Source of the DNA: Luteolibacter rhizosphaerae
GTDB lineage: Bacteria; Verrucomicrobiota; Verrucomicrobiia; Verrucomicrobiales; Akkermansiaceae
Length of the DNA stretch: 64,000 nt
Direction of reading: 5' to 3'
NCBI RefSeq assembly: GCF_025950095.1
Contig: NZ_JAPDDR010000013.1
Coordinates: 62,001-126,000, forward strand
Shown: in pieces, positions 1 to 64,000 of the stretch
How the letters are laid out: each line of letters opens with the position of its first letter
How positions within the stretch are numbered: the stretch's first letter is position 1
The notes under the pieces: model-generated
The model's database searches: none
Told to the model about the DNA's origin: nothing
The model's input: only the letters and a program-made list of their open reading frames with translations
Position numbers and translations under genes: made by a program

Positions 1-1298
1 ATGTGATCGTGACGAATCACCCGGCCTTCGGTGGCTCGCATTTGCCGGACGTCACGGTGATCGCGCCGGTCTTCGATGCCGATGGTCAGCGTGTCGCTTT
101 CGTGGCAAACCGCGCGCACCATGCCGAGATCGGCGGCAAGGCACCGGGCTCGATGCCAGCGAATGCGCGCTCGTTAGCAGAGGAGGGCGTGGTCATCGCG
201 CCGCGCCTGCTGGTGGCCGCTGAGGTGCCTCGCTTCGATGAAGTGGAGGTGTTGCTGCGGGATGCCCCGTGGCCCTCGCGCAGGATCGGGGATAACCTCG
301 CCGACCTCGAAGCTCAGCTTGCCTCCGTGCATCACGGCGGGGAGGCGATTGCCCGCCTCGTTTCCGAACACGGCGGCGAGGTGGTGAGTGCCGAGCTCTT
401 CGGTATCCTCGCCCGTTCCAGCGCACTCATGAACGAGCGCCTGCAAACATCCGGCATCGATCGGGAAGCGGCATCAGCCTTCGACGACGGCACGCCTCTT
501 CGGGTTTCAGTTCACGCGGGTGAAGGGAAGATGCGTATCGACTTCAGCGGCACCGGTGCGGTGCACCCGCGCAACCTGAATGCCACGCCCGCCATCATAC
601 GCAGCGTGGTGCTGTATGTCCTGCGCCTCTGGATCGGTGAGGACGTGCCCTTGAACGAAGGACTGCTGGAAGCCGTCGAGATTATCATTCCGCCCGGTTT
701 GCTGTCGCCCGATTTCGGGGACGATCCGAATGCGGCTCCCGCGGTAGTCGGCGGAAATGTGGAAACCAGCCAGCGGCTTACCGATCTCCTGCTGGAAGCG
801 CTCGGGCTGGCGGCGAACGGACCGGGCACCATGAACAACTTCCTCTTCGGCGACGACAGGGGCGGTTACTACGAGACCATCGCGGGCGGCTCGGGTGCGG
901 GACCGGAACACAAGGGCGCTTCCGGTCGGCACGTCCACATGACGAACACGGCGATCACCGATCCCGAGATTCTGGAGCACCGCTTCCCGGTGCGCCTGTG
1001 GAAGTACGAGATTCGCCGTAGTTCCGGCGGCACGGGGGGCAATCCCGGAGGGGACGGCGTGGTCCGCGAGGTGGAGTTCCTGAAGCCCCAGACCGTTTCT
1101 TTCCTGACGGAGCGGCGTCTTTCCGGTCCCGCGGGCATGCGGGGTGGCGGTGATGGCCAAGCAGGAAAGCAGACAAGGATTTTTCCGGAGGGAGGCGAAG
1201 AGGTCCTGGCCGGCGCGGTGACCTATCGGGCGGAAGCCGGGGAGCGGGTGAGGATCGAGACTCCAGGAGGCGGGGCTTGGGGATCGGGAAGTCTCTGA
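1..1298 (+). CDS. Hydantoinase B / 5-oxoprolinase beta-type protein, C-terminal part (cut by window start)
   Basis: HyuB-family subunit, which with HyuA hydrolyses hydantoins, N-methylhydantoin or 5-oxoproline in an ATP-dependent cytoplasmic reaction. The frame is open to the window edge (first full codon at 3) and begins inside the conserved family motif VTNHPAFGGSHLPDV, so an N-terminal part is missing; in free-standing HyuB proteins that motif lies roughly 80-100 residues in. Later hallmarks are RAHHAEIGG, the C-terminal RRSSGGTGGNPGGDGVVRE and the terminal glycine loop TPGGGAWG, all typical of the family. A HyuA partner, or a fused HyuA-HyuB, is expected just upstream but is not visible. 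The substrate cannot be read from the sequence. Confidence 0.9.
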   Translation, partial: VIVTNHPAFGGSHLPDVTVIAPVFDADGQRVAFVANRAHHAEIGGKAPGSMPANARSLAEEGVVIAPRLLVAAEVPRFDEVEVLLRDAPWPSRRIGDNLADLEAQLASVHHGGEAIARLVSEHGGEVVSAELFGILARSSALMNERLQTSGIDREAASAFDDGTPLRVSVHAGEGKMRIDFSGTGAVHPRNLNATPAIIRSVVLYVLRLWIGEDVPLNEGLLEAVEIIIPPGLLSPDFGDDPNAAPAVVGGNVETSQRLTDLLLEALGLAANGPGTMNNFLFGDDRGGYYETIAGGSGAGPEHKGASGRHVHMTNTAITDPEILEHRFPVRLWKYEIRRSSGGTGGNPGGDGVVREVEFLKPQTVSFLTERRLSGPAGMRGGGDGQAGKQTRIFPEGGEEVLAGAVTYRAEAGERVRIETPGGGAWGSGSL

Positions 1299-1314
1299 GG
1301 TAGAGCATTCGGTC

Positions 1315-1336
1315 CCGAGGCTAAAGGAGCCTCCGG
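1315..1336 (+). terminator. Hairpin after hydantoinase gene
   Basis: GAGGCT / AGCCTC stem with a 5-nt loop, 17 bases after the hydantoinase stop. It is followed by GGAAAATAATCG and has no T-tract, so termination is possible but not assured. A second, larger hairpin lies just downstream. Confidence 0.3.
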
Positions 1337-1391
1337 AAAATAATCGCAAAATCCGCCAAGAAAGCGCGGGCTCATCCGACTTGCATGGTGC

Positions 1392-1441
1392 AATCGCCGG
1401 AAATCGGGGTTTAGGACCCGCAATCCCGGACGGCGATTTTC
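1392..1441 (+). other. Branched inverted repeat in leader of secreted-protein gene
   Basis: Outer arms AATCGCCG (1392-1399) and CGGCGATT (1431-1438) enclose a small GGGT / ACCC hairpin, and the right arm runs into TTTT. It ends about 20 bases before the start of the next gene. It could be a late terminator for the hydantoinase operon or a structured leader. Confidence 0.3.
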
Positions 1442-1462
1442 CATCATAAGTCGTTTGTTTCC

Positions 1463-2131
1463 ATGAAATCCTTTGTTTTCACGATCTCCGCTCTTCTTGG
1501 CGTTGCGTCCGCGCAGGCCCAGTCCAAGCCGGGCTCGATCTCGCCGCTGGTTTTCTCGGCCACCATCACCACGCAGAACGCCCCGATCGACCAGAACCTC
1601 CCGAACGGAGCGAAGCGCCGGCTCTTCACCACCTCCGCGGTCCGTTTCACCAACCGTGAGATTCTGGAAGGAATGCGGGCTGCGGCCTTGCTCGACAGCT
1701 CGATCCAAGGTTGGTCGCTGGCTCGCATCGCGAATCCGGCCGGGGTGGGGAACCTCTACGCCATCAAGCAGGGCAAGACCGCCGTGGCCGTGCCCGCCAC
1801 CTTGCTCACGCAGCCAGCGGTGCAAGGCTCCGCGACCACCGGTAACTCCTTCATTCCGGCCACCGGAGCGGAGCAGCCGAACCTGGTCCGCCGCTCCTAT
1901 GCCACCCTCGACGTGCGTCAGGGTGCCAGCAGCGCGGCCGGAACGCAGACGCTGAAGTTTGGCAACCTGCGGATTGGCACCACCACCACGGTCGTCGCCA
2001 CCCAAGCCGATAACTTCAACGTCTACGGCAAGAGCAACACCGGTGTCGGCATCGTGTCCGGCACCTATCGCACGGCTCGCCCGCAGCTCGCGAACCTGAT
2101 CGCCCTGTTCCCGGGTGCCACGGTTCCCTGA
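1463..2131 (+). CDS. Secreted protein of unknown function (222 aa)
   Basis: Not recognised. The first about 20 residues form a Sec signal peptide (MKSFVFTISALLGVASAQAQ, cleavage probably after AQA), so the mature protein should be periplasmic or exported. The rest is rich in Thr, Ala, Asn and Val with no cysteine, no transmembrane segment and no C-terminal sorting signal, which suits a small beta-rich fold. The ATG at 1463 is preceded by a pyrimidine-rich TTTGTTTCC instead of a Shine-Dalgarno sequence. A strong terminator follows, so the gene is probably monocistronic. Confidence 0.75.
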   Translation: MKSFVFTISALLGVASAQAQSKPGSISPLVFSATITTQNAPIDQNLPNGAKRRLFTTSAVRFTNREILEGMRAAALLDSSIQGWSLARIANPAGVGNLYAIKQGKTAVAVPATLLTQPAVQGSATTGNSFIPATGAEQPNLVRRSYATLDVRQGASSAAGTQTLKFGNLRIGTTTTVVATQADNFNVYGKSNTGVGIVSGTYRTARPQLANLIALFPGATVP

Positions 2132-2156
2132 AGTCTGATTCCTGTTCGATAGAAAC

Positions 2157-2195
2157 GGCGCTCCGTCCTTCCCTCCTTGGCGGGGCGCCCTTTTT
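2157..2195 (+). terminator. Rho-independent terminator
   Basis: An 11-bp stem with two G-U wobbles (GGCGCTCCGTC at 2157-2167 with GGCGGGGCGCC at 2179-2189) is followed by CTTTTT. It sits 25 bases after the secreted-protein stop and 18 bases before the next start, separating that gene from the sigma-factor operon. Confidence 0.75.
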
Positions 2196-2212
2196 GAAAC
2201 TCTGGCAGTCCC

Positions 2213-2722
2213 ATGAAAAAGCTTCTCATCATTCTCGGCCTCGCGATCTGGGTCATCCTCATGGTCCTGATGCCGCCCGAGGCTCCCGCCGAGGCGAAGC
2301 CGGTGGCGATCCCCGCCGTTTCGGAATCGGCCAAGTCCGGGTCACGCCGTCCTGCCGGGGACGCGATCGAGAAGCCGAATGGCCGTCCGAAGGTGCGCAT
2401 GGCCGCGGAAGACCACCGTGAGGAAGTCCGCGGGGTCATTGATGCCGCCGTAGTGACCTATTCCCCGGAAGGGGTGAAGGCCATCCGTCCTTATCTTGGC
2501 GACGCCGATCCGGAAATCCGGAGCATGGCGCGGGAGGGGATGGTGCAGCTCGGCGAGCCGGATGCCATCCCGCTGCTGCGCGAGGCCGCCGTGGGACTAA
2601 AGGATCAATCCGAGATCGCCTCCTTGCACGAGGCGGCCGATCTGCTTGCCTTGCCGGCGTGGTCGAGTTCGGAGGAAGCGGCGACGGTCATTGCCGAGAT
2701 CATGGACGACACCAGCAGGTGA
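2213..2722 (+). CDS. Membrane-anchored HEAT-repeat-like protein, first gene of sigma-factor operon
   Basis: 169 residues. The N-terminus has a hydrophobic segment (about residues 3-21, KKLLIILGLAIWVILMVLM) without a clear cleavage site, so it is probably a membrane anchor, followed by an Ala/Pro-rich linker. The C-terminal half resembles HEAT/PBS-lyase repeats (AIRPYLGDADPEIRSMAREG, then LGEPDAIPLLREAA), which usually act as protein-binding scaffolds. Its stop codon overlaps the GTG start of the sigma-factor gene as GTGA, so translation is likely coupled. A role as a sensor or partner for the sigma/anti-sigma pair is an inference from position only. Confidence 0.75.
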   Translation: MKKLLIILGLAIWVILMVLMPPEAPAEAKPVAIPAVSESAKSGSRRPAGDAIEKPNGRPKVRMAAEDHREEVRGVIDAAVVTYSPEGVKAIRPYLGDADPEIRSMAREGMVQLGEPDAIPLLREAAVGLKDQSEIASLHEAADLLALPAWSSSEEAATVIAEIMDDTSR

Positions 2723-3243
2723 AGGAAGCGAGGTCCACCGAGCCGGGCGGCAACTGGCTGGCGGAGATTCTCGTGCGCTACGAGAAGCCGCTGCTGAAGC
2801 ACGCGTACGGCATTTGCTCCGACCGCGAACTCTCGCGTGACGCGGTGCAGGAGACATTTTTCCGCCTCATCCGCACGCGCGACAAAGGCATGCCGGAGAA
2901 TCTCACCGCCTGGCTCTTCACAGTCTGTCGCAATGTGCTGACGGATCACCTGCGGCGCCAGAAGGTGGTGCAATTCGGCTGGGACTTGCCGGAGATCGAG
3001 GATGACGGGGCCTCGCCCCATCACCGGCTGGCCCAGGGCGAGCGCGAGGAGAAGCTGGCGGCGATGGTCGCGGAGTTGCCGGAACGCGAGCGCGAGCTGG
3101 TGCGGCTGAAATTCCAAGTGGGCCTGAGCTACAAGGAGATCGAGGAGCTCACCGGGATCTCGCAAGGGAACATCGGCTACTTTCTGCACCGCGCGGTGAA
3201 GGAACTGAAGGACCGCTGGCAACGGGAAGGAGGGGAGGGATGA
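2719..3243 (+). CDS. RNA polymerase sigma factor, ECF (sigma-70 family)
   Basis: 174 residues. Region 2 is visible as RELSRDAVQETFFRLIR followed by AWLFTVCRNVLTDHLRRQ. Region 4 is LPERERELVRLKFQVGLSYKEIEELTGIS with a helix-turn-helix ending in NIGYFLHRAVKELKDR. There is no region 1 or 3, which is the ECF layout. I chose the GTG at 2719 because it overlaps the upstream stop (GTGA) and removes an unlikely N-terminal extension that would run antiparallel to no known family sequence. The gene overlaps the next one by 4 bases (ATGA). The downstream neighbour has the shape of a membrane anti-sigma factor, so regulation by sequestration is expected. Confidence 0.92.
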   Translation: MKEARSTEPGGNWLAEILVRYEKPLLKHAYGICSDRELSRDAVQETFFRLIRTRDKGMPENLTAWLFTVCRNVLTDHLRRQKVVQFGWDLPEIEDDGASPHHRLAQGEREEKLAAMVAELPERERELVRLKFQVGLSYKEIEELTGISQGNIGYFLHRAVKELKDRWQREGGEG

Positions 3244-4223
3244 AAGACCCCTTTGAAGATTTTCTGGAGGACACCTTGGGCGGGCCCGAGGACTTGGAGC
3301 TCGGCCACGAGATGCGCCGCCGCCTGCTGGAAGCGGCGGTGGCAGATGAGGCCCTTCCTGACGAGAATGTAGTCCGCATGGAGCGCCCGGACCCCGTGGA
3401 AACGGAGGGCTTCGACTGGCTGCTGGGAGAAGCTCCGGCCAGCGAGAAGCTGATGATCCGGATGATTCAGGATCCTCTTTTCCTCGATTCGCTCGATGGC
3501 CAGCGTGGATTCGTCGTTACCCTGCGCGAGGCTCTGCGCCGTACTGCGGCCGCCACCGCGCTGCCGTCGCGCCGCCGTCGCTGGCTGCCCGCGGCGATCC
3601 TATCGGCCGCTGCCGCGCTGGCCGTGACAACCGGACTGGTTCTTTTCAAGCCGACCGCGGACACGCCGGACCTCACCGAGGAAGTCGTGGAGGCTCCTGC
3701 CGTGGAAGTGCCCGTGCTCCGCCCACCTGCCAAGGCGATCACGGCCTTGGTCGATTCACCCGGGACGGAGGACTCCTCCGAGCCGTCCCCCTTTGCCTCC
3801 GAGATCGCCGGTGCATCCCCCCCCGCACTGGCAGATCTCGGCGGCACGGGTCGGAGCGTGGAGCTGGATGATCCAGCGCTGTCATCCGAGCTCGCGGGGG
3901 CTTTGCAACTCCCCGGAGAAGAGCCCTCCATGCCAGCGCCTCTGCTGGCGATGCTGCGCGAAAGCGGGGCGGTGTCGGGAGGCAGCTCTGAAAGCGATGA
4001 TGGCTCGCTCCTGCTGGCGAGCGGCCCGAGCTTCCCGCATGTGGGGGGATTCGGCAGCTTCGGCTTCGGTGGCGATGGTCTTGGAATCGCACTCACGGGA
4101 CCGGGCCGGGGTGGTGGCGGGAAAGATGGAAGCATTCCCGAACCGGGCGGCGCCCTGCCGGTGATGATCGGCTTCATGGTCCTGCTCCTCAGGCGCCCGC
4201 GACGCCAGAAGAGGGGCGATTAA
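3240..4223 (+). CDS. Candidate membrane anti-sigma factor with PEP-CTERM-like C-terminus
   Basis: 327 residues, start overlapping the sigma gene by 4 bases and preceded by a purine-rich GGAAGGAGGGGAGGG, the best ribosome-binding site seen here. Residues 1-115 are charged and probably cytoplasmic. A transmembrane segment follows an RRRRRW stop-transfer motif (about residues 117-137, LPAAILSAAAALAVTTGLVLF). The next about 160 residues are acidic, Ser/Pro/Gly-rich and low complexity, expected to be periplasmic. The end reads IPEPGGALPVMIGFMVLLL and then RRPRRQKRGD, the PEP-CTERM layout of PEP motif, hydrophobic helix and basic tail. No zinc-binding HxxxCxxC anti-sigma motif is present, so the anti-sigma role rests on operon position and topology. 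Confidence 0.7.
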   Translation: MKDPFEDFLEDTLGGPEDLELGHEMRRRLLEAAVADEALPDENVVRMERPDPVETEGFDWLLGEAPASEKLMIRMIQDPLFLDSLDGQRGFVVTLREALRRTAAATALPSRRRRWLPAAILSAAAALAVTTGLVLFKPTADTPDLTEEVVEAPAVEVPVLRPPAKAITALVDSPGTEDSSEPSPFASEIAGASPPALADLGGTGRSVELDDPALSSELAGALQLPGEEPSMPAPLLAMLRESGAVSGGSSESDDGSLLLASGPSFPHVGGFGSFGFGGDGLGIALTGPGRGGGGKDGSIPEPGGALPVMIGFMVLLLRRPRRQKRGD

Positions 4224-4242
4224 GTCCCGGTGTGAGGATTTT

Positions 4243-4259
4243 TGTTGACGCGATCAACA
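4243..4259. promoter_or_regulatory. Inverted repeat, possible operator
   Basis: Perfect 6-bp arms TGTTGA and TCAACA around CGCGA, 20 bases after the anti-sigma-like gene. There is no T-tract in a terminator position. It lies in the 233-bp gap before the first twin gene, so it is a candidate protein-binding site. Confidence 0.3.
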
Positions 4260-4378
4260 TAACATCCGTCTAACCGATTCCCTCTATCCGGCTCGGGTGG
4301 GGGGCGGGGTATCGGTGGGGGATTCTTTGATTCTACTAGGGCTGCAGGGCGTACTACGCGCTTACGTAGGGCATTTCT

Positions 4379-4422
4379 ACGTAAAGGCGTGATGCACGGT
4401 ATTTCAGGGAGCTGAATAATGG
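4379..4422 (+). promoter_or_regulatory. Leader module shared with the next twin gene (copy 1)
   Basis: ACGTAAAGGCGTGATG at 4379 and CTGAATAATGG at 4412 are matched by ACGTGAAGGCGTAATG at 5287 and CTGAATAATGG at 5320, with the same 33-base offset in both. TACGTA palindromes occur around both copies. The AATAAT core could serve as a -10 element. The shared geometry suggests common transcriptional control of the two genes. Confidence 0.5.
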
Positions 4423-4456
4423 CTGCGAATTAAGCAACTTTTTCCCTTACCTCCCT

Positions 4457-5170
4457 ATGACCGCTCAAGACCGCATCAACCAATTGGCCCAAGCTGCTCT
4501 CCGCTCCGCTCCTCCGACCGGCTCCGCACCCAAGCCGGCGACCTATATGCCGAGTTTCGAGCAGATGCGCTCGGAGCAATTCATCGAGAAGGCAGCCGCC
4601 GCCAAGACCGAGGCTGCCGCCCCGGTGGCTGCTACTCCCGCCGCTCCTTCGCCCACGGTGGTCAAGGATGCGGAGGAGAGCGACAAGGATCTAACCTCTC
4701 TGCTGGATCAGCGCGATGAAGCGAAGGGCAAGAAACTCCGCCGCGCGAGCTTGGCGGTGACCTGCACCCTGCTGGCGCTCTGCACCGGCGCTGGCGCTTT
4801 CGTCACCTTCAACCCCACGGCCAAGCGGAAGATGAACTCCGTGGTGACCGCCTTCCAGCAAAGCGGCAAGGACCTGAAGTCCCTCACCTCCATCATGGAC
4901 ACCTACGAGAATCAACTCGACAAGGTGGCCGTGCAGGGTGCCCGCATCGATGCCGCCACCATGGCGCTGGGCGTGGATCCGAATACCGATACCTCCGGCC
5001 AAGACGCTTCGATCAATGCCGCCATGACGGACATGTCCGGTGGTGGGGCCGGTGGCCCGACCGTCTCCGAGCGGGACGCTGCCCTGAAAGCGAAGTTCGG
5101 CGTGGTAGGCAAGCTGGCCAAGGACATGGCCCCGGAAGCCCCGAAGGCGGAGTCCGACGTGCAGTTCTAA
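4457..5170 (+). CDS. Membrane protein of unknown function with RINQLA-type N-terminal motif (long twin)
   Basis: 237 residues, not recognised. The N-terminal segment MTAQDRINQLAQAALRS followed by KPATYMPSFEQMRSEQF is shared with the short gene at 5357. A cytoplasmic Ala/Pro-rich linker leads to KKLRRAS and a single transmembrane helix (about residues 98-117, LAVTCTLLALCTGAGAFVTF), then a periplasmic region with a predicted helical part and a Gly-rich C-terminus. The start is preceded by TTTCCCTTACCTCCCT, with no Shine-Dalgarno. It sits 233 bases downstream of the sigma / anti-sigma-like operon and has its own leader, so it may be a target of that sigma factor; this is inference. Confidence 0.75.
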   Translation: MTAQDRINQLAQAALRSAPPTGSAPKPATYMPSFEQMRSEQFIEKAAAAKTEAAAPVAATPAAPSPTVVKDAEESDKDLTSLLDQRDEAKGKKLRRASLAVTCTLLALCTGAGAFVTFNPTAKRKMNSVVTAFQQSGKDLKSLTSIMDTYENQLDKVAVQGARIDAATMALGVDPNTDTSGQDASINAAMTDMSGGGAGGPTVSERDAALKAKFGVVGKLAKDMAPEAPKAESDVQF

Positions 5171-5196
5171 TCCATCACTTTGATAGGGTGTAGTGC

Positions 5197-5225
5197 AGAC
5201 CCCGGTGGGATTCCCGCCGGGGTCT
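5197..5225 (+). terminator. Rho-independent terminator after long twin gene
   Basis: The stem AGACCCCGG / CCGGGGTCT closes around TGGGATTCCCG and is followed by CTTCGTT. It starts 26 bases after the stop of the 4457 gene. The T-tract is interrupted, but the stem is strong. Confidence 0.6.
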
Positions 5226-5286
5226 CTTCGTTAAATGGGTTGGGGTAGGAGGTGGGTGTCTCCCGCAAACGCGTGGGGTACCCCTG

Positions 5287-5330
5287 ACGTGAAGGCGTAA
5301 TGTTCCACATACGTAGAGTCTGAATAATGG
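5287..5330 (+). promoter_or_regulatory. Leader module shared with the previous twin gene (copy 2)
   Basis: ACGTGAAGGCGTAATG (5287-5302) and CTGAATAATGG (5320-5330) repeat the elements at 4379 and 4412 with identical 33-base spacing. A TACGTA palindrome lies between them (5310-5315). The start codon follows 26 bases after the second element. Confidence 0.5.
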
Positions 5331-5356
5331 TCACCGTAATCGCTTCATTCTCTCCC

Positions 5357-5572
5357 ATGACGACTCAAGAGCGGATCAACCAGTTGGCCAGTGCAGCGCT
5401 TCGTTCCCAGCCGGATGCCGGCCTTGCGCCGAAGCCCGCCACCTTCATGCCGTCCTTCGAGCGTCTGAAGACCGATGAGTTTGTGGTCGCGCCGGTGGCG
5501 CCCGCCATGCGCTTGCAGATCGGGATCTCCCAGAATGCGTTCGACGCCGCCTTCAACGCGATCTCCCGCTGA
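5357..5572 (+). CDS. Small protein with RINQLA-type N-terminal motif (short twin)
   Basis: 71 residues. MTTQERINQLASAALRS and then KPATFMPSFERLKTDEF align without gaps to the first about 43 residues of the 4457 protein; the remainder (MRLQIGISQNAFDAAFNAISR) is unrelated and there is no transmembrane helix. I chose the ATG at 5357, not the in-frame upstream ATG at 5327, because the homology begins there and CTTCATTCTCTCCC precedes it, as in the twin. It may be a partial duplicate now acting as a soluble version, or a product of its own. It ends 5 bases before the stop of the convergent DtxR gene. Confidence 0.65.
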   Translation: MTTQERINQLASAALRSQPDAGLAPKPATFMPSFERLKTDEFVVAPVAPAMRLQIGISQNAFDAAFNAISR

Positions 5573-5577
5573 GGAGA

Positions 5578-5979
5578 TCAGGTGCCCGGATCGATCTTCG
5601 CCCGGGCTTCCTGAAGCAGTCGCGGATTCGCCTCGAGAAGATCGGCGATCGCGCGGATCACCGCCAAGGTCGGGCGGGACACGTGGTGCTCCATGCCCTC
5701 GACATCGCGGTAGATGGTTTCCTCTTCGAGGCCGAAGAGACGGAGAAAGCGGGTGAGCGTTTCGTGGCGCTCGATGATGGCCCGGGCGATGTGGTGCCCC
5801 TGCTCGGTGAGGACGGTGCCGCGGTACTTCTCGTGCTTCACCAGCCCCTCGCTATCCAGGCGGCGCAGCATGTTCGTCACGCTGGCCTGCGAGATGCCGA
5901 GGTTCTTCGAGATATCGACCGCGCGGGCATAGCCCTTCGCCTCGATCAGATGCAGGATCTGCTCGAGGTAGTCGTCCAT
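5578..5979 (-). CDS. DtxR/MntR-family metal-dependent transcriptional regulator
   Basis: 133 residues. The opening MDDYLEQILHLIEAKGYAR, the winged helix (DISKNLGISQASVTNMLRRL) and the metal-binding/dimerisation half (EKYRGTVLTEQG, RHETLTRFLRLFG, DVEGMEHHVS) match the MntR branch of the DtxR family, which represses manganese or iron uptake genes when metal is bound. It lacks the C-terminal SH3-like domain of full-length DtxR. ATG at 5979 gives the canonical start; an in-frame GTG 42 bases upstream is possible. No metal transporter gene lies beside it, so its targets are elsewhere. Confidence 0.9.
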   Translation of the reverse strand: MDDYLEQILHLIEAKGYARAVDISKNLGISQASVTNMLRRLDSEGLVKHEKYRGTVLTEQGHHIARAIIERHETLTRFLRLFGLEEETIYRDVEGMEHHVSRPTLAVIRAIADLLEANPRLLQEARAKIDPGT

Positions 5980-6086
5980 CGCGACGGAGCCGCTGGTGCG
6001 TTGGGATCGTGCCGCCACCGCGGGGAGTGAAGACGGCGCGGGAAGATCGCGCAATGATGGATGTGGCGCGATGTCCCACTTCGGGC

Positions 6087-7733
6087 CTACTTGGCGAAGA
6101 GCGCCTCGCGGAGCCCGGTCTTTTGGTTTTCCGCATCCCAGTAGCCGAATCCGGCCTTCCAGTCCCACATCGCCCAGGGCATGCGGCGTTTCTCGGCAGC
6201 CTTCCGGAAGTCGCGGATGTAGCGCTCGCGGCTGGCCGGGTCGGCCTCCTTGAAGCAGCCGAACTCGCCGATATGGATCGGCCGGCCGAAGTGGGTGGAC
6301 CACGCCGCGGCATCGTCCAGCAGCAGCTCGAAGCTGGCGGCAGTGCAGGGATTGTCGCTGCCCTTGCGGGTATTGTAGGCCTCGATCCATGCGACCAGAC
6401 CGGCATTTCCGCGCAGGGACTCCGGCAGGGTGACCGGCTGTGGCGGCGGCCCGGGGTACGAGATCCCTCGTAGATCCTGGAGATTCACCCAAGAGGCGCG
6501 CTGGTGGGTGAACTGGAAGGGCTCGTAGCTATGGATGCTGGCGATGATCCGCTCATCGCCATCGGGCAGGAAGAAGCGGTCCAGCCCGGGCACGCTGGCC
6601 CACTGCGGCGGATTGGCCAGCAGGATGCGCTCCGGATTGCTCTTGCGGATCGCGGCGATTCCATCGGCATGGACCTTGGCGAGAATCTGGTCATCGAGCG
6701 CGGCATTCGGCTCGTTGAGCAGCTCGAAGAAGAGCTGCTGCGGCCAGTCCTTGAAGTGCCGGGCGACGATCTCCCAGCCGGAGGCGAAGGCGGCGCGGTG
6801 CTTCTCCGGTTCCTTGCAGAGATCCTCGAAGTGATGCCAGTTCAGGATCACGGTGAGCTTGCGTTCGAGCGCCCGCTTCAGGACCGGCTCCAGCTCCGCG
6901 AGCAAGGCCGGTTTGATGGCACCATTCTCCAGATGGTAGTGCCACGCCACGGGCACGCGGATGTGGTCGAAGCCTTCGTCGGCCACACGGTCGACATCCT
7001 CGATCCCGTATTTGATTCCCCATGAACCGGGCGGTGCTTCCCAGCCATTGCCGAAGTTCACGCCGCGCTTGAGGGTGGCACAGGCCCGGTGGGCCGGAGT
7101 GTCCTGGCCCAAGCGGGCCGGGGCCTTGAAGCCGGGGACGGTGGCGGCGCGGGCGTGGAGTTTCAGGCTCACCGGCACGCCGGATTTCACCGTGAGTTTG
7201 CTGATCAGCGGGCGGCCATGCCAGGAGGCGGCGCAGGACTTGCCCGCGAGGGGCTCGCTCCCGGCCAGGGGCCATTGACCCGCGGCGGGGTAGGGGCGCC
7301 ATGGTGATTCCCAACTTGCGGGCTTTCCATCGGCGATGGCCTCGAAGCCACCATTCGGAATGGTGGTGCCGGTGGCGGAGAGTTCATCCCACAGCACCTC
7401 CTGCTGGCGGAGCACGCCGGGCCGGGCCTCCGCCCAAGGACCGTTCAGATCCAGCTCGATCTCGCCATCGTGCGCCGGAGTGAAGCTCACGGTCATCTCG
7501 CGCCAGTTCCACCAGCGGATCGGGAAGCGGATATCGCTCAGGCGCGCGTTCTTCTCCGGGCTGTCCTCGAAAGTGCCGGGGCTGGCTTCACCCAGCGAAA
7601 CGCGGAGATCGCGGATCGGCTGCCCCGCGGCAGGGACGCGGAGGAAAAGCCGGGCCTCGGCGGGCGGGTAGGGGACGAAATCTTCCGCGGCGGCGGGCAG
7701 GGCGAGGAGCAGGGGGAGCAAGCGGCGGAGCAT
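6087..7733 (-). CDS. Glycoside hydrolase family 5 (cellulase-type) enzyme with N-terminal accessory domain
   Basis: 548 residues from ATG 7733; an ATG four codons upstream is possible. A signal peptide (MLRRLLPLLLALPAAA) is followed by about 195 residues of beta-type accessory sequence that include a CBM-like NGGFEAIADGKPASWE. The GH5 barrel starts near residue 220 (LKRGVNFGNGWEAP). The acid/base is E341 in LNEPNA and the nucleophile E490 in HIGEFG; HIRVPVAWHYH and LNWHHFED also fit GH5. Expected action is hydrolysis of beta-1,4-linked glucans or mannans outside the cytoplasm; the subfamily cannot be assigned. It is divergent from the ABC exporter at 7848 with a gap of about 115 bases. Confidence 0.9.
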   Translation of the reverse strand: MLRRLLPLLLALPAAAEDFVPYPPAEARLFLRVPAAGQPIRDLRVSLGEASPGTFEDSPEKNARLSDIRFPIRWWNWREMTVSFTPAHDGEIELDLNGPWAEARPGVLRQQEVLWDELSATGTTIPNGGFEAIADGKPASWESPWRPYPAAGQWPLAGSEPLAGKSCAASWHGRPLISKLTVKSGVPVSLKLHARAATVPGFKAPARLGQDTPAHRACATLKRGVNFGNGWEAPPGSWGIKYGIEDVDRVADEGFDHIRVPVAWHYHLENGAIKPALLAELEPVLKRALERKLTVILNWHHFEDLCKEPEKHRAAFASGWEIVARHFKDWPQQLFFELLNEPNAALDDQILAKVHADGIAAIRKSNPERILLANPPQWASVPGLDRFFLPDGDERIIASIHSYEPFQFTHQRASWVNLQDLRGISYPGPPPQPVTLPESLRGNAGLVAWIEAYNTRKGSDNPCTAASFELLLDDAAAWSTHFGRPIHIGEFGCFKEADPASRERYIRDFRKAAEKRRMPWAMWDWKAGFGYWDAENQKTGLREALFAK

Positions 7734-7847
7734 GTGGCAAGACACTACGCGAGGTCGGCGGCAAGACGATCAGCGATGTCGCGGGCGAGGTAGGCGCCGC
7801 GGTCTCGCGGTTTGACGCGGGGGCCCGGATCGTCTCCCATCCGCGGC

Positions 7848-9629
7848 ATGCGGAACTCCGGGGAGGACAAGAAGAAGCGCGATATCAAGGGCGGCCTGGC
7901 ATGGGTGCTCTCCTACGTGCGGCCCTACCGGCATATCTTCATCCCTTCCCTGGTGGCGCTTTTCGTCACGGCGGCGCTCTCGCTGGCATTTCCCTTCTTC
8001 CTGAAGGAGCTGATCGGCGATCCGGCGGATGCTTGGAAGGACGGCAGCATCGACGTGCTGGCCACCCGCAAGAAGGCCGATGAAACGATCCTCTGGCTGG
8101 TGGGCATCCTCGCGGTGCAGGCCTTCATCGCCTACTGGCGGGTGAGGGGCTTCACCCGGGCCGGGGAGGCGGCGCTGAACGACCTGCGGCGCGATCTCTT
8201 CCAGCATCTGCTCAAGCTGCCGATGCCCTTCTTCCAAGACCAGCGCTCCGGCTCGCTGAGCAACCGCATCTCCGCGGATCTCGGCGTGGTGCGGGAGACG
8301 GTGCTGAACACCCTGCCGCAGGCGGCGCGCCATAGCGTGGTGCTGGTCGGCAGCTTGATCGCGATCTTCGTCTTCTCCTGGAAGCTTTCGCTGGTGATGC
8401 TGTGCAGCGTGCCGGTGGTGGTGCTGGCGGTGGCGATCTCCGGGCGCAAGGTGCGCAAGCATTCGCGCGAGGCGCAGGACGCACTGGCCGAGTCCGGCAT
8501 GGTGATGGAGGAAAGCGTGCAGGGGATCGCGGACGTGAAGGCCTTTTCGAACGAGAGCTTCGAGAAGACCCGCTACGATCGCGCGCTCGACCGCTTCTTC
8601 GATGTGACGCTGAAGGGGGCGAATGCCCGTGCGGCCTTCCTCTCCTTCGTGATCTTCGCCATGTTCGGAACGATCGGTGGCGTGGCTTGGTATGGCTCGC
8701 ACATGCTGGCCGGCGGCGGGATCGATCAGAAGGATTTCACCGGCTTCATTCTCTTCAGTGTGTTCGTCGGGGCATCGCTCGGGACCATGCCGGAGATCAT
8801 CTCGCAGTTCCAAGCGATGTCCGGTGCCACCGAGCGCTTGCGCGAGCTGATGGCGGAGCGGTCGGAGCGCAGCGGCCGTCTTTCCGCCGCCAAGCTGGGC
8901 GGTGCGCTGGCTTTCGACAACGTGAGCTTCCGCTATCCCTCGCGGCCGGATGCCCCGGTGCTGCACGAGCTTTCCTTCATCGCGGAGCCGGGCAAGCGCA
9001 TTGCCTTGGTAGGGCCATCGGGCGCAGGCAAGTCGACGGTGTTTTCCTTGATCCTCGGCTTCCACGAGCCGGAGTCGGGTCGTGTCTTGTTCGATGAGAG
9101 CAATGCGGCGGACCTCGAACTCGCTGCCATCCGCAAGCAGATCGCCGTGGTGCCGCAGGAGGTGATGCTCTTCGGCGGATCGATCCGCGAGAACATCGAA
9201 TATGGACGCCCCGGCGCGAGCGCGGAGGACATCGAGGCCGCGGCCAAGCAGGCGAACGCGCATGAGTTCATCTCCAAGCTGCCGGAGGGCTACGACACCT
9301 TGGTCGGCCCGCGTGGCGTGAAGCTCTCCGGCGGTCAGCGCCAGCGCATCGCGATCGCCCGGGCGATCCTCGCCGATCCCCGCATCCTCTTGTTAGATGA
9401 AGCGACCAGCGCGCTTGATACCGAGAGCGAGCGACTGGTGAACGAAGCGCTGGAACGCCTGATGACCGGTCGCACCAGCCTCGTCATCGCGCACCGTCTC
9501 TCGACCGTCCGGGATGCGGACACGATCCTGGTGCTGAACCACGGCAAGCTGGTGGAAAGCGGCACCCACGATCAACTGATCGCGAAGCAAGGCACCTATC
9601 ACCTGCTGGCGGAGACGCAGTTGTTGTGA
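7848..9629 (+). CDS. MsbA-like ABC exporter (fused membrane and ATPase domains)
   Basis: 593 residues from ATG 7848; a TTG 36 bases upstream is in frame. Half-transporter of the type-I exporter fold: six transmembrane helices over about residues 25-320 (WVLSYVRPYRHIFIPSLVAL at the start) and a nucleotide-binding domain from about 350. Visible motifs are Walker A GPSGAGKST (near 390), Q-loop VVPQEVMLF, signature LSGGQRQR, Walker B ILLLDEATSALD and the switch histidine in IAHRLS. It should work as a homodimer in the inner membrane, exporting lipid or another hydrophobic substrate; lipid A-core flipping is possible but not shown. It stands alone between a divergent GH5 gene and the RAYT element. 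Confidence 0.92.
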   Translation: MRNSGEDKKKRDIKGGLAWVLSYVRPYRHIFIPSLVALFVTAALSLAFPFFLKELIGDPADAWKDGSIDVLATRKKADETILWLVGILAVQAFIAYWRVRGFTRAGEAALNDLRRDLFQHLLKLPMPFFQDQRSGSLSNRISADLGVVRETVLNTLPQAARHSVVLVGSLIAIFVFSWKLSLVMLCSVPVVVLAVAISGRKVRKHSREAQDALAESGMVMEESVQGIADVKAFSNESFEKTRYDRALDRFFDVTLKGANARAAFLSFVIFAMFGTIGGVAWYGSHMLAGGGIDQKDFTGFILFSVFVGASLGTMPEIISQFQAMSGATERLRELMAERSERSGRLSAAKLGGALAFDNVSFRYPSRPDAPVLHELSFIAEPGKRIALVGPSGAGKSTVFSLILGFHEPESGRVLFDESNAADLELAAIRKQIAVVPQEVMLFGGSIRENIEYGRPGASAEDIEAAAKQANAHEFISKLPEGYDTLVGPRGVKLSGGQRQRIAIARAILADPRILLLDEATSALDTESERLVNEALERLMTGRTSLVIAHRLSTVRDADTILVLNHGKLVESGTHDQLIAKQGTYHLLAETQLL

Positions 9630-9648
9630 AGAGCCGTCAGCAGGGTAT

Positions 9649-9676
9649 GTAGTCCCGCCTTCAGGCGGACGAAGCC
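9649..9676 (+). repeat. REP element, left copy flanking RAYT
   Basis: GTAG head tetranucleotide followed by TCCCGCCTTCAGGCGGACG, in which CCGCC / GGCGG form a hairpin around TTCA. The copy at 10350-10377 matches it in inverted orientation with two mismatches over 27 bases. GTAG plus palindrome is the classic REP layout recognised by RAYT enzymes. Confidence 0.85.
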
Positions 9677-9736
9677 ACGGGAGGGGCTGTTTCACCAAGA
9701 TTCTTGCAACTGCTCCCCATCCCGGTATCCCGTGGT

Positions 9737-10327
9737 ATGCCCTACCAATGGCGCAAACTCTCTGCTGCGGAGCGGGAGAACCGGCTTGCTCTGAGGAAGC
9801 TCTTAAAGCGTCCATGGCACCGCCCGCCTCACTTCTCTCAAGGGTCTATCCACTATCATTTGTCTTCGGCTTGCTATGAGCACCGGCCTTTCATCGGGAA
9901 CTCGGAGCGACGCATGCATGACTTTTCGGTACTGTTGCTGGAGGCGCTTTCCGTGTCTCCGGTTGCCTGGTGTGTGCTACCGAATCATTACCACCTCTTG
10001 ATCCGCTCCGATGACATCAAGAAGACGGTGAGCGAATTGGGACGACTTCACGGCCGGACATCTTTCCAATGGAACGGGGAGGATGGGCTCAGGGGGCGTC
10101 AGGTATGGCACTCTGCTTCGGACCGCGCGATGCGAAACGAGGAGCACTTCTGGGCGACGGTGAACTACATTCATCATAATCCGGTGAAGCATGGTCATGT
10201 AGGGTCTTGGTGGGATTGGCCCTATTCAAGTGCCCTGGATTTTCTGGAGGCAGAGGGGACGGGGGAAGCCGCGCGGATATGGAGGGACTATCCTGTCTTG
10301 GACTACGGCAAGGGATGGGACGATTGA
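9737..10327 (+). mobile_element. rayT: REP-associated tyrosine transposase (RAYT, Y1 family), domesticated-type single gene
   Basis: 196 residues from ATG 9737; a TTG 33 bases upstream is in frame. The HUH metal-binding motif is HYH (residues 84-86, in LPNHYHLLIR) and the catalytic tyrosine is Y144 in YIHHNPVKHG. SIHYHLSSACYEHRPFIG is the usual first strand of the Y1 fold. RAYTs cut and join single-stranded REP DNA and are IS200/IS605 relatives that do not self-transpose as normal insertion sequences. The gene is framed by inverted REP copies at 9649 and 10350, which makes it a probable active or recently active REP unit. The open reading frame is intact. Confidence 0.92.
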
Positions 10328-10349
10328 GGGCATTGTGAGCAACAAAGGT

Positions 10350-10377
10350 AGCTTCGTCCGACTGAAGGCGGGACTAC
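10350..10377 (-). repeat. REP element, right copy flanking RAYT (inverted)
   Basis: Read on the minus strand it is GTAGTCCCGCCTTCAGTCGG followed by ACGAAGCT. It matches the left copy except for a G-to-T change in the palindrome arm, which weakens the hairpin, and one change near the end. It starts 22 bases after the RAYT stop. Confidence 0.85.
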
Positions 10378-10502
10378 TTACCCTTGAATACCCGCTCACT
10401 CATGAGCTTCGGATTGGAATCCCGGCCTTGTGATGTAATCGCCATTTCCGCCGCGCGCTGCATTCTTGCGCGTCGCGAAGCGACTATTATCCTTCCAGCA
10501 CG

Positions 10503-11501
10503 ATGAAAACTTGGCATTACCACGGCTCCTCCGGTTCCACCGCCACGACTTCTGAAGAAAACCTCGCCGAGCTCGTGGAGAGCGGCGCGATCACACCGCA
10601 GACCTACATGTGGACGCAGGGGATGGGCGGATGGGAACCGGCCGCGAAGGTGCTCCCCGATCTCTTCCAAGGTGCGGGTGCCCCGCCGCCGCTTCCTCCG
10701 GGTGGCGGCCCGCCTTCGCTCGGCGGCAAGCGCTCGCACGAGATCGATTACGAGATCATCGGCGAGTCGATCCAGATGGTGGAGATCGAGCTCGATCCCG
10801 GCGAGACGGTGATCGCGGAAGGCGGCGCGATGAACTACATGGAAGACGGCATCGCCTTCGAGACGAAGATGGGCGACGGCTCCACGCCGGACCAAGGCTT
10901 CATGGGCAAGCTCATGGCCGTCGGCAAGCGCGCGCTGACCGGTGAGTCGCTCTTCATGACCCACTTCACGAACCGCGCGGGCGGCAAGAAGCGTGTCACC
11001 TTTGCCGCACCCTATCCCGGCACGGTGGTGCCGATCGATCTGGCCCAGCAGGGCGGGGAATTGCTTTGCCAAAAGGACGCCTTCCTTTGTGCCGCGCTCG
11101 GTACGCAGATCGGCATCGCCTTCAACCGCAAGCTCGGTGCCGGCCTCTTCGGCGGCGAGGGCTTCATCCTCCAGCGCCTGCAGGGCGATGGCGTGGCCTT
11201 CATCCATGCGGGTGGCACGGTGGTCCGCAAGGAACTGAAGGGTGAGAAGCTCTTCGTGGACACCGGCTGTCTGGTGGGCTTCACCAAGGGCATCAACTAC
11301 GACATCCAACGCGCCGGTAATCTGAAGTCGATGGTCTTCGGCGGCGAGGGTCTCTTCCTCGCCACCCTGCAGGGTCACGGCACCGTCTGGCTGCAGAGCA
11401 TGCCCTTCGCCCGTCTCGCGCAGCGCATCACCGGCATGTATGCCAGCGGCCGCGAGCAAGGCTCGGCCCTCGGCGGACTTGGCAATCTCTTCGGTGACTG
11501 A
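10503..11501 (+). CDS. GYF-domain / AIM24 (TIGR00266) family protein
   Basis: 332 residues. Residues 1-58 form a GYF_2-type domain ([11 protein letters not shown], then ALVESG-like helix and [12 protein letters not shown]), followed by a Pro/Gly linker. From about 78 to the end is an AIM24/TIGR00266 beta-roll ([51 protein letters not shown]). The family is widespread and of unknown biochemical function; mitochondrial AIM24 affects inner-membrane organisation. No signal peptide is seen. The GYF domain suggests binding to a proline-rich partner. The stop overlaps the ATG of the next gene (TGATG), so the two are co-translated. Confidence 0.88.
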
Positions 11502-11917
11502 TGTCCGAGGACGAGGAGATCCAGAGCATCTACGAGTGGATCGATGCGGATGACTACACCACCGCGGAGCTGCTGATCCAGCGGCTCCGCGATCAAGGGT
11601 GTACCCGCTGCGAGCTCAGCTTGTTCGAGGCGATCTGCACCTACGAAAAGAAGGATGATGCCGGGTGCCTGCGCTTGCTCGCGGAGTTCTTGCGGGAGGC
11701 GCCGGGCCATCCGAAGCGCAGCTACGCCATCTTCACCGCCGCGATCTGCTTGGTGAATCTTGGTCTGGAGAGAAGGGCGCTCGACTTGCTGAGGAGCCTG
11801 CCTTCTTCCTATCCGGATCGAGGTGCCGAGCTAAAGAATGTTCGTGCCGTGCTCGCCAAGCGGCGGGCGGCCCGGGTGCACGCGGATGCGATCCAGGCGC
11901 TGCTCGAGGGCGACTGA
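11501..11917 (+). CDS. TPR-like helical protein of unknown function
   Basis: 138 residues, all helical in appearance, with repeats resembling tetratricopeptides (IDADDYTTAELLIQRLRDQG, LFEAICTYEKKDDAGCLRLL, AICLVNLGLERRALDLLRSL). No signal peptide or catalytic motif. It shares one base with the AIM24-type gene upstream, so it is probably made together with it and may be a partner. It ends next to the convergent cytidine deaminase stop. Confidence 0.75.
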   Translation: MSEDEEIQSIYEWIDADDYTTAELLIQRLRDQGCTRCELSLFEAICTYEKKDDAGCLRLLAEFLREAPGHPKRSYAIFTAAICLVNLGLERRALDLLRSLPSSYPDRGAELKNVRAVLAKRRAARVHADAIQALLEGD

Positions 11918-11918
11918 T

Positions 11919-12305
11919 CTACTCCGGCAGCAGCTCACCCAGAGACGCGACCCTGCCGCCTTCTAACAGGACGCGGGCCTGCCGGTTGCGGGGATCGATC
12001 TGGGTGAGGAACTCGCGGCAGCGACCGCAGGGCGCCAAGATGCGATCCTCCGCCACCGCGACCACGGTCTCGATCTGTGTCTCGCCCGCCTTGATCATCT
12101 CCGCGGCGGCGGCGTGCTCGGCGCAGAAGCCCATGCCGCAACTTACGTGGATGCAGATCCCGGTGTAGATATTGCCGAGAGGAGTGCGGATGGCTGCGGC
12201 GACACTGGCGGCATCCCAGTCCGGGCGGCCCAGCGTGATTGGGCGGACCAAGCTGCGGGCGGTGGCGAGGAGTTCCTGATCAGCCCGCTGCGTCCGGTAT
12301 TCCAT
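11919..12305 (-). CDS. Cytidine deaminase family protein
   Basis: 128 residues. Zinc and proton-shuttle motif CAEHAA (the C-[AH]-E signature) and the second zinc motif PCGRCREFL are both intact, with TGICIHVSCGMGF preceding them as in short tetrameric cytidine deaminases. The expected reaction is hydrolytic deamination of cytidine/deoxycytidine to uridine/deoxyuridine in the cytoplasm (pyrimidine salvage). Some members of this branch act on other cytosine nucleosides, so cdd is not assigned as a symbol. It lies at the end of a minus-strand run of four genes. Confidence 0.88.
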   Translation of the reverse strand: MEYRTQRADQELLATARSLVRPITLGRPDWDAASVAAAIRTPLGNIYTGICIHVSCGMGFCAEHAAAAEMIKAGETQIETVVAVAEDRILAPCGRCREFLTQIDPRNRQARVLLEGGRVASLGELLPE

Positions 12306-12308
12306 GTC

Positions 12309-12692
12309 TCAGCGAACCATAAAGATATTGAAGTAAAAGATCAACGAGGGAAGCACCGCAAGAAGGCCCAGAAGGGCAACGGGCAGTGGTCGGCTACCCA
12401 CAGCGGGAACGATGGTGAAGCCGGGCAAGAGAGGTGCGACGAGTAGCAAGTAAGGTAGCCATGGCGGTGGGGTGGGAGTCCCCGGGGGAACCGGGCTTGC
12501 GCCGCTGTAGGAGACCACAAAAAGTTCCATCGCTGTGACATAGGTAATGACAATGCCTAGCATGAATGCTGCGACCGCATAAGGTGCGAGGAAACGGTGG
12601 GCCGTAGGAGCAGTGCCCACGCGGGCGATTCGATAGGCAGCCGCGCCGGTCAGGGTAAGACAGGCGAGAATGTGGATATAGACGAGGAACAT
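12309..12692 (-). CDS. Small integral membrane protein of unknown function
   Basis: 127 residues from ATG 12692, chosen because a longer in-frame start would overlap the isochorismate synthase gene and adds non-hydrophobic sequence. Four hydrophobic helices are visible (MFLVYIHILACLTLTGAAAY; FLAPYAVAAFMLGIVITYVT; YLLLVAPLLPGFTIVPAV; PVALLGLLAVLPSLIFYFN) with a Pro-rich loop between helices 2 and 3. No family recognised. It lies 3 bases from the cytidine deaminase start and 26 bases from the upstream gene, so it is likely in one transcript. Confidence 0.7.
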   Translation of the reverse strand: MFLVYIHILACLTLTGAAAYRIARVGTAPTAHRFLAPYAVAAFMLGIVITYVTAMELFVVSYSGASPVPPGTPTPPPWLPYLLLVAPLLPGFTIVPAVGSRPLPVALLGLLAVLPSLIFYFNIFMVR

Positions 12693-12718
12693 GCCGGTGC
12701 GTGTTTGCTCCAAGCCGA

Positions 12719-13714
12719 TCACCAGCCGAATCGCGCCTTCACCGCTTCCCGCTTGAGCCGCAGCTCGCGCCATTCATTCACCAGACGGCTCGCCTCGATC
12801 ACGCCGCAGCCGGCGGGCAGGCGGATTTGGCGGCCGCTCCACCACACGCCGCGGATCGCGACGATGGCGTGGAACTCGCCTTCCACCATCGCACCGAAGG
12901 GCGCGCCGAATCCTTCCGGCGTTCCGAGCCGGCGACGCCATGCGATCAACTGCTCCATCGTCTCCGGCGTGCGTGGCAGCGGGCCCAGCGCCGGGGTAGG
13001 ATGCAGGCGCCGGATCAGCGAAACGGGATTCTCTGCTTGGTAGAGATCCACCTCGATGGGCGTGTGGAAGTGGACGATCGAGCGCAGCTCCATGATTCCC
13101 CGCGCGCCACGTCGCACCCGGCCGATATCGCCGAGCTTCGCGACCAGCGACTGTGCCACGTACTCATGTTCGCGGATCTCTTTCTCGTCTACCGCCAGCA
13201 CGTCCCGCTCCTCCGTGCGTGCCGTCCCGGCCAGCGCCATCGTTTTGAGCACATTGCCGGTCAGGGAAAAGAGCCGCTCGGGAGAGGCCCCGGCGAAGCC
13301 CGTGCTGCCATCCGTGTAGCCGTAACCCAGAAGCGGTTCGCTCGATGCCGCCGCGGCGGCGAGCAGGATGCTACCCGGGTCCGCCGCCATCAGTCCTCGC
13401 TCCACCGCCACCGGCACGGTCTTCTCGAAGATGCCGGCACGGATCGCCGCGCTGACTTCCTGGAAGACGGTCGCGAAGGCCGAGGCATCCGGTGCATCCC
13501 ACACGCAATCCGGGATCGCGGGCAGCGGGCTGGCACTCCGCTCCACCAGTTCCCAGCGCTCCGGGATGTGCCAGGGCTCCTCCGCGGTCAGCCCGAAATC
13601 ATTCCGGTAAAATGCGGTGGCTCCCGCTGGTACGACATTCGTCGTACGAAAGGGCCCGTAGCCGCGCAGCGTGCGACCGCCCGGTAGATCGAGAAATGCA
13701 ATCGCCTCGCTCAC
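12719..13714 (-). CDS. menF: Isochorismate synthase-like chorismate-binding enzyme
   Basis: 331 residues, the length of the catalytic chorismate-binding domain alone. Conserved stretches are GASPERLFSL, TMALAGTART, DEKEIREHEYVAQSL, HFHTPIEVDL, LHPTPALGPLPRTPE and the end RLPAGCGVIEASRLVNEWRE. The combination LHPTPA with a short LxxTPE segment is closest to isochorismate synthases (MenF/EntC), which turn chorismate into isochorismate for menaquinone or siderophores; anthranilate and aminodeoxychorismate synthases differ here. No other men genes are in the window, so the pathway is not proven. It overlaps the upstream gene by 4 bases. Confidence 0.8.
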   Translation of the reverse strand: MSEAIAFLDLPGGRTLRGYGPFRTTNVVPAGATAFYRNDFGLTAEEPWHIPERWELVERSASPLPAIPDCVWDAPDASAFATVFQEVSAAIRAGIFEKTVPVAVERGLMAADPGSILLAAAAASSEPLLGYGYTDGSTGFAGASPERLFSLTGNVLKTMALAGTARTEERDVLAVDEKEIREHEYVAQSLVAKLGDIGRVRRGARGIMELRSIVHFHTPIEVDLYQAENPVSLIRRLHPTPALGPLPRTPETMEQLIAWRRRLGTPEGFGAPFGAMVEGEFHAIVAIRGVWWSGRQIRLPAGCGVIEASRLVNEWRELRLKREAVKARFGW

Positions 13715-14148
13715 GCTCCGGTTCCTCCTGTCTTCATCCGGTCCATTTCCGCGCTCATGGCGGAGACGAGTTCCTCCAGCTCCTTCGCCCGCTCCTGCAC
13801 GCGGGCAGCACGCTGGCCATGGATCGCGAAACCGATCGCAAAGAGAATGATGCCGCAGGGAATGAGCACCCCCGAGATCCCCAGCATCACCGAAACCGAA
13901 GTAGAAAATGAGGGAGCGGAAGCGCCCCGGCTTCCCATGGAGTCAAAAAGCATGAACATGCTGAGCGAGTAGGCGATGGGGCCTACGGTATTGAGAGCCG
14001 TACCAATCGCCATCAGCCACCACGGCGCGCCACGGCGGGTGCGCCACATCCCGGCCAGGCCGATCCAGAAACACGACATCAGTCCCAGGAAGAGGACGAT
14101 GGAAACGATCGAGAGCCAACTGGATGCAGTGGACATGAGCCGATCCAA
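13711..14148 (-). CDS. Four-helix membrane protein with C-terminal coiled coil, unknown function
   Basis: 145 residues. Hydrophobic stretches near 13-33 (IVSIVLFLGLMSCFWIGLAG), 43-66 (WWLMAIGTALNTVGPIAYSL) and 86-108 (VMLGISGVLIPCGIILFAIG) are followed by a charged helix QERAKELEELVSAMSAEMDRM that may form a coiled coil. ATG 14148 or ATG 14136 could start it. The stop overlaps the isochorismate-synthase-like start (ATGA), which implies co-expression. No family assigned. Confidence 0.65.
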   Translation of the reverse strand: MDRLMSTASSWLSIVSIVLFLGLMSCFWIGLAGMWRTRRGAPWWLMAIGTALNTVGPIAYSLSMFMLFDSMGSRGASAPSFSTSVSVMLGISGVLIPCGIILFAIGFAIHGQRAARVQERAKELEELVSAMSAEMDRMKTGGTGA

Positions 14149-14354
14149 TCCGCGAGGGCCGCAATCGTCAATCGCAGCGGACCTGCTATGATCGGAGCGT
14201 CAAAATGGCGGCAAAATACCTCTTTCAGGAATGACAGGAAATTGGCGCCCTGCGCAGCTTTTGGCTCGACTTCCCGGCACCTTGGTTTTGTCATGGCAAA
14301 CAGGTTTCCCCAAGAAGCCTGCAAACCCAGCCTCCCACTTCAAACCCAAACCCA

Positions 14355-14660
14355 ATGACGGCCCGGCAGCAGCTCGTGTCCTGCGGTGTGTCGTGTGTTC
14401 TAGCTCTCTCCGGCTCCGCCTTCGCGGCGGTAGCCCTGTGCGATGAGAGCGGCAGCACCGGCGGAAACCGCCCGCTCGGTCGTCTCGAGGAGGCAACGGA
14501 TTTCACCACGCAGAGTCTCGCCGCCGAAGGCGCGGAGACGGATCTGCGGGTCACCCGCGTGGATCGCGTCCCCGGCATGCTCACGGCAGTGCCGGAGCCG
14601 GCGGCGATCCTGATCGGGAGTATCGGTTTGCTGGCATTGGTCCGCCGGCGAAGGGGATGA
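14355..14660 (+). CDS. Small PEP-CTERM sorting-domain protein
   Basis: 101 residues. N-terminal signal peptide (VSCGVSCVLALSGSAFA), a short polar middle of about 50 residues, and a textbook PEP-CTERM anchor AVPEPAAILIGSIGLLALV ending in RRRRG. PEP-CTERM proteins are exported, then cleaved by an exosortase and attached to the surface or to exopolysaccharide. The mature chain would be only about 55 residues, too small for a typical enzyme; it could be a remnant of a longer protein. A strong terminator follows directly. Confidence 0.7.
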   Translation: MTARQQLVSCGVSCVLALSGSAFAAVALCDESGSTGGNRPLGRLEEATDFTTQSLAAEGAETDLRVTRVDRVPGMLTAVPEPAAILIGSIGLLALVRRRRG

Positions 14661-14675
14661 CGGGTTCTGTCCCCG

Positions 14676-14714
14676 GAGCCGCGCTTCCGCAAGGGAGCGC
14701 GGCTTTTCCTTTTT
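14676..14714 (+). terminator. Rho-independent terminator after small PEP-CTERM gene
   Basis: Stem AGCCGCGCT (14677-14685) / AGCGCGGCT (14696-14704) followed by TTTTCCTTTTTT, 16 bases past the stop. Confidence 0.85.
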
Positions 14715-14796
14715 CGGTGGGGAGGGTCTTGGTCTGTGATCTGCAATGCACGGTTGCCCGGGCCCGTAGAGCTCGGGCACAGTGCGAGCGTTCCCC

Positions 14797-16431
14797 ATGA
14801 TGCGATTCCTTCTTCCTCTCCTCTCCGCGGCGGTGCTGGCTGCTCCTGCCCGCGCCGTCGAGCCTGCGGGCCTGCTGGCGAACGGCGACTTCGAGACCCT
14901 GACCGAGCGCGGCAATGCGGCCGGTTGGCCGGTCACGGCGGATATCACGCTGGAGAAGGAAGGCACGAACCACTTCATGCGCCTCAAGTGCCTGCGCCCC
15001 TTCTCGAAGGTCATGGTCCACCGCGAAGTGGCGGTGGAGCCGGGCATGGAAGCCTTCGCCCTCAACTACAAGGTGCGCCATCAGGACATCAAGCGCGGCA
15101 AGGAGAACTGGCATGACGGCCGCATCATGATGAACTTCAAGAGCGCCGCGCTCCAGCAGGTGGACCCCTCACCGAAGCATCCGTCTTTCAGCGGCACGCA
15201 GAAGGACTGGCAGGAGCGCTCGCAGCAATTCCGCGTCCCGCCCGGCGCCAAGAAGCTGGAGATGATTTTCACCCTCTTCGAGCCCGAGAGCGGCAGTCTC
15301 GACCTCGATGACATCAAGCTGGTGAAGATCCCGCTCGCGGAGATCGAGAAGGCCGAGGCGGACGCGAAGAAGAAGGAGCAAGAGCGCATCGCGGCGCTGC
15401 CGAAACCGAAGGCCCAGGTGCCGGTGCCCGCAGCCGACAAACTGCCGAAGCCGCTCAAGGTTGCTGGCAACCGCCTCGTCACGCCGGATGGCAAGGAAGT
15501 GTGGCTCCAAGGTCTGGCAATCCCGAGCATGGAGTGGTCCGCCGGTGGCGAAAACATCCTGAAGTCGATCGAAGTCGGCATCGGCCAGTGGAAGGCGAAC
15601 TGCATCCGCCTCTGCCTCGGCGAGAAGTTCTGGGCAGGCAGCGGGCCCTATCAGAAGGACGGCGGCATGGCCTATCGCCAGCTCGTGGAGGATGCGGTGA
15701 ATGCCGTGGCGGGGAAGGGTGCTTACATCGTGCTGGACTTGCACGCCTATCGCGCGCCGCAGCAGATCCATGCGGAGTTCTGGAAGGATGTCGCCACCCG
15801 CTACAAGGATCACCCCGCGGTGATCTTCGAGCTCATGAACGAGCCGCACGATATCCCTTGGGAAGTCTGGCAGAAGGGTGGCCCGGTGACCGACAAGAAG
15901 AAGGGCGGCGATGCCCTGGCGGAGAACCAGCAGGAGCTGGTGAGCTTCCAATCGATCGGCATGCAGGGCTTGGTCGATGTGATCCGCGCCACCGGTGCGA
16001 AGAACCTGATCATCGCGGGCGGCCTGGACTGGGGCTACGACCTCTCCGGGGTGCTCGCCGGGCATGCGCTGGAGGACAAGGTCGGGAACGGCATCATGTA
16101 TTCCAGCCACGTCTATCCGTGGAAGAGCGATTGGCAGGGCAAGTTCCTCGCCATCGCGGAGAAGTATCCCATCTTCGTCGGCGAGGTCGGCGCGGATACC
16201 CAACGGATGGAGTTCATCCCGCCCGAGCGGCATGAAGATCCCGCCACCTGGGTGCCGGACATGCTGGGGGTGATCCAGAAGCATCGCCTGAACTGGACGG
16301 CCTGGAGCTTCCACCCGAAGGCCACCCCGCGGGTCCTGTTAGATTGGGACTACACCCCGACTCCCTTTTGGGGCGTACCGGTCAAGCAGGCCTTGGCCGG
16401 GGAGAAGTTCGAGACCAAGCGGCTGCGGTGA
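14797..16431 (+). CDS. Glycoside hydrolase family 5 enzyme with N-terminal CBM-like domain
   Basis: 544 residues from ATG 14797; ATG 14800 and GTG 14782 are alternatives. Signal peptide MMRFLLPLLSAAVLAAPARA. Residues about 22-180 look like a carbohydrate-binding jelly roll (LLANGDFETLTERGNAAGW ... GSLDLDDIKLVKI), then a Lys/Glu-rich helical linker. The GH5 barrel runs from about 220 (VTPDGKEVWLQGLAIPSMEW) to the end. Catalytic acid/base E349 in FELMNEPHD and nucleophile E463 in FVGEVGAD; VLDLHAYRAP and the aromatic TAWSFHPKATP also fit. Secreted endo-beta-glucanase/mannanase-type activity is expected. It is only distantly related to the GH5 enzyme at 6087. Confidence 0.9.
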   Translation: MMRFLLPLLSAAVLAAPARAVEPAGLLANGDFETLTERGNAAGWPVTADITLEKEGTNHFMRLKCLRPFSKVMVHREVAVEPGMEAFALNYKVRHQDIKRGKENWHDGRIMMNFKSAALQQVDPSPKHPSFSGTQKDWQERSQQFRVPPGAKKLEMIFTLFEPESGSLDLDDIKLVKIPLAEIEKAEADAKKKEQERIAALPKPKAQVPVPAADKLPKPLKVAGNRLVTPDGKEVWLQGLAIPSMEWSAGGENILKSIEVGIGQWKANCIRLCLGEKFWAGSGPYQKDGGMAYRQLVEDAVNAVAGKGAYIVLDLHAYRAPQQIHAEFWKDVATRYKDHPAVIFELMNEPHDIPWEVWQKGGPVTDKKKGGDALAENQQELVSFQSIGMQGLVDVIRATGAKNLIIAGGLDWGYDLSGVLAGHALEDKVGNGIMYSSHVYPWKSDWQGKFLAIAEKYPIFVGEVGADTQRMEFIPPERHEDPATWVPDMLGVIQKHRLNWTAWSFHPKATPRVLLDWDYTPTPFWGVPVKQALAGEKFETKRLR

Positions 16432-16483
16432 GCAGCGCCGGGGACAGGAATATTCTCAGCGATCGGGATGGTTCATCCGCGGG

Positions 16484-16708
16484 CTAGAGTTGCCCCCAGA
16501 CCTGGTCCTCATGGGCCATGCGGGCGGCCTTGTCGGGATCGGCGCCACGGCTCTCGTATTCACTGGCGCGGCGATTCTCGCGGCGGTTCTCGACCGCGCT
16601 TCCGACCGGATCCCAGTCCCACGTCCAGCCGCCTCCGAGATCCCCGCCGCAGCAGGTCAGAAGAAGCGTGCCGGATACGGCGGTCAGTTTTTTCGCGAGC
16701 TGTTTCAT
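16484..16708 (-). CDS. Small lipoprotein (74 aa), unknown function
   Basis: MKQLAKKLTAVSGTLLLTCC shows a lipoprotein signal peptide with lipobox LLTC, giving a mature peptide of about 55 residues starting CGGDLGGGWTWDWDP. The rest is charged (ENRRENRRASEYESRG) with no recognisable domain. Its stop lies 52 bases beyond the convergent GH5 stop. Confidence 0.6.
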   Translation of the reverse strand: MKQLAKKLTAVSGTLLLTCCGGDLGGGWTWDWDPVGSAVENRRENRRASEYESRGADPDKAARMAHEDQVWGQL

Positions 16709-16794
16709 GGTAAGGCGGGGTTATGGGAGATTTCGTGAATTTGTCCTGCGATCTCTGTTAGGTGTAAGGCGAAGATGTCACCTGGATCAGGAGC

Positions 16795-16814
16795 GGCGCG
16801 CGACGTTGCGCGCC
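16795..16814. other. GC-rich hairpin between two lipoprotein genes
   Basis: GGCGCGC / GCGCGCC arms around GACGTT, immediately after the stop of the 16817 gene as read on the minus strand. There is no T-tract on that strand, so it may be a Rho-dependent end or an RNA-stabilising hairpin. Confidence 0.35.
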
Positions 16815-16816
16815 TT

Positions 16817-17131
16817 TCAACGCAAATACTGCAGCACGATCTTCTTCCCCTCCGTCTCGCCGATGCGGCGTTGCTCCCATAGTTGGGTTTCGGCGGCACC
16901 GGACTCGCGGGCCTTTTTCTCCGCCTGCTTGAGGGCGTTCTCCGCGCGGCGCAGATCATCCTTCTGCTCCTCGGTGGCCAGCGCTTTTTCGGATTCCGCG
17001 GTCTTCACCACCACATCGCGGGCCGCACCGCGGACTCCTTTCAGAGCCGCCTCCGATTCCATCACCGCCTCCTTCTTGCTGCAGCCGGCGAGGGGGACAG
17101 CAATCAAAATGCTTAATGCAACGGATTTCAT
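16817..17131 (-). CDS. Lipoprotein with coiled-coil, unknown function
   Basis: 104 residues from ATG 17131, the start that opens a lipoprotein signal peptide MKSVALSILIAVPLAGC (lipobox PLAGC). The remainder is almost entirely charged helix (KTAESEKALATEEQKDDLRR, ALKQAEKKARESG) that should form a coiled coil in the periplasm. No family recognised; the size and composition recall small envelope-spanning lipoproteins but there is no Lpp signature. Confidence 0.65.
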   Translation of the reverse strand: MKSVALSILIAVPLAGCSKKEAVMESEAALKGVRGAARDVVVKTAESEKALATEEQKDDLRRAENALKQAEKKARESGAAETQLWEQRRIGETEGKKIVLQYLR

Positions 17132-17224
17132 AACAGCGTGCGACGGAGTGAACCGTCCGAACCTGCCGTTGTTGCTCAGTAACGAGTGCTTTTGAGGGGC
17201 TACTTGCAGTCCGCCTCCGTCTGG

Positions 17225-17260
17225 CAAAAAAGAAATCCCCACCGGCGAACCGATGGGGAT
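17225..17260 (-). terminator. Rho-independent terminator of DUF4394 gene
   Basis: Read on the minus strand: ATCCCCATCGG, loop TTCG, CCGGTGGGGAT, followed by TTTCTTTTTT. It lies 34 bases past the stop of the DUF4394 gene. One of the strongest terminators in the window. Confidence 0.92.
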
Positions 17261-17293
17261 CCATCACTCCCCTCCCCGGGAGTATAATCGGAA

Positions 17294-18151
17294 TTAAGCA
17301 CGTCGGCGTCGGCGCAGTAGGGCGATCCCGGCCAATGCGCTGAGAATTGCGGTCGAGGGTTCTGGAACTGCGATGCTGGCGAGGGGTGCACCTACGGTGC
17401 CGGGCAGATCGGTGAAGACGCCGTTCGAAAGATTCAAGGAGTAGAGATTGTTTTCCACGTTCACGAGCGCGAGGTTGCCTGCAGTGATGTCGAAGCCGAC
17501 ATTGCCAGTCAGCCCGAAGCCAATGCCCGAGCCGATGGCGGTCATCACACCGAAGGAACCCGCGGGACCTGCACCATTCGAGTGCGAGTAGAGGATGCCG
17601 TCCGAGCCGATGCTATACAAGGTGGTCGTGTGGGGCGCTCCCGCGTTACCAGGTGTATCGAAGGCATTGGTGTAAGCATTCGCGACGATGATAACGCCCG
17701 GTCCGGCTCCTGAATAGGTGCCATCAGTGACGATAGCGCCGGAAGTGCCGGCCGGCGAAGGACTCGTGATAAAATCCGGGACCAAGCGCAGGTTCCCGCC
17801 GTTGATGAGCGAGAGACGCATCCGGTCGGCTGCAGGATTAAAGTCGAAGTCCTGCACGCCCGTCAGAGAGGAAGCCGGTGTTACCAGCAGTGTGGCGTTG
17901 GCAGAATTCAGATCAATTCCGTAGGCAAGACCGGTGGAGGTGATCCCGTAGAGGGTTCCGTTCGCGGCATGGAAATCGATGTCCACAATCCCTGCCTGCG
18001 AGATTTGCCCCACATCCACCGCGGCGGAGGGATTGTCCGTGTCAATCCGATAGAGGTGGTTGTTCGTGCCTAGACCGTAGATGGTCATGGCTCCGGCGAG
18101 AGGTGCCGCGAAGAGAAGTGCGGCGGTGCTATAGAGGAAAGGGAGTGTCAT
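17294..18151 (-). CDS. DUF4394 protein with PEP-CTERM anchor
   Basis: 285 residues from ATG 18151, the start giving a clean signal peptide (MTLPFLYSTAALLFAAPLAG). The body is DUF4394: TIYGLGTNNHLYRIDTDNP, VDIDFHAANGTLYGIT, VQDFDFNPAADRMRLSLING and repeated TLYSIGSDG strands, as in a beta-propeller-like fold. The end is a PEP-CTERM tail, VPEPSTAILSALAGIALL plus RRRRRA. Function of DUF4394 is unknown; proteins of this type are surface-displayed through an exosortase. It has its own terminator. Confidence 0.9.
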   Translation of the reverse strand: MTLPFLYSTAALLFAAPLAGAMTIYGLGTNNHLYRIDTDNPSAAVDVGQISQAGIVDIDFHAANGTLYGITSTGLAYGIDLNSANATLLVTPASSLTGVQDFDFNPAADRMRLSLINGGNLRLVPDFITSPSPAGTSGAIVTDGTYSGAGPGVIIVANAYTNAFDTPGNAGAPHTTTLYSIGSDGILYSHSNGAGPAGSFGVMTAIGSGIGFGLTGNVGFDITAGNLALVNVENNLYSLNLSNGVFTDLPGTVGAPLASIAVPEPSTAILSALAGIALLRRRRRA

Positions 18152-18269
18152 AGGGAAGTCGGAGTGCAAGAGACTCCGCGACACTAGACAGCTTCCCCGA
18201 AGAGGGAATCCACAGGGGAAACGAAAACCGCATGGGGGTATGCAGTGAGGAGGCTACCGGCGGTGATTT

Positions 18270-18299
18270 CCTCCCGCGCGCTGTTGCGAACGCGGGAGG
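18270..18299 (-). terminator. Hairpin downstream of pgi
   Basis: CCTCCCGCG / CGCGGGAGG arms around a 12-nt loop, 18 bases after the pgi stop as read on the minus strand. It lacks a T-tract, so the assignment as terminator is tentative. Confidence 0.45.
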
Positions 18300-18316
18300 A
18301 GTAGGGGTCGTTCCGC

Positions 18317-19867
18317 TTACAGCGAGAAGCTATCCTCGGCAGGAGTCGCACCGAGCGAGATCTGCGCCTCGCCGTTCGCGGAAAGGTGGACCAGGCAGTG
18401 ATAGACGTCTTCCGCATCGGCATCGGTCTCGAAGGCGATCTGCTGCGCGGTCTTCGCCTCGGAGACGAGGCGGCTGCGCACCGCACCGAGCAGATCAAGG
18501 AAGACGGCTGCGGCCTTCTTGCCTGCTTCCACGCCGGGCTGGTGGTAGGCGTTGATGTTCACCAGCGAGGCGTAGAAGGATACTGTGCGCTCGAAGAGGG
18601 CGATCAGGACGCCGAGCTGATAGGGATCCACCTGCGGGATCGAGATTGTCACCGACTTGCGGCCGGAATCGTAGAGCGCCTTGCGGGTGCCGCGCAGGAA
18701 GCCCTGCAGGTAATCGGCGGAGCTGTTGCCCGGCTCGACTTCGATCGAGTCACCGTGCCGGCCCTTGCGGACCTCGATGAAGGTGGCGAAGAAGTTCGGC
18801 ACCCCGTCGCGGAGCTGCTGCACGTAGGCGTGCTGGTCGGTAGAGCCCTTGTTGCCGTAGACGGCGATGCCTTGGTTCACCTTGGCACCGTCGAGGTCGT
18901 GCTCCTTGCCCAGCGATTCCATCACGAGCTGCTGCAAGTACTTGGAGAATAGTACCAGCGAGTCCTTGTAGGGCAGCACCACCATGTCCTTCTCGCCCTT
19001 GCCGTTGCCGGAGGCGTACCATGCGAGCGCCAGGCGCATTGCGGCATTCTTGTCGCTGGGCTTGCGGGTTTCCGCATCCATGGCGGCGGCACCGGCGAGG
19101 AGTGAATCGATGTCGATGCCCTGCAGCGCGGCGGGGACGAGGCCCACCGTAGACATCACCGAGGTGCGGCCGCCCACCCAGTCTTCCATGGGGAAGCGGG
19201 CGACGAAGCCTTCCTTCAGCGCGAATTGATCGAGCTTGGAGCCCTCGCCGGTCACCGCCACGGCGTGCTTGCCGAAGTTCAGGCCCGCGGCGTCGTAGGC
19301 GGCCTTGGCCTCCACCATGCCGTTGCGGGTTTCCGGCGTGCCGCCGGACTTGGAGATCACCACCACCAGCGTGCTGGCCAGACCCTTCGCGCCGATGTCC
19401 GAGAGCACGCGGTCGATCCCGGCCGGATCGGTGTTGTCGAAGAAATGGATCGGCATGCGCGCGCCATGGCCGATGGCCTCCGCGACCAGCTGCGGGCCGA
19501 GGGCGGAGCCGCCGATGCCGATGAGCAGGATGCGCTGGAAGATGCCGCCTTCCGGGGGCTTGATCTGGCCGGTGTGGATCTTCTCCGCGAAGTGCTTCAG
19601 ATCCGCCAGCGGCTTGGTCACCGCATCGGCTAGCTCCTTGGAGGGCGCCAGCGCAGCATTGCGCAGCCAGTAGTGGCCCACCATGCGGCCTTCATCCGGG
19701 TTCGCGATCGCGCCGGACTCCAGCGCGGCGATGTCGGCGAAGGCTTTCTCCACCTTCGGCGCCATCTTCGAGAGGAAGGCCTCATCGAGGTCCATGAGTG
19801 AGGTGTCGAGCGAGAATCCGGACTGCGGGTAGCGGATCAGCGAGGCGGCGTAAGTGGACCAGGACAT
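18317..19867 (-). CDS. pgi: Glucose-6-phosphate isomerase
   Basis: 516 residues, normal for the bacterial enzyme that interconverts glucose-6-phosphate and fructose-6-phosphate in the cytoplasm. Recognised by [14 protein letters not shown], the sugar-phosphate loop [15 protein letters not shown], the GDRTS-equivalent [12 protein letters not shown], and the active-site [18 protein letters not shown] with glutamine and histidine in place. The lysine near the C-terminus lies in VEAGKKAAA. The start is ATG 19867; the leader contains repeated TGGCTAA units and no Shine-Dalgarno. It appears to be monocistronic. Confidence 0.97.
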
Positions 19868-19870
19868 AGG

Positions 19871-19916
19871 ATGAAATGGCTAATGGCTAAGCACGAATTG
19901 GCTAAAGGGAAGGAGA
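19871..19916. repeat. Short heptad-like repeat in pgi leader
   Basis: ATGGCTAATGGCTAA at 19877 contains two adjacent ATGGCTA heptads. A further TTGGCTAA and an AGGCTAGG follow within 30 bases. It lies directly upstream of the pgi start and may be a simple-sequence array or a leader feature. Confidence 0.35.
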
Positions 19917-20034
19917 GGCTAGGTGTGACCCACAGGGTCGGCAAGCGGCGCGATTGTCACGGCGGACTCGCGCCGATGAAACCATTTCAATGCAAGGATG
20001 AATCCGGCCTGCTACCGGTATGATTCCGTCATCC

Positions 20035-20562
20035 TCAATCGTAAACGAGGATCGAATCGATCTTGTGATCGCCCAGTTTCGAGCGGCCTCCGAGGAAACC
20101 GAGCTCGATGAGAAATGTGACGCCCACGACATTCGCGCCGAGCTGATCGAGGAGTTCCAGCGCCGCTCCCGCGGTGCCGCCCGTCGCCAGAAGGTCATCG
20201 ACCAGCAGGACGCTTTCACCGGGGCTCACCGCATCCTGGTGGAGCTCGACCACGGATTCCCCGTATTCGAGCGAGTAGGCCACCTGGCAGGTTTTCCAAG
20301 GCAGCTTGCCCTTCTTCCGCACCGGCACGAAGCCCGCGGCCAGTCGGTCCGCCACCGCCGAGGCGAAGATGAAGCCGCGGGCATCGATGCCCACCACCTT
20401 GTCGATCTTCTGCCCCTCCGCGCTGGCGGCCAGCAGCGTGATTGCGTCCCGGAAGAGCGCCGCATCCCCGAGGATCGGGGTGATGTCCTTGAAGACGATC
20501 CCCGGCTTCGGGAAATCGACCACATCGCGGATGGCGGAGCGCAGGGAATCCGGGGAAGGCAT
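20035..20562 (-). CDS. apt: Adenine phosphoribosyltransferase
   Basis: 175 residues from ATG 20562 (MPSPDSLRSAIRDVVDFPKP), the usual APRT length. The PRPP-binding motif is VLLVDDLLATGGTAGAALEL, and the N-terminal signature IPDFPKPGI/FKDITP appears as VDFPKPGIVFKDITPILGD. It converts adenine and PRPP to AMP in purine salvage in the cytoplasm. It is followed by a 150-base gap to pgi, and a lipoprotein gene lies upstream on the same strand. Confidence 0.95.
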   Translation of the reverse strand: MPSPDSLRSAIRDVVDFPKPGIVFKDITPILGDAALFRDAITLLAASAEGQKIDKVVGIDARGFIFASAVADRLAAGFVPVRKKGKLPWKTCQVAYSLEYGESVVELHQDAVSPGESVLLVDDLLATGGTAGAALELLDQLGANVVGVTFLIELGFLGGRSKLGDHKIDSILVYD

Positions 20563-20647
20563 GGCAGAGTCGTTAGAGCAATGCAGACGACAGGCCAAGC
20601 CGGAATGGGAATGGCAGCGGATCGATACCTTCCCCGGGGACCCGGCT

Positions 20648-21148
20648 TTACTTCACGATCTTATGGCCGATCAGCTTGCCGCTCTTCTCCTCTACCAGCC
20701 ATACGGACTCGGAGCCTCGCTCCAGCATGCCTTTCACGCGGTATTCCCCGCCAGCCTTGGGGGTGAAGGAGATGTCTCCGGAAACATGGCGGGAGCCGCC
20801 GATCATGCTATCGACCAAGGCGGGGCCATCCGCCGCATAGACCGTGCTGCCCGTGAGGGTAAGGGTGACCGGCTGCGGCAGGATTCTCACTTCGGGCTCC
20901 TGCACCGCGAGCACCGGGCCTCCTCCGACCGGCGTGGCCACGGTACCCCGGCCATGGACCATCTTGCCGTTCACCTTGCTCACGGTGAAGCCCTCGCCCT
21001 TGAAGACATTCTTCTGCGCGGAGGTGCCGCGGACGATTGCGACCGGGCCGCTGTAGTCGGTCGGCAGATTGTGATACTGCACGCAACTGGAGAGGGTGGC
21101 GGCGGTGAAAGCGATGGAGCTGAATTGGAGGCAGCGGGAAATTTTCAT
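20648..21148 (-). CDS. Lipoprotein of unknown function (166 aa)
   Basis: Signal peptide with lipobox (MKISRCLQFSSIAFTAATLSSC), then a polar beta-rich domain containing VAIVRGTSAQKNVFKGEGFTV and an extended C-terminal sheet ending VEEKSGKLIGHKIVK. No family recognised. Divergent from tmk across a 133-base gap that must hold both promoters. Confidence 0.75.
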   Translation of the reverse strand: MKISRCLQFSSIAFTAATLSSCVQYHNLPTDYSGPVAIVRGTSAQKNVFKGEGFTVSKVNGKMVHGRGTVATPVGGGPVLAVQEPEVRILPQPVTLTLTGSTVYAADGPALVDSMIGGSRHVSGDISFTPKAGGEYRVKGMLERGSESVWLVEEKSGKLIGHKIVK

Positions 21149-21281
21149 GCGCGCGCTCTCTGCTCATCTCCGCGGCGACTGTCAATGTAAGGGTGTGGGA
21201 TGATATCCATGTAGGGCGAGGCACCCGCACATCCACCCTTGCCCTTCCCGGCATGGTTTGGGAGCGTGCCGCACCCTCCTG

Positions 21282-21884
21282 ATGAATCACAGCGGCCTCT
21301 TCATCGTCCTCGAAGGTATCGACGGCACCGGAAAATCGACCCAATCCGGCCTCCTTGCGGAGTGGTTCCGCTCGCAGGGCAGGGAAGTGGTGGCCAGCCG
21401 CGAGCCGACCGATGGCCCTTGGGGTGCCAAGATCCGCGCCACCGCCCTGAGCGGCCGCCTCTCCCCGGAGGAGGAACTCGATCTTTTCCTGAAGGACCGC
21501 CGCCAGCACGTTGAGGAACTCATCGCGCCCGCCTTGGCCGCGGGGAAGGTGGTCATCCTCGACCGCTATTATTTCTCGACCATGGCCTATCAGGGCTCGC
21601 GTGGTTTCGATCCCGCCGAGATCCGCCGTCAGAACGAGGCCTTCGCTCCGCGCCCGGACCTGCTCTTCATCCTCGATCTGGATGTGGACAGCGCCTTGGC
21701 ACGCATCGGCGGGCGCGGGGACACGGCGAACGAGTTCGAAAAGCGCGACTCGCTGGCGAAGTGCCGCGAGATCTTCATGGCCCTCAAAGAAGAACCCTTC
21801 GTCCATGTGGTGAGCACGGACGAAGGGCCTGAGAAGGTTCAAGCGGCGATCCGGGAGATCGCCGCGGCGCACGCACCGGCCTGA
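21282..21884 (+). CDS. tmk: Thymidylate kinase
   Basis: 200 residues from ATG 21282. P-loop FIVLEGIDGTGKSTQSG, DRY motif VVILDRYYFSTMAYQGSRG, and a LID-like GGRGDTANEFEKRD region. The enzyme phosphorylates dTMP to dTDP with ATP for DNA synthesis. Three to five arginines usually found in the TMPK LID (RxxR) are partly replaced by GGRGDTANEFEKR, a plausible type-II variant with the basic residue in the P-loop region not evident; activity still very likely. It converges with the pseudopilin gene 22 bases away. Confidence 0.93.
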   Translation: MNHSGLFIVLEGIDGTGKSTQSGLLAEWFRSQGREVVASREPTDGPWGAKIRATALSGRLSPEEELDLFLKDRRQHVEELIAPALAAGKVVILDRYYFSTMAYQGSRGFDPAEIRRQNEAFAPRPDLLFILDLDVDSALARIGGRGDTANEFEKRDSLAKCREIFMALKEEPFVHVVSTDEGPEKVQAAIREIAAAHAPA

Positions 21885-21906
21885 GCAGGCGGCGCGTGCC
21901 AGTGGA

Positions 21907-22548
21907 TTACTCGCGCTCCTGGCGCTCTTCCTCGGTCCAGAAATACTTGGAGTCGCCCTTGAAGGCGGTTTCCACATCCAAGGTTATGCCGGAGCCGTCG
22001 AGCATCACGCCCGCGGCCTTGCCGTTGTAGCGCTTCGGGTCAGGCAGGGCGTTCTGGTCGATCAGGCCCATGTTGCCGGACTTGGTGTCGGCCAGGACGA
22101 GGATCTCGGAGGGGTTCTTGAAGATCACCTTGCGCTTCGGGCCTTCGCCGCCGGAGTCTTCCTCGTTGCGGCCCACCACGCGGGCGTTCCAGCCGTAGGA
22201 GACGGTGGACTCGATCTTCTTCGCATCGAAGTCGCCATCGCCGGGGCTCTTGAAGATTTGCACTTGGGACTCGTCCTTCGGGTCCTTCACTAGCATGCCC
22301 CACCAGTAGAGATCCTGGGAGGAGTCGCGCCAGACCGGCAGGATACCGGCATTGTCCTGGGTGTAGCCTTCCACGCGCACGCCCAGATCGCGGGCCTTCT
22401 GGAGGCTGGCCGCGAGGCGGGATCTGCCGAGCGCGCTCTTCGCCAAGCCGAAGACGAGGCCGGCGAGCACCGCGACGATGACGATCGCCACCATCAGTTC
22501 CACCAGGGTGAAGCCCCCGGCACGTTTTGCGAATCCTGGTTTTTTCAT
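21907..22548 (-). CDS. Type II secretion / type IV pilus pseudopilin
   Basis: 213 residues from ATG 22548. Short basic leader MKKPGFAKRAGG, prepilin peptidase site between G12 and F13, then the N-methylated helix FTLVELMVAIVIVAVLAGLV. The C-terminal domain (about 170 residues) is soluble and contains YTQDNAGILPVWRDSSQDLY and KVIFKNPSEILVLADTKSGN. It is of the major-pseudopilin-like type common in Verrucomicrobia and Planctomycetes, which often lack nearby secretion genes, as here. Role in fibre assembly or secretion is inferred from family. Confidence 0.9.
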   Translation of the reverse strand: MKKPGFAKRAGGFTLVELMVAIVIVAVLAGLVFGLAKSALGRSRLAASLQKARDLGVRVEGYTQDNAGILPVWRDSSQDLYWWGMLVKDPKDESQVQIFKSPGDGDFDAKKIESTVSYGWNARVVGRNEEDSGGEGPKRKVIFKNPSEILVLADTKSGNMGLIDQNALPDPKRYNGKAAGVMLDGSGITLDVETAFKGDSKYFWTEEERQERE

Positions 22549-22681
22549 GTCGAGATCGGTTGAGGCCACCACGAATGACTGACCCTGCTCCAAAGGCAAC
22601 ACTTCCCGGCGGCGATTCAACCCGAAACCGGTGGACCGGGCCGAATATCGCGGGAAATGCCCCCGGCTGCCGCCTCCGATC

Positions 22682-23677
22682 TCAGCGATGGACCCGCACG
22701 CTCAGCGGCTCCCCGCCTTGCAGGCCGTCGAAGATTACCAGCACGTCGGAATGGCTTTCCTCGTCCTTCAGCACCAGCAGGGCCTCCGCCTTGCCACCGT
22801 TTTCAGGAAGTTTGCCGATCCGGCTGGCACTGTTGCTGCCCCCGCCGCTCCAGTGGAGCAGCTCGAAATGGGTGTCAGGCCCGGCGGCCATGGTTTCGGG
22901 GAACTTCTTGGAAGCCTCCGCGCTGGCGTTACCGGTCAGGATCAGGAACCCATCCCGCACCGCACTGATCTCGCGGATGCCGCGGCCCTTCGGGATCGAG
23001 ATCTCGTGGACCGTGAGCTCCCGGGGCTTGCCCGAGAAGATTTCGGCGGGGGAGGCCTCGATCACCAGGCCTTGTCCGTTCTGGTTCGGGGCGCGCAGGC
23101 CGAAGTAGAGCTTCCCGCCGGACCAGGCGAGTCCTTCGATGTTCAGGCCGTTCTGCTGCAGAGGCTGCTTCACGTGCGGCTCCAGCAGGGGAGTCTTCTC
23201 CAGCCAAGGTAGCAGGCTGGCGCGGCGGATCTCGTCCTTCCGCACCTTGCCATCCGCTCCCACCGGCACGCGGTAGATGGAGTGGCGGTCTTCCTGGAAG
23301 TCGCCCTTCTTCTTGCCCACCCCGTGGGAGCCCACCACGTAGTAGGCTTGGTCGTCCTTGGAGAAGGCCACGCCCTCGATATCCACCTCGCCGCCGCCAC
23401 CTTTCTGCACCGGCAGGGCGATCAGGCGGCGCGATTCGATCCGGCGCTTCTCGGTATCGATCTCGCCGGGCTGCACGTAGAAGGACTCATCGCTCCCCAC
23501 CAGCACCTGGGTGCCGTTCGAAGTGGCGATGCCGCTCAGGTCGAGTGCGTTGTCGAAGCCGGCCAGATGCCATTCATCGCCGAGGATCTCCATGCGCGAA
23601 TTGCCCCGGTCGGCAGCGCAGGATGGCAGGAGCAGCGCGAGGCCCAGCAGTGCGGTGAGGCGGGATGTGTGTCTCAT
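22682..23677 (-). CDS. DUF3616 lipoprotein
   Basis: 331 residues from ATG 23677, which opens a lipoprotein signal (MRHTSRLTALLGLALLLPSC). The DUF3616 domain is shown by FDNALDLSGIATSNGTQVLV, GEVDIEGVAFSKDDQAYYVV, LNIEGLAWSGGKLYFGLRAP and the terminal VLVIFDGLQGGE. It resembles a six-bladed propeller; biochemical function is unknown. The gene stands alone, with a hairpin terminator of the next gene lying about 70 bases before its start. Confidence 0.85.
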   Translation of the reverse strand: MRHTSRLTALLGLALLLPSCAADRGNSRMEILGDEWHLAGFDNALDLSGIATSNGTQVLVGSDESFYVQPGEIDTEKRRIESRRLIALPVQKGGGGEVDIEGVAFSKDDQAYYVVGSHGVGKKKGDFQEDRHSIYRVPVGADGKVRKDEIRRASLLPWLEKTPLLEPHVKQPLQQNGLNIEGLAWSGGKLYFGLRAPNQNGQGLVIEASPAEIFSGKPRELTVHEISIPKGRGIREISAVRDGFLILTGNASAEASKKFPETMAAGPDTHFELLHWSGGGSNSASRIGKLPENGGKAEALLVLKDEESHSDVLVIFDGLQGGEPLSVRVHR

Positions 23678-23746
23678 GATCGGAAATTGCGAACGAGACA
23701 GCATTAGCCCGCGAAGATGACGCCAGCATGACGCGCGGGCAGGAAA

Positions 23747-23773
23747 TGAAAAAGCTGCGCCGGAGCGCAGCTT
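23747..23773 (-). terminator. Rho-independent terminator of coiled-coil membrane gene
   Basis: Read on the minus strand: AAGCTGCGC, loop TCCG, GCGCAGCTT, then TTTC. It lies 43 bases after the stop of the 23817 gene. Confidence 0.75.
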
Positions 23774-23816
23774 CGATGGGGGCGGCCCGGGCCGCCGGAA
23801 TTGAGGATGCCCTTGC

Positions 23817-24872
23817 TTATTGGGCCGCGGGCGCGGTGCCACCGGCGGCTGCGGCTGCCTCCGCCGCCTTCTTTTCCGCGTGCTCCTTTTGCATGCGGGT
23901 CAGATCGTCGCGCAGGGTGTCGATCTCACGTTGGAGGGTGCGGATCGTCGTGTCCGCCTCGCGCCGTGCCTGATCCAAATCGCTGATCGAGCGGCTATTC
24001 TGCTCGGCCTTGGCCTGCATCTGGCGGAGTTCGATTTCCATCTGCGGGGCCTTGCTCAGATTCTTCCGCTTCTCCGCGGAGATATCGGCCTTCTTGCGGG
24101 CGATCGCGACCTTGTAGCGCTCCACGTTGTCCTTGGCCTGCTTCCATGCCTGCTCGGATGCTACCTTCTTGCCCTTCCATTCCTTGAGCGAGGCGATCTT
24201 CGCATCACAGCGTTCAGCGGTCTGGGCGTATTCCACGCTTTCGATGTGCATGTTCTCTGCTTTGTGCCGCTCGTCTTCGAACTCGTCCCGCTTCACGAGG
24301 TCGAACTGGAACTCGTCCTGCAGCTCGGCGGGGAGGTTCTCGAACTTGATGTTCTTCGGGCCGGAAGAGCAAAGGATGTCCATGCCGGCGTGGTCGATCT
24401 TGCGGATCACGGCGGCCTCGAAGGTGGTGCCGTCGGCCAGCTTCAGCGTGCCGAGCTCGCGGCCCTTGGCCTTGGCCCAGGTGCTGGCGCGGTACTCCGC
24501 CTTGTAGTCTTCCCATTCTTTGCCGGCGTTCTCGACGGCGGCTTGGGCGGCGCTTTGCTCGGCCGTCGCTTCCTCGATGCGCTTGGCGGCGGCTTCCACC
24601 TTGATCTTCAGATCGCTCAGTTGGCGCTCCTCATCCTTGCGCTGGGCGACGAGCTTCACCTCCTTCTTATAGGATTCGAGCTGGGTCTTCTTGCCGTCGA
24701 GCTCCAGCTCCAGATCGCGCACCACGGCCTCGATCTTCTTATGGTTCTCCATGTTGTTCGGATCGAACACCAGAGTGTAGAGGGTGCCGAAGGCGGCGAC
24801 AATGAACACGGCAATCGAGACACCAAAAATCCACGGCCCGCGGCCGCTCGTAGCAAGATCAGTAAAGCCCAT
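23817..24872 (-). CDS. Membrane-anchored coiled-coil protein, unknown function
   Basis: 351 residues. One transmembrane helix (about 13-36, GPWIFGVSIAVFIVAAFGTL) and then two long charged coiled-coil blocks (about 42-125 and 195-335) separated by a compact 50-residue globular piece (RELGTLKLADGTTFEAAVIR ... KNIKFENLPAEL). That central piece resembles the short beta-barrel-like segment seen in some verrucomicrobial proteins next to coiled coils. C-terminus is Ala-rich. No known family. The leader before the start is CTCCTTCATTAGCC and contains no Shine-Dalgarno; an inverted repeat lies 108 bases upstream. Confidence 0.75.
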   Translation of the reverse strand: MGFTDLATSGRGPWIFGVSIAVFIVAAFGTLYTLVFDPNNMENHKKIEAVVRDLELELDGKKTQLESYKKEVKLVAQRKDEERQLSDLKIKVEAAAKRIEEATAEQSAAQAAVENAGKEWEDYKAEYRASTWAKAKGRELGTLKLADGTTFEAAVIRKIDHAGMDILCSSGPKNIKFENLPAELQDEFQFDLVKRDEFEDERHKAENMHIESVEYAQTAERCDAKIASLKEWKGKKVASEQAWKQAKDNVERYKVAIARKKADISAEKRKNLSKAPQMEIELRQMQAKAEQNSRSISDLDQARREADTTIRTLQREIDTLRDDLTRMQKEHAEKKAAEAAAAAGGTAPAAQ

Positions 24873-24979
24873 GGCTAATGAAGGAGGAGTTGGGAGAGTT
24901 ACATCGAAAAGGCCGTCGCCTTCCCGCGCGGAAGTGGATCAGTTATCGTAACGGATCACAAGGCCGGACTATTCACGGC

Positions 24980-25011
24980 AAATGCGCTTTTCGATGCAAT
25001 TTTGCGCATTT
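24980..25011. promoter_or_regulatory. Inverted repeat upstream of coiled-coil gene
   Basis: AAATGCGC (24980-24987) and GCGCATTT (25004-25011) are perfect arms 16 bases apart in a locally AT-rich stretch. No T-tract follows on either strand. Candidate operator for the gene starting at 24872, or a weak end signal for cbpM. Confidence 0.35.
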
Positions 25012-25081
25012 ACGCGGAATTTACCACGTATCCCTCGCCCGTGTTCACGGGGCCTTCACCACTTTTTCACGCTCGGCTGGC

Positions 25082-25411
25082 TCAGAGCCGATCCCGTAAC
25101 ACCCTCAGCTCGTGCTCGGCGCTATCCAGCCGCTCGAGGAGCTCCATCACGAAGCGGATCGAGCGCAGGCTCATGCCTCTTTCCTCGCGCAGCACCGCGA
25201 TCTGCCGGAGTCGGTGGATCGCCCGGCTATCCAGATGATAGAGCTCGCCTTCCCGGACCAGGCTCACGACCTGCGCCCGGGCATACTCGAGAATCATTTC
25301 CGGGTGCATGTCGCAGAGTTCGGCTGCCCGCTCCAGGTCATGGAAGTCCTCCGTGTCCAGTGCCCGGGGTGCCGGCAGCCCGCGACCGATTTCCTGTGCA
25401 TGGGTAGTCAT
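25082..25411 (-). CDS. cbpM: CbpM-like modulator of the CbpA co-chaperone
   Basis: 109 residues with the MerR-like helix-turn-helix of CbpM: DLERAAELCDMHPEMILEYA, then LVREGELYHLDSRAIHRLRQ and a C-terminal helix RSIRFVMELLERLDSAEHEL. CbpM proteins bind the J domain of CbpA and block its stimulation of DnaK; they do not usually act as DNA-binding regulators. The start lies one base from the cbpA stop, so it is the second gene of a cbpA-cbpM operon. Confidence 0.85.
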   Translation of the reverse strand: MTTHAQEIGRGLPAPRALDTEDFHDLERAAELCDMHPEMILEYARAQVVSLVREGELYHLDSRAIHRLRQIAVLREERGMSLRSIRFVMELLERLDSAEHELRVLRDRL

Positions 25412-25412
25412 C

Positions 25413-26378
25413 TCATCTCGGGTTGAATCTCGATGTGTCTGCCAAGGCCTGCCAGTGGCGCCGCTCCTCCTCGCTGCTCTGCGGCGGCATCACGATTTGC
25501 ACCACCGCGAAAAGATCGCCGAAGTTGCCGCTCTTGCCTTGGGGTAGCCCCTTGCCCGCGAGGCGGAACTCGGTGCCCTGCTCGGTACCCGCGGGCACCT
25601 TGATCTTGGTTTCCCCATGCGGGGTGCGGACCGGCACGGTGGTGCCGAGCACGCTCTCCCAAGGGGCCAGGCGCAGCTCGTAGTAGAGATCGTGGCCCTC
25701 GGCGCGGAAGTAGGGGTGCCGTTCCAGCCGGACCTGCAGGAAGAGGTCGCCGGGAGGGCCGCCGCCCTGTCCGGGCTCGCCGAGCCCCGCCGCGCGGATC
25801 ACTTGGCCTTCCGTGATCCCCTTCGGGATGCGGATGGTCACGGTCTGCTTCTCCCCGCCGCGGGTCTGCGGCTGGATCACCAGCGAGCGTTCGGACCCGT
25901 TCATCGCCTCGTCCAAGGTGACGAGGATCTCGGATTCGATATCGCGGCCCCGGCGCTTCGCCGTGCCCTTCGCTCCGCCGGGTCCATGTGCCGCGAAGCC
26001 GCCGCGGTTCGCCCGGCTGCCGAAGAAGTTCTCGAAGAAGTCGCTGAAGCCGGTGCCTTCGAAATGGTAGTTGACACCGGAATCCTCCGCGCCCGATTCC
26101 GGCCAGAAGGCAGCCCCGCCGCCCCCACCGCCGAAATCCCCGGCATGCTTCCAGTGTTCCCCGAGCTGGTCGTATTTCTTCCGTTTCTCCGGATCGCCCA
26201 GCACCTCGTAGGCTTCGTTGATCTCCTTGAACTTCTCCTCGGCCGTCGCCTTGTTCTCCGCCACGTCCGGGTGGTGCTTGCGCGCCAGCTTGCGGAAGGC
26301 CTTGCGGACCTCGTCTTGGCTCGCCGTCCGCGCCACTCCCAGCACCTCGTAGTAGTCCCTGAATTTTACCTTGGCCAT
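25413..26378 (-). CDS. cbpA: CbpA-type DnaJ co-chaperone (J domain plus DnaJ C-terminal domains)
   Basis: 321 residues. J domain at 1-75 with the HPD motif ([15 protein letters not shown]), a Gly/Phe-rich linker ([12 protein letters not shown] and [15 protein letters not shown]), and two DnaJ C-terminal peptide-binding domains ([20 protein letters not shown] and [20 protein letters not shown]). The cysteine zinc finger of DnaJ is absent, which defines the CbpA class. It works with DnaK in the cytoplasm under stress or starvation. The inhibitor CbpM is encoded directly downstream. Confidence 0.93.
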
Positions 26379-26435
26379 CTGCTCTCTAGCAGACTGGCGC
26401 GTCCCGGCGGAAAATCAATCGTTGTCCGCCGCCTC

Positions 26436-26597
26436 TCAGACGATATCCCGCGTCGAGACGAGGCTCGCGATCCAGACGACGAGCAGGACGGCGAACAGGA
26501 CCTTCGCAACCATCGCCACCGAGCCCGCAAGAAAAGCGAAGCCGAGCACGCCGGTGATGACGGCGACGAGAAGGATCATGAAGGTCCAGGAAAGCAT
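26436..26597 (-). CDS. DUF1328 (YtjA-type) small membrane protein
   Basis: 53 residues from ATG 26597 (MLSWTFMILLVAVITGVLGF), two hydrophobic helices separated by AGSVAMVAKV and ending VWIASLVSTRDIV. This matches the DUF1328 family in length and layout: small inner-membrane proteins of unknown function, often stress-induced. The open frame extends upstream, but the extra 50 residues are not hydrophobic and not family-like, so the internal ATG is chosen. Confidence 0.85.
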   Translation of the reverse strand: MLSWTFMILLVAVITGVLGFAFLAGSVAMVAKVLFAVLLVVWIASLVSTRDIV

Positions 26598-26837
26598 GGG
26601 GTGCGGGTGGTTGATACCCACCATCTTTCTCGCACTGGTTGTGCCATCGTCCCGGGTGACTGTGAAATCCTTGCAGAATAAGAGTCTGCGACCCGAAAGG
26701 TGGGAGGAAGTTATGGTTTCCGGCACTGATCCGGCCGCATAACGCAACCTTTCCGGCGCTTCCGTGCATCAGGCATCGTTCCCTGCCGTGCAGCCTACCC
26801 TACGCGATCACGGGGGGTGCAAAATGCCACGGAGATC

Positions 26838-26865
26838 TTGACCGTTGGTCACTTCCTAATATAAA
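26838..26865 (+). promoter_or_regulatory. Sigma-70-like promoter
   Basis: -35 TTGACC (26838-26843), 16-base spacer, -10 TATAAA (26860-26865). It points toward the hairpin at 26966 and away from the DUF1328 gene. It is the closest match to the consensus that I saw in the window. Confidence 0.5.
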
Positions 26866-26871
26866 CCTCAC

Positions 26872-27004
26872 CCGTAGCGCATTTCCTCCGGGGGGATGAG
26901 ATGCGCGACTCAATACTAAGGCTGGCCGCGATATCCGGGGGGATTGAATGGCTGCCTGAAAAAATCGGCTCCCGCGGTGAAATACCGCGGGAGCCGCTTT
27001 GTTT
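26872..27004 (+). ncRNA. Candidate small RNA of about 130 nt
   Basis: Bounded by the promoter at 26838-26865 and a perfect 13-bp terminator-like hairpin. The 5' part can also fold: GCGCAT (26878-26883) with ATGCGC (26901-26906) around TTCCTCCGGGGGGATGAG. It contains no known SRP, 6S, tmRNA or RNase P signature. A 66-residue open frame crosses the hairpin, but its composition is not protein-like. The existence of a transcript is inference. Confidence 0.35.
26966..26996. terminator. Strong bidirectional terminator hairpin
   Basis: CGGCTCCCGCGGT / ACCGCGGGAGCCG, 13 perfect base pairs around GAAAT. Plus-strand tail is CTTTGTTT; minus-strand tail is ATTTTTTCAGG, the better T-tract. No protein gene ends next to it on either strand. 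Confidence 0.75.
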
Positions 27005-27246
27005 CAGATGGGGTGTCCCGAATTCAAACAGGATAGAAGCCTGTGAATCGTGTGGAGCGGACTGCGGTTGGGGCTTCGTTCCCGGCACTCCAACAGGATG
27101 ACAGTCTTGTCACCGGGGCGCGGCCTCTCACCCTGAGCCATTTGCGCAAAACCTCCCTAAACTCACAGGTTTCTCGCAGCGGGCCCGAGGGCTAGCTTGA
27201 GTTTCCGATGGGGAATTTCCCTCCGTCGTGAACCCAAGAACCCCTG

Positions 27247-30200
27247 ATGAGACCCCGTACCGATAGCATACCCACGCGTACACTAGCCGCCTTGGCAGCA
27301 CCGCTCCTGACCCTGAGCTATGCCTCTGCCGAAGTCATCGTCTTCAACGAGGCGAATACCACCAACGTCTGGACCATCCCCGCGGGTCCGAACTTGCTGA
27401 ACGGAACCCTGGCCACCCCGGCCACGGCGAATACCCATGAAGGCTCTTCCGCCGACTGGTCCACGCTCACCGATGGCATCCTCGGCACGCCGGGAAACAA
27501 TGCCGCCACCGTGACGCCTAACAATGGCGACAACGTGACCTTCCCCCTAGACGTCGTCGCGCAGCCCGCGGGCTACGACATCACATCCTTCAACTCCTAC
27601 GTCACCTGGGAGAACAGCGGAAGGACCAACCAGAACTATACGCTCCAGTACTCGACCGTCTCGGACCCGACGACCTTCTACGATATCGTCACGATCGGGA
27701 ACGGCGATTCCGGCTCCGACAAGGCGACTCACACCAGCATCACCGATACCAACGGCGTGCTGGCGACGGGCGTTCATTCGCTCCGCCTTTCCTTCAACAA
27801 CCAAGAGAACGGCTATGTCGGCTTCAGCGAGCTCAAGGCGCTGGCCACGCCGACCAACGTGGTCACCACGCTGGAGTCCAACGTCGGCAACGCATGGACG
27901 CTGCCAGCCGGCACGAACCTGCTGAACGGGAACATGGCCACGCCGCCGACCACGAACAGCAACGAAGGCTCGTCCGCGAGCTGGAGCACCGTGACCAACG
28001 GCACGCTCGGCACGGCCGCCGACATCAGCTCCAGCGTGACGCCGCCGAACAACAGCTCGGTGATTTTCCCGCTCGACCTCTCGGTGAATTTCAACGGCTA
28101 CAGGCTCACCTCCTTCGACTCCTACTGCGCCTGGCCTAACAGCGGTCGGGACAACCAGGACTTCGCCATCAGCTATTCCACGGTGGCGGATCCCGGCACT
28201 TTCATTCCCTTGGCCCACTCGGTGATCCACACCAGCGGTGACAATTCGACCCACGTGCGGATTACTCCCGCAGCCGGTGCGCTCGCCTCCGGAGTGGCGG
28301 CCATCAAGCTGGACTTCGGCCACCAGGAGAACGGCTACGTGGGCTACCGCGAGTTCATCGCGCTGGGCACCGCGGAATCCCTGACCGATGCGCTCACCTG
28401 GACGGGCAACAGCGGCTCCGCAGGCAATGCCACCTGGATCACCGCTGCGGATAATAACTGGAAGAAGACGATCGGCGGTGCGGCGGCACCCTTCGATCCG
28501 CTCGCGGCGCTGACCTTCGACAGCACGGGCGCGAACCGTAACATCACGGTTTCCTCCGCGCTTACCTCGTCCTCCGTGACGATCAATAACACCGCGGCCA
28601 CTCCCTATACTTTCGGTGGCCAGCAGCTCACGGTCAGCAATGAGATCATCTCCGCGGGAGCTGGCACGGCGACTTTCAATAACACGGTGAACGCCGTGGG
28701 CGGCGTGGCCTTGTCAGGGAGCGGGAGCATGGTCTTCAACGGCGCGGTCCAAGGCACCGGCGTGAGCGTGGCGGGCAGCGGTGCCATCACGCTGAACGGT
28801 GCGAATCCATCCCTGCTGGGAAATGCCTCGGTAACGAACGGCACCCTGACGGTGGCGAACAACGGGGCTTTGGAGAATGCGGCTGTCGTCACCACCGGTG
28901 GTGTCGTCCGCTTCATCTCGGCGACGCCGAAGATCGCCAGCCTGTCCGGAAGCTTCGGCTCCTCCGTGGTGCTGGGCAATGCCACCGGACCGGTGAACAC
29001 CACCCTGAACGTGGGCGATGAAAGCTCGATCACAACCTTCGGCGGCGACATCTCACCGGTGCCCGGACGCACCGGCGGCCTGACCAAGACAGGCGGCAGC
29101 ACGCTGACGCTTTCCGGCGTGAACACCTACGTCGGCCCGACCCGAGTGGAAGGCGGCACCCTGGAACTGCTCCAGCGCGCATCCCTCTACAACGGCAACA
29201 CCGCTTCCTGGACCACGAGCAACCTCGTGGCGCAAGACGGCGCGACCCTGCTGCTGGAAGTGGGCACCTTCGACGAATTCACCGAGGACGACGTGAACAA
29301 CACGATCGCGCTGGGCGGATTCCAAGCCGGTTCATCCCTGGGAATCGACAACACCGATCTCTTCATCTTGTCCCGCAACTTGACCCAGCCGGGCCTCGGC
29401 CTGCTGAAGACCGGACCGGGCACCTTGGAGATCACCGGGAACAACACTTCGAACGGTCTGACCCGGATCTTCGATGGCCGTGTGAATGCCATGAGCCTCT
29501 CGGGCACGGCCTTCGGCGGTGACATCCTTCTCGGCGATGCGGAGGGGAATGTCTTCCTGAACTTCGTGGAGGATAACCAGATCGCCCCAGGGGGCGTGAT
29601 CTCCGCCGCGAATGGCAGCTTCTACCAGACCAAGATCAACCTGCGCGGCACGGACCAAACCGTGGGAGGTCTTGAAGCCGCACCCTTTCCGGCGAACTAT
29701 GTCTCGCTCATCCAGAATGACGAGAACACGCTGCCGGACTACGCGGGTGTTCCCGAGCCAGCCACGCTCACGATCGATGCGGACACCGACCACAGTTTCA
29801 CCGGTCTGATCCGCGATGGTGACGGTGGTGCCCCGGTATCGGTCATCAAGACCGGTGAAGGCGTGCAGGAGTTGCGGAATCTCTCCGGCATCCAAGGCTA
29901 CGGCTACACCGGAGTCACAAGCCTGAACGAAGGCACGCTGCGGCTGAACTTCGGCGGCGGTAACTTCGAGTTCGCCTCGCCGATCGAGATTGCCGGGGTT
30001 GCGACCCTGAACTTCCGCGCGGTGTCCGGGAACTGGGTCTTCGGTGCCGCTGTCTCCGGTCCGGGCAAGGTCCTGGTGGATGGCAACAACGCGGTGGTGC
30101 TGAACAACGGCGCCAACTCGTGGTCCGGTGGTACGGTCGTGAACGGCGGCTTCCTCGCCCTGGCCGGCAATGGCTCGGCAGGCGAGGGGACCGGCCCCGG

Positions 30201-31347
30201 CCAGACCTCGGTCGGCGGCGCGATGGATCCCACGAACCTGATCGACATCACCAACATCGCCACGCTGTCGCTTGATGGCATCGCACCGCTCGGGAATTCC
30301 AACATGCTTCCCGAGTTCGCGCCTTCGATCCGCATTAATGAAGGTTCGCGGATCTACGGCGGCACCAACACCGTCGCCTTCGTCCCGAACCTCACGCTAA
30401 ACGGCGGGGAGATCGAGATCACGGATGGCGCCGGTCACGGCGGCTTCAACACGAACATCGCGCTCGTCGGCACGGTGATCGTGGGCGGCAGCAGCACGCT
30501 TCCCTCGGAGATCGCCACCGTCGGCACCGGCCCGAATGCGAATGTCTCGCTCGGCTCGACAGGTGTTCCCGGAACGGTGTTCCAGGTGGCCGATGCCACC
30601 GGTAGTGCCGCGGCGGATCTCACGATCTCCTCGGTGCTCCGGAATGTGGGTGGTTCGGTCTCGCCGCTGACCAAGACCGGTCCCGGCACGATGGTGCTCA
30701 CGGGTGCGAACGTCTATACCGGCACCACCCGGGTGAGCGCTGGCTTGCTCCAGCTGGACACGGCCTACCTCGCCGATGCTGCGGCGCTTGTGATCGATAA
30801 CGCGGGAACGTTGAACCTCGCCTACACGGGTACGGACACGGTGGCCTCGCTCACCTTGGGCGGCACCGAGCACCTGTCCGGCACCTTCGCTGCGATCGGC
30901 AATGGCGGCCCGGGCATTACCGAGACGGCACGCATCACCGGCACCGGCCGCATCACGGTCTCGCAGAACACCGGCGTGTCCTACGATACCTGGTCACAGG
31001 TGATCCCGAATGCAGGCGACCGCGACCGTGCCGCCGATCCGGATGGCGATGGCCTGACGAACCTGGAGGAATACCTCTTCGGCACCTCGCCCGTGAGCGG
31101 CAGCGGTTCGCTGGCGCGCATCGAGCAATCCGGCGCGAACCTGATCGTCCGCTGGAACCAGCGTGCGGCGGGTAGCAGTGTCTATGTGCTGCAGGAGAGC
31201 ACCACGCTGCTTGATGGATCGTGGACCACCAGCACCGCCACCATCACGAACAGTGCGGTGCAGGACATCCCCGACTACGTGCGCAAGGAAGCCGTGATCC
31301 CGGTCGGCGGCGTACGCAAGTTCGTGCGCGTCCAAGCGACCGAGTGA
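27247..31347 (+). CDS. Giant autotransporter-associated beta-strand-repeat surface protein
   Basis: 1366 residues with a signal peptide (TLAALAAPLLTLSYASA). Residues about 30-200 and 206-375 are two copies of the same domain, each with WTIPAG-NLLNG, HEGSSADWST-type and NQENGYVGFSE motifs. A long beta-helical region follows, with passenger (PATR) repeats such as GGLTKTGGSTLTLSGVNTY and LTKTGPGTMVLTGANVYTG. The C-terminus has a calcium-type DPDGDGLTNLEEYLFGTSP segment and a final beta domain. There is no autotransporter barrel and no PEP-CTERM tail. Expected to be an exported adhesin-like or matrix protein. It has a clear terminator and no operon partner. Confidence 0.9.
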   Translation: MRPRTDSIPTRTLAALAAPLLTLSYASAEVIVFNEANTTNVWTIPAGPNLLNGTLATPATANTHEGSSADWSTLTDGILGTPGNNAATVTPNNGDNVTFPLDVVAQPAGYDITSFNSYVTWENSGRTNQNYTLQYSTVSDPTTFYDIVTIGNGDSGSDKATHTSITDTNGVLATGVHSLRLSFNNQENGYVGFSELKALATPTNVVTTLESNVGNAWTLPAGTNLLNGNMATPPTTNSNEGSSASWSTVTNGTLGTAADISSSVTPPNNSSVIFPLDLSVNFNGYRLTSFDSYCAWPNSGRDNQDFAISYSTVADPGTFIPLAHSVIHTSGDNSTHVRITPAAGALASGVAAIKLDFGHQENGYVGYREFIALGTAESLTDALTWTGNSGSAGNATWITAADNNWKKTIGGAAAPFDPLAALTFDSTGANRNITVSSALTSSSVTINNTAATPYTFGGQQLTVSNEIISAGAGTATFNNTVNAVGGVALSGSGSMVFNGAVQGTGVSVAGSGAITLNGANPSLLGNASVTNGTLTVANNGALENAAVVTTGGVVRFISATPKIASLSGSFGSSVVLGNATGPVNTTLNVGDESSITTFGGDISPVPGRTGGLTKTGGSTLTLSGVNTYVGPTRVEGGTLELLQRASLYNGNTASWTTSNLVAQDGATLLLEVGTFDEFTEDDVNNTIALGGFQAGSSLGIDNTDLFILSRNLTQPGLGLLKTGPGTLEITGNNTSNGLTRIFDGRVNAMSLSGTAFGGDILLGDAEGNVFLNFVEDNQIAPGGVISAANGSFYQTKINLRGTDQTVGGLEAAPFPANYVSLIQNDENTLPDYAGVPEPATLTIDADTDHSFTGLIRDGDGGAPVSVIKTGEGVQELRNLSGIQGYGYTGVTSLNEGTLRLNFGGGNFEFASPIEIAGVATLNFRAVSGNWVFGAAVSGPGKVLVDGNNAVVLNNGANSWSGGTVVNGGFLALAGNGSAGEGTGPGQTSVGGAMDPTNLIDITNIATLSLDGIAPLGNSNMLPEFAPSIRINEGSRIYGGTNTVAFVPNLTLNGGEIEITDGAGHGGFNTNIALVGTVIVGGSSTLPSEIATVGTGPNANVSLGSTGVPGTVFQVADATGSAAADLTISSVLRNVGGSVSPLTKTGPGTMVLTGANVYTGTTRVSAGLLQLDTAYLADAAALVIDNAGTLNLAYTGTDTVASLTLGGTEHLSGTFAAIGNGGPGITETARITGTGRITVSQNTGVSYDTWSQVIPNAGDRDRAADPDGDGLTNLEEYLFGTSPVSGSGSLARIEQSGANLIVRWNQRAAGSSVYVLQESTTLLDGSWTTSTATITNSAVQDIPDYVRKEAVIPVGGVRKFVRVQATE

Positions 31348-31377
31348 TCGTGGCGGTCATCAGGTAATCGAAACTCC

Positions 31378-31416
31378 AACTCCCGGGGCGTCTTCCGAGA
31401 TGCGCCGGGAGTTTTT
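31378..31416 (+). terminator. Rho-independent terminator of giant beta-strand gene
   Basis: AACTCCCGGGGCG (31378-31390) pairs with CGCCGGGAGTT across a 13-nt loop, followed by TTTT. It lies 30 bases after the stop. Confidence 0.88.
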
Positions 31417-31508
31417 GATTTTGTGGAAGTGCTCCCATCGCTCGCGGCACCGTCTACCCCTTGACCGCTCCCGTGAGCGGTTACAGGTTTCAAGCCTGCC
31501 TTCACCTC

Positions 31509-31946
31509 ATGAGAACGGGACTATCAGTTGTAATCGTTGCCGCGCTCATCGTTTCCTGTGAACGCAAGGAGCCAGCGCCAGCCGCGAAGACGCCGGAAGC
31601 TGCATCACCCGCCGCGGAGGTGAACCCGCCGCGCAAGACCGGCGAGGGTCCGATTCATTCCACCGACGTGCCGACCGTGAGCGAACTCGCCGCGATCGAT
31701 CCGCGCACCGGCAAGGTGATGGCCAAGCTGCGCGATCTGATCGTAAAGCAACTGGATGTCTCGCCGGACAAGGTGGTGCCCGAGGCGGGCTTGCGGAAAG
31801 ACCTCGGTGCCGACGATCTCGATATCGTCGAATTGATCATGGCCATGGAAGAGGAGTTCAATCTCTCGATCCGCGATGAGGATGCGGAGAAGATCCAAAC
31901 CTTTGGCGATGCGGTGGAAACCTTGCTTCGCCTCGGCGCGCGCTGA
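31509..31946 (+). CDS. Lipoprotein with acyl-carrier-protein fold lacking the phosphopantetheine serine
   Basis: 145 residues from ATG 31509. Lipoprotein signal [17 protein letters not shown] (Cys17 lipidated), an Ala/Pro/Lys linker to about residue 55, then a complete ACP-like domain (about 65-142): [40 protein letters not shown] and [20 protein letters not shown]. In ordinary ACPs the motif is DSL, with serine carrying 4'-phosphopantetheine; here it is DDL, so Asp103 stands at that position and the prosthetic group cannot attach in the usual way. An ACP fold outside the cytoplasm is unexpected. The longer upstream start is rejected because it hides the signal peptide. Function unknown. Confidence 0.82.
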
Positions 31947-31999
31947 GATTTTTTCCGGGGGAGACACACACTCGTCGGAAGTCAGCAAGCTCTAAGCGC

Positions 32000-32013
32000 A
32001 AATTTTAAAATTT
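32000..32013. promoter_or_regulatory. AT palindrome upstream of parB
   Basis: AAATTTTAAAATTT is a perfect 14-base palindrome in a GC-rich genome, 61 bases before the parB start. It may be part of the parB promoter or a protein-binding site. Confidence 0.3.
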
Positions 32014-32073
32014 CAGGGAGCGAGGGGGAATCCGCTTTGCTTCCGGGGGGGGCTTTGTCAGGCTCCGCGCCCC

Positions 32074-32979
32074 ATGTCCAAACCGGCACTTGGAAAGGGG
32101 CTCGGCGCCCTGATCCGCAAACAACCTGGCAGCACCTCCCCGGACGCTGCGGCTTCAGTGGATGGCCACGGCCGCGCCCGCGAGGTAGCGATTGATCTCG
32201 TCGTCCCGAGCCCGCTCCAGCCCCGTACCCATTTCATCGACACGCCGCTCGACGAGCTGATGGAGTCGATCCGCCAGCACGGGATCATCCAGCCGCTGAT
32301 CGTACGGCCGGTGGACGGGAAGTTCGAACTGATCGCCGGTGAGCGCCGCTGGCGCGCTTCCAAGAAGCTCGGGCTGGCCACGGTGCCGGTGATCGAGCGC
32401 GAGGCCTCGGACCGCGATGTCCTGGAGATGGCCCTGATCGAGAACCTCCAGCGCGAGGATCTCAACGCGATCGAAGAAGCCGCCGGCTATGTGCGCCTGG
32501 CGAAGGAGTTCTCGATGAAGCAGGAAGAGATCGCCGCGCGCGTGGGTAAGTCCCGCGCCAGCGTGGCGAATGCGATGCGCTTGCTGGACCTGCACCCGGA
32601 CGTGCAGCTCATGGTGGCTCAAGGCCAACTGACCGTAGGCCACGGTAAGGCGATCCTCTCGATCAAGGACAAGAGCGCCCAGCTCTTGGCCTCCGACCAG
32701 ATCCTGCGCAAAAAGCTGAACGTCCGCGCCGCGGAGAAGCTGGCCCAGACCTTCGATCCTGCCGCCGCCGCTGCGGATGCGGCCAAGCCGATTGCCGCCG
32801 CGTCCTCTCCCGCCGCTCCGGATGCCCACATGCGCGCGCTGCAGAACAAGCTGCGCGACCGCTTTGCGACCCACGTGATGATCCATCACGGCGCGAAGAA
32901 GGGGAAGATCGAGCTGGAATACTACGGCGACGACGACCTGCAGCGCATCCTGGAGCTGCTCGGCGTGGGGGAAATGTGA
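32074..32979 (+). CDS. parB: ParB/Spo0J-family chromosome partitioning protein
   Basis: 301 residues. N-terminal KPALGKGLGALIRKQ box (normally contacts ParA), ParB CTPase/nuclease-like domain with PLQPRTHFIDTPLDELMESI, RPVDGKFELIAGERRWRASK (GERRxRA motif), and the helix-turn-helix EEIAARVGKSRASVANAMRL that binds parS. A C-terminal dimerisation segment ends the protein (KIELEYYGDDDLQRILELL). ParB loads as a CTP-dependent clamp at parS near the origin. parA is usually directly upstream but is not present here. No parS consensus (TGTTTCACGTGAAACA) was found. Confidence 0.95.
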   Translation: MSKPALGKGLGALIRKQPGSTSPDAAASVDGHGRAREVAIDLVVPSPLQPRTHFIDTPLDELMESIRQHGIIQPLIVRPVDGKFELIAGERRWRASKKLGLATVPVIEREASDRDVLEMALIENLQREDLNAIEEAAGYVRLAKEFSMKQEEIAARVGKSRASVANAMRLLDLHPDVQLMVAQGQLTVGHGKAILSIKDKSAQLLASDQILRKKLNVRAAEKLAQTFDPAAAAADAAKPIAAASSPAAPDAHMRALQNKLRDRFATHVMIHHGAKKGKIELEYYGDDDLQRILELLGVGEM

Positions 32980-32985
32980 ATGGAG

Positions 32986-33021
32986 AAGCAAGATTGAAAG
33001 ACGCAAGACCCAAGACTTGAG
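32986..33021. repeat. Heptameric repeat array, left arm
   Basis: AAGACGC AAGACCC AAGACTT, three adjacent heptads with a degenerate CAAGATTG before them. A related array in inverted orientation lies at 33069-33105, giving an imperfect long hairpin between parB and the M28 gene. Confidence 0.5.
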
Positions 33022-33068
33022 GGGTTTAGCGTTGTTCGGAGGTGTTCTCGGCGCAGGCCATTTTTCCG

Positions 33069-33105
33069 GTCTTGTGTCTGTCGTCTTCCCGTCTTGAGTC
33101 TCTTC
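33069..33105. repeat. Heptameric repeat array, right arm (inverted)
   Basis: GTCTTGT GTCTGTC GTCTTCC then GTCTTGA GTCTCTT, the reverse complement of the left array's AAGACNN unit. It ends directly before the start of the M28 gene, occupying the place of a ribosome-binding site. Confidence 0.5.
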
Positions 33106-33108
33106 CCC

Positions 33109-34056
33109 GTGAAGCGCGCTCCGATCGTATTGCTGCTGCTGGTGGTCCTCGCGGCCGGGGCATGGTTCTTCCTGAAGGAGAAGTCCGCACCGGTGCCGCC
33201 TGCGCCGGGGGCTCGCGTCAGTCTCGTGGCGATCAAGGCCGACTTGGCCGCGCAGTTCTCCGGGCAGAATGCCTATGCGCATGTGAAGGCGCTGGACGAG
33301 ATCGGCCCGCGCCCGCCTGCGAGCGCGGGCTACATGAAGGCGCTCGATTATCTGGAGGCGGAGTATGCCAAGCTCGGCTGGACCACCGCCCGCCAGACCT
33401 TCACCCGCGCCACACCGAAGGGTCCGGTGAATTTCACGAACCTGCTGGCCCGTCATGGTGCGGCGGATTGGACCAAGTCCGTGCCGGCGGTGATCGGCGG
33501 GCACTTGGACAGCAAGGACATCCAAGCCTTCCGCTTCACCGGTGCGAATGACGGCGGGTCCTCGACCGGCGTGATCATGGAAATGGCGCGGGTGCTGGCG
33601 ACCGATCCGGCCGCGGCGGCGCAGGTGGAACTGGTCCTCTTCGACGGCGAGGAAGCCTTCCTCGCGAACCTCACGCATACGGACGGTCTCTACGGCAGCA
33701 AGCATTACGCGAAGGAGATCGCCAAGCGGAGCACCTGGCCCTCGGTGGGTGTGGTGATCGATCTGGTGGGGGACAAGGATCACCCGATCCAATACAATCT
33801 CGATGCCCCGGAGCGCTTCGCCCAAGCGGTGGTGAAGGCGGCGAAGGACAGCGGTTTGGAGCTCAAGCCCTATCCTGGGCAGATCATCGACGACCACCTG
33901 CCCCTGCAGGGCGGCGGGCTGGAGACCCTGCACCTGATCGGGGATTTCCAGAATATGCCCTACTGGCACCAAGCCGGGGACACCTTGGAGGTGATCGATG
34001 CCGAGGCCTTGGAGCAGACCGGGCGGACCGTGCTGCGGTTTTTGGGGGGATTGTGA
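33109..34056 (+). CDS. M28-family glutaminyl-peptide cyclotransferase-like protein
   Basis: 315 residues from GTG 33109; a TTG five codons upstream is also in frame. An N-terminal membrane anchor or signal (APIVLLLLVVLAAGAWFFL) precedes an M28 zinc fold. Metal and active-site motifs are GGHLDS, GANDGGSSTGV, VLFDGEEAFL followed by THTDGLYGSKHY, and DDHLPL ... HLIGDFQNMPYWHQAGDT. The DGEEAF-x-DxLYGS-H, DDHxP and W-H-x-x-D series is that of glutaminyl cyclases, which form N-terminal pyroglutamate, more than of aminopeptidases. Peptidase activity remains possible. It acts outside the cytoplasm. Confidence 0.85.
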   Translation: MKRAPIVLLLLVVLAAGAWFFLKEKSAPVPPAPGARVSLVAIKADLAAQFSGQNAYAHVKALDEIGPRPPASAGYMKALDYLEAEYAKLGWTTARQTFTRATPKGPVNFTNLLARHGAADWTKSVPAVIGGHLDSKDIQAFRFTGANDGGSSTGVIMEMARVLATDPAAAAQVELVLFDGEEAFLANLTHTDGLYGSKHYAKEIAKRSTWPSVGVVIDLVGDKDHPIQYNLDAPERFAQAVVKAAKDSGLELKPYPGQIIDDHLPLQGGGLETLHLIGDFQNMPYWHQAGDTLEVIDAEALEQTGRTVLRFLGGL

Positions 34057-34178
34057 GACAAGGAGGGGGTGCGTCTCGCGCCCCGTGTCTTTCTTATCCG
34101 GCGGCACTCGTGATTCCCCGCCCGTGGTAAACGGATTGAGGGCTTGCGTGGGAGGCGATTGGGGGCCACAGGGAGGGC

Positions 34179-34943
34179 GTGGACCGCTGGTTTCTCATTG
34201 CCGCGACCGCCCTCGCAGCCGTGGGCGGGATCACCGGCATGTGGACGGTGCACAAGGGCACGCGCAGCCGCTGGACGGTGATCTGGATGATCGCGGCCTT
34301 CGCGGCGCAGATGGGCTTCCTCTACTACCGCGGCCAAGCCCGCGGGGCCTGCCCGCTGGTGGGCATCAGCGAGATCATGGCCTTCCTGAGCTGGTCGCTC
34401 ACGCTTTTCTACCTGGCGGTGGGACCGACCTACCGGCTCTCGCTGCTCGGCGTTTTCACGGCACCGCTGGTCACCATCTTCCAGATTCTGGCGCTGCTGC
34501 CCGGGGTCTGGGATACCAACCCGATGCGGGTGCCGGCAACCGATCCGTGGCGGGAGACGCATGCCGCCATGTCCGTGCTTTCCTACGGCGCGCTGGCGCT
34601 GGCCGCCGTGGCGGGGGTGATGTTCCTGGTGCTGGACCGGCAGTTGAAGGATCACCACTTGCAGTCCGGCCTGTTCCGGAATCTTCCTCCGGTGCGGGAG
34701 CTTTTGAAATCGATGGTGCGCCTGCTGTGGATCGGATTGGCGCTTTTGAGCGTCGGCGTGGTGGCAGGCTTCATGATGCCGCGGCAGGGAGGCACCGCGC
34801 ACCTCGTGGCGGCTTGTGTGGTCTGGATCGGGTACGGACTCCTGTTGGGAGTGCGGCAGGTGAGGGGGCTGACCGGCCGCAAGACGGCGGTGGTCGCAGT
34901 GGTTTTGTTCGTCGGTTCGCTTTCGGTTTTCGCCCTAGTCTGA
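34179..34943 (+). CDS. hemX: HemX/CcsA-family membrane protein, first gene of haem operon
   Basis: 254 residues, start GTG 34179. Eight or so transmembrane helices of the cytochrome c assembly fold; WRETHAAMSVLSYGALALAAV has the histidine-helix typical of HemX/CcsA. The tryptophan-rich WWD motif of true CcsA haem exporters is missing, so HemX, which affects HemA level in Bacillus, is the better match. Its stop abuts the hemA start with no gap, and hemA, hemC and cobA/hemD follow. Role in haem biosynthesis control is inferred from family and position. Confidence 0.82.
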   Translation: MDRWFLIAATALAAVGGITGMWTVHKGTRSRWTVIWMIAAFAAQMGFLYYRGQARGACPLVGISEIMAFLSWSLTLFYLAVGPTYRLSLLGVFTAPLVTIFQILALLPGVWDTNPMRVPATDPWRETHAAMSVLSYGALALAAVAGVMFLVLDRQLKDHHLQSGLFRNLPPVRELLKSMVRLLWIGLALLSVGVVAGFMMPRQGGTAHLVAACVVWIGYGLLLGVRQVRGLTGRKTAVVAVVLFVGSLSVFALV

Positions 34944-35948
34944 ATGGAACTCGTCTGTGTCGGCCTGAATCACCGCACCGCGCCCGTGGAGGTCCGCGAG
35001 CGCTTCGCCGTGCCTTCTGGGAAGCTCGGGGTTTCGGCCAAGGAGCTGCTGGCGATCTCCGGGCTGGAAGAGGGCGTGGTGCTCTCCACTTGCAACCGCA
35101 CCGAATTCTACATCGCCGGGGAACATGCCGGTGAAGCCGCCGCCGAGCTGCGCCGCAAGCTGGCCGCGCAGCACGGTGCGGAGTCCGATCCGCACTGGTA
35201 CGAGCACCACCGCATTGATGCCGCCAAGCATCTGTGCCGGGTGGTGAGCGGGCTGGACTCGATGGTGCTCGGGGAGACCGAGATCTTCGGCCAGACAAAG
35301 GACGCTTACCGCCAGGCGCTTGATGCCGGGGCCACGGCCGGAGTGCTGAACCGCCTCTTCCAGCGCGCCTTCGGCGTGGGCAAGCGGGTCCGCACCGATA
35401 CCCGAATCCAGGAAGGTGCCACCTCGGTGGCCGGAGCCGCCGTCGAGCTGGCGGAGAAGATTTTCGGCAAGCTCGCCGGGTGCCGCGTGATTGTCATCGG
35501 CGCGGGCGAGATGAGCCGCCAGACCGCCCAAGCGCTCGTCTCGCGCGGTGCCTCGACCGTCTTCGTGACGAACCGCTCTTACGACAAGGCCGTGGGCCTG
35601 GCCGAAGAGATGGGAGGGCGGGCCGTTCATTTCGATGAATGGCAGGCCGTGCTCGCGGGGGTGGATGTGGTCATCTCCTCAACCAGCGCGCCGCATCCCG
35701 TGGTCTTGCCGCATCACATCGAATCGGTCCGGCGGGTGCGGAAGTTCCGCCCGCTGTTCCTGATCGACATCGCCGTGCCGCGCGACATTGATCCGGCCTG
35801 CGGGGAGATCGAGGAAGTTTACCTCTACGACATCGACACCCTCGAACAACTGGCCGGAGAAGCGCGCGTGAGGCGCGAACGGCAGATCGCCGAGTGCGAC
35901 CGCATCATCGAAGAGGAACTGAAGAAGCTGAATTTACCCGGCACGTGA
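34944..35948 (+). CDS. hemA: Glutamyl-tRNA reductase, short form without dimerisation domain
   Basis: 334 residues against about 410-450 for typical HemA. The catalytic domain has MELVCVGLNHRTAPVEVRER and the nucleophile cysteine in LSTCNRTEFY. The NADPH-binding domain has the GAGEMS loop in VIVIGAGEMSRQTAQAL. GLDSMVLGETEIFGQTKDAY is intact. After the linker helix (VRRERQIAECDRIIEEELKK) the protein stops, so the C-terminal dimerisation domain of about 100 residues is absent. It reduces glutamyl-tRNA to glutamate-1-semialdehyde, the first step of the C5 haem pathway. Coupled to hemC by a GTGA overlap. Confidence 0.95.
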   Translation: MELVCVGLNHRTAPVEVRERFAVPSGKLGVSAKELLAISGLEEGVVLSTCNRTEFYIAGEHAGEAAAELRRKLAAQHGAESDPHWYEHHRIDAAKHLCRVVSGLDSMVLGETEIFGQTKDAYRQALDAGATAGVLNRLFQRAFGVGKRVRTDTRIQEGATSVAGAAVELAEKIFGKLAGCRVIVIGAGEMSRQTAQALVSRGASTVFVTNRSYDKAVGLAEEMGGRAVHFDEWQAVLAGVDVVISSTSAPHPVVLPHHIESVRRVRKFRPLFLIDIAVPRDIDPACGEIEEVYLYDIDTLEQLAGEARVRRERQIAECDRIIEEELKKLNLPGT

Positions 35949-36877
35949 GCGAAGAGATCCAACACACCACCATCGGCACCCGCGGGAGTGATCTCGCGCT
36001 GGTGCAGTCCGCCGCCGTCGAGCGCGCCTTGTCCTTGGCTTTCCCCGAGCTGCGCCTCTCGCGCCGGGTGATCCGCACCACCGGTGACCGCCGCACGGAT
36101 GTGGCGCTCGCCCAAGTGGCGAAGGCGGAGGGCACGGACAAGGGGATCTTCACGAAGGAGCTGGAGGAAGCCCTCAAGGCCGGTGAGATCGACATCGCGG
36201 TTCACTCGCTCAAGGACGTGCCGACGGTGCTCGATGACGGATTCGAGATCGCGGGCGTGCTGACCCGCGCGCCGATCCGCGACGTGCTGGTGACGAAGAC
36301 CCTGGGCGGACTCGAAGGGCTGCCCGCGGGATCGGTGGTCGGCACCAGCAGCGTGCGCCGGGCCAAGCAGCTGGAATGGCTGCGCCCGGACCTGCGCGTG
36401 GTCGATCTGCGTGGCAATGTGCCGACCCGCCTGAAGAAGCTCGCCGACAGTGTGTGCGATGCCCTGCTGCTGGCAGAGGCCGGGCTGGTGCGCCTCGGTT
36501 ACCGCATGTCGAAGCCGGCCATCGTGTTCGGTTCGACGCTGAATTTCACGCCGCTGAAGGAGGACAGCTTTTATCCGGCGGCGGGCCAGGGAGCGATCGG
36601 CCTGGAGATCCGCAAGGGCGATGCCGCAGCGGCAGCGCTGGTCGGTAGCATCCGGGATGCGGATACCTTCGCCCGCGTGCGTGCAGAGCGTGAATTCCTG
36701 CGCCTGCTGGAAGGCGGCTGCAGCACGCCGGTGGGGGTCTACACCACCTACGATGGCGGCACCCTGAAGATGGATGCGCGCGTCTTCCCGGATCAAGGCG
36801 GGGAGCCGAAGAAAGGCAGTGCGAGCGGTAGCGATCCTCTGGCGGTGGCGGCGGAACTTTTCCATTCACTGGCATGA
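35945..36877 (+). CDS. hemC: Hydroxymethylbilane synthase (porphobilinogen deaminase)
   Basis: 310 residues from GTG 35945, overlapping the hemA stop as GTGA; this is preferred over an upstream frame that runs into hemA. IGTRGSDLALVQSAAVE, GIFTKELEEALKAGEIDIAV, HSLKDVPT, GTSSVRRAKQLEWLRPDL, VDLRGNVPTRLKKL and the dipyrromethane cysteine in LEGGCSTPVGVY are all present. It polymerises four porphobilinogens to hydroxymethylbilane in the cytoplasm. The gene ends in an ATGA overlap with cobA/hemD. Confidence 0.97.
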   Translation: MSEEIQHTTIGTRGSDLALVQSAAVERALSLAFPELRLSRRVIRTTGDRRTDVALAQVAKAEGTDKGIFTKELEEALKAGEIDIAVHSLKDVPTVLDDGFEIAGVLTRAPIRDVLVTKTLGGLEGLPAGSVVGTSSVRRAKQLEWLRPDLRVVDLRGNVPTRLKKLADSVCDALLLAEAGLVRLGYRMSKPAIVFGSTLNFTPLKEDSFYPAAGQGAIGLEIRKGDAAAAALVGSIRDADTFARVRAEREFLRLLEGGCSTPVGVYTTYDGGTLKMDARVFPDQGGEPKKGSASGSDPLAVAAELFHSLA

Positions 36878-38382
36878 GCAAGGCGGGAATCTGCTATCTG
36901 GTCGGCGCGGGCCCCGGGGATCCGGGACTGCTGACGCTGCGCGCCAAGGAGCTCGTCGAGCGTGCCGACGTGTTGGTCTACGATGCCCTTAGTAGTCCGG
37001 TCATCCTCGGCTGGACGAAGAAGGATTGCGAGAAGATCAACGCGGGCAAGCGCGCGAAGGATCACACGCTGACCCAGGACGAGATCAATGCGCTGATCGT
37101 AGAAAAGACGCAGGCGGGCAAGACCGTGGTCCGGCTCAAGGGCGGGGATCCGATGATCTTCGGCCGTGGGGGCGAGGAAGCGGCGGAACTAGCCGCAGCG
37201 GGCGTGGCCTTCGAGATCGTGCCGGGCATCAGCTCGACCATCGGCGGTCCGGCCTATGCCGGGATTCCGGTGACGCATCGCGACCACTGTTCGCAGCTGA
37301 CGATTTTCACCGGGCATGAGGACCCGACCAAGGGTGAGAGCTCGATCGACTACGCGCACTTGGCCAAGACCCCGGGCACGAAGGTCTTCGTGATGGGCGT
37401 GGCGCGCCTGCGCGAGATCACCTCCGCGCTGATCGCGGGCGGTGCCGATGCCGCGACACCGATGGCGCTCACGCGCTGGGCGACCACCGGCTCGCAGAAG
37501 ACGATCACCGGCACCATCGGCACGATGGCGGACATCGCGGAGAAAGCGGACTTCGGTTCGCCTGCCGTGGCGGTCATCGGCGGTGTGGTCACGGAGCGCG
37601 AAAAGATCAACTGGTTCGAGACCCGCCCGCTCTTCGGCAAGAAGATCGTGGTGACGCGCACCCGCGAGCAAGCGGGTGCCCTGAGCAAAGGCCTCGCGGA
37701 TCTCGGTGCGGATGTGGTCGAGCTGCCCACGATCCGGATCGAGTATCCGGATGACCGGATCGGCTTTGCGGAGGGCGTGACCCACTCGCACGAATACGAC
37801 TGGCTCGTCTTCTCCAGCCCGAACGGTGTGGAGAAATTCTTCGATGCCTTCTTCGCGACGTACGCCGATGCTCGTAGCTTGGGGAATCCGCGCATCGCGG
37901 TGATCGGGAACGGCACCGCGCAGAAGGTGAAGGAGTATCGCTTCGCCGTGGATCTCATCCCGGAGAAATTTGTCGCGGAAGGTCTCGTCGAAGCTTTCGA
38001 GAAGGAGTCGGTCGAGAATCTCACGATCCTCTGGGTGCGTGCGGAAGAAGCGCGCGACGTGATCTACGACGGGCTGGTGAAGCTCGGCGCGATCGTGGAC
38101 GAGTGCATCGCCTACAAGACCGTGCCGGAAACGGAAGATTCCACCGGTGCCGCCGCCCGCCTCAAGGAGGAGGGCGCGGACCTCGTGACCTTCACCTCCG
38201 CCTCCACCGTGGAGAATTTCTTCAAGCTCGGCCTGCCATGGCCGGAGGGCTGTGTGGCTGGAAGCATCGGCCCCGTGACCAGCGAGGCGCTGCGCAAGCA
38301 GGGCATCGAGCCCGCCTTCGAAGCCAAACAACACGATATCCCCGGCCTGATCGAAGCGGTGCGGAAGTGGGCGGGGCGCTAG
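36874..38382 (+). CDS. cobA-hemD: Fused uroporphyrinogen-III C-methyltransferase / uroporphyrinogen-III synthase
   Basis: 502 residues. Residues 1-250 form the SAM-dependent methyltransferase (SUMT/CobA): YLVGAGPGDPGLLTLRAKEL, GGDPMIFGRGGEEA, VPGISSTIGGPAYAGIPVTH. Residues about 255-500 are the HemD synthase fold: GKKIVVTRTREQAGALSKGL, DWLVFSSPNGVEKFFDAF and VTFTSASTVENFF. The enzyme closes hydroxymethylbilane to uroporphyrinogen III and methylates it to precorrin-2, the branch to sirohaem and cobalamin. The fusion is common in Verrucomicrobia, Clostridia and Planctomycetes. Last gene of the hemX-A-C-D operon. Confidence 0.96.
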   Translation: MSKAGICYLVGAGPGDPGLLTLRAKELVERADVLVYDALSSPVILGWTKKDCEKINAGKRAKDHTLTQDEINALIVEKTQAGKTVVRLKGGDPMIFGRGGEEAAELAAAGVAFEIVPGISSTIGGPAYAGIPVTHRDHCSQLTIFTGHEDPTKGESSIDYAHLAKTPGTKVFVMGVARLREITSALIAGGADAATPMALTRWATTGSQKTITGTIGTMADIAEKADFGSPAVAVIGGVVTEREKINWFETRPLFGKKIVVTRTREQAGALSKGLADLGADVVELPTIRIEYPDDRIGFAEGVTHSHEYDWLVFSSPNGVEKFFDAFFATYADARSLGNPRIAVIGNGTAQKVKEYRFAVDLIPEKFVAEGLVEAFEKESVENLTILWVRAEEARDVIYDGLVKLGAIVDECIAYKTVPETEDSTGAAARLKEEGADLVTFTSASTVENFFKLGLPWPEGCVAGSIGPVTSEALRKQGIEPAFEAKQHDIPGLIEAVRKWAGR

Positions 38383-38472
38383 CCGGGATCGATCTAGCAG
38401 TGTGCTGCCGGACTTTCCGGTCGGGGACTTGTCCGAATTTGCGTCCGGTGCTAGCCTGCCGCGGCTATTTCC

Positions 38473-39288
38473 ATGAACCTTCAAGATTCCCCGGTCACCG
38501 AGGGTGATTTCCTCGAGGTCGTCCGCATCCTCGCGGACATCGTGACCATGGAGGGTACGCTCGATGACAAGCGGGTGAAGCTGATGGGCGAGATCGCTCA
38601 TCTGATCGGCACGGATAGCTGGGTGTGGGGTTTCGCGCCCTTGCTGAAGCCGGGGGAGCAACCGGTGTATCTATTCCAGAATCTGGGCGGATTCGATGAG
38701 GAGCGGATGAGCCGCCTGCTGATGGCCGTGGAGCACACGGATACCGGGGCGATGACCGCGCCGCTGGCCGAGGCCTTGATCCAGACCGGCGCGCACGTCA
38801 CGCGGCTCCGCAAGCACATCGTGACGGATCAGCGTTTCGAGAGTTCCCCGGCGGAGCCCTACTGGCGGGCGGCGGATATCGGCCCCTTGATCTTGAGCGC
38901 CCGACCCTTGGAGGGGAGGGGGAATACCATCATCGGGTTCTACCGGCCGGTCTCCGCTCCGCCTTTCACGGAGCGGGAGGCGCGGATCGCGCACATCATC
39001 CTGACCGGTGTGGCATGGCTGCATGAGGCCAGCACTCCGAATCCGGTGGTCCACGACATCCCGAAGCTGCCGCCGCGCTGTCGTTTGATTCTCAATCAAT
39101 TGGTCCATGGCCGGGTGCGCAAGGAGATTGCCCGGGACCTCGGAATCTCGCTTCACACCGTGAACGACTACATCAAGCAGATCTTCCGGCACTTCGATGT
39201 TCACTCGCAGATGCAGCTGATCTCCCGGCTCAAGAACGGGGACGGCCACGATGTGAAACAATTGCCACAAGCGGGGCCCCAACCGTGA
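38473..39288 (+). CDS. LuxR-family transcriptional regulator with N-terminal sensory domain
   Basis: 271 residues. The first about 190 residues look like a GAF/PAS-like ligand domain (IAHLIGTDSWVWGFAPLL; PLILSARPLEGRGNTIIGFY), and the C-terminal LuxR helix-turn-helix is PPRCRLILNQLVHGRVRKEI then ARDLGISLHTVNDYIKQIFR. No receiver domain, so it is probably ligand-responsive instead of phosphorylated. A similar layout is common in Verrucomicrobia. The 303-bp noncoding gap after it carries inverted repeats that could include its own sites. Confidence 0.85.
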   Translation: MNLQDSPVTEGDFLEVVRILADIVTMEGTLDDKRVKLMGEIAHLIGTDSWVWGFAPLLKPGEQPVYLFQNLGGFDEERMSRLLMAVEHTDTGAMTAPLAEALIQTGAHVTRLRKHIVTDQRFESSPAEPYWRAADIGPLILSARPLEGRGNTIIGFYRPVSAPPFTEREARIAHIILTGVAWLHEASTPNPVVHDIPKLPPRCRLILNQLVHGRVRKEIARDLGISLHTVNDYIKQIFRHFDVHSQMQLISRLKNGDGHDVKQLPQAGPQP

Positions 39289-39591
39289 TTCTGCGGGGTT
39301 TGTAGCGGCGCACCCCGTACTTTGGGGGGTAGCCCGGGCCGCTTGGCGATGCTAGCAGTAACTTGACCCGGAAGTTCGGTCCGCGAGCTTCCGACCATTT
39401 CCCCGAAACCGCTTTCCTCCCCGAGCGGCCTCCTGCCCGGTCGCTCATGACCGACGTTCCCGGGCGGGAGGCGACGCGGGGAAAGCAGCACGGCGCTAGG
39501 GCCGCTCGCTTGCCCGGGGTCCGCTTTGTCCTTGCGCGGTCCGGTTTCATCGTGAGAATCGCCGCCCCCGCGGACGGCGGGTGCCCCGACC
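39289..39591. other. 303-bp noncoding gap between luxR-type gene and nrnA
   Basis: No protein-like frame was found. Just after the stop is a hairpin CGGGGT (39294) / ACCCCG (39312) and, overlapping its right arm, a half-palindromic GTACTTTGGGGGGTAG, a plausible regulatory site. The remainder is GC-rich with several short inverted repeats (for example CCGAGCGGCC ... GGGCCGCTCG at 39420 and 39499) and shows no T-tract terminator. Confidence 0.35.
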
Positions 39592-40578
39592 ATGCCTGAG
39601 AACGCAAGCTACCAGCAGATCGGCGAGATCTTCGCGCGCTACGACTCCTTCGTGATCATGAGCCATGTGCGGCCGGATGGCGATGCCATCGGTTCCCAGC
39701 TCGCCCTCGGCCTAGCGCTGGAGGCTGCGGGCAACCGGGTCCGCATGATCAATGACGACGGGCTGCCGGATAACCTCCGCTTCCTGCCCGGCTCGGACCG
39801 CATCGAGCTGCCGCCGACCGAGCCGCTCGAAGACTACGAGGTGGCAATCGCGCTCGATACCGCGACCAAGCCGCGCCTCGGCGAGGCCTCGCTGAATGCC
39901 GCTTCCAAGGCGAAGGTCTGGCTCAACATCGATCACCACAAGTCGAACCCGCGCTACGGCGATGTTAACCACATCGACTCCAGCAGCCCGGCCACCGGTG
40001 AGATCCTCTACAAGCTCATCACCGCGCTGAACCTGCCGCTGCCGGATGCCTCGCGGGATGCGATCTACGTGGCGGTGTCCACCGATACGGGCTCCTTCCA
40101 GTATCCTTCCACCACTGCGGATACCTATCTGATGGCTGCGGACCTCATCAAGCGGGGCTTGGATGTGGGAAAGATGAACTCGCAGACCTACGATAGCCAC
40201 CCCTATCGCCGCGTCGAGTTGACCCGCGCGCTGCTCAATACGCTGGAACTCACCGGTGGCGGTCGTGTGGCCCACTGGGAACTCACCCTCGCCACCCGCG
40301 ATTCCCTCGGCTTGAAGCCGGAGGATAGCGAGGGCCTGATCGACATGATCCGCGCCATCGAGGGCGTGACCGTGGCGCTCTTCTTCGAGGAGCTAGACGG
40401 CGGCAAGATCCGCGTCTCCATGCGCTCGAAGGACCCGCGCATCGACGCGAGCGATGTCTGCGGCCAATTCGGTGGAGGCGGCCACGCGCTGGCAGCCGGC
40501 ATCCGCATGGCGGGCCCGCTGGCGGAGGCGAAGCAACAGGTGCTGGCCGCGGTCTGCGCCGCGCTGCCCGGCGCCTGA
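39592..40578 (+). CDS. nrnA: DHH/DHHA1 phosphoesterase, NrnA-like (oligoribonuclease / pAp phosphatase)
   Basis: 328 residues. DHH-domain metal motifs are SHVRPDGDAIGSQLALG, the aspartate in VAIALDTA, and NIDHHKSN. VSTDTGSFQYPSTT is the family's TDTGxF motif. The DHHA1 substrate-binding domain ends GGGGHALAAGIRMAG. NrnA enzymes degrade 2-5 nt RNA oligomers and dephosphorylate pAp in bacteria without Orn. truB follows 27 bases downstream, as in many genomes where nrnA, rbfA and truB cluster. Confidence 0.92.
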   Translation: MPENASYQQIGEIFARYDSFVIMSHVRPDGDAIGSQLALGLALEAAGNRVRMINDDGLPDNLRFLPGSDRIELPPTEPLEDYEVAIALDTATKPRLGEASLNAASKAKVWLNIDHHKSNPRYGDVNHIDSSSPATGEILYKLITALNLPLPDASRDAIYVAVSTDTGSFQYPSTTADTYLMAADLIKRGLDVGKMNSQTYDSHPYRRVELTRALLNTLELTGGGRVAHWELTLATRDSLGLKPEDSEGLIDMIRAIEGVTVALFFEELDGGKIRVSMRSKDPRIDASDVCGQFGGGGHALAAGIRMAGPLAEAKQQVLAAVCAALPGA

Positions 40579-40605
40579 ACCGATCGATCCGATTTTTATT
40601 CCTAC

Positions 40606-41340
40606 ATGAACCGACCGAATCCCGGGCCTGTGGTTCCCAGCGGCGTGCTGCTGGTGGACAAGGCTCCCGACATGACCTCGCACGACGTGGTCGCCATTGC
40701 CCGCCGCGCGCTCGGCACGAAGAAGATCGGCCACTGCGGCACGCTCGATCCCATGGCCACGGGCCTGCTGATGCTGGTGGTGGAACGCGCCACGAAGATC
40801 CAGGACCTCCTGATGAGCGAGGACAAGGAGTACGAGGGCACGCTCACGCTGGGTAAGAAGACCAGCACCCAGGACCGGCAGGGCGAGGTGACGGAGGAGA
40901 AGGAGGTTCCCGCCTTCACTGCGGCGCAGATCGATGCTGCATTCGGCGAGTTCACCGGTGCCTTCGAGCAGATTCCGCCGATGGTTTCCGCGATCAAGAA
41001 GGATGGCGTGCCTCTCTACAAGCTGGCCCGCAAGGGTCAGGAGGTGGAACGCCAGCCGCGCCCGGTCACGGTCACGAAGTACGAGGTGTCTCGTATCGAG
41101 CTGCCGGAAGTGGACTTTACCGTAAATTGCTCGAAGGGCTTCTACGTGCGGACTTATGCCCATGACATCGGCGACAAGCTCGGTTGCGGCGCGCACCTCA
41201 GCGCCCTGCGCCGGACCCGCTCCGGGCGCTTCACGCTGGAACGCGCTTTGAAGGTGGATCAGATCAAGACGATGCCGCGCGAGGAGCTGTGGCGGAGCCT
41301 GGTGAGCCTCGCGGAGATCTCGCTGATGCGCGGGGCTTGA
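40606..41340 (+). CDS. truB: tRNA pseudouridine-55 synthase
   Basis: 244 residues, the compact form with no or a minimal PUA domain. Catalytic aspartate in KIGHCGTLDPMATGLLML, then YEGTLTLGKKTSTQDRQGEV, FEQIPPMVSAIKKDGVPLYK LARKG and the RTYAHDIG/HLSALRRTRSG signature. It converts U55 in the T-loop of tRNAs to pseudouridine. Probably transcribed with nrnA. A repeat island follows its stop. Confidence 0.95.
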   Translation: MNRPNPGPVVPSGVLLVDKAPDMTSHDVVAIARRALGTKKIGHCGTLDPMATGLLMLVVERATKIQDLLMSEDKEYEGTLTLGKKTSTQDRQGEVTEEKEVPAFTAAQIDAAFGEFTGAFEQIPPMVSAIKKDGVPLYKLARKGQEVERQPRPVTVTKYEVSRIELPEVDFTVNCSKGFYVRTYAHDIGDKLGCGAHLSALRRTRSGRFTLERALKVDQIKTMPREELWRSLVSLAEISLMRGA

Positions 41341-41398
41341 GGGAAGATCCGCAGCTCAAGCGACAACTGCCCGGCAGCGCTGATCCGCGGCGCAGCCG

Positions 41399-41430
41399 CC
41401 TTGGACTGCGTGCAGCCTGCTGCCGCTTTC
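41399..41430 (+). repeat. REP/BIME-like repeat, left copy
   Basis: Begins CCTTGGACTGCGTGCAGCCT and continues to GCTTTC, a 32-base unit found again exactly, in inverted orientation, at 41602. It is rich in CTGC/GCAG and can self-pair (GCAGCCTGCTGC). Confidence 0.7.
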
Positions 41431-41601
41431 GGCAGGTAGCCCTGCTGCCGTGAAGCCGCGGGGAAGGTCGCGGGTTATCCTGCGGGGGAGTGTCGAATTT
41501 CCCCCGGATCCTGCTTGGTCGGGAAGCTCGGCATCGGCGAGGCCGGGGATGACCCGGAGAGGGAGGATCATCACCCGTGCTCCGCAGCAGGCTGCGTTCG
41601 C

Positions 41602-41633
41602 GAAAGCGGCAGCAGGCTGCACGCAGTCCAAGG
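41602..41633 (-). repeat. REP/BIME-like repeat, right copy (inverted)
   Basis: Perfect reverse complement of 41399-41430 (32 of 32 bases), with 171 bases between. It starts GAAAGCGGCAGCAGGCTGCA on the plus strand, next to a related CAGCAGGCTGCGTTCGC. Confidence 0.7.
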
Positions 41634-41649
41634 AGCCTGCGGCTCGGGA

Positions 41650-42021
41650 CTACTTTGCTTCGTCCCACTTCCGGTTCGGCAGGAAAGTGCGGGAGCGCTC
41701 CGTGATCCGTCCGTCTGCCACGCCATCGGCGGCATCGACGGTGGCCGCCCGCAGTGCGATCTCCTCGCGCTTGAGGCTGCCTTTCTCCTCCAGAAGCTGG
41801 ATCAAGGCCTCGATCACCAATCCCGCCTGACCGAGATCGCGCTGAAGTTCCACAACCTGCTGCTCCAAGCTCCGGTCCTTGGCGGCATCCCAGCGGCGCT
41901 CGCGTTCCTCGCGGAAGCGTTGCTGCGCGGCATGCATCGATTCAAGCCGCTGGGTCTCGGCGATGCTGCGGAGATGGCTGGCCTGCGCGACCTGCGGGAA
42001 GAAGAAGTCGAAGAAGCTCAT
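41650..42021 (-). CDS. Small coiled-coil protein of unknown function
   Basis: 123 residues (MSFFDFFFPQVAQASHLRSI). A short hydrophobic-aromatic N-terminus is followed by charged helix (ESMHAAQQRFREERERRWDA) and a second helical block (VIEALIQLLEEKGSLKREEI). No signal peptide and no recognised family. It lies 73 bases downstream of obg on the same strand; the gap has a GCCGCCA / TGGCGGC hairpin (42054-42076). Confidence 0.65.
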   Translation of the reverse strand: MSFFDFFFPQVAQASHLRSIAETQRLESMHAAQQRFREERERRWDAAKDRSLEQQVVELQRDLGQAGLVIEALIQLLEEKGSLKREEIALRAATVDAADGVADGRITERSRTFLPNRKWDEAK

Positions 42022-42094
42022 GGTGGCGCGATCCTAGGAAGAGCGCCGGAAGCCGCCATTACAAGTTGGCGGCCCGCTTCCATGGGCCGAAGCC

Positions 42095-43141
42095 TCAAGC
42101 CTTGTAGCCCACCTCGTCGTTCAGGAAGAGCTTCAGCGCATCGAGACCTTCTTCCAGCTCGGCGGAGATCGGGATGACCTTCACCTTCGGGAAGCGCTGC
42201 TCGAGGGCCTTCAGGTTGTCCTCGGCACCTTCCATGTCCATCTTGTTGGCCACGATCATCCAGGGGAAGCGGCCGAGCTCTTCATCGTACTCGCTGATCT
42301 CCTTGCGCAGGATCTGGATGTCGGAGATCGGGTCGCGGCCTTCGCTGCCGGCGATGTCCACCACGAAGATCAGCACGCGGCAGCGGGTGATGTGGCGCAG
42401 GAACTCGTGGCCGAGGCCGCGGTTCTGGTGCGCGCCTTCGATCAGTCCCGGAATGTCCGCCACGGTGCAGCGGCGGAAGCCGCCGAACTCGACGACACCC
42501 ACGCTCGGCTGGAGCGTGGTGAAGGGATACGCGGCCACCTTCGGGTGGGCGTGGGAAAGCTTGCCGAGCAGGGTGGACTTGCCGGCATTCGGGAAGCCGA
42601 CGAGACCGGCATCCGCGATGCGGCGGAGTTCGAGGTAGAAGACGCCTTCTTCACCTTCTTCGCCCGGGGTCGATTCGGTCGGAGTGCGGTGCGTCGGGGT
42701 GGCGAAGTTCGAGTTGCCCATCCCGCCCTTGCCGCCCTTGCAAAGCACGAATTCCTGGCCGTACTCGGTCAGGTCCGCGATCGGCTCCAGATCGATGCCT
42801 TCGTCACCGCGCTCGAATTCCACGGCCTCCTGCACGGTGGTCGCATTGCTGCGATAGACGACCGTGCCGGGCGGCACCTTGGCGATGACGGTCGCGCCGC
42901 CCTTGCCGGTCTTGCGCACGCCCGCGCCGTTGTTGCCCTTCTTCGCGATCAGCTTCGGATCGTAGTGGAACTGGCGCAGGTTGTCGGTGGAGGGGTCCAC
43001 CTTCAGGATGATGTCGCCGCCCTTGCCGCCATCGCCGCCATCCGGGCCGCCGCGGGGCACGTACTTTTCCCGGCGGAAGGAGACAGCTCCATTCCCGCCG
43101 TCGCCGGCCTTGGCGTAGATGCGGATGTGGTCGATGAACAT
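42095..43141 (-). CDS. obg: Obg-type ribosome-associated GTPase
   Basis: 348 residues. Residues 1-158 are the glycine-rich Obg fold (MFIDHIRIYAKAGDGGNGAV, RGGPDGGDGGKGGDI, KGGKGGMGNSNFATPTHRTP). The G domain follows with G1 GLVGFPNAGKSTLL, switch region PFTTLQPSVGVVE, G3 DIPGLIEGAH and G4 VANKMDM. The C-terminal OCT domain is absent, as in many Gram-negatives. Obg acts in 50S assembly and the stringent response. rplU/rpmA, often upstream, are not adjacent. Confidence 0.96.
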   Translation of the reverse strand: MFIDHIRIYAKAGDGGNGAVSFRREKYVPRGGPDGGDGGKGGDIILKVDPSTDNLRQFHYDPKLIAKKGNNGAGVRKTGKGGATVIAKVPPGTVVYRSNATTVQEAVEFERGDEGIDLEPIADLTEYGQEFVLCKGGKGGMGNSNFATPTHRTPTESTPGEEGEEGVFYLELRRIADAGLVGFPNAGKSTLLGKLSHAHPKVAAYPFTTLQPSVGVVEFGGFRRCTVADIPGLIEGAHQNRGLGHEFLRHITRCRVLIFVVDIAGSEGRDPISDIQILRKEISEYDEELGRFPWMIVANKMDMEGAEDNLKALEQRFPKVKVIPISAELEEGLDALKLFLNDEVGYKA

Positions 43142-43306
43142 GGGATCGGGGCGCGGAGAGTCGTGCGTCAGGTTCGGGGCGTCAACGGGAAAGGAACACA
43201 GGCCGAGGGTGGCAAACTACGGGTTTATTCCGGGATTTCACGAAAAGATCCGGCAGAGTCGAGGCAGGGTGACAGCGTCCCGGATCATGAAGTTGAGCCT
43301 GACGGG

Positions 43307-43624
43307 TTAAAGTTCCGGTGCGGAAAATTCGCGGAGGATTGCCTCTACCCCGCCGGAATCGAGCTCAAAGATCCTCTCTTCGATTTTGTCGATTTTCTCT
43401 AGGGGTGGTTCTCCTCTTCGAGGCTCTTCGAGTTTTGCAAGCGTTGCCCCTAGCAACTTCAGCCGGGCCTGCAACACCCGGGCGGCCATCTTGGAGAAAT
43501 TCGGTGGTGTCCCCGGCGCTTCGCTCGCGCTGAATTCTTCCACGGCTTTGCGCAGGATAGATTCGCAGTCCGCGACCTTCGTCGCGTGAGTATGCCCGGA
43601 GTAACCATGTGCCCATTGTGCCAT
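43307..43624 (-). CDS. Hypothetical protein beside VapBC pair
   Basis: 105 residues, not recognised. MAQWAHGYSGHTHATKVADC is followed by helical, charged sequence (LRKAVEEFSASEA; ARLKLLGATLAKLEEPRRGE; IDKIEERIFEL). Codon use and base composition are more AT-rich than in obg, matching the neighbouring toxin-antitoxin genes, which suggests a shared acquired segment. It is 26 bases downstream of the PIN toxin gene on the same strand, so it could be co-transcribed. Confidence 0.5.
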   Translation of the reverse strand: MAQWAHGYSGHTHATKVADCESILRKAVEEFSASEAPGTPPNFSKMAARVLQARLKLLGATLAKLEEPRRGEPPLEKIDKIEERIFELDSGGVEAILREFSAPEL

Positions 43625-43650
43625 GAGATGTAAATGGGATGATTTGGCAA

Positions 43651-44031
43651 CTAACGAGGTTTAAATACCTTAAGGTCCAAAGATGGAATGACCTTGAAGT
43701 GCTTCGCGTTGGAAGTGGCAAGAGGGAGCTGCCACTCGACGGCGGTCGCGGCGATCAAGGCGTCTCCTGCTCGCAAATTGTGGGAGAGGGAGAATTGTTC
43801 CACATAGACCATGGCTCTATGACTTGCCTCCGGGGTTATCGGCAACGTTTCGAAGTCCAGATCGAGAAGGAATTTTTTGGAGAGCCGGAGTTCGGATGCA
43901 TTCCGGGAGCACTGGAGAAACTCCATCCACGAGAATGCGGAAATGAATCTCCGGGGCGCTTGATCGATTAGCTTCGCTGCCGCGGCATTGCCGCGCTGGG
44001 CCCAGATGAAGATATCGGTGTCAAATATCAT
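43651..44031 (-). CDS. vapC: PIN-domain ribonuclease toxin (VapC family)
   Basis: 126 residues. First PIN acidic residues in MIFDTDIFIWAQRGN, second acid in SAFSWMEFLQC, third motif LRAGDALIAATAVEWQLPLA and the final TSNAKHFKVI. Type II toxin that cleaves RNA, usually tRNA, with Mg or Mn. The start ATG (44031) lies inside the antitoxin gene, an 11-base overlap that couples them. The antitoxin upstream is of the Phd/YefM-like short type. Confidence 0.88.
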   Translation of the reverse strand: MIFDTDIFIWAQRGNAAAAKLIDQAPRRFISAFSWMEFLQCSRNASELRLSKKFLLDLDFETLPITPEASHRAMVYVEQFSLSHNLRAGDALIAATAVEWQLPLATSNAKHFKVIPSLDLKVFKPR

Positions 44032-44269
44032 GATGACGGGGGGCCCGTAGCCGGTCCATCAGCTTGGAAACGTCCTCCTTGTCGTCGGCTCTCGATCCGA
44101 AGAAGGGATGATCTGCGGCCTTGACCGTGGATTTGCCTTTCTCGGCAGGAACAATGTAACCCCGGAGTTTACCCCGGACGTGGAGACTGACGGTTTCGCG
44201 GCGGTCAAGCGCTGCGAGCACCTCTTTGGTCCGGTAACGGAGATCTACCGATGTCGCCTTCATAGACAT
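44021..44269 (-). CDS. vapB: Type II antitoxin of the VapC pair (Phd/YefM-like)
   Basis: 82 residues. The N-terminal DNA-binding half has the shape of short Phd-type antitoxins (SVDLRYRTKEVLAALDRRET, then VSLHVRGKLRGYIVPAEKG), and the C-terminal half is polar and likely unfolded until it binds the PIN toxin. ATG 44269 or 44263 could start it. A 9-base direct repeat TAGACATTT with a 13-base period overlaps the start (44263-44284), as expected for an autoregulatory operator. Confidence 0.8.
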   Translation of the reverse strand: MSMKATSVDLRYRTKEVLAALDRRETVSLHVRGKLRGYIVPAEKGKSTVKAADHPFFGSRADDKEDVSKLMDRLRAPRHHDI

Positions 44270-44284
44270 TTAGAATAGACATTT
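44263..44284. promoter_or_regulatory. Direct repeat overlapping antitoxin start, candidate operator
   Basis: TAGACATTT at 44263-44271 and 44276-44284 on the plus strand, spaced by AGAA. The antitoxin ATG at 44267-44269 lies in the first copy, so a bound antitoxin-toxin complex would block initiation of transcription or translation. Confidence 0.5.
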
Positions 44285-44305
44285 GGTGGGATTCGTCAAG
44301 TCGCC

Positions 44306-45727
44306 CTACACCTTCGCGTCCAGCCATTTCCCGCGGAAATGGACCCAGGCGAAGACGAGAGCTTGGGTGAAAAGATCCAGCGAGAAGACGATCCAGACGG
44401 TGCGGAGGTCGAACCAAGGCTCGTTCTTGAACAGCCAGAGCATGCCGATCCGGTAGAAGATCATGCTGCCGAAGGACCAGCGCATCACGATATTCGTGGC
44501 GCCGGCGCCGCGCATGGAGGTCTTCAGGATGATGCAGGTGGCGAAGAAGGGCTGGGCGGCGGCGCAGATCAGGACGAGGGGGGAAGCGATTTTCAGCAGC
44601 TCCGGGCTGTCCGGGGCCATGAAGGCGATCAACGGGTCCCGCTCGAAGATGAAGATGATGCCGATCGCCCCCATCAGGGTGGCGGCCACCTTCCAACAGA
44701 GGCGCACCGCCCGGGTGGCCATCTCCTTGGACCCGGCACCGAGATACTGTCCGACGAGAGCGGCACCTGCGGTGGCGATCGCCCAGCCGGGCAGGAAGCT
44801 CATCGACTCCACCCGGATGGCCAGGATGTGCGCGCCCAGATTGCCCTCGCCCGGCAGGGTGGCGATGACGTGGATACCGTAAGCGTGGATGCCCCACATG
44901 AAGGCGATCTCGAAGGACTGCGGCGCACCGATGCGGATGATCCGCTTCATCGTTTCCCAGTGCGGCCGGAGCCCGGCGAGCGTCCAGGAGAGCGCACCGC
45001 TCTTCCGCGCCAGCAGCAGGCTCACCGTGAGCAGGCCGGAGGCCCAGCCGATGACCGTGCCGGTGGCGATGCCGCCGACCCCGTGGCCACCGTAGGGGGC
45101 GGGGCCAAGGGCGAGCAGGCTGGAGACGGCCATGTTCACCAGATTCACCACGCACATGCCGATGAAGGGCGTGCGGGTATCGCCGGATCCGCGCAGGGCG
45201 GCATTGATGGCGAACATGGCCCCGCTGAAGGGACCGGAGATCGCGAGAATGCGCAGGAACTTTTCCGCATGGGCCGCCGCCTCCGGCTTCAGGCCCACGC
45301 CTTGGATCAATGCCGGGATGCCGAGATGGAGGGCGAGCAGGGAAAGCAGTCCGGCGGCGATGCCGAGCCAGAGGCCCTGGCCCAAGCCGAGGCGGGCGAG
45401 GGGAGTATCCCGGGCCCCGGTGGCGCGGGAGACCAGGGCCATGACGCCGGTGGCCACGGCTCCCTGAAGGATATTGAAGAACCAGCCGACGTAGCCCCCG
45501 AGGCCCATCGCATCGAGAATCGCCACGCGGTCGCTGCCATCGCCGATGCGGCCGGCGATGATCAGGTCGGTGAAGCCGACGCAGAAGGCGAGGACTTGCT
45601 CAAGGAGTGGCCAGAAGGCGAGCACCCAGATCTGTTTCCCCAGCGAGAGATCGGCTAGACGGCCTGCCAGCCTCACTTCGGGAACCGCTCGTTGGCTCGC
45701 TTCCGCACTTAATCCGGGTTTTGCCAT
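44306..45727 (-). CDS. MATE-family multidrug/toxin efflux transporter
   Basis: 473 residues, start ATG 45727 (MAKPGLSAEASQRAVPEVRL). Twelve transmembrane segments in two homologous halves, with ATGVMALVSRATGARDTPLA, ALRGSGDTRTPFIGMCVVNL and GAALVGQYLGAGSKEMATRA as MATE hallmarks. The last gives the second-half counterpart of the first. It exports cationic or hydrophobic compounds in exchange for Na+ or H+. A much longer open frame continues upstream, but that part is antisense to hflX and is not protein-like. Divergent from hflX across 150 bases. Confidence 0.92.
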   Translation of the reverse strand: MAKPGLSAEASQRAVPEVRLAGRLADLSLGKQIWVLAFWPLLEQVLAFCVGFTDLIIAGRIGDGSDRVAILDAMGLGGYVGWFFNILQGAVATGVMALVSRATGARDTPLARLGLGQGLWLGIAAGLLSLLALHLGIPALIQGVGLKPEAAAHAEKFLRILAISGPFSGAMFAINAALRGSGDTRTPFIGMCVVNLVNMAVSSLLALGPAPYGGHGVGGIATGTVIGWASGLLTVSLLLARKSGALSWTLAGLRPHWETMKRIIRIGAPQSFEIAFMWGIHAYGIHVIATLPGEGNLGAHILAIRVESMSFLPGWAIATAGAALVGQYLGAGSKEMATRAVRLCWKVAATLMGAIGIIFIFERDPLIAFMAPDSPELLKIASPLVLICAAAQPFFATCIILKTSMRGAGATNIVMRWSFGSMIFYRIGMLWLFKNEPWFDLRTVWIVFSLDLFTQALVFAWVHFRGKWLDAKV

Positions 45728-45877
45728 CGCGCGCGGCGAGGCGTAGCGGGTGGTCCGGGGGATTACAACCACGGCTGCTAGAGAGATTTTGTAAGCGCCT
45801 GCCGTGGCGGGATGGAACGAAGCGCTTGGATTTTCCCCTTCGCATCCGTGGCCCGGCGGTGCCAAGTTCCCTCCGGA

Positions 45878-47170
45878 ATGTTTGAAGTCCGCGAGAAACC
45901 CGAGATGGTCGAGCGCGCGCTGCTGGTGCGCCTGTATTTCGACCCGCGCGAGGAAGATGAATCCGAGGCCCTGCTGGAAGAGTTGGGCGAGCTGGTCTCC
46001 ACGCTGGGGATCGGCGTGGTGGAGAAGCTGCTCGTGCGCAGCCGGGAGATGCACAAGAAGTTCCTCTGCGGCACCGGTAAGGCGGCGGAAATCGCGGAAC
46101 TGGCGAAGGCGCACGAGTGCGATGTTCTCGTCTTCGACAACCAGCTCGCACCCTCCCAGCAACGTGAGTGGGAGCGCGCCGCGGACATGACCGTGCTCGA
46201 TCGCGAGGAAGTGATTCTCGATATCTTCGCCCGCCGCGCGCAGACGAAGGAAGCCCGCCTGCAGGTGGAGCTGGCCCGCATGCAGTACGCGCTGCCGCGG
46301 TTGGCGCGCATGTGGGGTCACCTCGACCGCGAGGGCGGCTCCGGCGGTGGTGTGGGCGGCGGCGGTGCCTCGCGCGGCATGGGTGAAAAGCAGATCGAGG
46401 TGGACCGCCGGATGGCGAATGTCCGGATCGACCGCGCCCGCCGCGAACTGGAAGACGTGCGCAAGCAGCGCGCCACACAGCGCAAGGAGCGCGAGAAGAT
46501 GGAGACGCCGCATGCCGCCATTGTCGGCTACACCAACGCGGGCAAGTCCACTCTGCTCAACAAGCTCAGCGGTGCCGATGTGATGGCGAAGGACATGCTC
46601 TTCGCGACGCTGGATACCACCACGCGCAAGATCGAGCTGCCGGACGGCCAGCCGCTCCTCATCACGGACACCGTCGGCTTCGTGCGCAACCTCCCGCACC
46701 GTCTGGTGGAAGCCTTCAAGGCGACGCTGGAAGAAGCGGTGCTCGCGGATTTCCTGATCCACGTGCTCGATGCCACCTCACCGGAGATCGAGCGTTTCCA
46801 TGAGACCACACTCAAGGTGCTGGGCGAACTCGGCGCGGCGGACAAGCGCACCATCACCGCGCTGAACAAGATCGACCTGGTCACCGAACCCGAGCGCCTT
46901 GCCGAACTGCGGAGACTTTATCCGGATGCCCTGCACATCTCCGCCGCCAACGGCCTGGGCATGGAGGCGCTGCTGCTCAAATGCTCCGAGGTGATGGCCG
47001 ACCGCGTGCGCCGGAAAAAATACCGCATCCCGCAAAGCCGTGCCGATCTCATCGGCGTCCTGCACCGCGATGCCAAAGTCCTGTCCACCGAGTACGAAGA
47101 CAACGACATCCTCGTCACCGCGGTGGTGCCGGCCTCGATCGCGGGGCGGCTGGAGGAGTTCGGGATCTAG
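45878..47170 (+). CDS. hflX: HflX-type ribosome-associated GTPase
   Basis: 430 residues from ATG 45878 (MFEVREKPEMVERALLVRLY). The N-terminal HflX domain has GVVEKLLVRSREMHKKFLCG and VLVFDNQLAPSQQREWER, with DREEVILDIFARRAQTKEAR. A coiled linker precedes the G domain: G1 IVGYTNAGKSTLLN, G3 ITDTVGFVRNLPHRLVEAFK, G4 LNKIDLV and G5 ISAANG. A Gly-rich insert (SGGGVGGGGASRG) is typical. HflX splits stalled 70S ribosomes under heat or antibiotic stress. A lectin-domain gene follows after 104 bases. Confidence 0.95.
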   Translation: MFEVREKPEMVERALLVRLYFDPREEDESEALLEELGELVSTLGIGVVEKLLVRSREMHKKFLCGTGKAAEIAELAKAHECDVLVFDNQLAPSQQREWERAADMTVLDREEVILDIFARRAQTKEARLQVELARMQYALPRLARMWGHLDREGGSGGGVGGGGASRGMGEKQIEVDRRMANVRIDRARRELEDVRKQRATQRKEREKMETPHAAIVGYTNAGKSTLLNKLSGADVMAKDMLFATLDTTTRKIELPDGQPLLITDTVGFVRNLPHRLVEAFKATLEEAVLADFLIHVLDATSPEIERFHETTLKVLGELGAADKRTITALNKIDLVTEPERLAELRRLYPDALHISAANGLGMEALLLKCSEVMADRVRRKKYRIPQSRADLIGVLHRDAKVLSTEYEDNDILVTAVVPASIAGRLEEFGI

Positions 47171-47274
47171 CGAGGGCTTTGAGGGGTGGGGAGAGTGATG
47201 GATGCCGTCTTCCGGACTTGAAGGGAAGATGGCATCCAGATAGCTGCTATCACCTAACTCCCCCTTTGAACTTT

Positions 47275-48090
47275 ATGGCCCTGTCCTTCCCTTCGGGTCC
47301 TGTCCGTGCTTTGACCTTGGCCGCGCTTTGTTGGCCGGTGATTGCCGGTGCGGCGGCACCCCAGCGCGCGCCAAAGGGCGTGCCGCAGAACGCCGTGTGG
47401 TATACTGGCAACCAAGGTAGCTGGTTCGCAGTGATCGAGGATCCCTGCACATGGCAACAAGCCAAGGAGCGCTGTGAGTTGGCGGGTGGGCAACTCGCAG
47501 TTGCCGCGGATGCCAAGACTTGGGAAGTGGTCTCGAAGGTGGTACCCCGATTCGAGGTCTGGCTCGGAGCGACCGATGAAGCGGTGGAAGGCAAGTGGGT
47601 CTGGGTGGACGGCACGCCGATGACTTGGAACACGTGGCGGCGCAATGAACCGGATAATCGCGGTGGAAATGAGGATGCGCTTGTCGCATCGTGGACTGAT
47701 GTGCCCTCTAACGCCGACTGGGTAAAAGGCTACATCTGTCAGTGGAAGTCCTTCGACGGGCTGATGGCGCTACGCTTCGATGTCGCGAAGCGTGGGGAGT
47801 TGGAGGTGGCTCTGGCCTTCCAGAAGGAGATCGATCACGTCACGGCGGGTGGGCTTGTCACGCTGAATCAGGATGCCAAGCCGCCCAAGGTATTGCTGCA
47901 ACTCCGGCGGGATCACATCGGGAAGTGCCATTTCGCGGACATCGAGCGCGCCCGGAAGGCCGCGCCGCTGGCAGATCGTTGCAATTCCCTGCTCGAAAAG
48001 ATCCAGACAAAGTTGCTGAAGGAGGGGATGATCGAGCACGCGCAGCAGGTCAAAATGCTGCGGGCATCGATCGTCAGGCTGGGGGCTTGA
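47275..48090 (+). CDS. Secreted C-type-lectin-domain protein
   Basis: 271 residues from ATG 47275. Signal peptide ALTLAALCWPVIAGAAA, then a C-type lectin (CLECT) domain at about 35-160: CTWQQAKERCELAGGQLAVA, WLGATDEAVEGKWVWVDGTP, TWRRNEPDNRGGNEDAL and YICQWK, with the disulphide cysteines in place. The EPDN motif resembles the calcium/mannose-type EPN sites. The C-terminal 110 residues are helical and charged, with no recognised fold. Likely a periplasmic or surface sugar-binding protein; ligand unknown. A longer frame upstream is antisense-free but lies inside hflX and is rejected. Confidence 0.85.
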   Translation: MALSFPSGPVRALTLAALCWPVIAGAAAPQRAPKGVPQNAVWYTGNQGSWFAVIEDPCTWQQAKERCELAGGQLAVAADAKTWEVVSKVVPRFEVWLGATDEAVEGKWVWVDGTPMTWNTWRRNEPDNRGGNEDALVASWTDVPSNADWVKGYICQWKSFDGLMALRFDVAKRGELEVALAFQKEIDHVTAGGLVTLNQDAKPPKVLLQLRRDHIGKCHFADIERARKAAPLADRCNSLLEKIQTKLLKEGMIEHAQQVKMLRASIVRLGA

Positions 48091-48099
48091 GAAGGCCCT

Positions 48100-48513
48100 C
48101 TAGATGTAGAACATCGGGGCCTCCGACTTTTCGGAAAGCTGGACGAGGGTCACGTTCGCGAGATTCTGCTTCAGTTCGTTCGCCACCTTTTCCCACGCGG
48201 CGCGGACCGAAATCCCGCTGTCGCCCTCGGTTTTCATCGAAAAGGAGAGCAGGGTGGGCTCCACAGCTTCGACGATTTCCCGCAGGTTGATGGCGTCCGG
48301 CTTGCGGGCGAGGAGGTAGCCGCCGCTCTTCCCGCGTCGGCTTTCCACCAGCCCTGCACGACGCAAGTCGTTGAGGATCTGGACTAGGAAGTTCGCGGAC
48401 ACGGCTTCGCGTTGCGCTAGTTCCTCCAGACGTGTTATAGTTCGCCCGTCGAACCGCTTCGCCAACTGGGCCATCGCCCGGCAAGCGTAGTCGAGCTTTT
48501 GGGAAATTCGCAT
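48100..48513 (-). CDS. Rrf2-family transcriptional regulator
   Basis: 137 residues. Canonical MRISQKLDYACRAMAQLAKR start, winged helix with EELAQREAVSANFLVQILND LRRAG (written with the wing SRRGKSGGYLLARKP) and the dimerisation helix. No cysteine cluster for an iron-sulphur centre, so it belongs with the CymR-like cysteine-metabolism sensors instead of IscR. It is divergent from cysE, whose start codon overlaps its own, which strongly suggests control of cysteine synthesis. CymR works with the cysteine synthase CysK in Bacillus; no cysK is adjacent here. Confidence 0.88.
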   Translation of the reverse strand: MRISQKLDYACRAMAQLAKRFDGRTITRLEELAQREAVSANFLVQILNDLRRAGLVESRRGKSGGYLLARKPDAINLREIVEAVEPTLLSFSMKTEGDSGISVRAAWEKVANELKQNLANVTLVQLSEKSEAPMFYI

Positions 48514-49381
48514 GGAGGCAAAGCAGCATACCCGGGATGGGGGAGGAAGCGCGAAGGTAGTTCGCCTCTGTCAGTCGGCCGAAAACGACGTCGAAAGCGT
48601 TTGGCAATGGATCGTGGACGACGCGACGGAAGTGGCGAAACGTGAGCCGAATCTGCGCTCGCTTCTGAAGGAGGTCATCTTCGATCAATCCTGTCTCGGC
48701 GCGGCCTTGGGCGTGCGTCTCGCCCGGAAATTGGCGCGGGAAGACATGACCCGCGAGGAGCTGGCGCCGCTGTTGGGGGGGATTCTCCGCGGCGATGACC
48801 ACCTGGTGGCTGCCGTGGCACGGGATCTCCGCGCGATCGTGGATCGCGACCCGGCCTGCGATTCCCCGCTCCACCCGCTGCTCTTCTTCAAGGGCTTCAT
48901 GGCGATTTCGACCTACCGGATCTCGCATCACCTCTGGCAGCACGGGCGGAAGGAGCTCGCGCTTTATTTCCAGAGCTTGGCCAGCGAGGTCTTCGCGGTG
49001 GACATCCATCCGGCGGCCCGGATCGGCTGCGGCATCCTGCTCGACCACGCGACCAGCTTCGTGGTGGGGGAAACCGCGATCATCGAGGACAATGTCTCGA
49101 TCCTCCACGAGGTCACGCTCGGCGGCACCGGTAAGGAAACCGGCGACCGTCACCCGATCGTGCGCTCCGGCGTGCTGTTAGGAGCGGGGGCGAAGATTCT
49201 CGGTCGCGTCGAGATCGGCGAGGGTGCCAAGGTTGGTGCCGGTAGCGTGGTGCTCACGGATGTCACCCCGCACACCACCGTCGCCGGGGTTCCGGCCGTG
49301 GTCGTCGGCGTGAGCCGGGAGGATGCGCCCGCGCTGGAGATGGACCAGCAGCTGGCCTGCAGGCTGAACTACAGCATTTGA
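48512..49381 (+). CDS. cysE: Serine O-acetyltransferase
   Basis: 289 residues. An N-terminal helical SAT domain (VESVWQWIVDDATEVAKREP, LFFKGFMAISTYRISHHLWQ) precedes the left-handed beta-helix with hexapeptide repeats: DIHPAARIGCGILLDHATSF, VVGETAIIEDNVSILHEVTL, and GAGAKILGRVEIGEGAKVGA. The HxT...GxGG-type active-site histidine is in LLDHATS. It acetylates L-serine with acetyl-CoA for cysteine synthesis. ATG 48512 overlaps the ATG of the divergent Rrf2 gene by two bases; no other ATG, GTG or TTG in frame precedes the conserved VESVW region. Confidence 0.93.
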   Translation: MEAKQHTRDGGGSAKVVRLCQSAENDVESVWQWIVDDATEVAKREPNLRSLLKEVIFDQSCLGAALGVRLARKLAREDMTREELAPLLGGILRGDDHLVAAVARDLRAIVDRDPACDSPLHPLLFFKGFMAISTYRISHHLWQHGRKELALYFQSLASEVFAVDIHPAARIGCGILLDHATSFVVGETAIIEDNVSILHEVTLGGTGKETGDRHPIVRSGVLLGAGAKILGRVEIGEGAKVGAGSVVLTDVTPHTTVAGVPAVVVGVSREDAPALEMDQQLACRLNYSI

Positions 49382-49409
49382 GGTGCCGTCTCGAGACAAG
49401 TCATCGGAT

Positions 49410-49444
49410 GTTACAGCGAAGCAGCACTGCTTTGCGGGTGTAAC
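49410..49444. other. Hairpin downstream of cysE
   Basis: GTTACA / TGTAAC outer arms with an inner GCGAAGCA / TGCTTTGC stem, 29 bases past the cysE stop. No T-tract, so it may be a Rho-dependent or processing site. Confidence 0.4.
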
Positions 49445-49565
49445 GCCTGCTTCGGGATGCCAAGTGTCCTTGCCCGTGCTTGCTCTACTGGCGGGGTTCT
49501 CAATCTAGATGAGGCTTGGAAGTTGTGGTCCGGTTGTGTAGGGGTAGATTAATCTCCCCTTGGTT

Positions 49566-51317
49566 GTGAACCTGAAGCTCCCCTCTTCCTCCTGTCTCTT
49601 CAGTTGTGCCTTATCCGTCTGGGTGTTTGCCGGCTGCAAGCACTGGCCTCCCCAAAGAGTCGATGTCGTGTCGAGAGTATGGCAAACCGAGACACCGGAT
49701 GCAGTCCGAGAGGATTTCGAGTTCCCCGAGAATACCATACCCTCGATCAAAGCCAAACTGGCGAAACGGAATCCCGAGTTCGGGATCGCCATCTCGGGTG
49801 GCGGTACCCGGTCCGGTTCAGCAGGCTTGGGCCAATTGCGTGCTCTTGATCGGAACGGCTTGCTCTCGCAGGCTAAATATTTGTCGGTGGTTTCGGGAGG
49901 CGGATGGGTCTCGATTCCGTATGCCTTCTTGCCCTCGAAGTACAGCGATCGGGACTTCTTTGCGGATTACATACCGCCGGAGACACTGAATTGGCAGAAG
50001 ATTGTCGAGGGTCCCGGGCAACGTGGTAATACCATCCCGTTCGAGAAGTTGATGGCTGGTCACGGGATGGACTTCACCACGGCATTGCCGATCAAGAGTA
50101 AGGAGGGGTATGCGCAAATGGTGAACCGCTCTTTCTTGCCAGCCTATGAGCTTGGAGGGCATGAGCACTTCTTCGCGTTTGATGCGCCCAGCGTCGCGAA
50201 GTATGCCGCAAGATCACGGTCCAAATATTCTAGGAAGAATCCCGAGGGGGAGCATGTCTCAAACGGGGATTTTTATTATGTGGAGAAATCGCGCCCTTAT
50301 CTGATCGTTTGCGGGGGGATCAAAGAAAGGGTTCGCATGCCCTTCCGGGATATGCCCGTGATGCCCTTCGAGATGACTCCCTGCTACACCGGGGTTCCTT
50401 CATTTTATCGCGGTAGCTTGCCCTTTGAAGAGTCTGTGGGCGGAGGCTATGTCGATAGCTTCGGCTACACGTCCACCGGACCGATCCTGCGTGCGAACGA
50501 TGGGAAAGGAAACTTGGAGGTGAGCTCCCGGCTCGGGTCGTGGACATGGCTTCTGCATCCGAGCACGTCTCCGAGGTTCGCCCTGAGCGACATGATGGCA
50601 ATCTCCAGTGCCGCACCGACAGTTCTTGAAACCGTGGGTGCGTTCAGTTGGAGCTTTCCCGACTACTCGCATTGGCCTGCGGGAGATCCGCAGAAGAAAC
50701 ATACCGGGAGCTATCTGCATACCGATGGCGGCGCCACGGACAACTTGGGGGTCGCCGCTCTGGTGTCGCGGGATGTGACGAAGATTGTCGCTTTTGTGAA
50801 CACGCCTCACCAATACAAGACTTGGGAGGAGGATTCAGATTGGTCATGCATGGATGATATCGCCCGCCTCTTCGGGGAATCTCCGACGGATGGTGCCCGG
50901 AATGGGGAGATTGCGGCGATTTTCAGCAATCAACCGCGGGGAGGAGAGACACCTTTGATGAGAATCCGCAGGGACCTCGACCGTGCTTTGGCGAAGGGGG
51001 ATCCCCTCGCTTCATGTCAGGATGTCGAGACAATCGCGAATCCGCATTGGAGAATCAAAGGAGGATCGAAGGTGCGGATCTACTGGATGCTCTTGGGACC
51101 CCAGTTTCAGAAAGGACAGATGCAGTCCCGATGGTTTGCCTCCTTGCATCCAAGCTCGAAAGAAAAGTTCCTGGCTTGGAAGTTTCCCAAGTTTCCTAAC
51201 TTTCCCACGCGGAAGGTCGCATTGGGGATGGAACGGGTTGTCTTGCTTTCACAGTTTGCTTCGTGGGCTACGGAAACCGAGGCTCCCGGAATCCGTAGCA
51301 AATTGGGTCTGCGGTGA
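49566..51317 (+). CDS. Patatin/cPLA2-like phospholipase-fold lipoprotein
   Basis: 583 residues, GTG 49566; a TTG two codons upstream is possible. Lipoprotein signal with lipobox VFAGC. The patatin/cytosolic phospholipase A2 fold is seen in FGIAISGGGTRSGSAGLGQL (oxyanion loop GGGxR), a nucleophile elbow at VVSGGGW and the catalytic aspartate in HTDGGATDNLGV. The elbow lacks the usual GxSxG: glycine is replaced by valine before the serine, although SGG is as in cPLA2 GLSGS. Likely a membrane-attached acyl hydrolase, activity unproven. AT-rich codons and the unusual leader differ from the neighbours. Confidence 0.75.
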   Translation: MNLKLPSSSCLFSCALSVWVFAGCKHWPPQRVDVVSRVWQTETPDAVREDFEFPENTIPSIKAKLAKRNPEFGIAISGGGTRSGSAGLGQLRALDRNGLLSQAKYLSVVSGGGWVSIPYAFLPSKYSDRDFFADYIPPETLNWQKIVEGPGQRGNTIPFEKLMAGHGMDFTTALPIKSKEGYAQMVNRSFLPAYELGGHEHFFAFDAPSVAKYAARSRSKYSRKNPEGEHVSNGDFYYVEKSRPYLIVCGGIKERVRMPFRDMPVMPFEMTPCYTGVPSFYRGSLPFEESVGGGYVDSFGYTSTGPILRANDGKGNLEVSSRLGSWTWLLHPSTSPRFALSDMMAISSAAPTVLETVGAFSWSFPDYSHWPAGDPQKKHTGSYLHTDGGATDNLGVAALVSRDVTKIVAFVNTPHQYKTWEEDSDWSCMDDIARLFGESPTDGARNGEIAAIFSNQPRGGETPLMRIRRDLDRALAKGDPLASCQDVETIANPHWRIKGGSKVRIYWMLLGPQFQKGQMQSRWFASLHPSSKEKFLAWKFPKFPNFPTRKVALGMERVVLLSQFASWATETEAPGIRSKLGLR

Positions 51318-51324
51318 ATGACCA

Positions 51325-51951
51325 TCAATCCCCGCCGCTGAGCACCTCCAGCGCCCTCAGGCAGGCCGCCGTGCGCGTCTCCACGCCGAGCTTCTCGAAG
51401 ATATCGAGCACGTGCTTCTTCACCGTCGCCTCGCTGATGCCGAGGATGGTGGCGATGTCGCCGTTGGTCTTGCCTTGGGCGAGCCAGAGCAGGGACTCCG
51501 CCACGCGCGGGGTCAGGCCGAGCTCTTTCTCCAGCGGCAGAGGCGAAGTGAAGTCAGGCTTGAACTCTGGCACCGCGGTCTGGCGGGCGCGCTCGATGCG
51601 GGTGCGGATCGCGGAGAGCAAGTCGCTCTTCGCTACCGGCTTGGTGAGATAGTCGTCGGCCCCCAGATTCATGCCGGCGCGCACGTCCGGCTTCTCACCG
51701 CGGGCGGTGAGGAAGATGAAGGGCGTGGCCTCGGTGGCGGAAGTGGCGCGGAGCTCGCGCAAGACGCCGTAGCCATCCAGCTCCGGCATCATCACGTCGC
51801 AGAGGATCAGATCGGGCGTCTCCTTCATGGCCATCTCCAATCCCTCCCGGCCATTCTCCGCGGTGAGCGGGTTGTATTTTTCCAAGCGCAGGATGGTCGC
51901 AAGATTGCGGCGCATCTCCGGCTCGTCTTCGATGATCAGGATGGTCTTCAT
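51325..51951 (-). CDS. Response regulator, NarL/LuxR type
   Basis: 208 residues. Receiver domain: acidic pocket IIEDEPE, phosphoacceptor Asp52 in ILCDVMMPE, Thr in FLTARG and Lys104 in YLTKP. The C-terminal LuxR helix-turn-helix is LTPRVAESLLWLAQGKTNGD then IATILGISEATVKKHVLDIF. It overlaps the histidine kinase gene by 4 bases (ATGA), so the two form a two-component operon. Kinase genes with HisKA and NarL-type partners are an uncommon pairing. Confidence 0.92.
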   Translation of the reverse strand: MKTILIIEDEPEMRRNLATILRLEKYNPLTAENGREGLEMAMKETPDLILCDVMMPELDGYGVLRELRATSATEATPFIFLTARGEKPDVRAGMNLGADDYLTKPVAKSDLLSAIRTRIERARQTAVPEFKPDFTSPLPLEKELGLTPRVAESLLWLAQGKTNGDIATILGISEATVKKHVLDIFEKLGVETRTAACLRALEVLSGGD

Positions 51952-54680
51952 GGCGTCTGGAGATCGCTGTGGAGGGGAATGGTAACGAGGGCGGTGGTGC
52001 CGCTGCCGACCGCGCTGACCAGATCGATGGTGCCGCCATGCAGCTCCACGCTCTGTTTCACGATCACCAGCCCGAGGCCGGTGCCGGGGCGTTGGCCGAC
52101 ATTCGAGCCGCGCTGGAAGGCGTCGAACAGATGTCCTTGTTCGTCGGCGGGAATGCCGATGCCGTGGTCGCGCACCAGGAAGCTGATGGCATTGCCGGTG
52201 CAGGTCGCACCGAAGACCACCGTCTGGCCCGGCTCGGAATACTTCACCGCGTTGTTGAGCAGATTCAGCAGCACATGGCGCAGCAGCTTCTCGTCCGCCT
52301 CCACCTCGGGAGGCAGGCCGGCGGTGGAGAACTCGATCGCGCAGCGGGCGGCGGAGACCGAGTTCACCTCATCCACCAGGCGGCGGCAGAGCGCGGCGAG
52401 GTCGAGCGGGCCGGGGATGAACTGCATACGGCCCGCATCGAGACGACCTAGCAGGAGCACGTCCTCCATCAGCCCGGCCATGCGTCGCGAGTTCTTGATG
52501 ATCGATTGTAGCTGCTCGCGGCGCTCTTCCGGGTCGAGCCGGTCGAGGTAATCATCGAGGATCTCCGCGGAGGACTGGATGATGCCGAGCGGGGTGCGGA
52601 ATTCGTGCGAGACGGTGGAGACGAAGTTGCTCTTGAGCTGGTTCAGCTCGCGCTCCCGTTCGAGCGCGCGCTTCATTTCCGTTTCGGCACGGCGGCGTTC
52701 GGAGATGTCGCTCACCACGGCTTGCATGCGGCTCTTCTCCTTGTCCGGGATCTGCGTGAGCGTGACTTCCATCAGCACCTCGTGGCCCTGCGCGTGGAGC
52801 TGGCTCCACTCGAAGGTGGTGCTGCCATGCTCCATGCACTTCTGCATGTGGCGCTTCGAGGCGGATTCGGAGGATTCTCCATCCGGCTGGAATTCGGGGG
52901 AAAAGTCCGCCGGATGCAGGCCGATGATCTCCTGCGGTTCGCGGCCGAAGATCCTCGCGGCGGCAGGATTCACTTCCGAGAAGAACTCGTTCTCATGCAG
53001 CATCACCCCTTGGCTGGAGGTCTCGAAGAGCGTGCGGAACTTCCGCTCGGATTCGCGCAGCGCGCTCTCCGCACGGGTGCGCTCGGTCGTATCCACGGCG
53101 ATGCCCCAGAGCTGCTCCTCGCCGTCCGAGCTGCGGAAGAGCATGCCGCTCAGGACGATCGGGACGAGATGCCCGTCGCTATGGATGTACTCCTTCTCGA
53201 AAGGTCCGAAGGTGCCTTGCTCCTTCACGATCCGCAGGATCTCTTTCTCCTGCTCCTCGTATTTGATCGGCGTGACGTCCCAGTAGGAGAGGGTGTGGAC
53301 CTCATCCACGCTGCGACCGACCATCCGCGCGAAGGATTCGTTCACCTGCAGAAAGTCGCCCTCCCAGCTCACGCGGGCCATGCCCAGCGGCGAGAATTCG
53401 AAGAGTGCCTTGAACTTCTCTTCCGAGTCCAGAAGGGCGCGTTCGGCCTGCTTGCGCAGCGTGATGTCCTCCGCGATGCCCCAGATCTGCACCTCGCCGG
53501 TCGAGGAGACGACCCGCATGCCATTCAACATGACCGGGATCCGGGAGCCGTCCTTGCAGATGTATTCCTTCTCGAAGGGACCGAAGCGTCCGGTCTCCTT
53601 CAGCTTATCGATGAAGGTCTGCTGACCGGCGAAATGCTGGACCGGCGTGATGTCCCAATAGGTCAGCGCGCTGAGTTCCTCCTGCGTGTAGCCCAGCATT
53701 TCGGCGAAGGCGGAGTTGACCTGTTGGAATTTGCCTTCCTCGTTCACCAGGCCGATGCCGAGCGGGGAGAATTCGAAGAGCCGCTTGAACCGCTCCTCGG
53801 AGGCCCGTAGCTCTGCGGTCGCCTCGGCGATCCGGTCCTCCAGCGATTGATTGAGCACCCGGAACTTCGCCTCCGCCTCCGCGCGGGCGGTGTCGTCGCG
53901 GTGGACGCAGACCACCTCGATGACCCTGCCCTGCGAGTCCAGCACCGGGAACATGGTCGAGCCGATCCAGCGCTTGCCCCGCGGAGCCTGATTCGGCAGG
54001 GCTCGCAGCTCGAAGGGGATCGGCGGGATCGTGGCCACGTGGCCTTCGAAGGCCCGCTCGACCAGCAGTGAGAAGCCGGCCTCGGCGAGTTGCTGGTCGC
54101 TGAGGATGCTGAAGCCTTGCAGGTCTTCCATATCGAGCTGGAAGAGATCCTTGAAAGCTTGGTTCACCTCGCGCGCCGTGCCGTCCGGGGCGAAGATCTG
54201 AAGGCTGATGGGAGATTGCTCGAAGACCCGGCGCCAGCGGGTTTCGGAGAGGCGCAGCCGGTTCTCGATCAACTTGCGCTCGGTGATATCGCGGGCACTT
54301 AGCAGGAGTTGCGTGCCGCCATCACTCGGGACCGCGGAGATCACGATGTCCTGATAGGAGGTCCCGCCCTCGCTGCCGCGGCATTGCCACTCCAGACGGT
54401 GGCTGCCGTTCGCCATCGCTTGCTGAAAGGCTTTTGCCAGTGCCACCCGCGAGTGCTGGCCGTCCGCCTGTAGCTCCGGAGCCAGATCGGTGAAGGGCAT
54501 GCCAGCCAGATCATCGGGGCCTGCGAATCCGCAAAGGGCAGCCGCTGAGGGATTGCAGGCGAGAATCGCGGCCTCCACCGGATCCAGCAGGAACATCGCA
54601 TCCGCGCTGTGCTCGAAGAGGGCACGCAGCCCGCCGGCACCCGTGGCGGGTGGGGTGCTGGGGCCTGCTGCAATTGCCAT
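51948..54680 (-). CDS. Multi-PAS soluble sensor histidine kinase
   Basis: 910 residues with no transmembrane segment, so it should be cytoplasmic. Five PAS domains in tandem before the kinase: about 17-135, 140-285, 295-415, 420-540 and 545-665. PAS 3 and 4 are close repeats (KRLFEFSPLGIGLV / KALFEFSPLGMARV; RFGPFEKEYICKDG / TFGPFEKEYIHSDG). HisKA has His692 in TVSHEFRTPLG, and the HATPase domain has NLLNNAVKYS, RDHGIGIP and GTGLGLVIV. The multiple PAS domains may sense redox, small ligands or light. It is divergent from a cytochrome c gene. Confidence 0.93.
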   Translation of the reverse strand: MAIAAGPSTPPATGAGGLRALFEHSADAMFLLDPVEAAILACNPSAAALCGFAGPDDLAGMPFTDLAPELQADGQHSRVALAKAFQQAMANGSHRLEWQCRGSEGGTSYQDIVISAVPSDGGTQLLLSARDITERKLIENRLRLSETRWRRVFEQSPISLQIFAPDGTAREVNQAFKDLFQLDMEDLQGFSILSDQQLAEAGFSLLVERAFEGHVATIPPIPFELRALPNQAPRGKRWIGSTMFPVLDSQGRVIEVVCVHRDDTARAEAEAKFRVLNQSLEDRIAEATAELRASEERFKRLFEFSPLGIGLVNEEGKFQQVNSAFAEMLGYTQEELSALTYWDITPVQHFAGQQTFIDKLKETGRFGPFEKEYICKDGSRIPVMLNGMRVVSSTGEVQIWGIAEDITLRKQAERALLDSEEKFKALFEFSPLGMARVSWEGDFLQVNESFARMVGRSVDEVHTLSYWDVTPIKYEEQEKEILRIVKEQGTFGPFEKEYIHSDGHLVPIVLSGMLFRSSDGEEQLWGIAVDTTERTRAESALRESERKFRTLFETSSQGVMLHENEFFSEVNPAAARIFGREPQEIIGLHPADFSPEFQPDGESSESASKRHMQKCMEHGSTTFEWSQLHAQGHEVLMEVTLTQIPDKEKSRMQAVVSDISERRRAETEMKRALERERELNQLKSNFVSTVSHEFRTPLGIIQSSAEILDDYLDRLDPEERREQLQSIIKNSRRMAGLMEDVLLLGRLDAGRMQFIPGPLDLAALCRRLVDEVNSVSAARCAIEFSTAGLPPEVEADEKLLRHVLLNLLNNAVKYSEPGQTVVFGATCTGNAISFLVRDHGIGIPADEQGHLFDAFQRGSNVGQRPGTGLGLVIVKQSVELHGGTIDLVSAVGSGTTALVTIPLHSDLQTP

Positions 54681-54739
54681 GAATATTTATAGCCCGTCTC
54701 CCGTCGGTTTGAAAAGCAGCGGCCACTACACCTTTCGTT

Positions 54740-54821
54740 CCATTTACGCAGATTCCTGAAACCGACCTCGAATTCACATGTTCGCTCTCCTCGCCGGCAT
54801 CCTACTTTAGTCCCATTTACG
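54740..54821. promoter_or_regulatory. Direct repeat pair in kinase / cytochrome c divergent promoter region
   Basis: CCATTTACG at 54740-54748 and again at 54813-54821, each followed by GATT and a CCG further on. The 73-base offset is about seven helical turns, so a looped or cooperative dimer could bind both. Lies between the start of the kinase gene and of the cytochrome gene. Confidence 0.35.
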
Positions 54822-54867
54822 GATTTCAGACCCGGTGCTTCGATTGCGGCAATCCTCCTCCGTCGCC

Positions 54868-55443
54868 ATGAAGTTCAGTCCAGCGATCTCCTACACCCTC
54901 CTCCTCGGTGGCATCCTCTACATCTGTCTCGGTCCCGAATTGCGGAAGCCCGAGCGGACCGAGGCGGAGAAAGTGGCACACGGCAAGTATCTCGTTTCGC
55001 TCGGCGGCTGTGCCGACTGCCACACGCCGAAGATCATGACCGACAGGGGCCTCGTGAATGACGAGAGCCGCGCCTTCGCCGGTCATCCGGAAGACATGGA
55101 ACTGCCCAACCCTGCCCAGACCGGCGGGCCATGGGGTGCCGCCACCGTTGGCATGACCGCGTGGAGCGGCCCTTGGGGCATCAGCTATGCCTCGAATCTG
55201 ACTCCGGATCCCGCCACCGGCCTGTGGTCGGAGGATGTCTTCATCTCCGCGATGAAGACCGGCAAGAGCCGTGGCATCGGCCGCGCGATCCTCCCGCCGA
55301 TGCCATGGGAAGCCCTCGGCAAGGCGAGCGACGAGGATCTGAAAGCGATCTATGCGTATCTGAAAACGCTGCCGCCGGTCTTCAATCAGGTGCCCGACCC
55401 GGTAGCGCCCGTGGAATACGAGGTGCAGACCGCCGGGCGTTGA
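54868..55443 (+). CDS. Membrane-anchored monohaem cytochrome c
   Basis: 191 residues from ATG 54868. An uncleaved or signal-type N-terminal helix (AISYTLLLGGILYICLG) followed by a c-type domain with one haem-attachment motif CADCH in SLGGCADCHTPK. A methionine in ILPPMPWEALGKASDEDLKA is in the position of the sixth ligand. LKAIYAYLKTLPP is the classic C-terminal helix. It resembles the small cytochromes often linked to dehydrogenases, but no partner is encoded nearby. Divergent from a five-PAS kinase, which may regulate it. Confidence 0.88.
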   Translation: MKFSPAISYTLLLGGILYICLGPELRKPERTEAEKVAHGKYLVSLGGCADCHTPKIMTDRGLVNDESRAFAGHPEDMELPNPAQTGGPWGAATVGMTAWSGPWGISYASNLTPDPATGLWSEDVFISAMKTGKSRGIGRAILPPMPWEALGKASDEDLKAIYAYLKTLPPVFNQVPDPVAPVEYEVQTAGR

Positions 55444-55496
55444 TCGCGGTTTTCCCTTGTGACGCGGCCTTACCCCGGTGAGAAGAACTCCTATCT

Positions 55497-55868
55497 ATGG
55501 GAGCCTGGGGCGATGGTAATCTTGAATCGGATGGTGCGCTCGATGCGCTCGCGGACATATGCGACGAGCTGTTTGGGCGTGTGATGGAGTTGCTCCAGCA
55601 CCCCCGGGCGCACGAATACGATGACGAGGAGATCGACGAGCTCTTCGTCAGGATAGAAATGATATTCGCGCTCAGTGAAAAGGGTATGGTGAAAAGCGCT
55701 CCGGCTCCCGAAGAGCTGGAGGTTCTCTTTGATCCATACCTTCAGCGATGGGCGGAATACCAGCGGGAATCAGGCGACGAATTTCCCCATGGGAGGGAGA
55801 AGGTCATTCGGGCAAGTTTCCAGCGTTTGATGGAAATTGCGCGAGCTTACTCAGCCTGGCGGTTGTGA
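55497..55868 (+). CDS. DUF4259 protein
   Basis: 123 residues. MGAWGDGNLESDGALDALAD is the DUF4259 signature, followed by acidic helices; a family of small soluble proteins of unknown function, often found as strays near toxin-immunity or regulatory genes. Its stop is 28 bases from the stop of the convergent RND pump gene, so it closes that transcript boundary. Confidence 0.8.
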   Translation: MGAWGDGNLESDGALDALADICDELFGRVMELLQHPRAHEYDDEEIDELFVRIEMIFALSEKGMVKSAPAPEELEVLFDPYLQRWAEYQRESGDEFPHGREKVIRASFQRLMEIARAYSAWRL

Positions 55869-55896
55869 AGGAAGGATGCCGCAGGTCGCGGTATCG

Positions 55897-58800
55897 TCAT
55901 GCATTTCCCTCCAGCGCATGCTCGTTCGCATCGCGGATGAGTTCCTCCTCGTGCCGCTTCAGCGCTTCCTTCGTGTAGATCCGCGCGCGGATGTCCTCGA
56001 AGAGACAGTAGACGCAGGGCACCAGCAGCAGGGTGTTGAAGAGGTTGATCAAGCCGCCGAAGGCAAGGCTCACCGCCATCGGGATCAGGAACTTCGCCTG
56101 CACGCTGGTCTCCGTGATCATCGGCAGCAGGCCGATGAAGCTGGTGACGGAGGTCAGGAAGATCGGCGTGAAGCGCGCCTTGCCGCCACGGTGCACCGCC
56201 TCCTTCACAGTGTGCCCTTCGCGTCGGTAGCGGTTCATGAACTCGACCAACACCAGGCTCTCGTTGATCACCACGCCCGCGAGCGCGATCACGCCGATGA
56301 TGCTCATGACGCTGAAGTTCATCTGGAACATGATGTGCCCGATGACCGCCCCGATCATGCCGAAGGGGATCACGCACATCACGATGAGCGGCTGGGTGTA
56401 GCTCCGCAGCGGCAGCGCCAGCACCATGAAGATGCCGAAGAGTGCCAGCACGAAGCCCTTCGAGAGATCCGAGACGCTCTCGCGCTGGTCCTTCTGCTCG
56501 CCCTGGAAGCCCCACATCACGCTCGGGAATTTGCTGTGCATCGCGGGGAAGAGATCCGTCTTCATCCACTCCACCACCTCGTTCGCGTTCGCGTTCGGGT
56601 TGGTGCGGTCGATGTCCGCGGTCACGCTGATCGAGCGGAAGCGGTTCGCGCGGCGGATCACCGCATAGCCGCGGCCCTCCTCGGCATTCGCGACTTCACC
56701 GAAGGGGATCTCCTCGCCCTCCTGGGTGCGGATCCGCATGTCCGAGAGATTCTGCAAGCTACGGCGTTCCTCGTAGGGATAGCGCACGTAGACGCGCACC
56801 TCGTCGCGCCCGCGTTGCAGGCGCTGCACTTCCTCGCCGTAGAATGCCTGCCGCACCTGCCGCGCGATCGTGTCGAGCCGCAGGCCCAGTGCCTCGCCGG
56901 TCTGGGTTACGCCCAGCTTCACCTCGCGCTTGCCGTCCAGATTGCTATCGCCGATGTCGATGATCCCGTTCCGGGTCGCGAGCTGTTCCTTCACGAACTC
57001 CGCGGCCTCATCGAGCTCCTCCATGTCCGGCCCGGTGAGCTCGAGGTCCACCGCATTTCCTCCGGCGGAGGTTTGGAGCTGGAAGGAAAGCTCCACCGCG
57101 CCGGGGATCGCGCCGACCCGCTTGCGCCAGTCCGCGATGATCGCGTCCGCGAGCAGTTCCGGCTTATTGCGGGAATCCGCGCCTTGGAGCTCCACCGTGA
57201 CTTCGCCCACGTTCACGCCTTTGGAAGCGGAGAAGCTCAGGCCCGGCGTGTAGGGCTGCGAGCCCACGCTGGAGAGCGCGTGCTTGATGATCGGGCGGCC
57301 CTTCTCGTCCTGCACCTCGCGCTGGATCGCCAGCGCGGCTTCCTCGATCTTGCGGATCGCGGCCTCTGTCACCTCCACCGGCACACCGTTCGGCAGGGTC
57401 AGCTTCGCGCTGATGACCTCCGCCTCCACGCGCGGCATGAACTCGAACTTGATCAGGCGTCCGCTGCCTAACAGGCCCAGCGTGATAAAGAGGATCGCGG
57501 CGAAGGTGGCTACCGTGGCATGCCGCCACTCCACCAGCCATCTCAGCAGCGGCCCGTAGACATGCTGCACGAATAGATCGAGCGTGCCCGCGATCTTCCG
57601 CTGCAGCCGCAGGAAGCGGTTCGGGTGATTCGGGTTCACCGGCTTCAGGTGCGAAAGGTGCGCCGGCAGGATCAGGTTGGTCTCGATCAGCGAGACGATC
57701 AGCACCGGGATCACGATCCACGGGATCTGCCGCCAGATGTTCCCGCTCACCCCCTGTACGCCGAACATCGGCATGAAGGCGATCATCGTGGTAAAGACGC
57801 CGAAGGCCGCCACGCTCATCACCTCCCAGGTGCCTCGCGGTGCTGCCAGGTGCGCGGGCTCGCCTTGCTCGATGCGTTCGTTCACGCGCTCGCCCACCAC
57901 GATCGCATCGTCCGTCACGATCCCCAGCACGAGGATGAAGGCGAAGAGCGAGATCATATTCAGCGAGATATCGCCGTAGGGCAGGGCCAGCAGCGCGCCC
58001 GCGAAGGCGATCGGAATCCCGAGTGCGACGTGGAAGGCCAAGGCGGGCCGCAGGAACAGGGCCAGCGCGATGTAAACGAGGATGAAGCCTTGGAAGCCAT
58101 CCTCCAGCAGCAGGTCGATGCGGCCTTGGAGCAGTACGGACTCGTCGTTCCAGATCTCCAGGTTCACGCCCTTGGGCACGTGGAGCTCCTTCTCGGCCAC
58201 GAAGTCGCGGACCAGTTGTGCCACTCGGAGGGTATCCTCCTCACCGGTGCGGAAGATGTTCAGGATGATCGCCGGGTGACCGTCGTAGCGGGAGTAGAGG
58301 TCCTCTTCCTTGAAGCCATCTACCACCTTGGCGATGTCGCCGAGCTTCACCACCGTGCCGTCCGGGCGCGTGACGACGGTGATCGTCTCGATCTCCGCGG
58401 CTTCGTAGCGGCGGTTCTGCGCGCGGATCAGGATCTCGCCCGCCTTCGTCCGCACCGAGCCGCCGGGCAGGTCGATCGAGGTTGCGCGCACCGCATTCGC
58501 CACCTGCTCGAAGGTCAGGCCATACTCCTTCAGCGTGTTCTCCGAGACCTCGATCGAAATCTCGTGATCGCGCACGCCGGCCAGTTCGATCTGGGTGATG
58601 CGGGCCTCATCCAGTACCGCCGAGCCCACGCGATGCTTTGCCGCGGGCCAGCCGTTTTTGAAGAAGGCCTGGAACTTCTCCCATCCGCCTTCGGGTTCGC
58701 GGCCATGCTCCTTCGCCCAGATATCGCCGGGCGGCTGGGCGCGGTAAGCAAGCAGGTCGTCGCGCACGTCTTCCGCGATCGCGCGCAGGGTTCGTTCGTC

Positions 58801-59238
58801 GGTGTCGGCGGTCACGGCCAGGCTCATCACCTGGTGCTTCAGCAGCACGTCCGCGATGATCGGCTTCTCGACGCTTTCGGCGAAGTTCTGGATCGCATCG
58901 ACGCGGCTCTTGACGTCGTTCAGCACCTTGCGCGTGTCCTTCCCCGACGCGACTTCCACCACGACCACACCCACGCCCTCGGCGCTGGTGGAAGTGAGCC
59001 TCTCGATGCCGTCGAGATCCTGGATGGCTTCCTCCACCGGGACGCAGACACCCTTCTCCACTTCCTCGGGAGTGGCGTTCGGGTAGGGGGTATTGACCGT
59101 GATGAAGTTCGCGGAGATCTCCGGGAAGATCTCTTTCTTCAAACGGATCCACGTGACCAGTCCGCCCGCGAAGAGCGCGATCATCAGGAAGTTCGCGGCG
59201 ACCTTGTTCCGCGCCCAGAATTCGATGAGTCCCTTCAT
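55897..59238 (-). CDS. RND-type efflux pump inner-membrane permease (HAE-like)
   Basis: 1113 residues from ATG 59238 (MKGLIEFWARNKVAANFLMI). Twelve transmembrane helices with two large periplasmic loops, and the proton-relay aspartate pair in GIVTDDAIVVGERVN of TM4. NPNANANEVVEWMKTDLFPA and the porter motif VEVASGKDTRKVLNDVKSRV fit the family. It works as a trimer exchanging H+ for drugs or other toxic compounds. The gene overlaps the adaptor gene by 4 bases (ATGA). Substrate unknown. Both strands carry long antisense open frames here, which is a GC-bias effect. Confidence 0.95.
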   Translation of the reverse strand: MKGLIEFWARNKVAANFLMIALFAGGLVTWIRLKKEIFPEISANFITVNTPYPNATPEEVEKGVCVPVEEAIQDLDGIERLTSTSAEGVGVVVVEVASGKDTRKVLNDVKSRVDAIQNFAESVEKPIIADVLLKHQVMSLAVTADTDERTLRAIAEDVRDDLLAYRAQPPGDIWAKEHGREPEGGWEKFQAFFKNGWPAAKHRVGSAVLDEARITQIELAGVRDHEISIEVSENTLKEYGLTFEQVANAVRATSIDLPGGSVRTKAGEILIRAQNRRYEAAEIETITVVTRPDGTVVKLGDIAKVVDGFKEEDLYSRYDGHPAIILNIFRTGEEDTLRVAQLVRDFVAEKELHVPKGVNLEIWNDESVLLQGRIDLLLEDGFQGFILVYIALALFLRPALAFHVALGIPIAFAGALLALPYGDISLNMISLFAFILVLGIVTDDAIVVGERVNERIEQGEPAHLAAPRGTWEVMSVAAFGVFTTMIAFMPMFGVQGVSGNIWRQIPWIVIPVLIVSLIETNLILPAHLSHLKPVNPNHPNRFLRLQRKIAGTLDLFVQHVYGPLLRWLVEWRHATVATFAAILFITLGLLGSGRLIKFEFMPRVEAEVISAKLTLPNGVPVEVTEAAIRKIEEAALAIQREVQDEKGRPIIKHALSSVGSQPYTPGLSFSASKGVNVGEVTVELQGADSRNKPELLADAIIADWRKRVGAIPGAVELSFQLQTSAGGNAVDLELTGPDMEELDEAAEFVKEQLATRNGIIDIGDSNLDGKREVKLGVTQTGEALGLRLDTIARQVRQAFYGEEVQRLQRGRDEVRVYVRYPYEERRSLQNLSDMRIRTQEGEEIPFGEVANAEEGRGYAVIRRANRFRSISVTADIDRTNPNANANEVVEWMKTDLFPAMHSKFPSVMWGFQGEQKDQRESVSDLSKGFVLALFGIFMVLALPLRSYTQPLIVMCVIPFGMIGAVIGHIMFQMNFSVMSIIGVIALAGVVINESLVLVEFMNRYRREGHTVKEAVHRGGKARFTPIFLTSVTSFIGLLPMITETSVQAKFLIPMAVSLAFGGLINLFNTLLLVPCVYCLFEDIRARIYTKEALKRHEEELIRDANEHALEGNA

Positions 59239-60368
59239 TTCTCGACCGGCTTGCCGTCCTTGGAGACGACATTCACTTCCATCCCTTCGATCACCGCGGT
59301 GAGCGCGGTCACGCAAAGCTGTTCACCGTCCTTGATGCCCTCGGAGACGAGTACGTCGTCGCTCTCGGTGCGCACCACCTTCACCTGGCGGGTGGTCACG
59401 GTGTGGCCATCGCCCACGATCATCACCAGATCGCTCTTCACGAAGGCGCGGCGCGGGACCCGCACCACCTTTTCGATGGTCAGGCCCTCGATCTCGGTGT
59501 GAACGAACTGCCCGGGCAGGGGCGCATCCGGTGGCGTACCGTCGATGCGGGCCACCACCATGATCGAGCGGTTCGCGCGCTGGATCTCGCCCTCGGTTCG
59601 ATCGACCACGGCTTTCCAGGTCCTGTCTTGTCCGCCGGTTTCCTTCAGGATGATTTCCTGTCCCTTCAGGTCGAAGAAGGCGGAATCCTGACGCGGCACC
59701 GGCAGCCGGACTTCGAGCGTCTTGGTCGCGTAGAACTCGGCCAGCGCGCCTGCCTTCGCCACCCGCGTGCCGAGATCGACGAGCTTCTGGCGGATACGGC
59801 CATCGTAGGGCGCGCGCAGCTTGGTGCGCTCCAGATCCCGCATCGCGCGATCCACCGCCGCCTGCATCGCCTCGGCCTTCGCACGGGCCGCCGCCAGTTG
59901 CGGGATGCGGCGCACGAGATCGTTCGGCGTCTGCCCGGGACGGGCGATCCGCTCCCAATCGCGCTCGGCCTGCTCTGCTTTCATCTCCTCCTGCACTACC
60001 TGCAGCTTGGCATCCGCCAGCGAGGATTCGGCCTGTGCCAGCGCCGCCTTGTAGTCGGAGGGATCGATCTCCAGCAGCACGTCGCCTTCCTTGAAATTGC
60101 CTCCTGCCTCGTAGTCCGGGGAGACCGCGATCACCGTGCCTTCCACCTCGGCTGCGGCCCGTGTCACCGTGGCGGGTTCCACCGTCCCCTGCGCGGGGAT
60201 CATCACCTTCAGATCCTGCGTCCGCGCCGTGATCGTCTCCACCTCCGGGATCGGCTTCGGCGGCACCGTCTGCTCCGGCGTCTTCTTCAAACTCATCAGG
60301 CCGCCAGCGATGACGAGACCGACAACAACGATCAAAATAGCCAGAGCAATCTGGACGACGCGTTTCAT
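59235..60368 (-). CDS. RND periplasmic adaptor (membrane fusion protein)
   Basis: 377 residues. N-terminal membrane anchor (VVQIALAILIVVVGLVIAGG), then lipoyl/barrel-sandwich halves (VEGTVIAVSPDYEAGGNFKE GDVLL and APYDGRIRQKLVDLGTRVAK), a coiled-coil hairpin (QAESSLADAKLQVVQEEMKA) and a beta-barrel end with RVPRRAFVKSDLVMIVGDGH. It bridges the RND permease and the outer-membrane channel. Overlaps the permease start and follows the outer-membrane factor gene by 20 bases. Confidence 0.93.
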   Translation of the reverse strand: MKRVVQIALAILIVVVGLVIAGGLMSLKKTPEQTVPPKPIPEVETITARTQDLKVMIPAQGTVEPATVTRAAAEVEGTVIAVSPDYEAGGNFKEGDVLLEIDPSDYKAALAQAESSLADAKLQVVQEEMKAEQAERDWERIARPGQTPNDLVRRIPQLAAARAKAEAMQAAVDRAMRDLERTKLRAPYDGRIRQKLVDLGTRVAKAGALAEFYATKTLEVRLPVPRQDSAFFDLKGQEIILKETGGQDRTWKAVVDRTEGEIQRANRSIMVVARIDGTPPDAPLPGQFVHTEIEGLTIEKVVRVPRRAFVKSDLVMIVGDGHTVTTRQVKVVRTESDDVLVSEGIKDGEQLCVTALTAVIEGMEVNVVSKDGKPVEK

Positions 60369-60388
60369 GGAAGTGGACGGAGGAGAAA

Positions 60389-61798
60389 TCAGGGACCGCG
60401 CAGCACGACGTCGCCGCCGAGCGCGAGGTGAAGGTTGACGCGGTTATCGAGCAGCAGCCGGCGCACCCTCACGAGCGCGGCCGCGGCCTCGATCTGGCGG
60501 TTCTGGGCTTCGAGATAGGTCAGCACGCCACCGGTGCCGTTGCGGAATTCCTCGTTCGAGCGCAGCGCGGCATCGTCTGCGAATTCCACTGTGCGCTGCA
60601 GCTCCTGCTCCTGGCGGCGGAGATAGGTCTCGGCGACCAGCGCTTGCTCGACCTCGCCGAAGGCATCGAGCGTGACCCGTTGGAGGTTCGCGATCGCTTC
60701 CTGCTCCTTGGCATCCGCCTGTTCGATGCCGGCGCGCAGGCGACCGCCTTGGAAGATCGGTTGCGAGAGGCTGCCACCCAGTGCCCAGACACCGTTCGAG
60801 CTGCTCAGGATCTTCTCCAGTTGGTCGGTGGTGGTGCCCAGGCTGCCGGTCAGGCTGATGCTAGGGTAGAGGGCCTTGACCGATTCATCCTTGCGGCGGC
60901 CGGCGGAAGCGAGACGACGCTCCGCTTCTAACAAATCCGGGCGGCGTAGTAGCAGCTCCGATGGCAGGCCGGACGGGGGAGGGGCGGGGAGTTTCGGCAG
61001 CTTGGCCGCGGCGGCCACGTCGCCGGAGGGATAGCGGCCTAACAGAAGCTCCAATTGCCGCAGGGTCCGCTCGCGTTCGCCGCGGCGGCGTTCCAGATCC
61101 GAGCGGCTCGTGGCGAGTTCGGTTTCGCTCAGCCGCACCTGTGCGGCCGATCCTCCGTCTTCCGCGATCGCACGCTCGAAGCGCTCGCGCACCAGTGTGG
61201 AGGATTCCTCGCGGGACTTCACCGCCTTCTCGGCCAGGGTGATCTGTTCGTTGCTCTCCGCCACCGCCAGCCATGCCTTCGCCACCTGGGCGGCCAGCGA
61301 GCTGCGCAGCGCGCGGTCCGCCTGGGCTTGGGCCTCGGCATCGGCGATCGCGGCTTCCGTGCCGGCCTTCGCCTTGCCCCAGAGATCGACTTCCCACGCG
61401 GCCTGAAGCGAGACGCCGAAGCTATTGTTGGTGGAGCCGCCGCTGGCTCCGGGCAGGCCGATGAAGTTCTGCTTCTGCCGCGAGGCATTCAGTCCGGCAC
61501 CGAGTGTGGGCAGGCGGTCGGCTCCGGCGATCTTCGCCACCGCGGCGGCTTGTTCCACGCGGGCGGCGGAGGCGCGCAGGCTGGGATTCGAGCGCTGGGC
61601 TTCCGCGACGAGACGCTCGAGCTGCGAGCCGCCGATCTTGCTCACCCAGTGGTGATCGATCCCGGCGCGGGCTTGTTTGGTGGCGGACCAACTGCCGGGA
61701 ATATCTCCGGCTTCGCCGCTGCGTGAAGCTGGCGACTGGAGCGCACAGGCTCCTAACAATGCCGCCAACAATGGGGCGCTCGCGCGGGAGAGCTTCAT
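60389..61798 (-). CDS. Outer-membrane efflux lipoprotein (NodT/OprM family)
   Basis: 469 residues. Lipobox in LLAALLGACALQ gives a lipidated Cys at the start of a TolC-like channel. Two repeats of the OEP domain with alpha-barrel helices (LRSSLAAQVAKAWLAVAESN; GELE-like LSETELATSRSDLERRRGE) and GYPSGDVAAAAKLPKLPAPPPSGL before RRPDLLEAERRLASAGRR. Forms the outer-membrane duct of the tripartite RND pump. First gene of the three-gene operon, promoter in the 310-bp gap upstream. Confidence 0.93.
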   Translation of the reverse strand: MKLSRASAPLLAALLGACALQSPASRSGEAGDIPGSWSATKQARAGIDHHWVSKIGGSQLERLVAEAQRSNPSLRASAARVEQAAAVAKIAGADRLPTLGAGLNASRQKQNFIGLPGASGGSTNNSFGVSLQAAWEVDLWGKAKAGTEAAIADAEAQAQADRALRSSLAAQVAKAWLAVAESNEQITLAEKAVKSREESSTLVRERFERAIAEDGGSAAQVRLSETELATSRSDLERRRGERERTLRQLELLLGRYPSGDVAAAAKLPKLPAPPPSGLPSELLLRRPDLLEAERRLASAGRRKDESVKALYPSISLTGSLGTTTDQLEKILSSSNGVWALGGSLSQPIFQGGRLRAGIEQADAKEQEAIANLQRVTLDAFGEVEQALVAETYLRRQEQELQRTVEFADDAALRSNEEFRNGTGGVLTYLEAQNRQIEAAAALVRVRRLLLDNRVNLHLALGGDVVLRGP

Positions 61799-62108
61799 AT
61801 CAACTAAAGGCGGGCATGCGGATACTCCCGCCGCGCGCGCCGCGCAATAGTCTCGTGATAAAACTCAACAAAAGATGGGGCCCGCTGTTTGAAACTTGCT
61901 CCCTGAAGATCGCGCTTAACCCCATCGCAGTGTCTTCATCCGCCCGCGGCATGCCGGGGGTTTCAGTTTTATCGGATGCTGCCGTGGATAGAGACGCCTT
62001 GGAACATCGCTAGCAGACCACCTGTCCGACAAGAAACGTCGTAAGGATAAGTCGGGGATAACAATAGCCGAAGGGTGATCGAAGTGGCGCAGCGCAAGCG
62101 CCGCTTCC
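61799..62108. other. 310-bp noncoding gap upstream of RND operon
   Basis: No protein-like frame. Contains the RND promoter region on the minus strand (TTTTGTTGAGTTTTATCACG near 61870) and, at the other end, a hairpin GAAGTGGCGC / GCGCCGCTTC (62081-62107) with one wobble, just past the DUF533 stop as read on the minus strand; it lacks a T-tract. Confidence 0.4.
62081..62107 (-). terminator. Hairpin after DUF533 gene
   Basis: A 10-bp stem with one G-U pair and a 7-nt AGCGCAA loop sits 2 bases from the DUF533 stop. There is no T-tract, so termination is uncertain. Confidence 0.4.
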
Positions 62109-62822
62109 TCAGGCCTTCTCCAGGGTCTCGTGCACCGTGGCGACGAGTTGCTCGTCGAGATCGAGGGCCTTCGACAAGCGGCGCAGGAAGAGATGCTCGG
62201 AGGGAGTGTCCACCTCGATGGAAGTCAGGGCCGCACCGTAGATCTCGCTAGCCTCCTCCGGGCCATTCGCGAGTCCGGCGATTTCTTCCACCGTGGGCGG
62301 CTTGTTGAGGGCACTCGTCAGGCGCGCCTTCTCGGCGGCTTCCACCGGGGCGTTGTCGATCGCATCCGCCAGCGCGCTCATCTCGACGCTATCGATCGTG
62401 CCATCCGCGGCGGCCGCGGCGATCATCGCGAGCACCATCTTCATCGGAAGCTCGCCCGTGACCCTTACCTGAAAGCTCGCCCCGGCGAGATCGGGCGGGA
62501 GCGGCGGTGGAATCAAGTTGGCGGCCGGTGCTGCAGCAGGCAGCACCTGGACTTGTGCCGGTGCGGAATCCTGCTTGCTCTGCTGCCACTTCTGATAGGC
62601 GTAGTAACCCACGCCCGCGATCGCGGCCATGCCGCCCACCTTCACGGCGTTCTTCTGGATCTTCTTCCGCGCCTTGCCGTTCATCAGCATGGAGACCAGT
62701 GCTCCCGATGCCGCACCCCCCAAGGCTCCCTGTGCGCCTGAGGATCCCAGTAGCCCGCCCAGCAGGGACTTGGGATCGCTCTTTGAATTGCTCAGGCTGG
62801 AGAAAAGGGAATCGAGTGACAT
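62109..62822 (-). CDS. DUF533 / TerB-like membrane-associated protein
   Basis: 237 residues from ATG 62822 (MSLDSLFSSLSNSKSDPKSL). The Gly/Ala-rich start (GLLGSSGAQGALGGAASGAL) and a hydrophobic helix AVKVGGMAAIAGVGYYAYQK match DUF533 proteins, and the C-terminal half is a TerB-like helical bundle (KMVLAMIAAAAADGTIDSVE, LFLRRLSKALDLDEQLVATV) with an acidic AAADGTIDSVE site. Function unknown; sometimes linked to envelope stress or tellurite resistance. It precedes the RND operon on the same strand but is separated from it by 310 bases. Confidence 0.88.
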   Translation of the reverse strand: MSLDSLFSSLSNSKSDPKSLLGGLLGSSGAQGALGGAASGALVSMLMNGKARKKIQKNAVKVGGMAAIAGVGYYAYQKWQQSKQDSAPAQVQVLPAAAPAANLIPPPLPPDLAGASFQVRVTGELPMKMVLAMIAAAAADGTIDSVEMSALADAIDNAPVEAAEKARLTSALNKPPTVEEIAGLANGPEEASEIYGAALTSIEVDTPSEHLFLRRLSKALDLDEQLVATVHETLEKA

Positions 62823-62897
62823 GATAGAATAGGATCGCGCGGAATCCCGTGATCCTAGCACGTCGCATCCCGGCAAACCGGGTGGAAAAAATCCCCC

Positions 62898-63071
62898 TTA
62901 TTCCACCAGCTTCATCTCCTTCCCGCAGCCGCACTTGCCCGGCTTGTCGGACTCGCGCACGCACTTGCAGTCTGCCGCACAGCTGCAGACGTAGCGCTTC
63001 TTCGTCGCGGTTTCAGTCGAGGCGCAGGAGCTGAAAAGAAGAACGGGCAGGAGGATCAGAAGGATTTTCAT
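62898..63071 (-). CDS. Tiny cysteine-rich lipoprotein, possible metal binder
   Basis: 57 residues, ATG 63071. Lipoprotein signal MKILLILLPVLLFSSC, then a compact cysteine cluster: VCSCAADCKCVRESDKPGKC and GCGKEM, with seven cysteines beyond the lipidated one (four as CxC pairs). The CxC pairs resemble small metallothionein or CGCGK-type metal sites. It is short, so conservation should be checked, but the signal peptide, spacing and stop are all in order. It sits between the DUF533 gene and glyA on the same strand. Confidence 0.7.
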   Translation of the reverse strand: MKILLILLPVLLFSSCASTETATKKRYVCSCAADCKCVRESDKPGKCGCGKEMKLVE

Positions 63072-63127
63072 CTCCCTGATTCCTACCTGCCCGCATTCGA
63101 TATCGCAAGCTCTCGGCGTTTGTCCGC

Positions 63128-64000
63128 TTACAGGTCGGAGCCTGGCAGCGGGAAGGCCTTGTTGAAGGCGAAGACCTCGCTGCGGATCGCTTCGAGCGCG
63201 GCCTGGTCATCCTTCACCTCCAGCACGCGGTGGATGAAGTCGGCCACGCGTTCCACGTCGGACTCCTTCATGCCGCGGGTGGTCACGGCCGGGGTGCCGA
63301 TGCGGATGCCGCTCGGCTTCATCGGGCTGCCGGTGTCGAAGGGGATGCCGTTCTTGTTCACGGTGATGCCCGCTTCATCCAGCGCATGGGAAGCGTCCGC
63401 ACCGTTCAGACCCTTCGGCCGCAGGTCGACGAGCAGCAGGTGATTGTCCGTGCCGCCGGAGACGATGCGGTAGCCGTGCGAGGCGAGGCGCGCGGCCAGT
63501 GCCTGCGCGTTCTTCACCACCTGCTCGGCATAGCCGCGGAATTCCGGTTGCAGCGCCTCGCCGAAACAGACCGCCTTGGCCGCGATCACATGCATCAGCG
63601 GGCCGCCTTGGATCCCCGGGAAGACTTGGGCGTCGATCTTCTTGGCGAACTCCTGCTTGCACAGGATCACGCCGCCGCGCGGTCCGCGCAGGGACTTGTG
63701 GGTGGTGGTCGTCACGAAGTCCGCGTGCGGCACCGGGTTCGGGTGCACCCCGGCGGCGACGAGGCCGGCGATGTGGGCCATGTCCACGAAGAGATAGGCA
63801 CCCACTTCCTTGGCGATCTTCGCCAGGCGCTCGAAATCGATCTCGCGCGGGTAGGCGGAGGCACCGGCGGTGATCAGCTTCGGCTTCAGCTCGCGGGCGG
63901 TGGCTTCCAGTTCGTCGTAGTCGATCCGCTCGTCATCCTTGCTCACGCCATAGTGGGTCACCTCGTAGAAGCGGCCGGAGAAGTTCGCCTTGTGGCCGTG
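63128..64000 (-). CDS. glyA: Serine hydroxymethyltransferase, C-terminal 290 residues (cut by window end)
   Basis: PLP-dependent enzyme that moves a one-carbon unit between serine and tetrahydrofolate. Visible from [20 protein letters not shown] to the stop. The PLP-lysine motif is [34 protein letters not shown] and the folate-site [13 protein letters not shown] are in place. The frame is open to the window edge, so about 130 N-terminal residues lie beyond 64000. Confidence 0.96.

Follow-up and report, generated by a model that had tools for sequence, protein, structure and literature searches.

An acyl carrier protein (ACP) is the textbook cytoplasmic carrier and is defined by one modified serine. 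A gene in the window, the 64,000-nucleotide stretch of DNA analysed here, raises the question of what such a domain would do behind a lipoprotein signal peptide and with an aspartate in place of the serine. The gene (31509-31946, forward strand, as are all parts given below) is an intact open reading frame that starts with ATG at 31509, ends with the stop codon at 31946 and predicts a lipoprotein of 145 aa with an ACP-like domain. The frame is open upstream to a TTG at 31461, and a start there would still retain the lipobox; the alignment with the orthologue from another genome of the same genus (G015) begins at the ATG.

Residues 1-16 (31509-31556) form a predicted lipoprotein signal peptide running up to the lipobox IVS-C, and the G015 orthologue has LGA-C near the same place. 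The 11-residue stretch ending at Cys17 (31557-31559), the predicted lipidation site, fits a lipobox pattern of the PROSITE type. By pattern, an n-region, a hydrophobic core and a lipobox with its cysteine were found in this protein and likewise in its counterparts in G015 and in genome G502. A low-complexity linker of about 50 residues (31560-31712), rich in Pro, Ala, Lys and Glu and of low pLDDT, follows Cys17 and aligns with that of G015 in the stretch STDVPT...DPR. The remainder, residues 69-145 (31713-31943), is the ACP-like domain, identified by Pfam, NCBIfam, a sequence match in the structure database, the predicted fold and Foldseek. The position of the phosphopantetheine serine is occupied by Asp103 (GAT, 31815-31817). 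The preliminary description of this locus had proposed that a lipoprotein signal precedes an ACP fold without the prosthetic-group serine, and this combination of signal, full domain and aspartate is confirmed.

Five neighbours of the gene were scanned and predict ParB, an M28 peptidase, a cytochrome c assembly protein, a PATR-repeat protein and DnaJ. The gene immediately upstream, in the same orientation, encodes the PATR-repeat protein (27247-31344; 1366 aa). PATR-like genes were seen by eye upstream of related lipoprotein genes in genomes G051 and G486 and are absent from that place in G015, G488 and G460, and the arrangement was treated as chance.

The Pfam PP-binding family matches residues 73-138 (7.1e-10), and of the solved structures the one most similar in sequence is that of an ACP (2ehs, 3.3e-19). 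NCBIfam model PRK00982.1-2 matches at 8.2e-26, which passes the family cut-off, and automatic annotation calls such proteins acyl carrier proteins. In an AlphaFold2 model built from a 19-row alignment, mean pLDDT per ten-residue block is 96-98 between residues 71 and 140 and 57-66 over the first 60 residues. Foldseek returned ACPs as the top matches for the predicted four-helix fold, with target TM-scores up to 0.95. Helix II is acidic (net charge -6; domain pI 4.45), and the acidic helix II face noted in the preliminary description is indeed retained. The protein thus resembles AcpP (PF00550, NCBIfam PRK00982 / TIGR00517) in sequence, predicted fold, acidic helix II and the GAD-x-LD-x-VE motif, but differs from it in the lack of the attachment serine, in the lipoprotein signal and linker, and in its predicted location outside the cytoplasm. 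Judged by its sequence it is a member of the ACP family that lacks the DSL serine by which a working ACP is defined. Its own genome (G000) also contains an ordinary ACP (L003) and two matches to the phosphopantetheinyl transferase family, and the lipoprotein copy is thus not necessarily needed for fatty-acid synthesis.

All 57 genomes searched, G000 included, gave some match to the window protein, but a near full-length match was found only in G015 (residues 11-145, 56% identity, 2.2e-37). At E <= 1e-12 the lipoprotein ACP is present in 2 of the 18 genomes of the genus, G000 and G015. In the G015 protein both the lipobox and the linker motif are present, yet the attachment site is a serine, so export would have preceded serine loss or been independent of it, and the G015 protein may still act as a carrier.

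Eight lipoprotein-like ACPs were found. Seven of them, spanning four families, have Asp at the site, a count that is not a frequency since the sampling favours Asp: G246 and G502 came from Asp-specific pattern searches (387 and 386 genomes), and G486, G488 and G460 were found by similarity to an Asp protein. The GADD[LF]D pattern matched in 9 of 387 genomes of the phylum, six of which were judged by eye to be non-ACP, and a looser Asp pattern matched in 30 of 386 genomes across the order, mostly in sequences that are not ACP-like. The G051 protein was among the matches to the window protein and, used as query, retrieved the long form in 4 of the 68 genomes of family f4 (G051, G486, G488 and G460), all with Asp and with a C-terminal tail common to the four. 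The preliminary description had asked whether the DDL motif and the signal peptide are conserved together; this holds for five further genomes in two other families, where lipobox and Asp occur together as in the window protein (G502, G051, G486, G488 and G460), but not cleanly for G246, which has Asp with a non-standard lipobox that fails the pattern. The long frames from G070, G746 and G091, among the matches listed in a profile search of the phylum, contain ordinary ACPs. Membrane-protein genes follow the f4 lipoprotein gene, and in G486 and G488 a gene after it encodes a conserved protein of 241 aa that has membrane-like stretches (L214 3310-4032 and L215 3759-4481, both reverse strand). 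By eye, the neighbours of the lipoprotein genes and of the fused-type genes described below revealed no shared operon.

A pattern scan of genome contigs returned at least 120 stretches, of which three were ACP-like by eye (L116, L157 and L166). L166 (5686-5925, forward strand), from Pseudomonas sp. v388, is a free 80-aa ACP-like protein with GADDLDIVE in place of the serine motif, and has a one-residue gap in common with the f4 and G502 lipoproteins. As this free protein carries Asp, serine loss does not appear to be strictly tied to the envelope. A plasmid search with L166 gave 128 records, the 40 listed being mostly from Sinorhizobium and acpP where annotated, and a phage search with the window protein gave 55, of which the 20 listed are acyl carrier proteins or unannotated.

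A second architecture consists of two transmembrane helices, a DcrB/PsbP-like domain and a C-terminal ACP. A full-length profile built on seven rows, of which two derive from an Asp-pattern hit, was run over 376 genomes of the order. The two-helix DcrB/PsbP-like protein was found to carry an ACP tail in 8 genomes and, judged by profile coverage, to lack it in 22, with 4 of the 22 unfused frames read through to their ends. The attachment-site residue in the eight fused genomes is S in three and D in two, while one genome each has G, E and A, so serine appears to be dispensable in the fused membrane type. The G010 protein, first met among the matches to the window protein, has S. Two metagenome-assembled loci, L116 and L157, have D at the site, and the L157 sequence is identical to that of G718, which belongs to the same family as the window's genome. 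The middle domain resembles the PA94, EagT6 and DcrB structures in a low-confidence model (mean pLDDT 62), and charge counts give no decision on topology or, hence, on the membrane side of the fused ACP. DcrB/EagT6/PsbP-like fused proteins are comparable to the window protein as membrane proteins that bear an ACP domain whose serine site varies; they differ in having two transmembrane helices and an alpha/beta domain where the window protein has a lipid anchor. The unfused DcrB-like gene of G000 and G015 (L374 1956-2765, forward strand; L375 2174-2905, reverse strand) has a similar neighbour in both genomes, one that predicts a 368-371-aa protein with a signal-like start.

The serine codons separate the lipoprotein and fused domains from the others. 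A motif search (LG[ASTG][DE]S type) found 113 distinct serine-bearing domains among the collected loci, 108 with TCN and five with AGC codons. The five are the G015 lipoprotein and the fused proteins of G008, G010, G011 and G005, so that AGC is used in 5/5 lipoprotein or fused domains with serine and TCN in all 108 others, which were taken as free ACPs rather than each read individually; by pattern, no lipobox was found upstream of any of the 108. AGY makes up 36% of the serine codons in seven window genes. GAY, GGY and AGY are each one step from the next, and the TCN and AGY sets are disjoint (PMC6872785). The pattern is most simply read as the AGC lineages having gone through a non-serine state, and suggests that serine was not continuously required. 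The alternative is a tandem double change from TCN to AGY with serine present all along. As the four fused proteins among the five with AGC are orthologues of one another, about two independent switches are left to be explained.

The preliminary description had taken serine-bearing homologues as the sign of a single mutation. The closest homologue, that of G015, does have serine, but it has the lipobox as well and encodes its serine by AGC. A single point mutation or sequencing error was rejected, as G015 AGC and window GAT differ in all three bases and other ACPs with the motif use TCN. With a lipobox also on the serine-bearing relative, and AGC there against TCN in 108/108, the window copy is, on the sequence evidence, not simply a functional ACP that has suffered one point mutation.

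A tree built from 39 domains, drawn without G460 and G639, places the window and G015 domains together (100/99), weakly placed among free ACPs, and groups G502 with three f4 lipoproteins (97/92). Deep branches are poorly resolved and long branches make deep joins unsafe in this tree, on which the lipoprotein label needs three changes, the starred branches forcing only one. It is likely from this tree that the lipoprotein ACPs have more than one origin.

Several small ACPs that appear to be circularly permuted were also encountered: two in L358 (2342-2770 and 7596-7931, reverse strand), two in L359 (1575-1862 and 3303-3638, forward strand) and, by eye only, one in L217 (3774-4031, reverse strand). 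They start near helix II at M-x-x-(D/E)-SVE(L/F), and helix I together with a stretch of DLG/DLD type closes the protein immediately ahead of the stop codon. In the L358 and L359 frames the two halves of the ACP profile match in swapped order. Longer permuted relatives (L366 674-1372 and L372 700-1305, forward strand; L360 606-1064, reverse strand) have a long middle part between the ACP halves, the second of which matches weakly, and by eye the L366 middle includes membrane-like stretches. Among the titles and abstract openings listed in the literature searches, no report of an exported serine-less ACP or of a circularly permuted ACP was found.

The window protein is probably a cofactor-free, membrane-tethered, acidic ACP-fold module with a predicted protein-binding role, the fold being reused beyond fatty-acid carrying. 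A copy of an ordinary ACP would have acquired a flexible linker and, ahead of it, a lipoprotein signal peptide, and the product would be exported, lipidated at Cys17 and held on a membrane facing the periplasm. To our knowledge neither coenzyme A nor a phosphopantetheinyl transferase is expected in that compartment. Serine is proposed to drift because the prosthetic group would be of no use there, often to Asp, which would still be able to cap helix II, and selection would have kept the acidic four-helix bundle as a tethered binding module for another envelope protein. We infer export, lipidation, lack of the prosthetic group and the binding role; the observations they draw on are the sequence features, the predicted fold, the relatives, and the codon and dN/dS patterns.

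An unlikely but appreciable alternative is that the lipoprotein ACP is the envelope half of a split protein, acting with the DcrB/PsbP-like two-helix protein that is fused to related ACP domains elsewhere. Among the 18 genomes of the genus, a full-length unfused DcrB-like gene was detected in just two, G000 and G015, the same pair that carries the lipoprotein ACP; of the others, five have the fused form, one (G007) a fragment, and ten no match at E <= 0.001. Were the genomes independent, the chance of this overlap would be 1/153. However, the neighbour of the DcrB-like gene is common to G000 and G015, and the two may be sister species, so the coincidence may reflect one event. The two genes are on different contigs in both genomes, and among the secondary matches read no lipoprotein ACP was seen in the 20 genomes outside the genus that have the unfused gene. 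Conversely, none of the DcrB-like matches listed at E <= 1e-25 came from G051, G486, G488, G460 or G502, which have a lipoprotein ACP, and the lipoprotein and fused ACP domains do not group in the tree, where support is weak. The DcrB/PsbP-like membrane protein, encoded in its unfused form at G000:C2:233051-233761, is a weak lead as a candidate partner.

It is improbable that the gene is a non-functional paralogue, a duplicated ACP decaying behind a signal peptide, as the patchy presence in the genus and the variable attachment site of the fused type might suggest. Simple Nei-Gojobori estimates for the window and G015 genes are dN 0.43 and dS 1.27 overall, 0.32 and 0.91 in the ACP part, and 0.53 and 1.76 in the linker. 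For the ACP part of the G051, G486 and G488 pairs, dN is 0.12-0.18 and dS 0.60-0.75; the G051-G460 pair is saturated. Short of a formal test, dN/dS below 1 argues against decay, as do the conserved linker motif and reading frame and the four f4 orthologues with their conserved tail.

In fold classification, colicin E immunity proteins have the ACP-like four-helix fold, and a periplasmic immunity or inhibitor protein on that fold might be envisaged, the more so as the copy in G246 is surrounded by small unannotated genes, with what looks by eye like a transposase gene present twice nearby. The window protein, however, matches ACP families and no immunity family in Pfam and NCBIfam, and its five scanned neighbours, of the kinds listed above, include no cognate toxin gene, making this role very improbable. 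Least credible of all is a mis-set start, with a cytoplasmic ACP beginning at the internal ATG (Met71) just ahead of the domain, since G015 has no Met at that place yet has the lipobox and linker motif, and a lipobox with K/R near the start arises at only 18 of the 3090 window start codons that are followed by 35 codons without a stop.

As a tethered module that binds without a cofactor, the window protein would be at most analogous to mitochondrial ACP, which acts as a bound structural partner in complex I and the Nfs1-ISD11 complexes, entries for which were among the structure matches. Mitochondrial structural ACPs retain the serine and the acyl-phosphopantetheine arm, unlike the window protein. 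The latter is genuine and uncommon as an ACP variant, with conservation in small groups and a putative function. More broadly, and at somewhat less than an even chance, the ACP fold may have been moved repeatedly to the envelope in Verrucomicrobiota, more than once as lipoproteins and as the C-terminal domain of DcrB/PsbP-like proteins, to serve now as a cofactor-free binding module in which serine drifts or becomes Asp, with AGC codons as the scar of a serine-free period. If this is true, such proteins would offer natural cofactor-free ACPs for work on ACP-partner recognition, and the ACP surface would be useful by itself, in the envelope and without the attachment serine.
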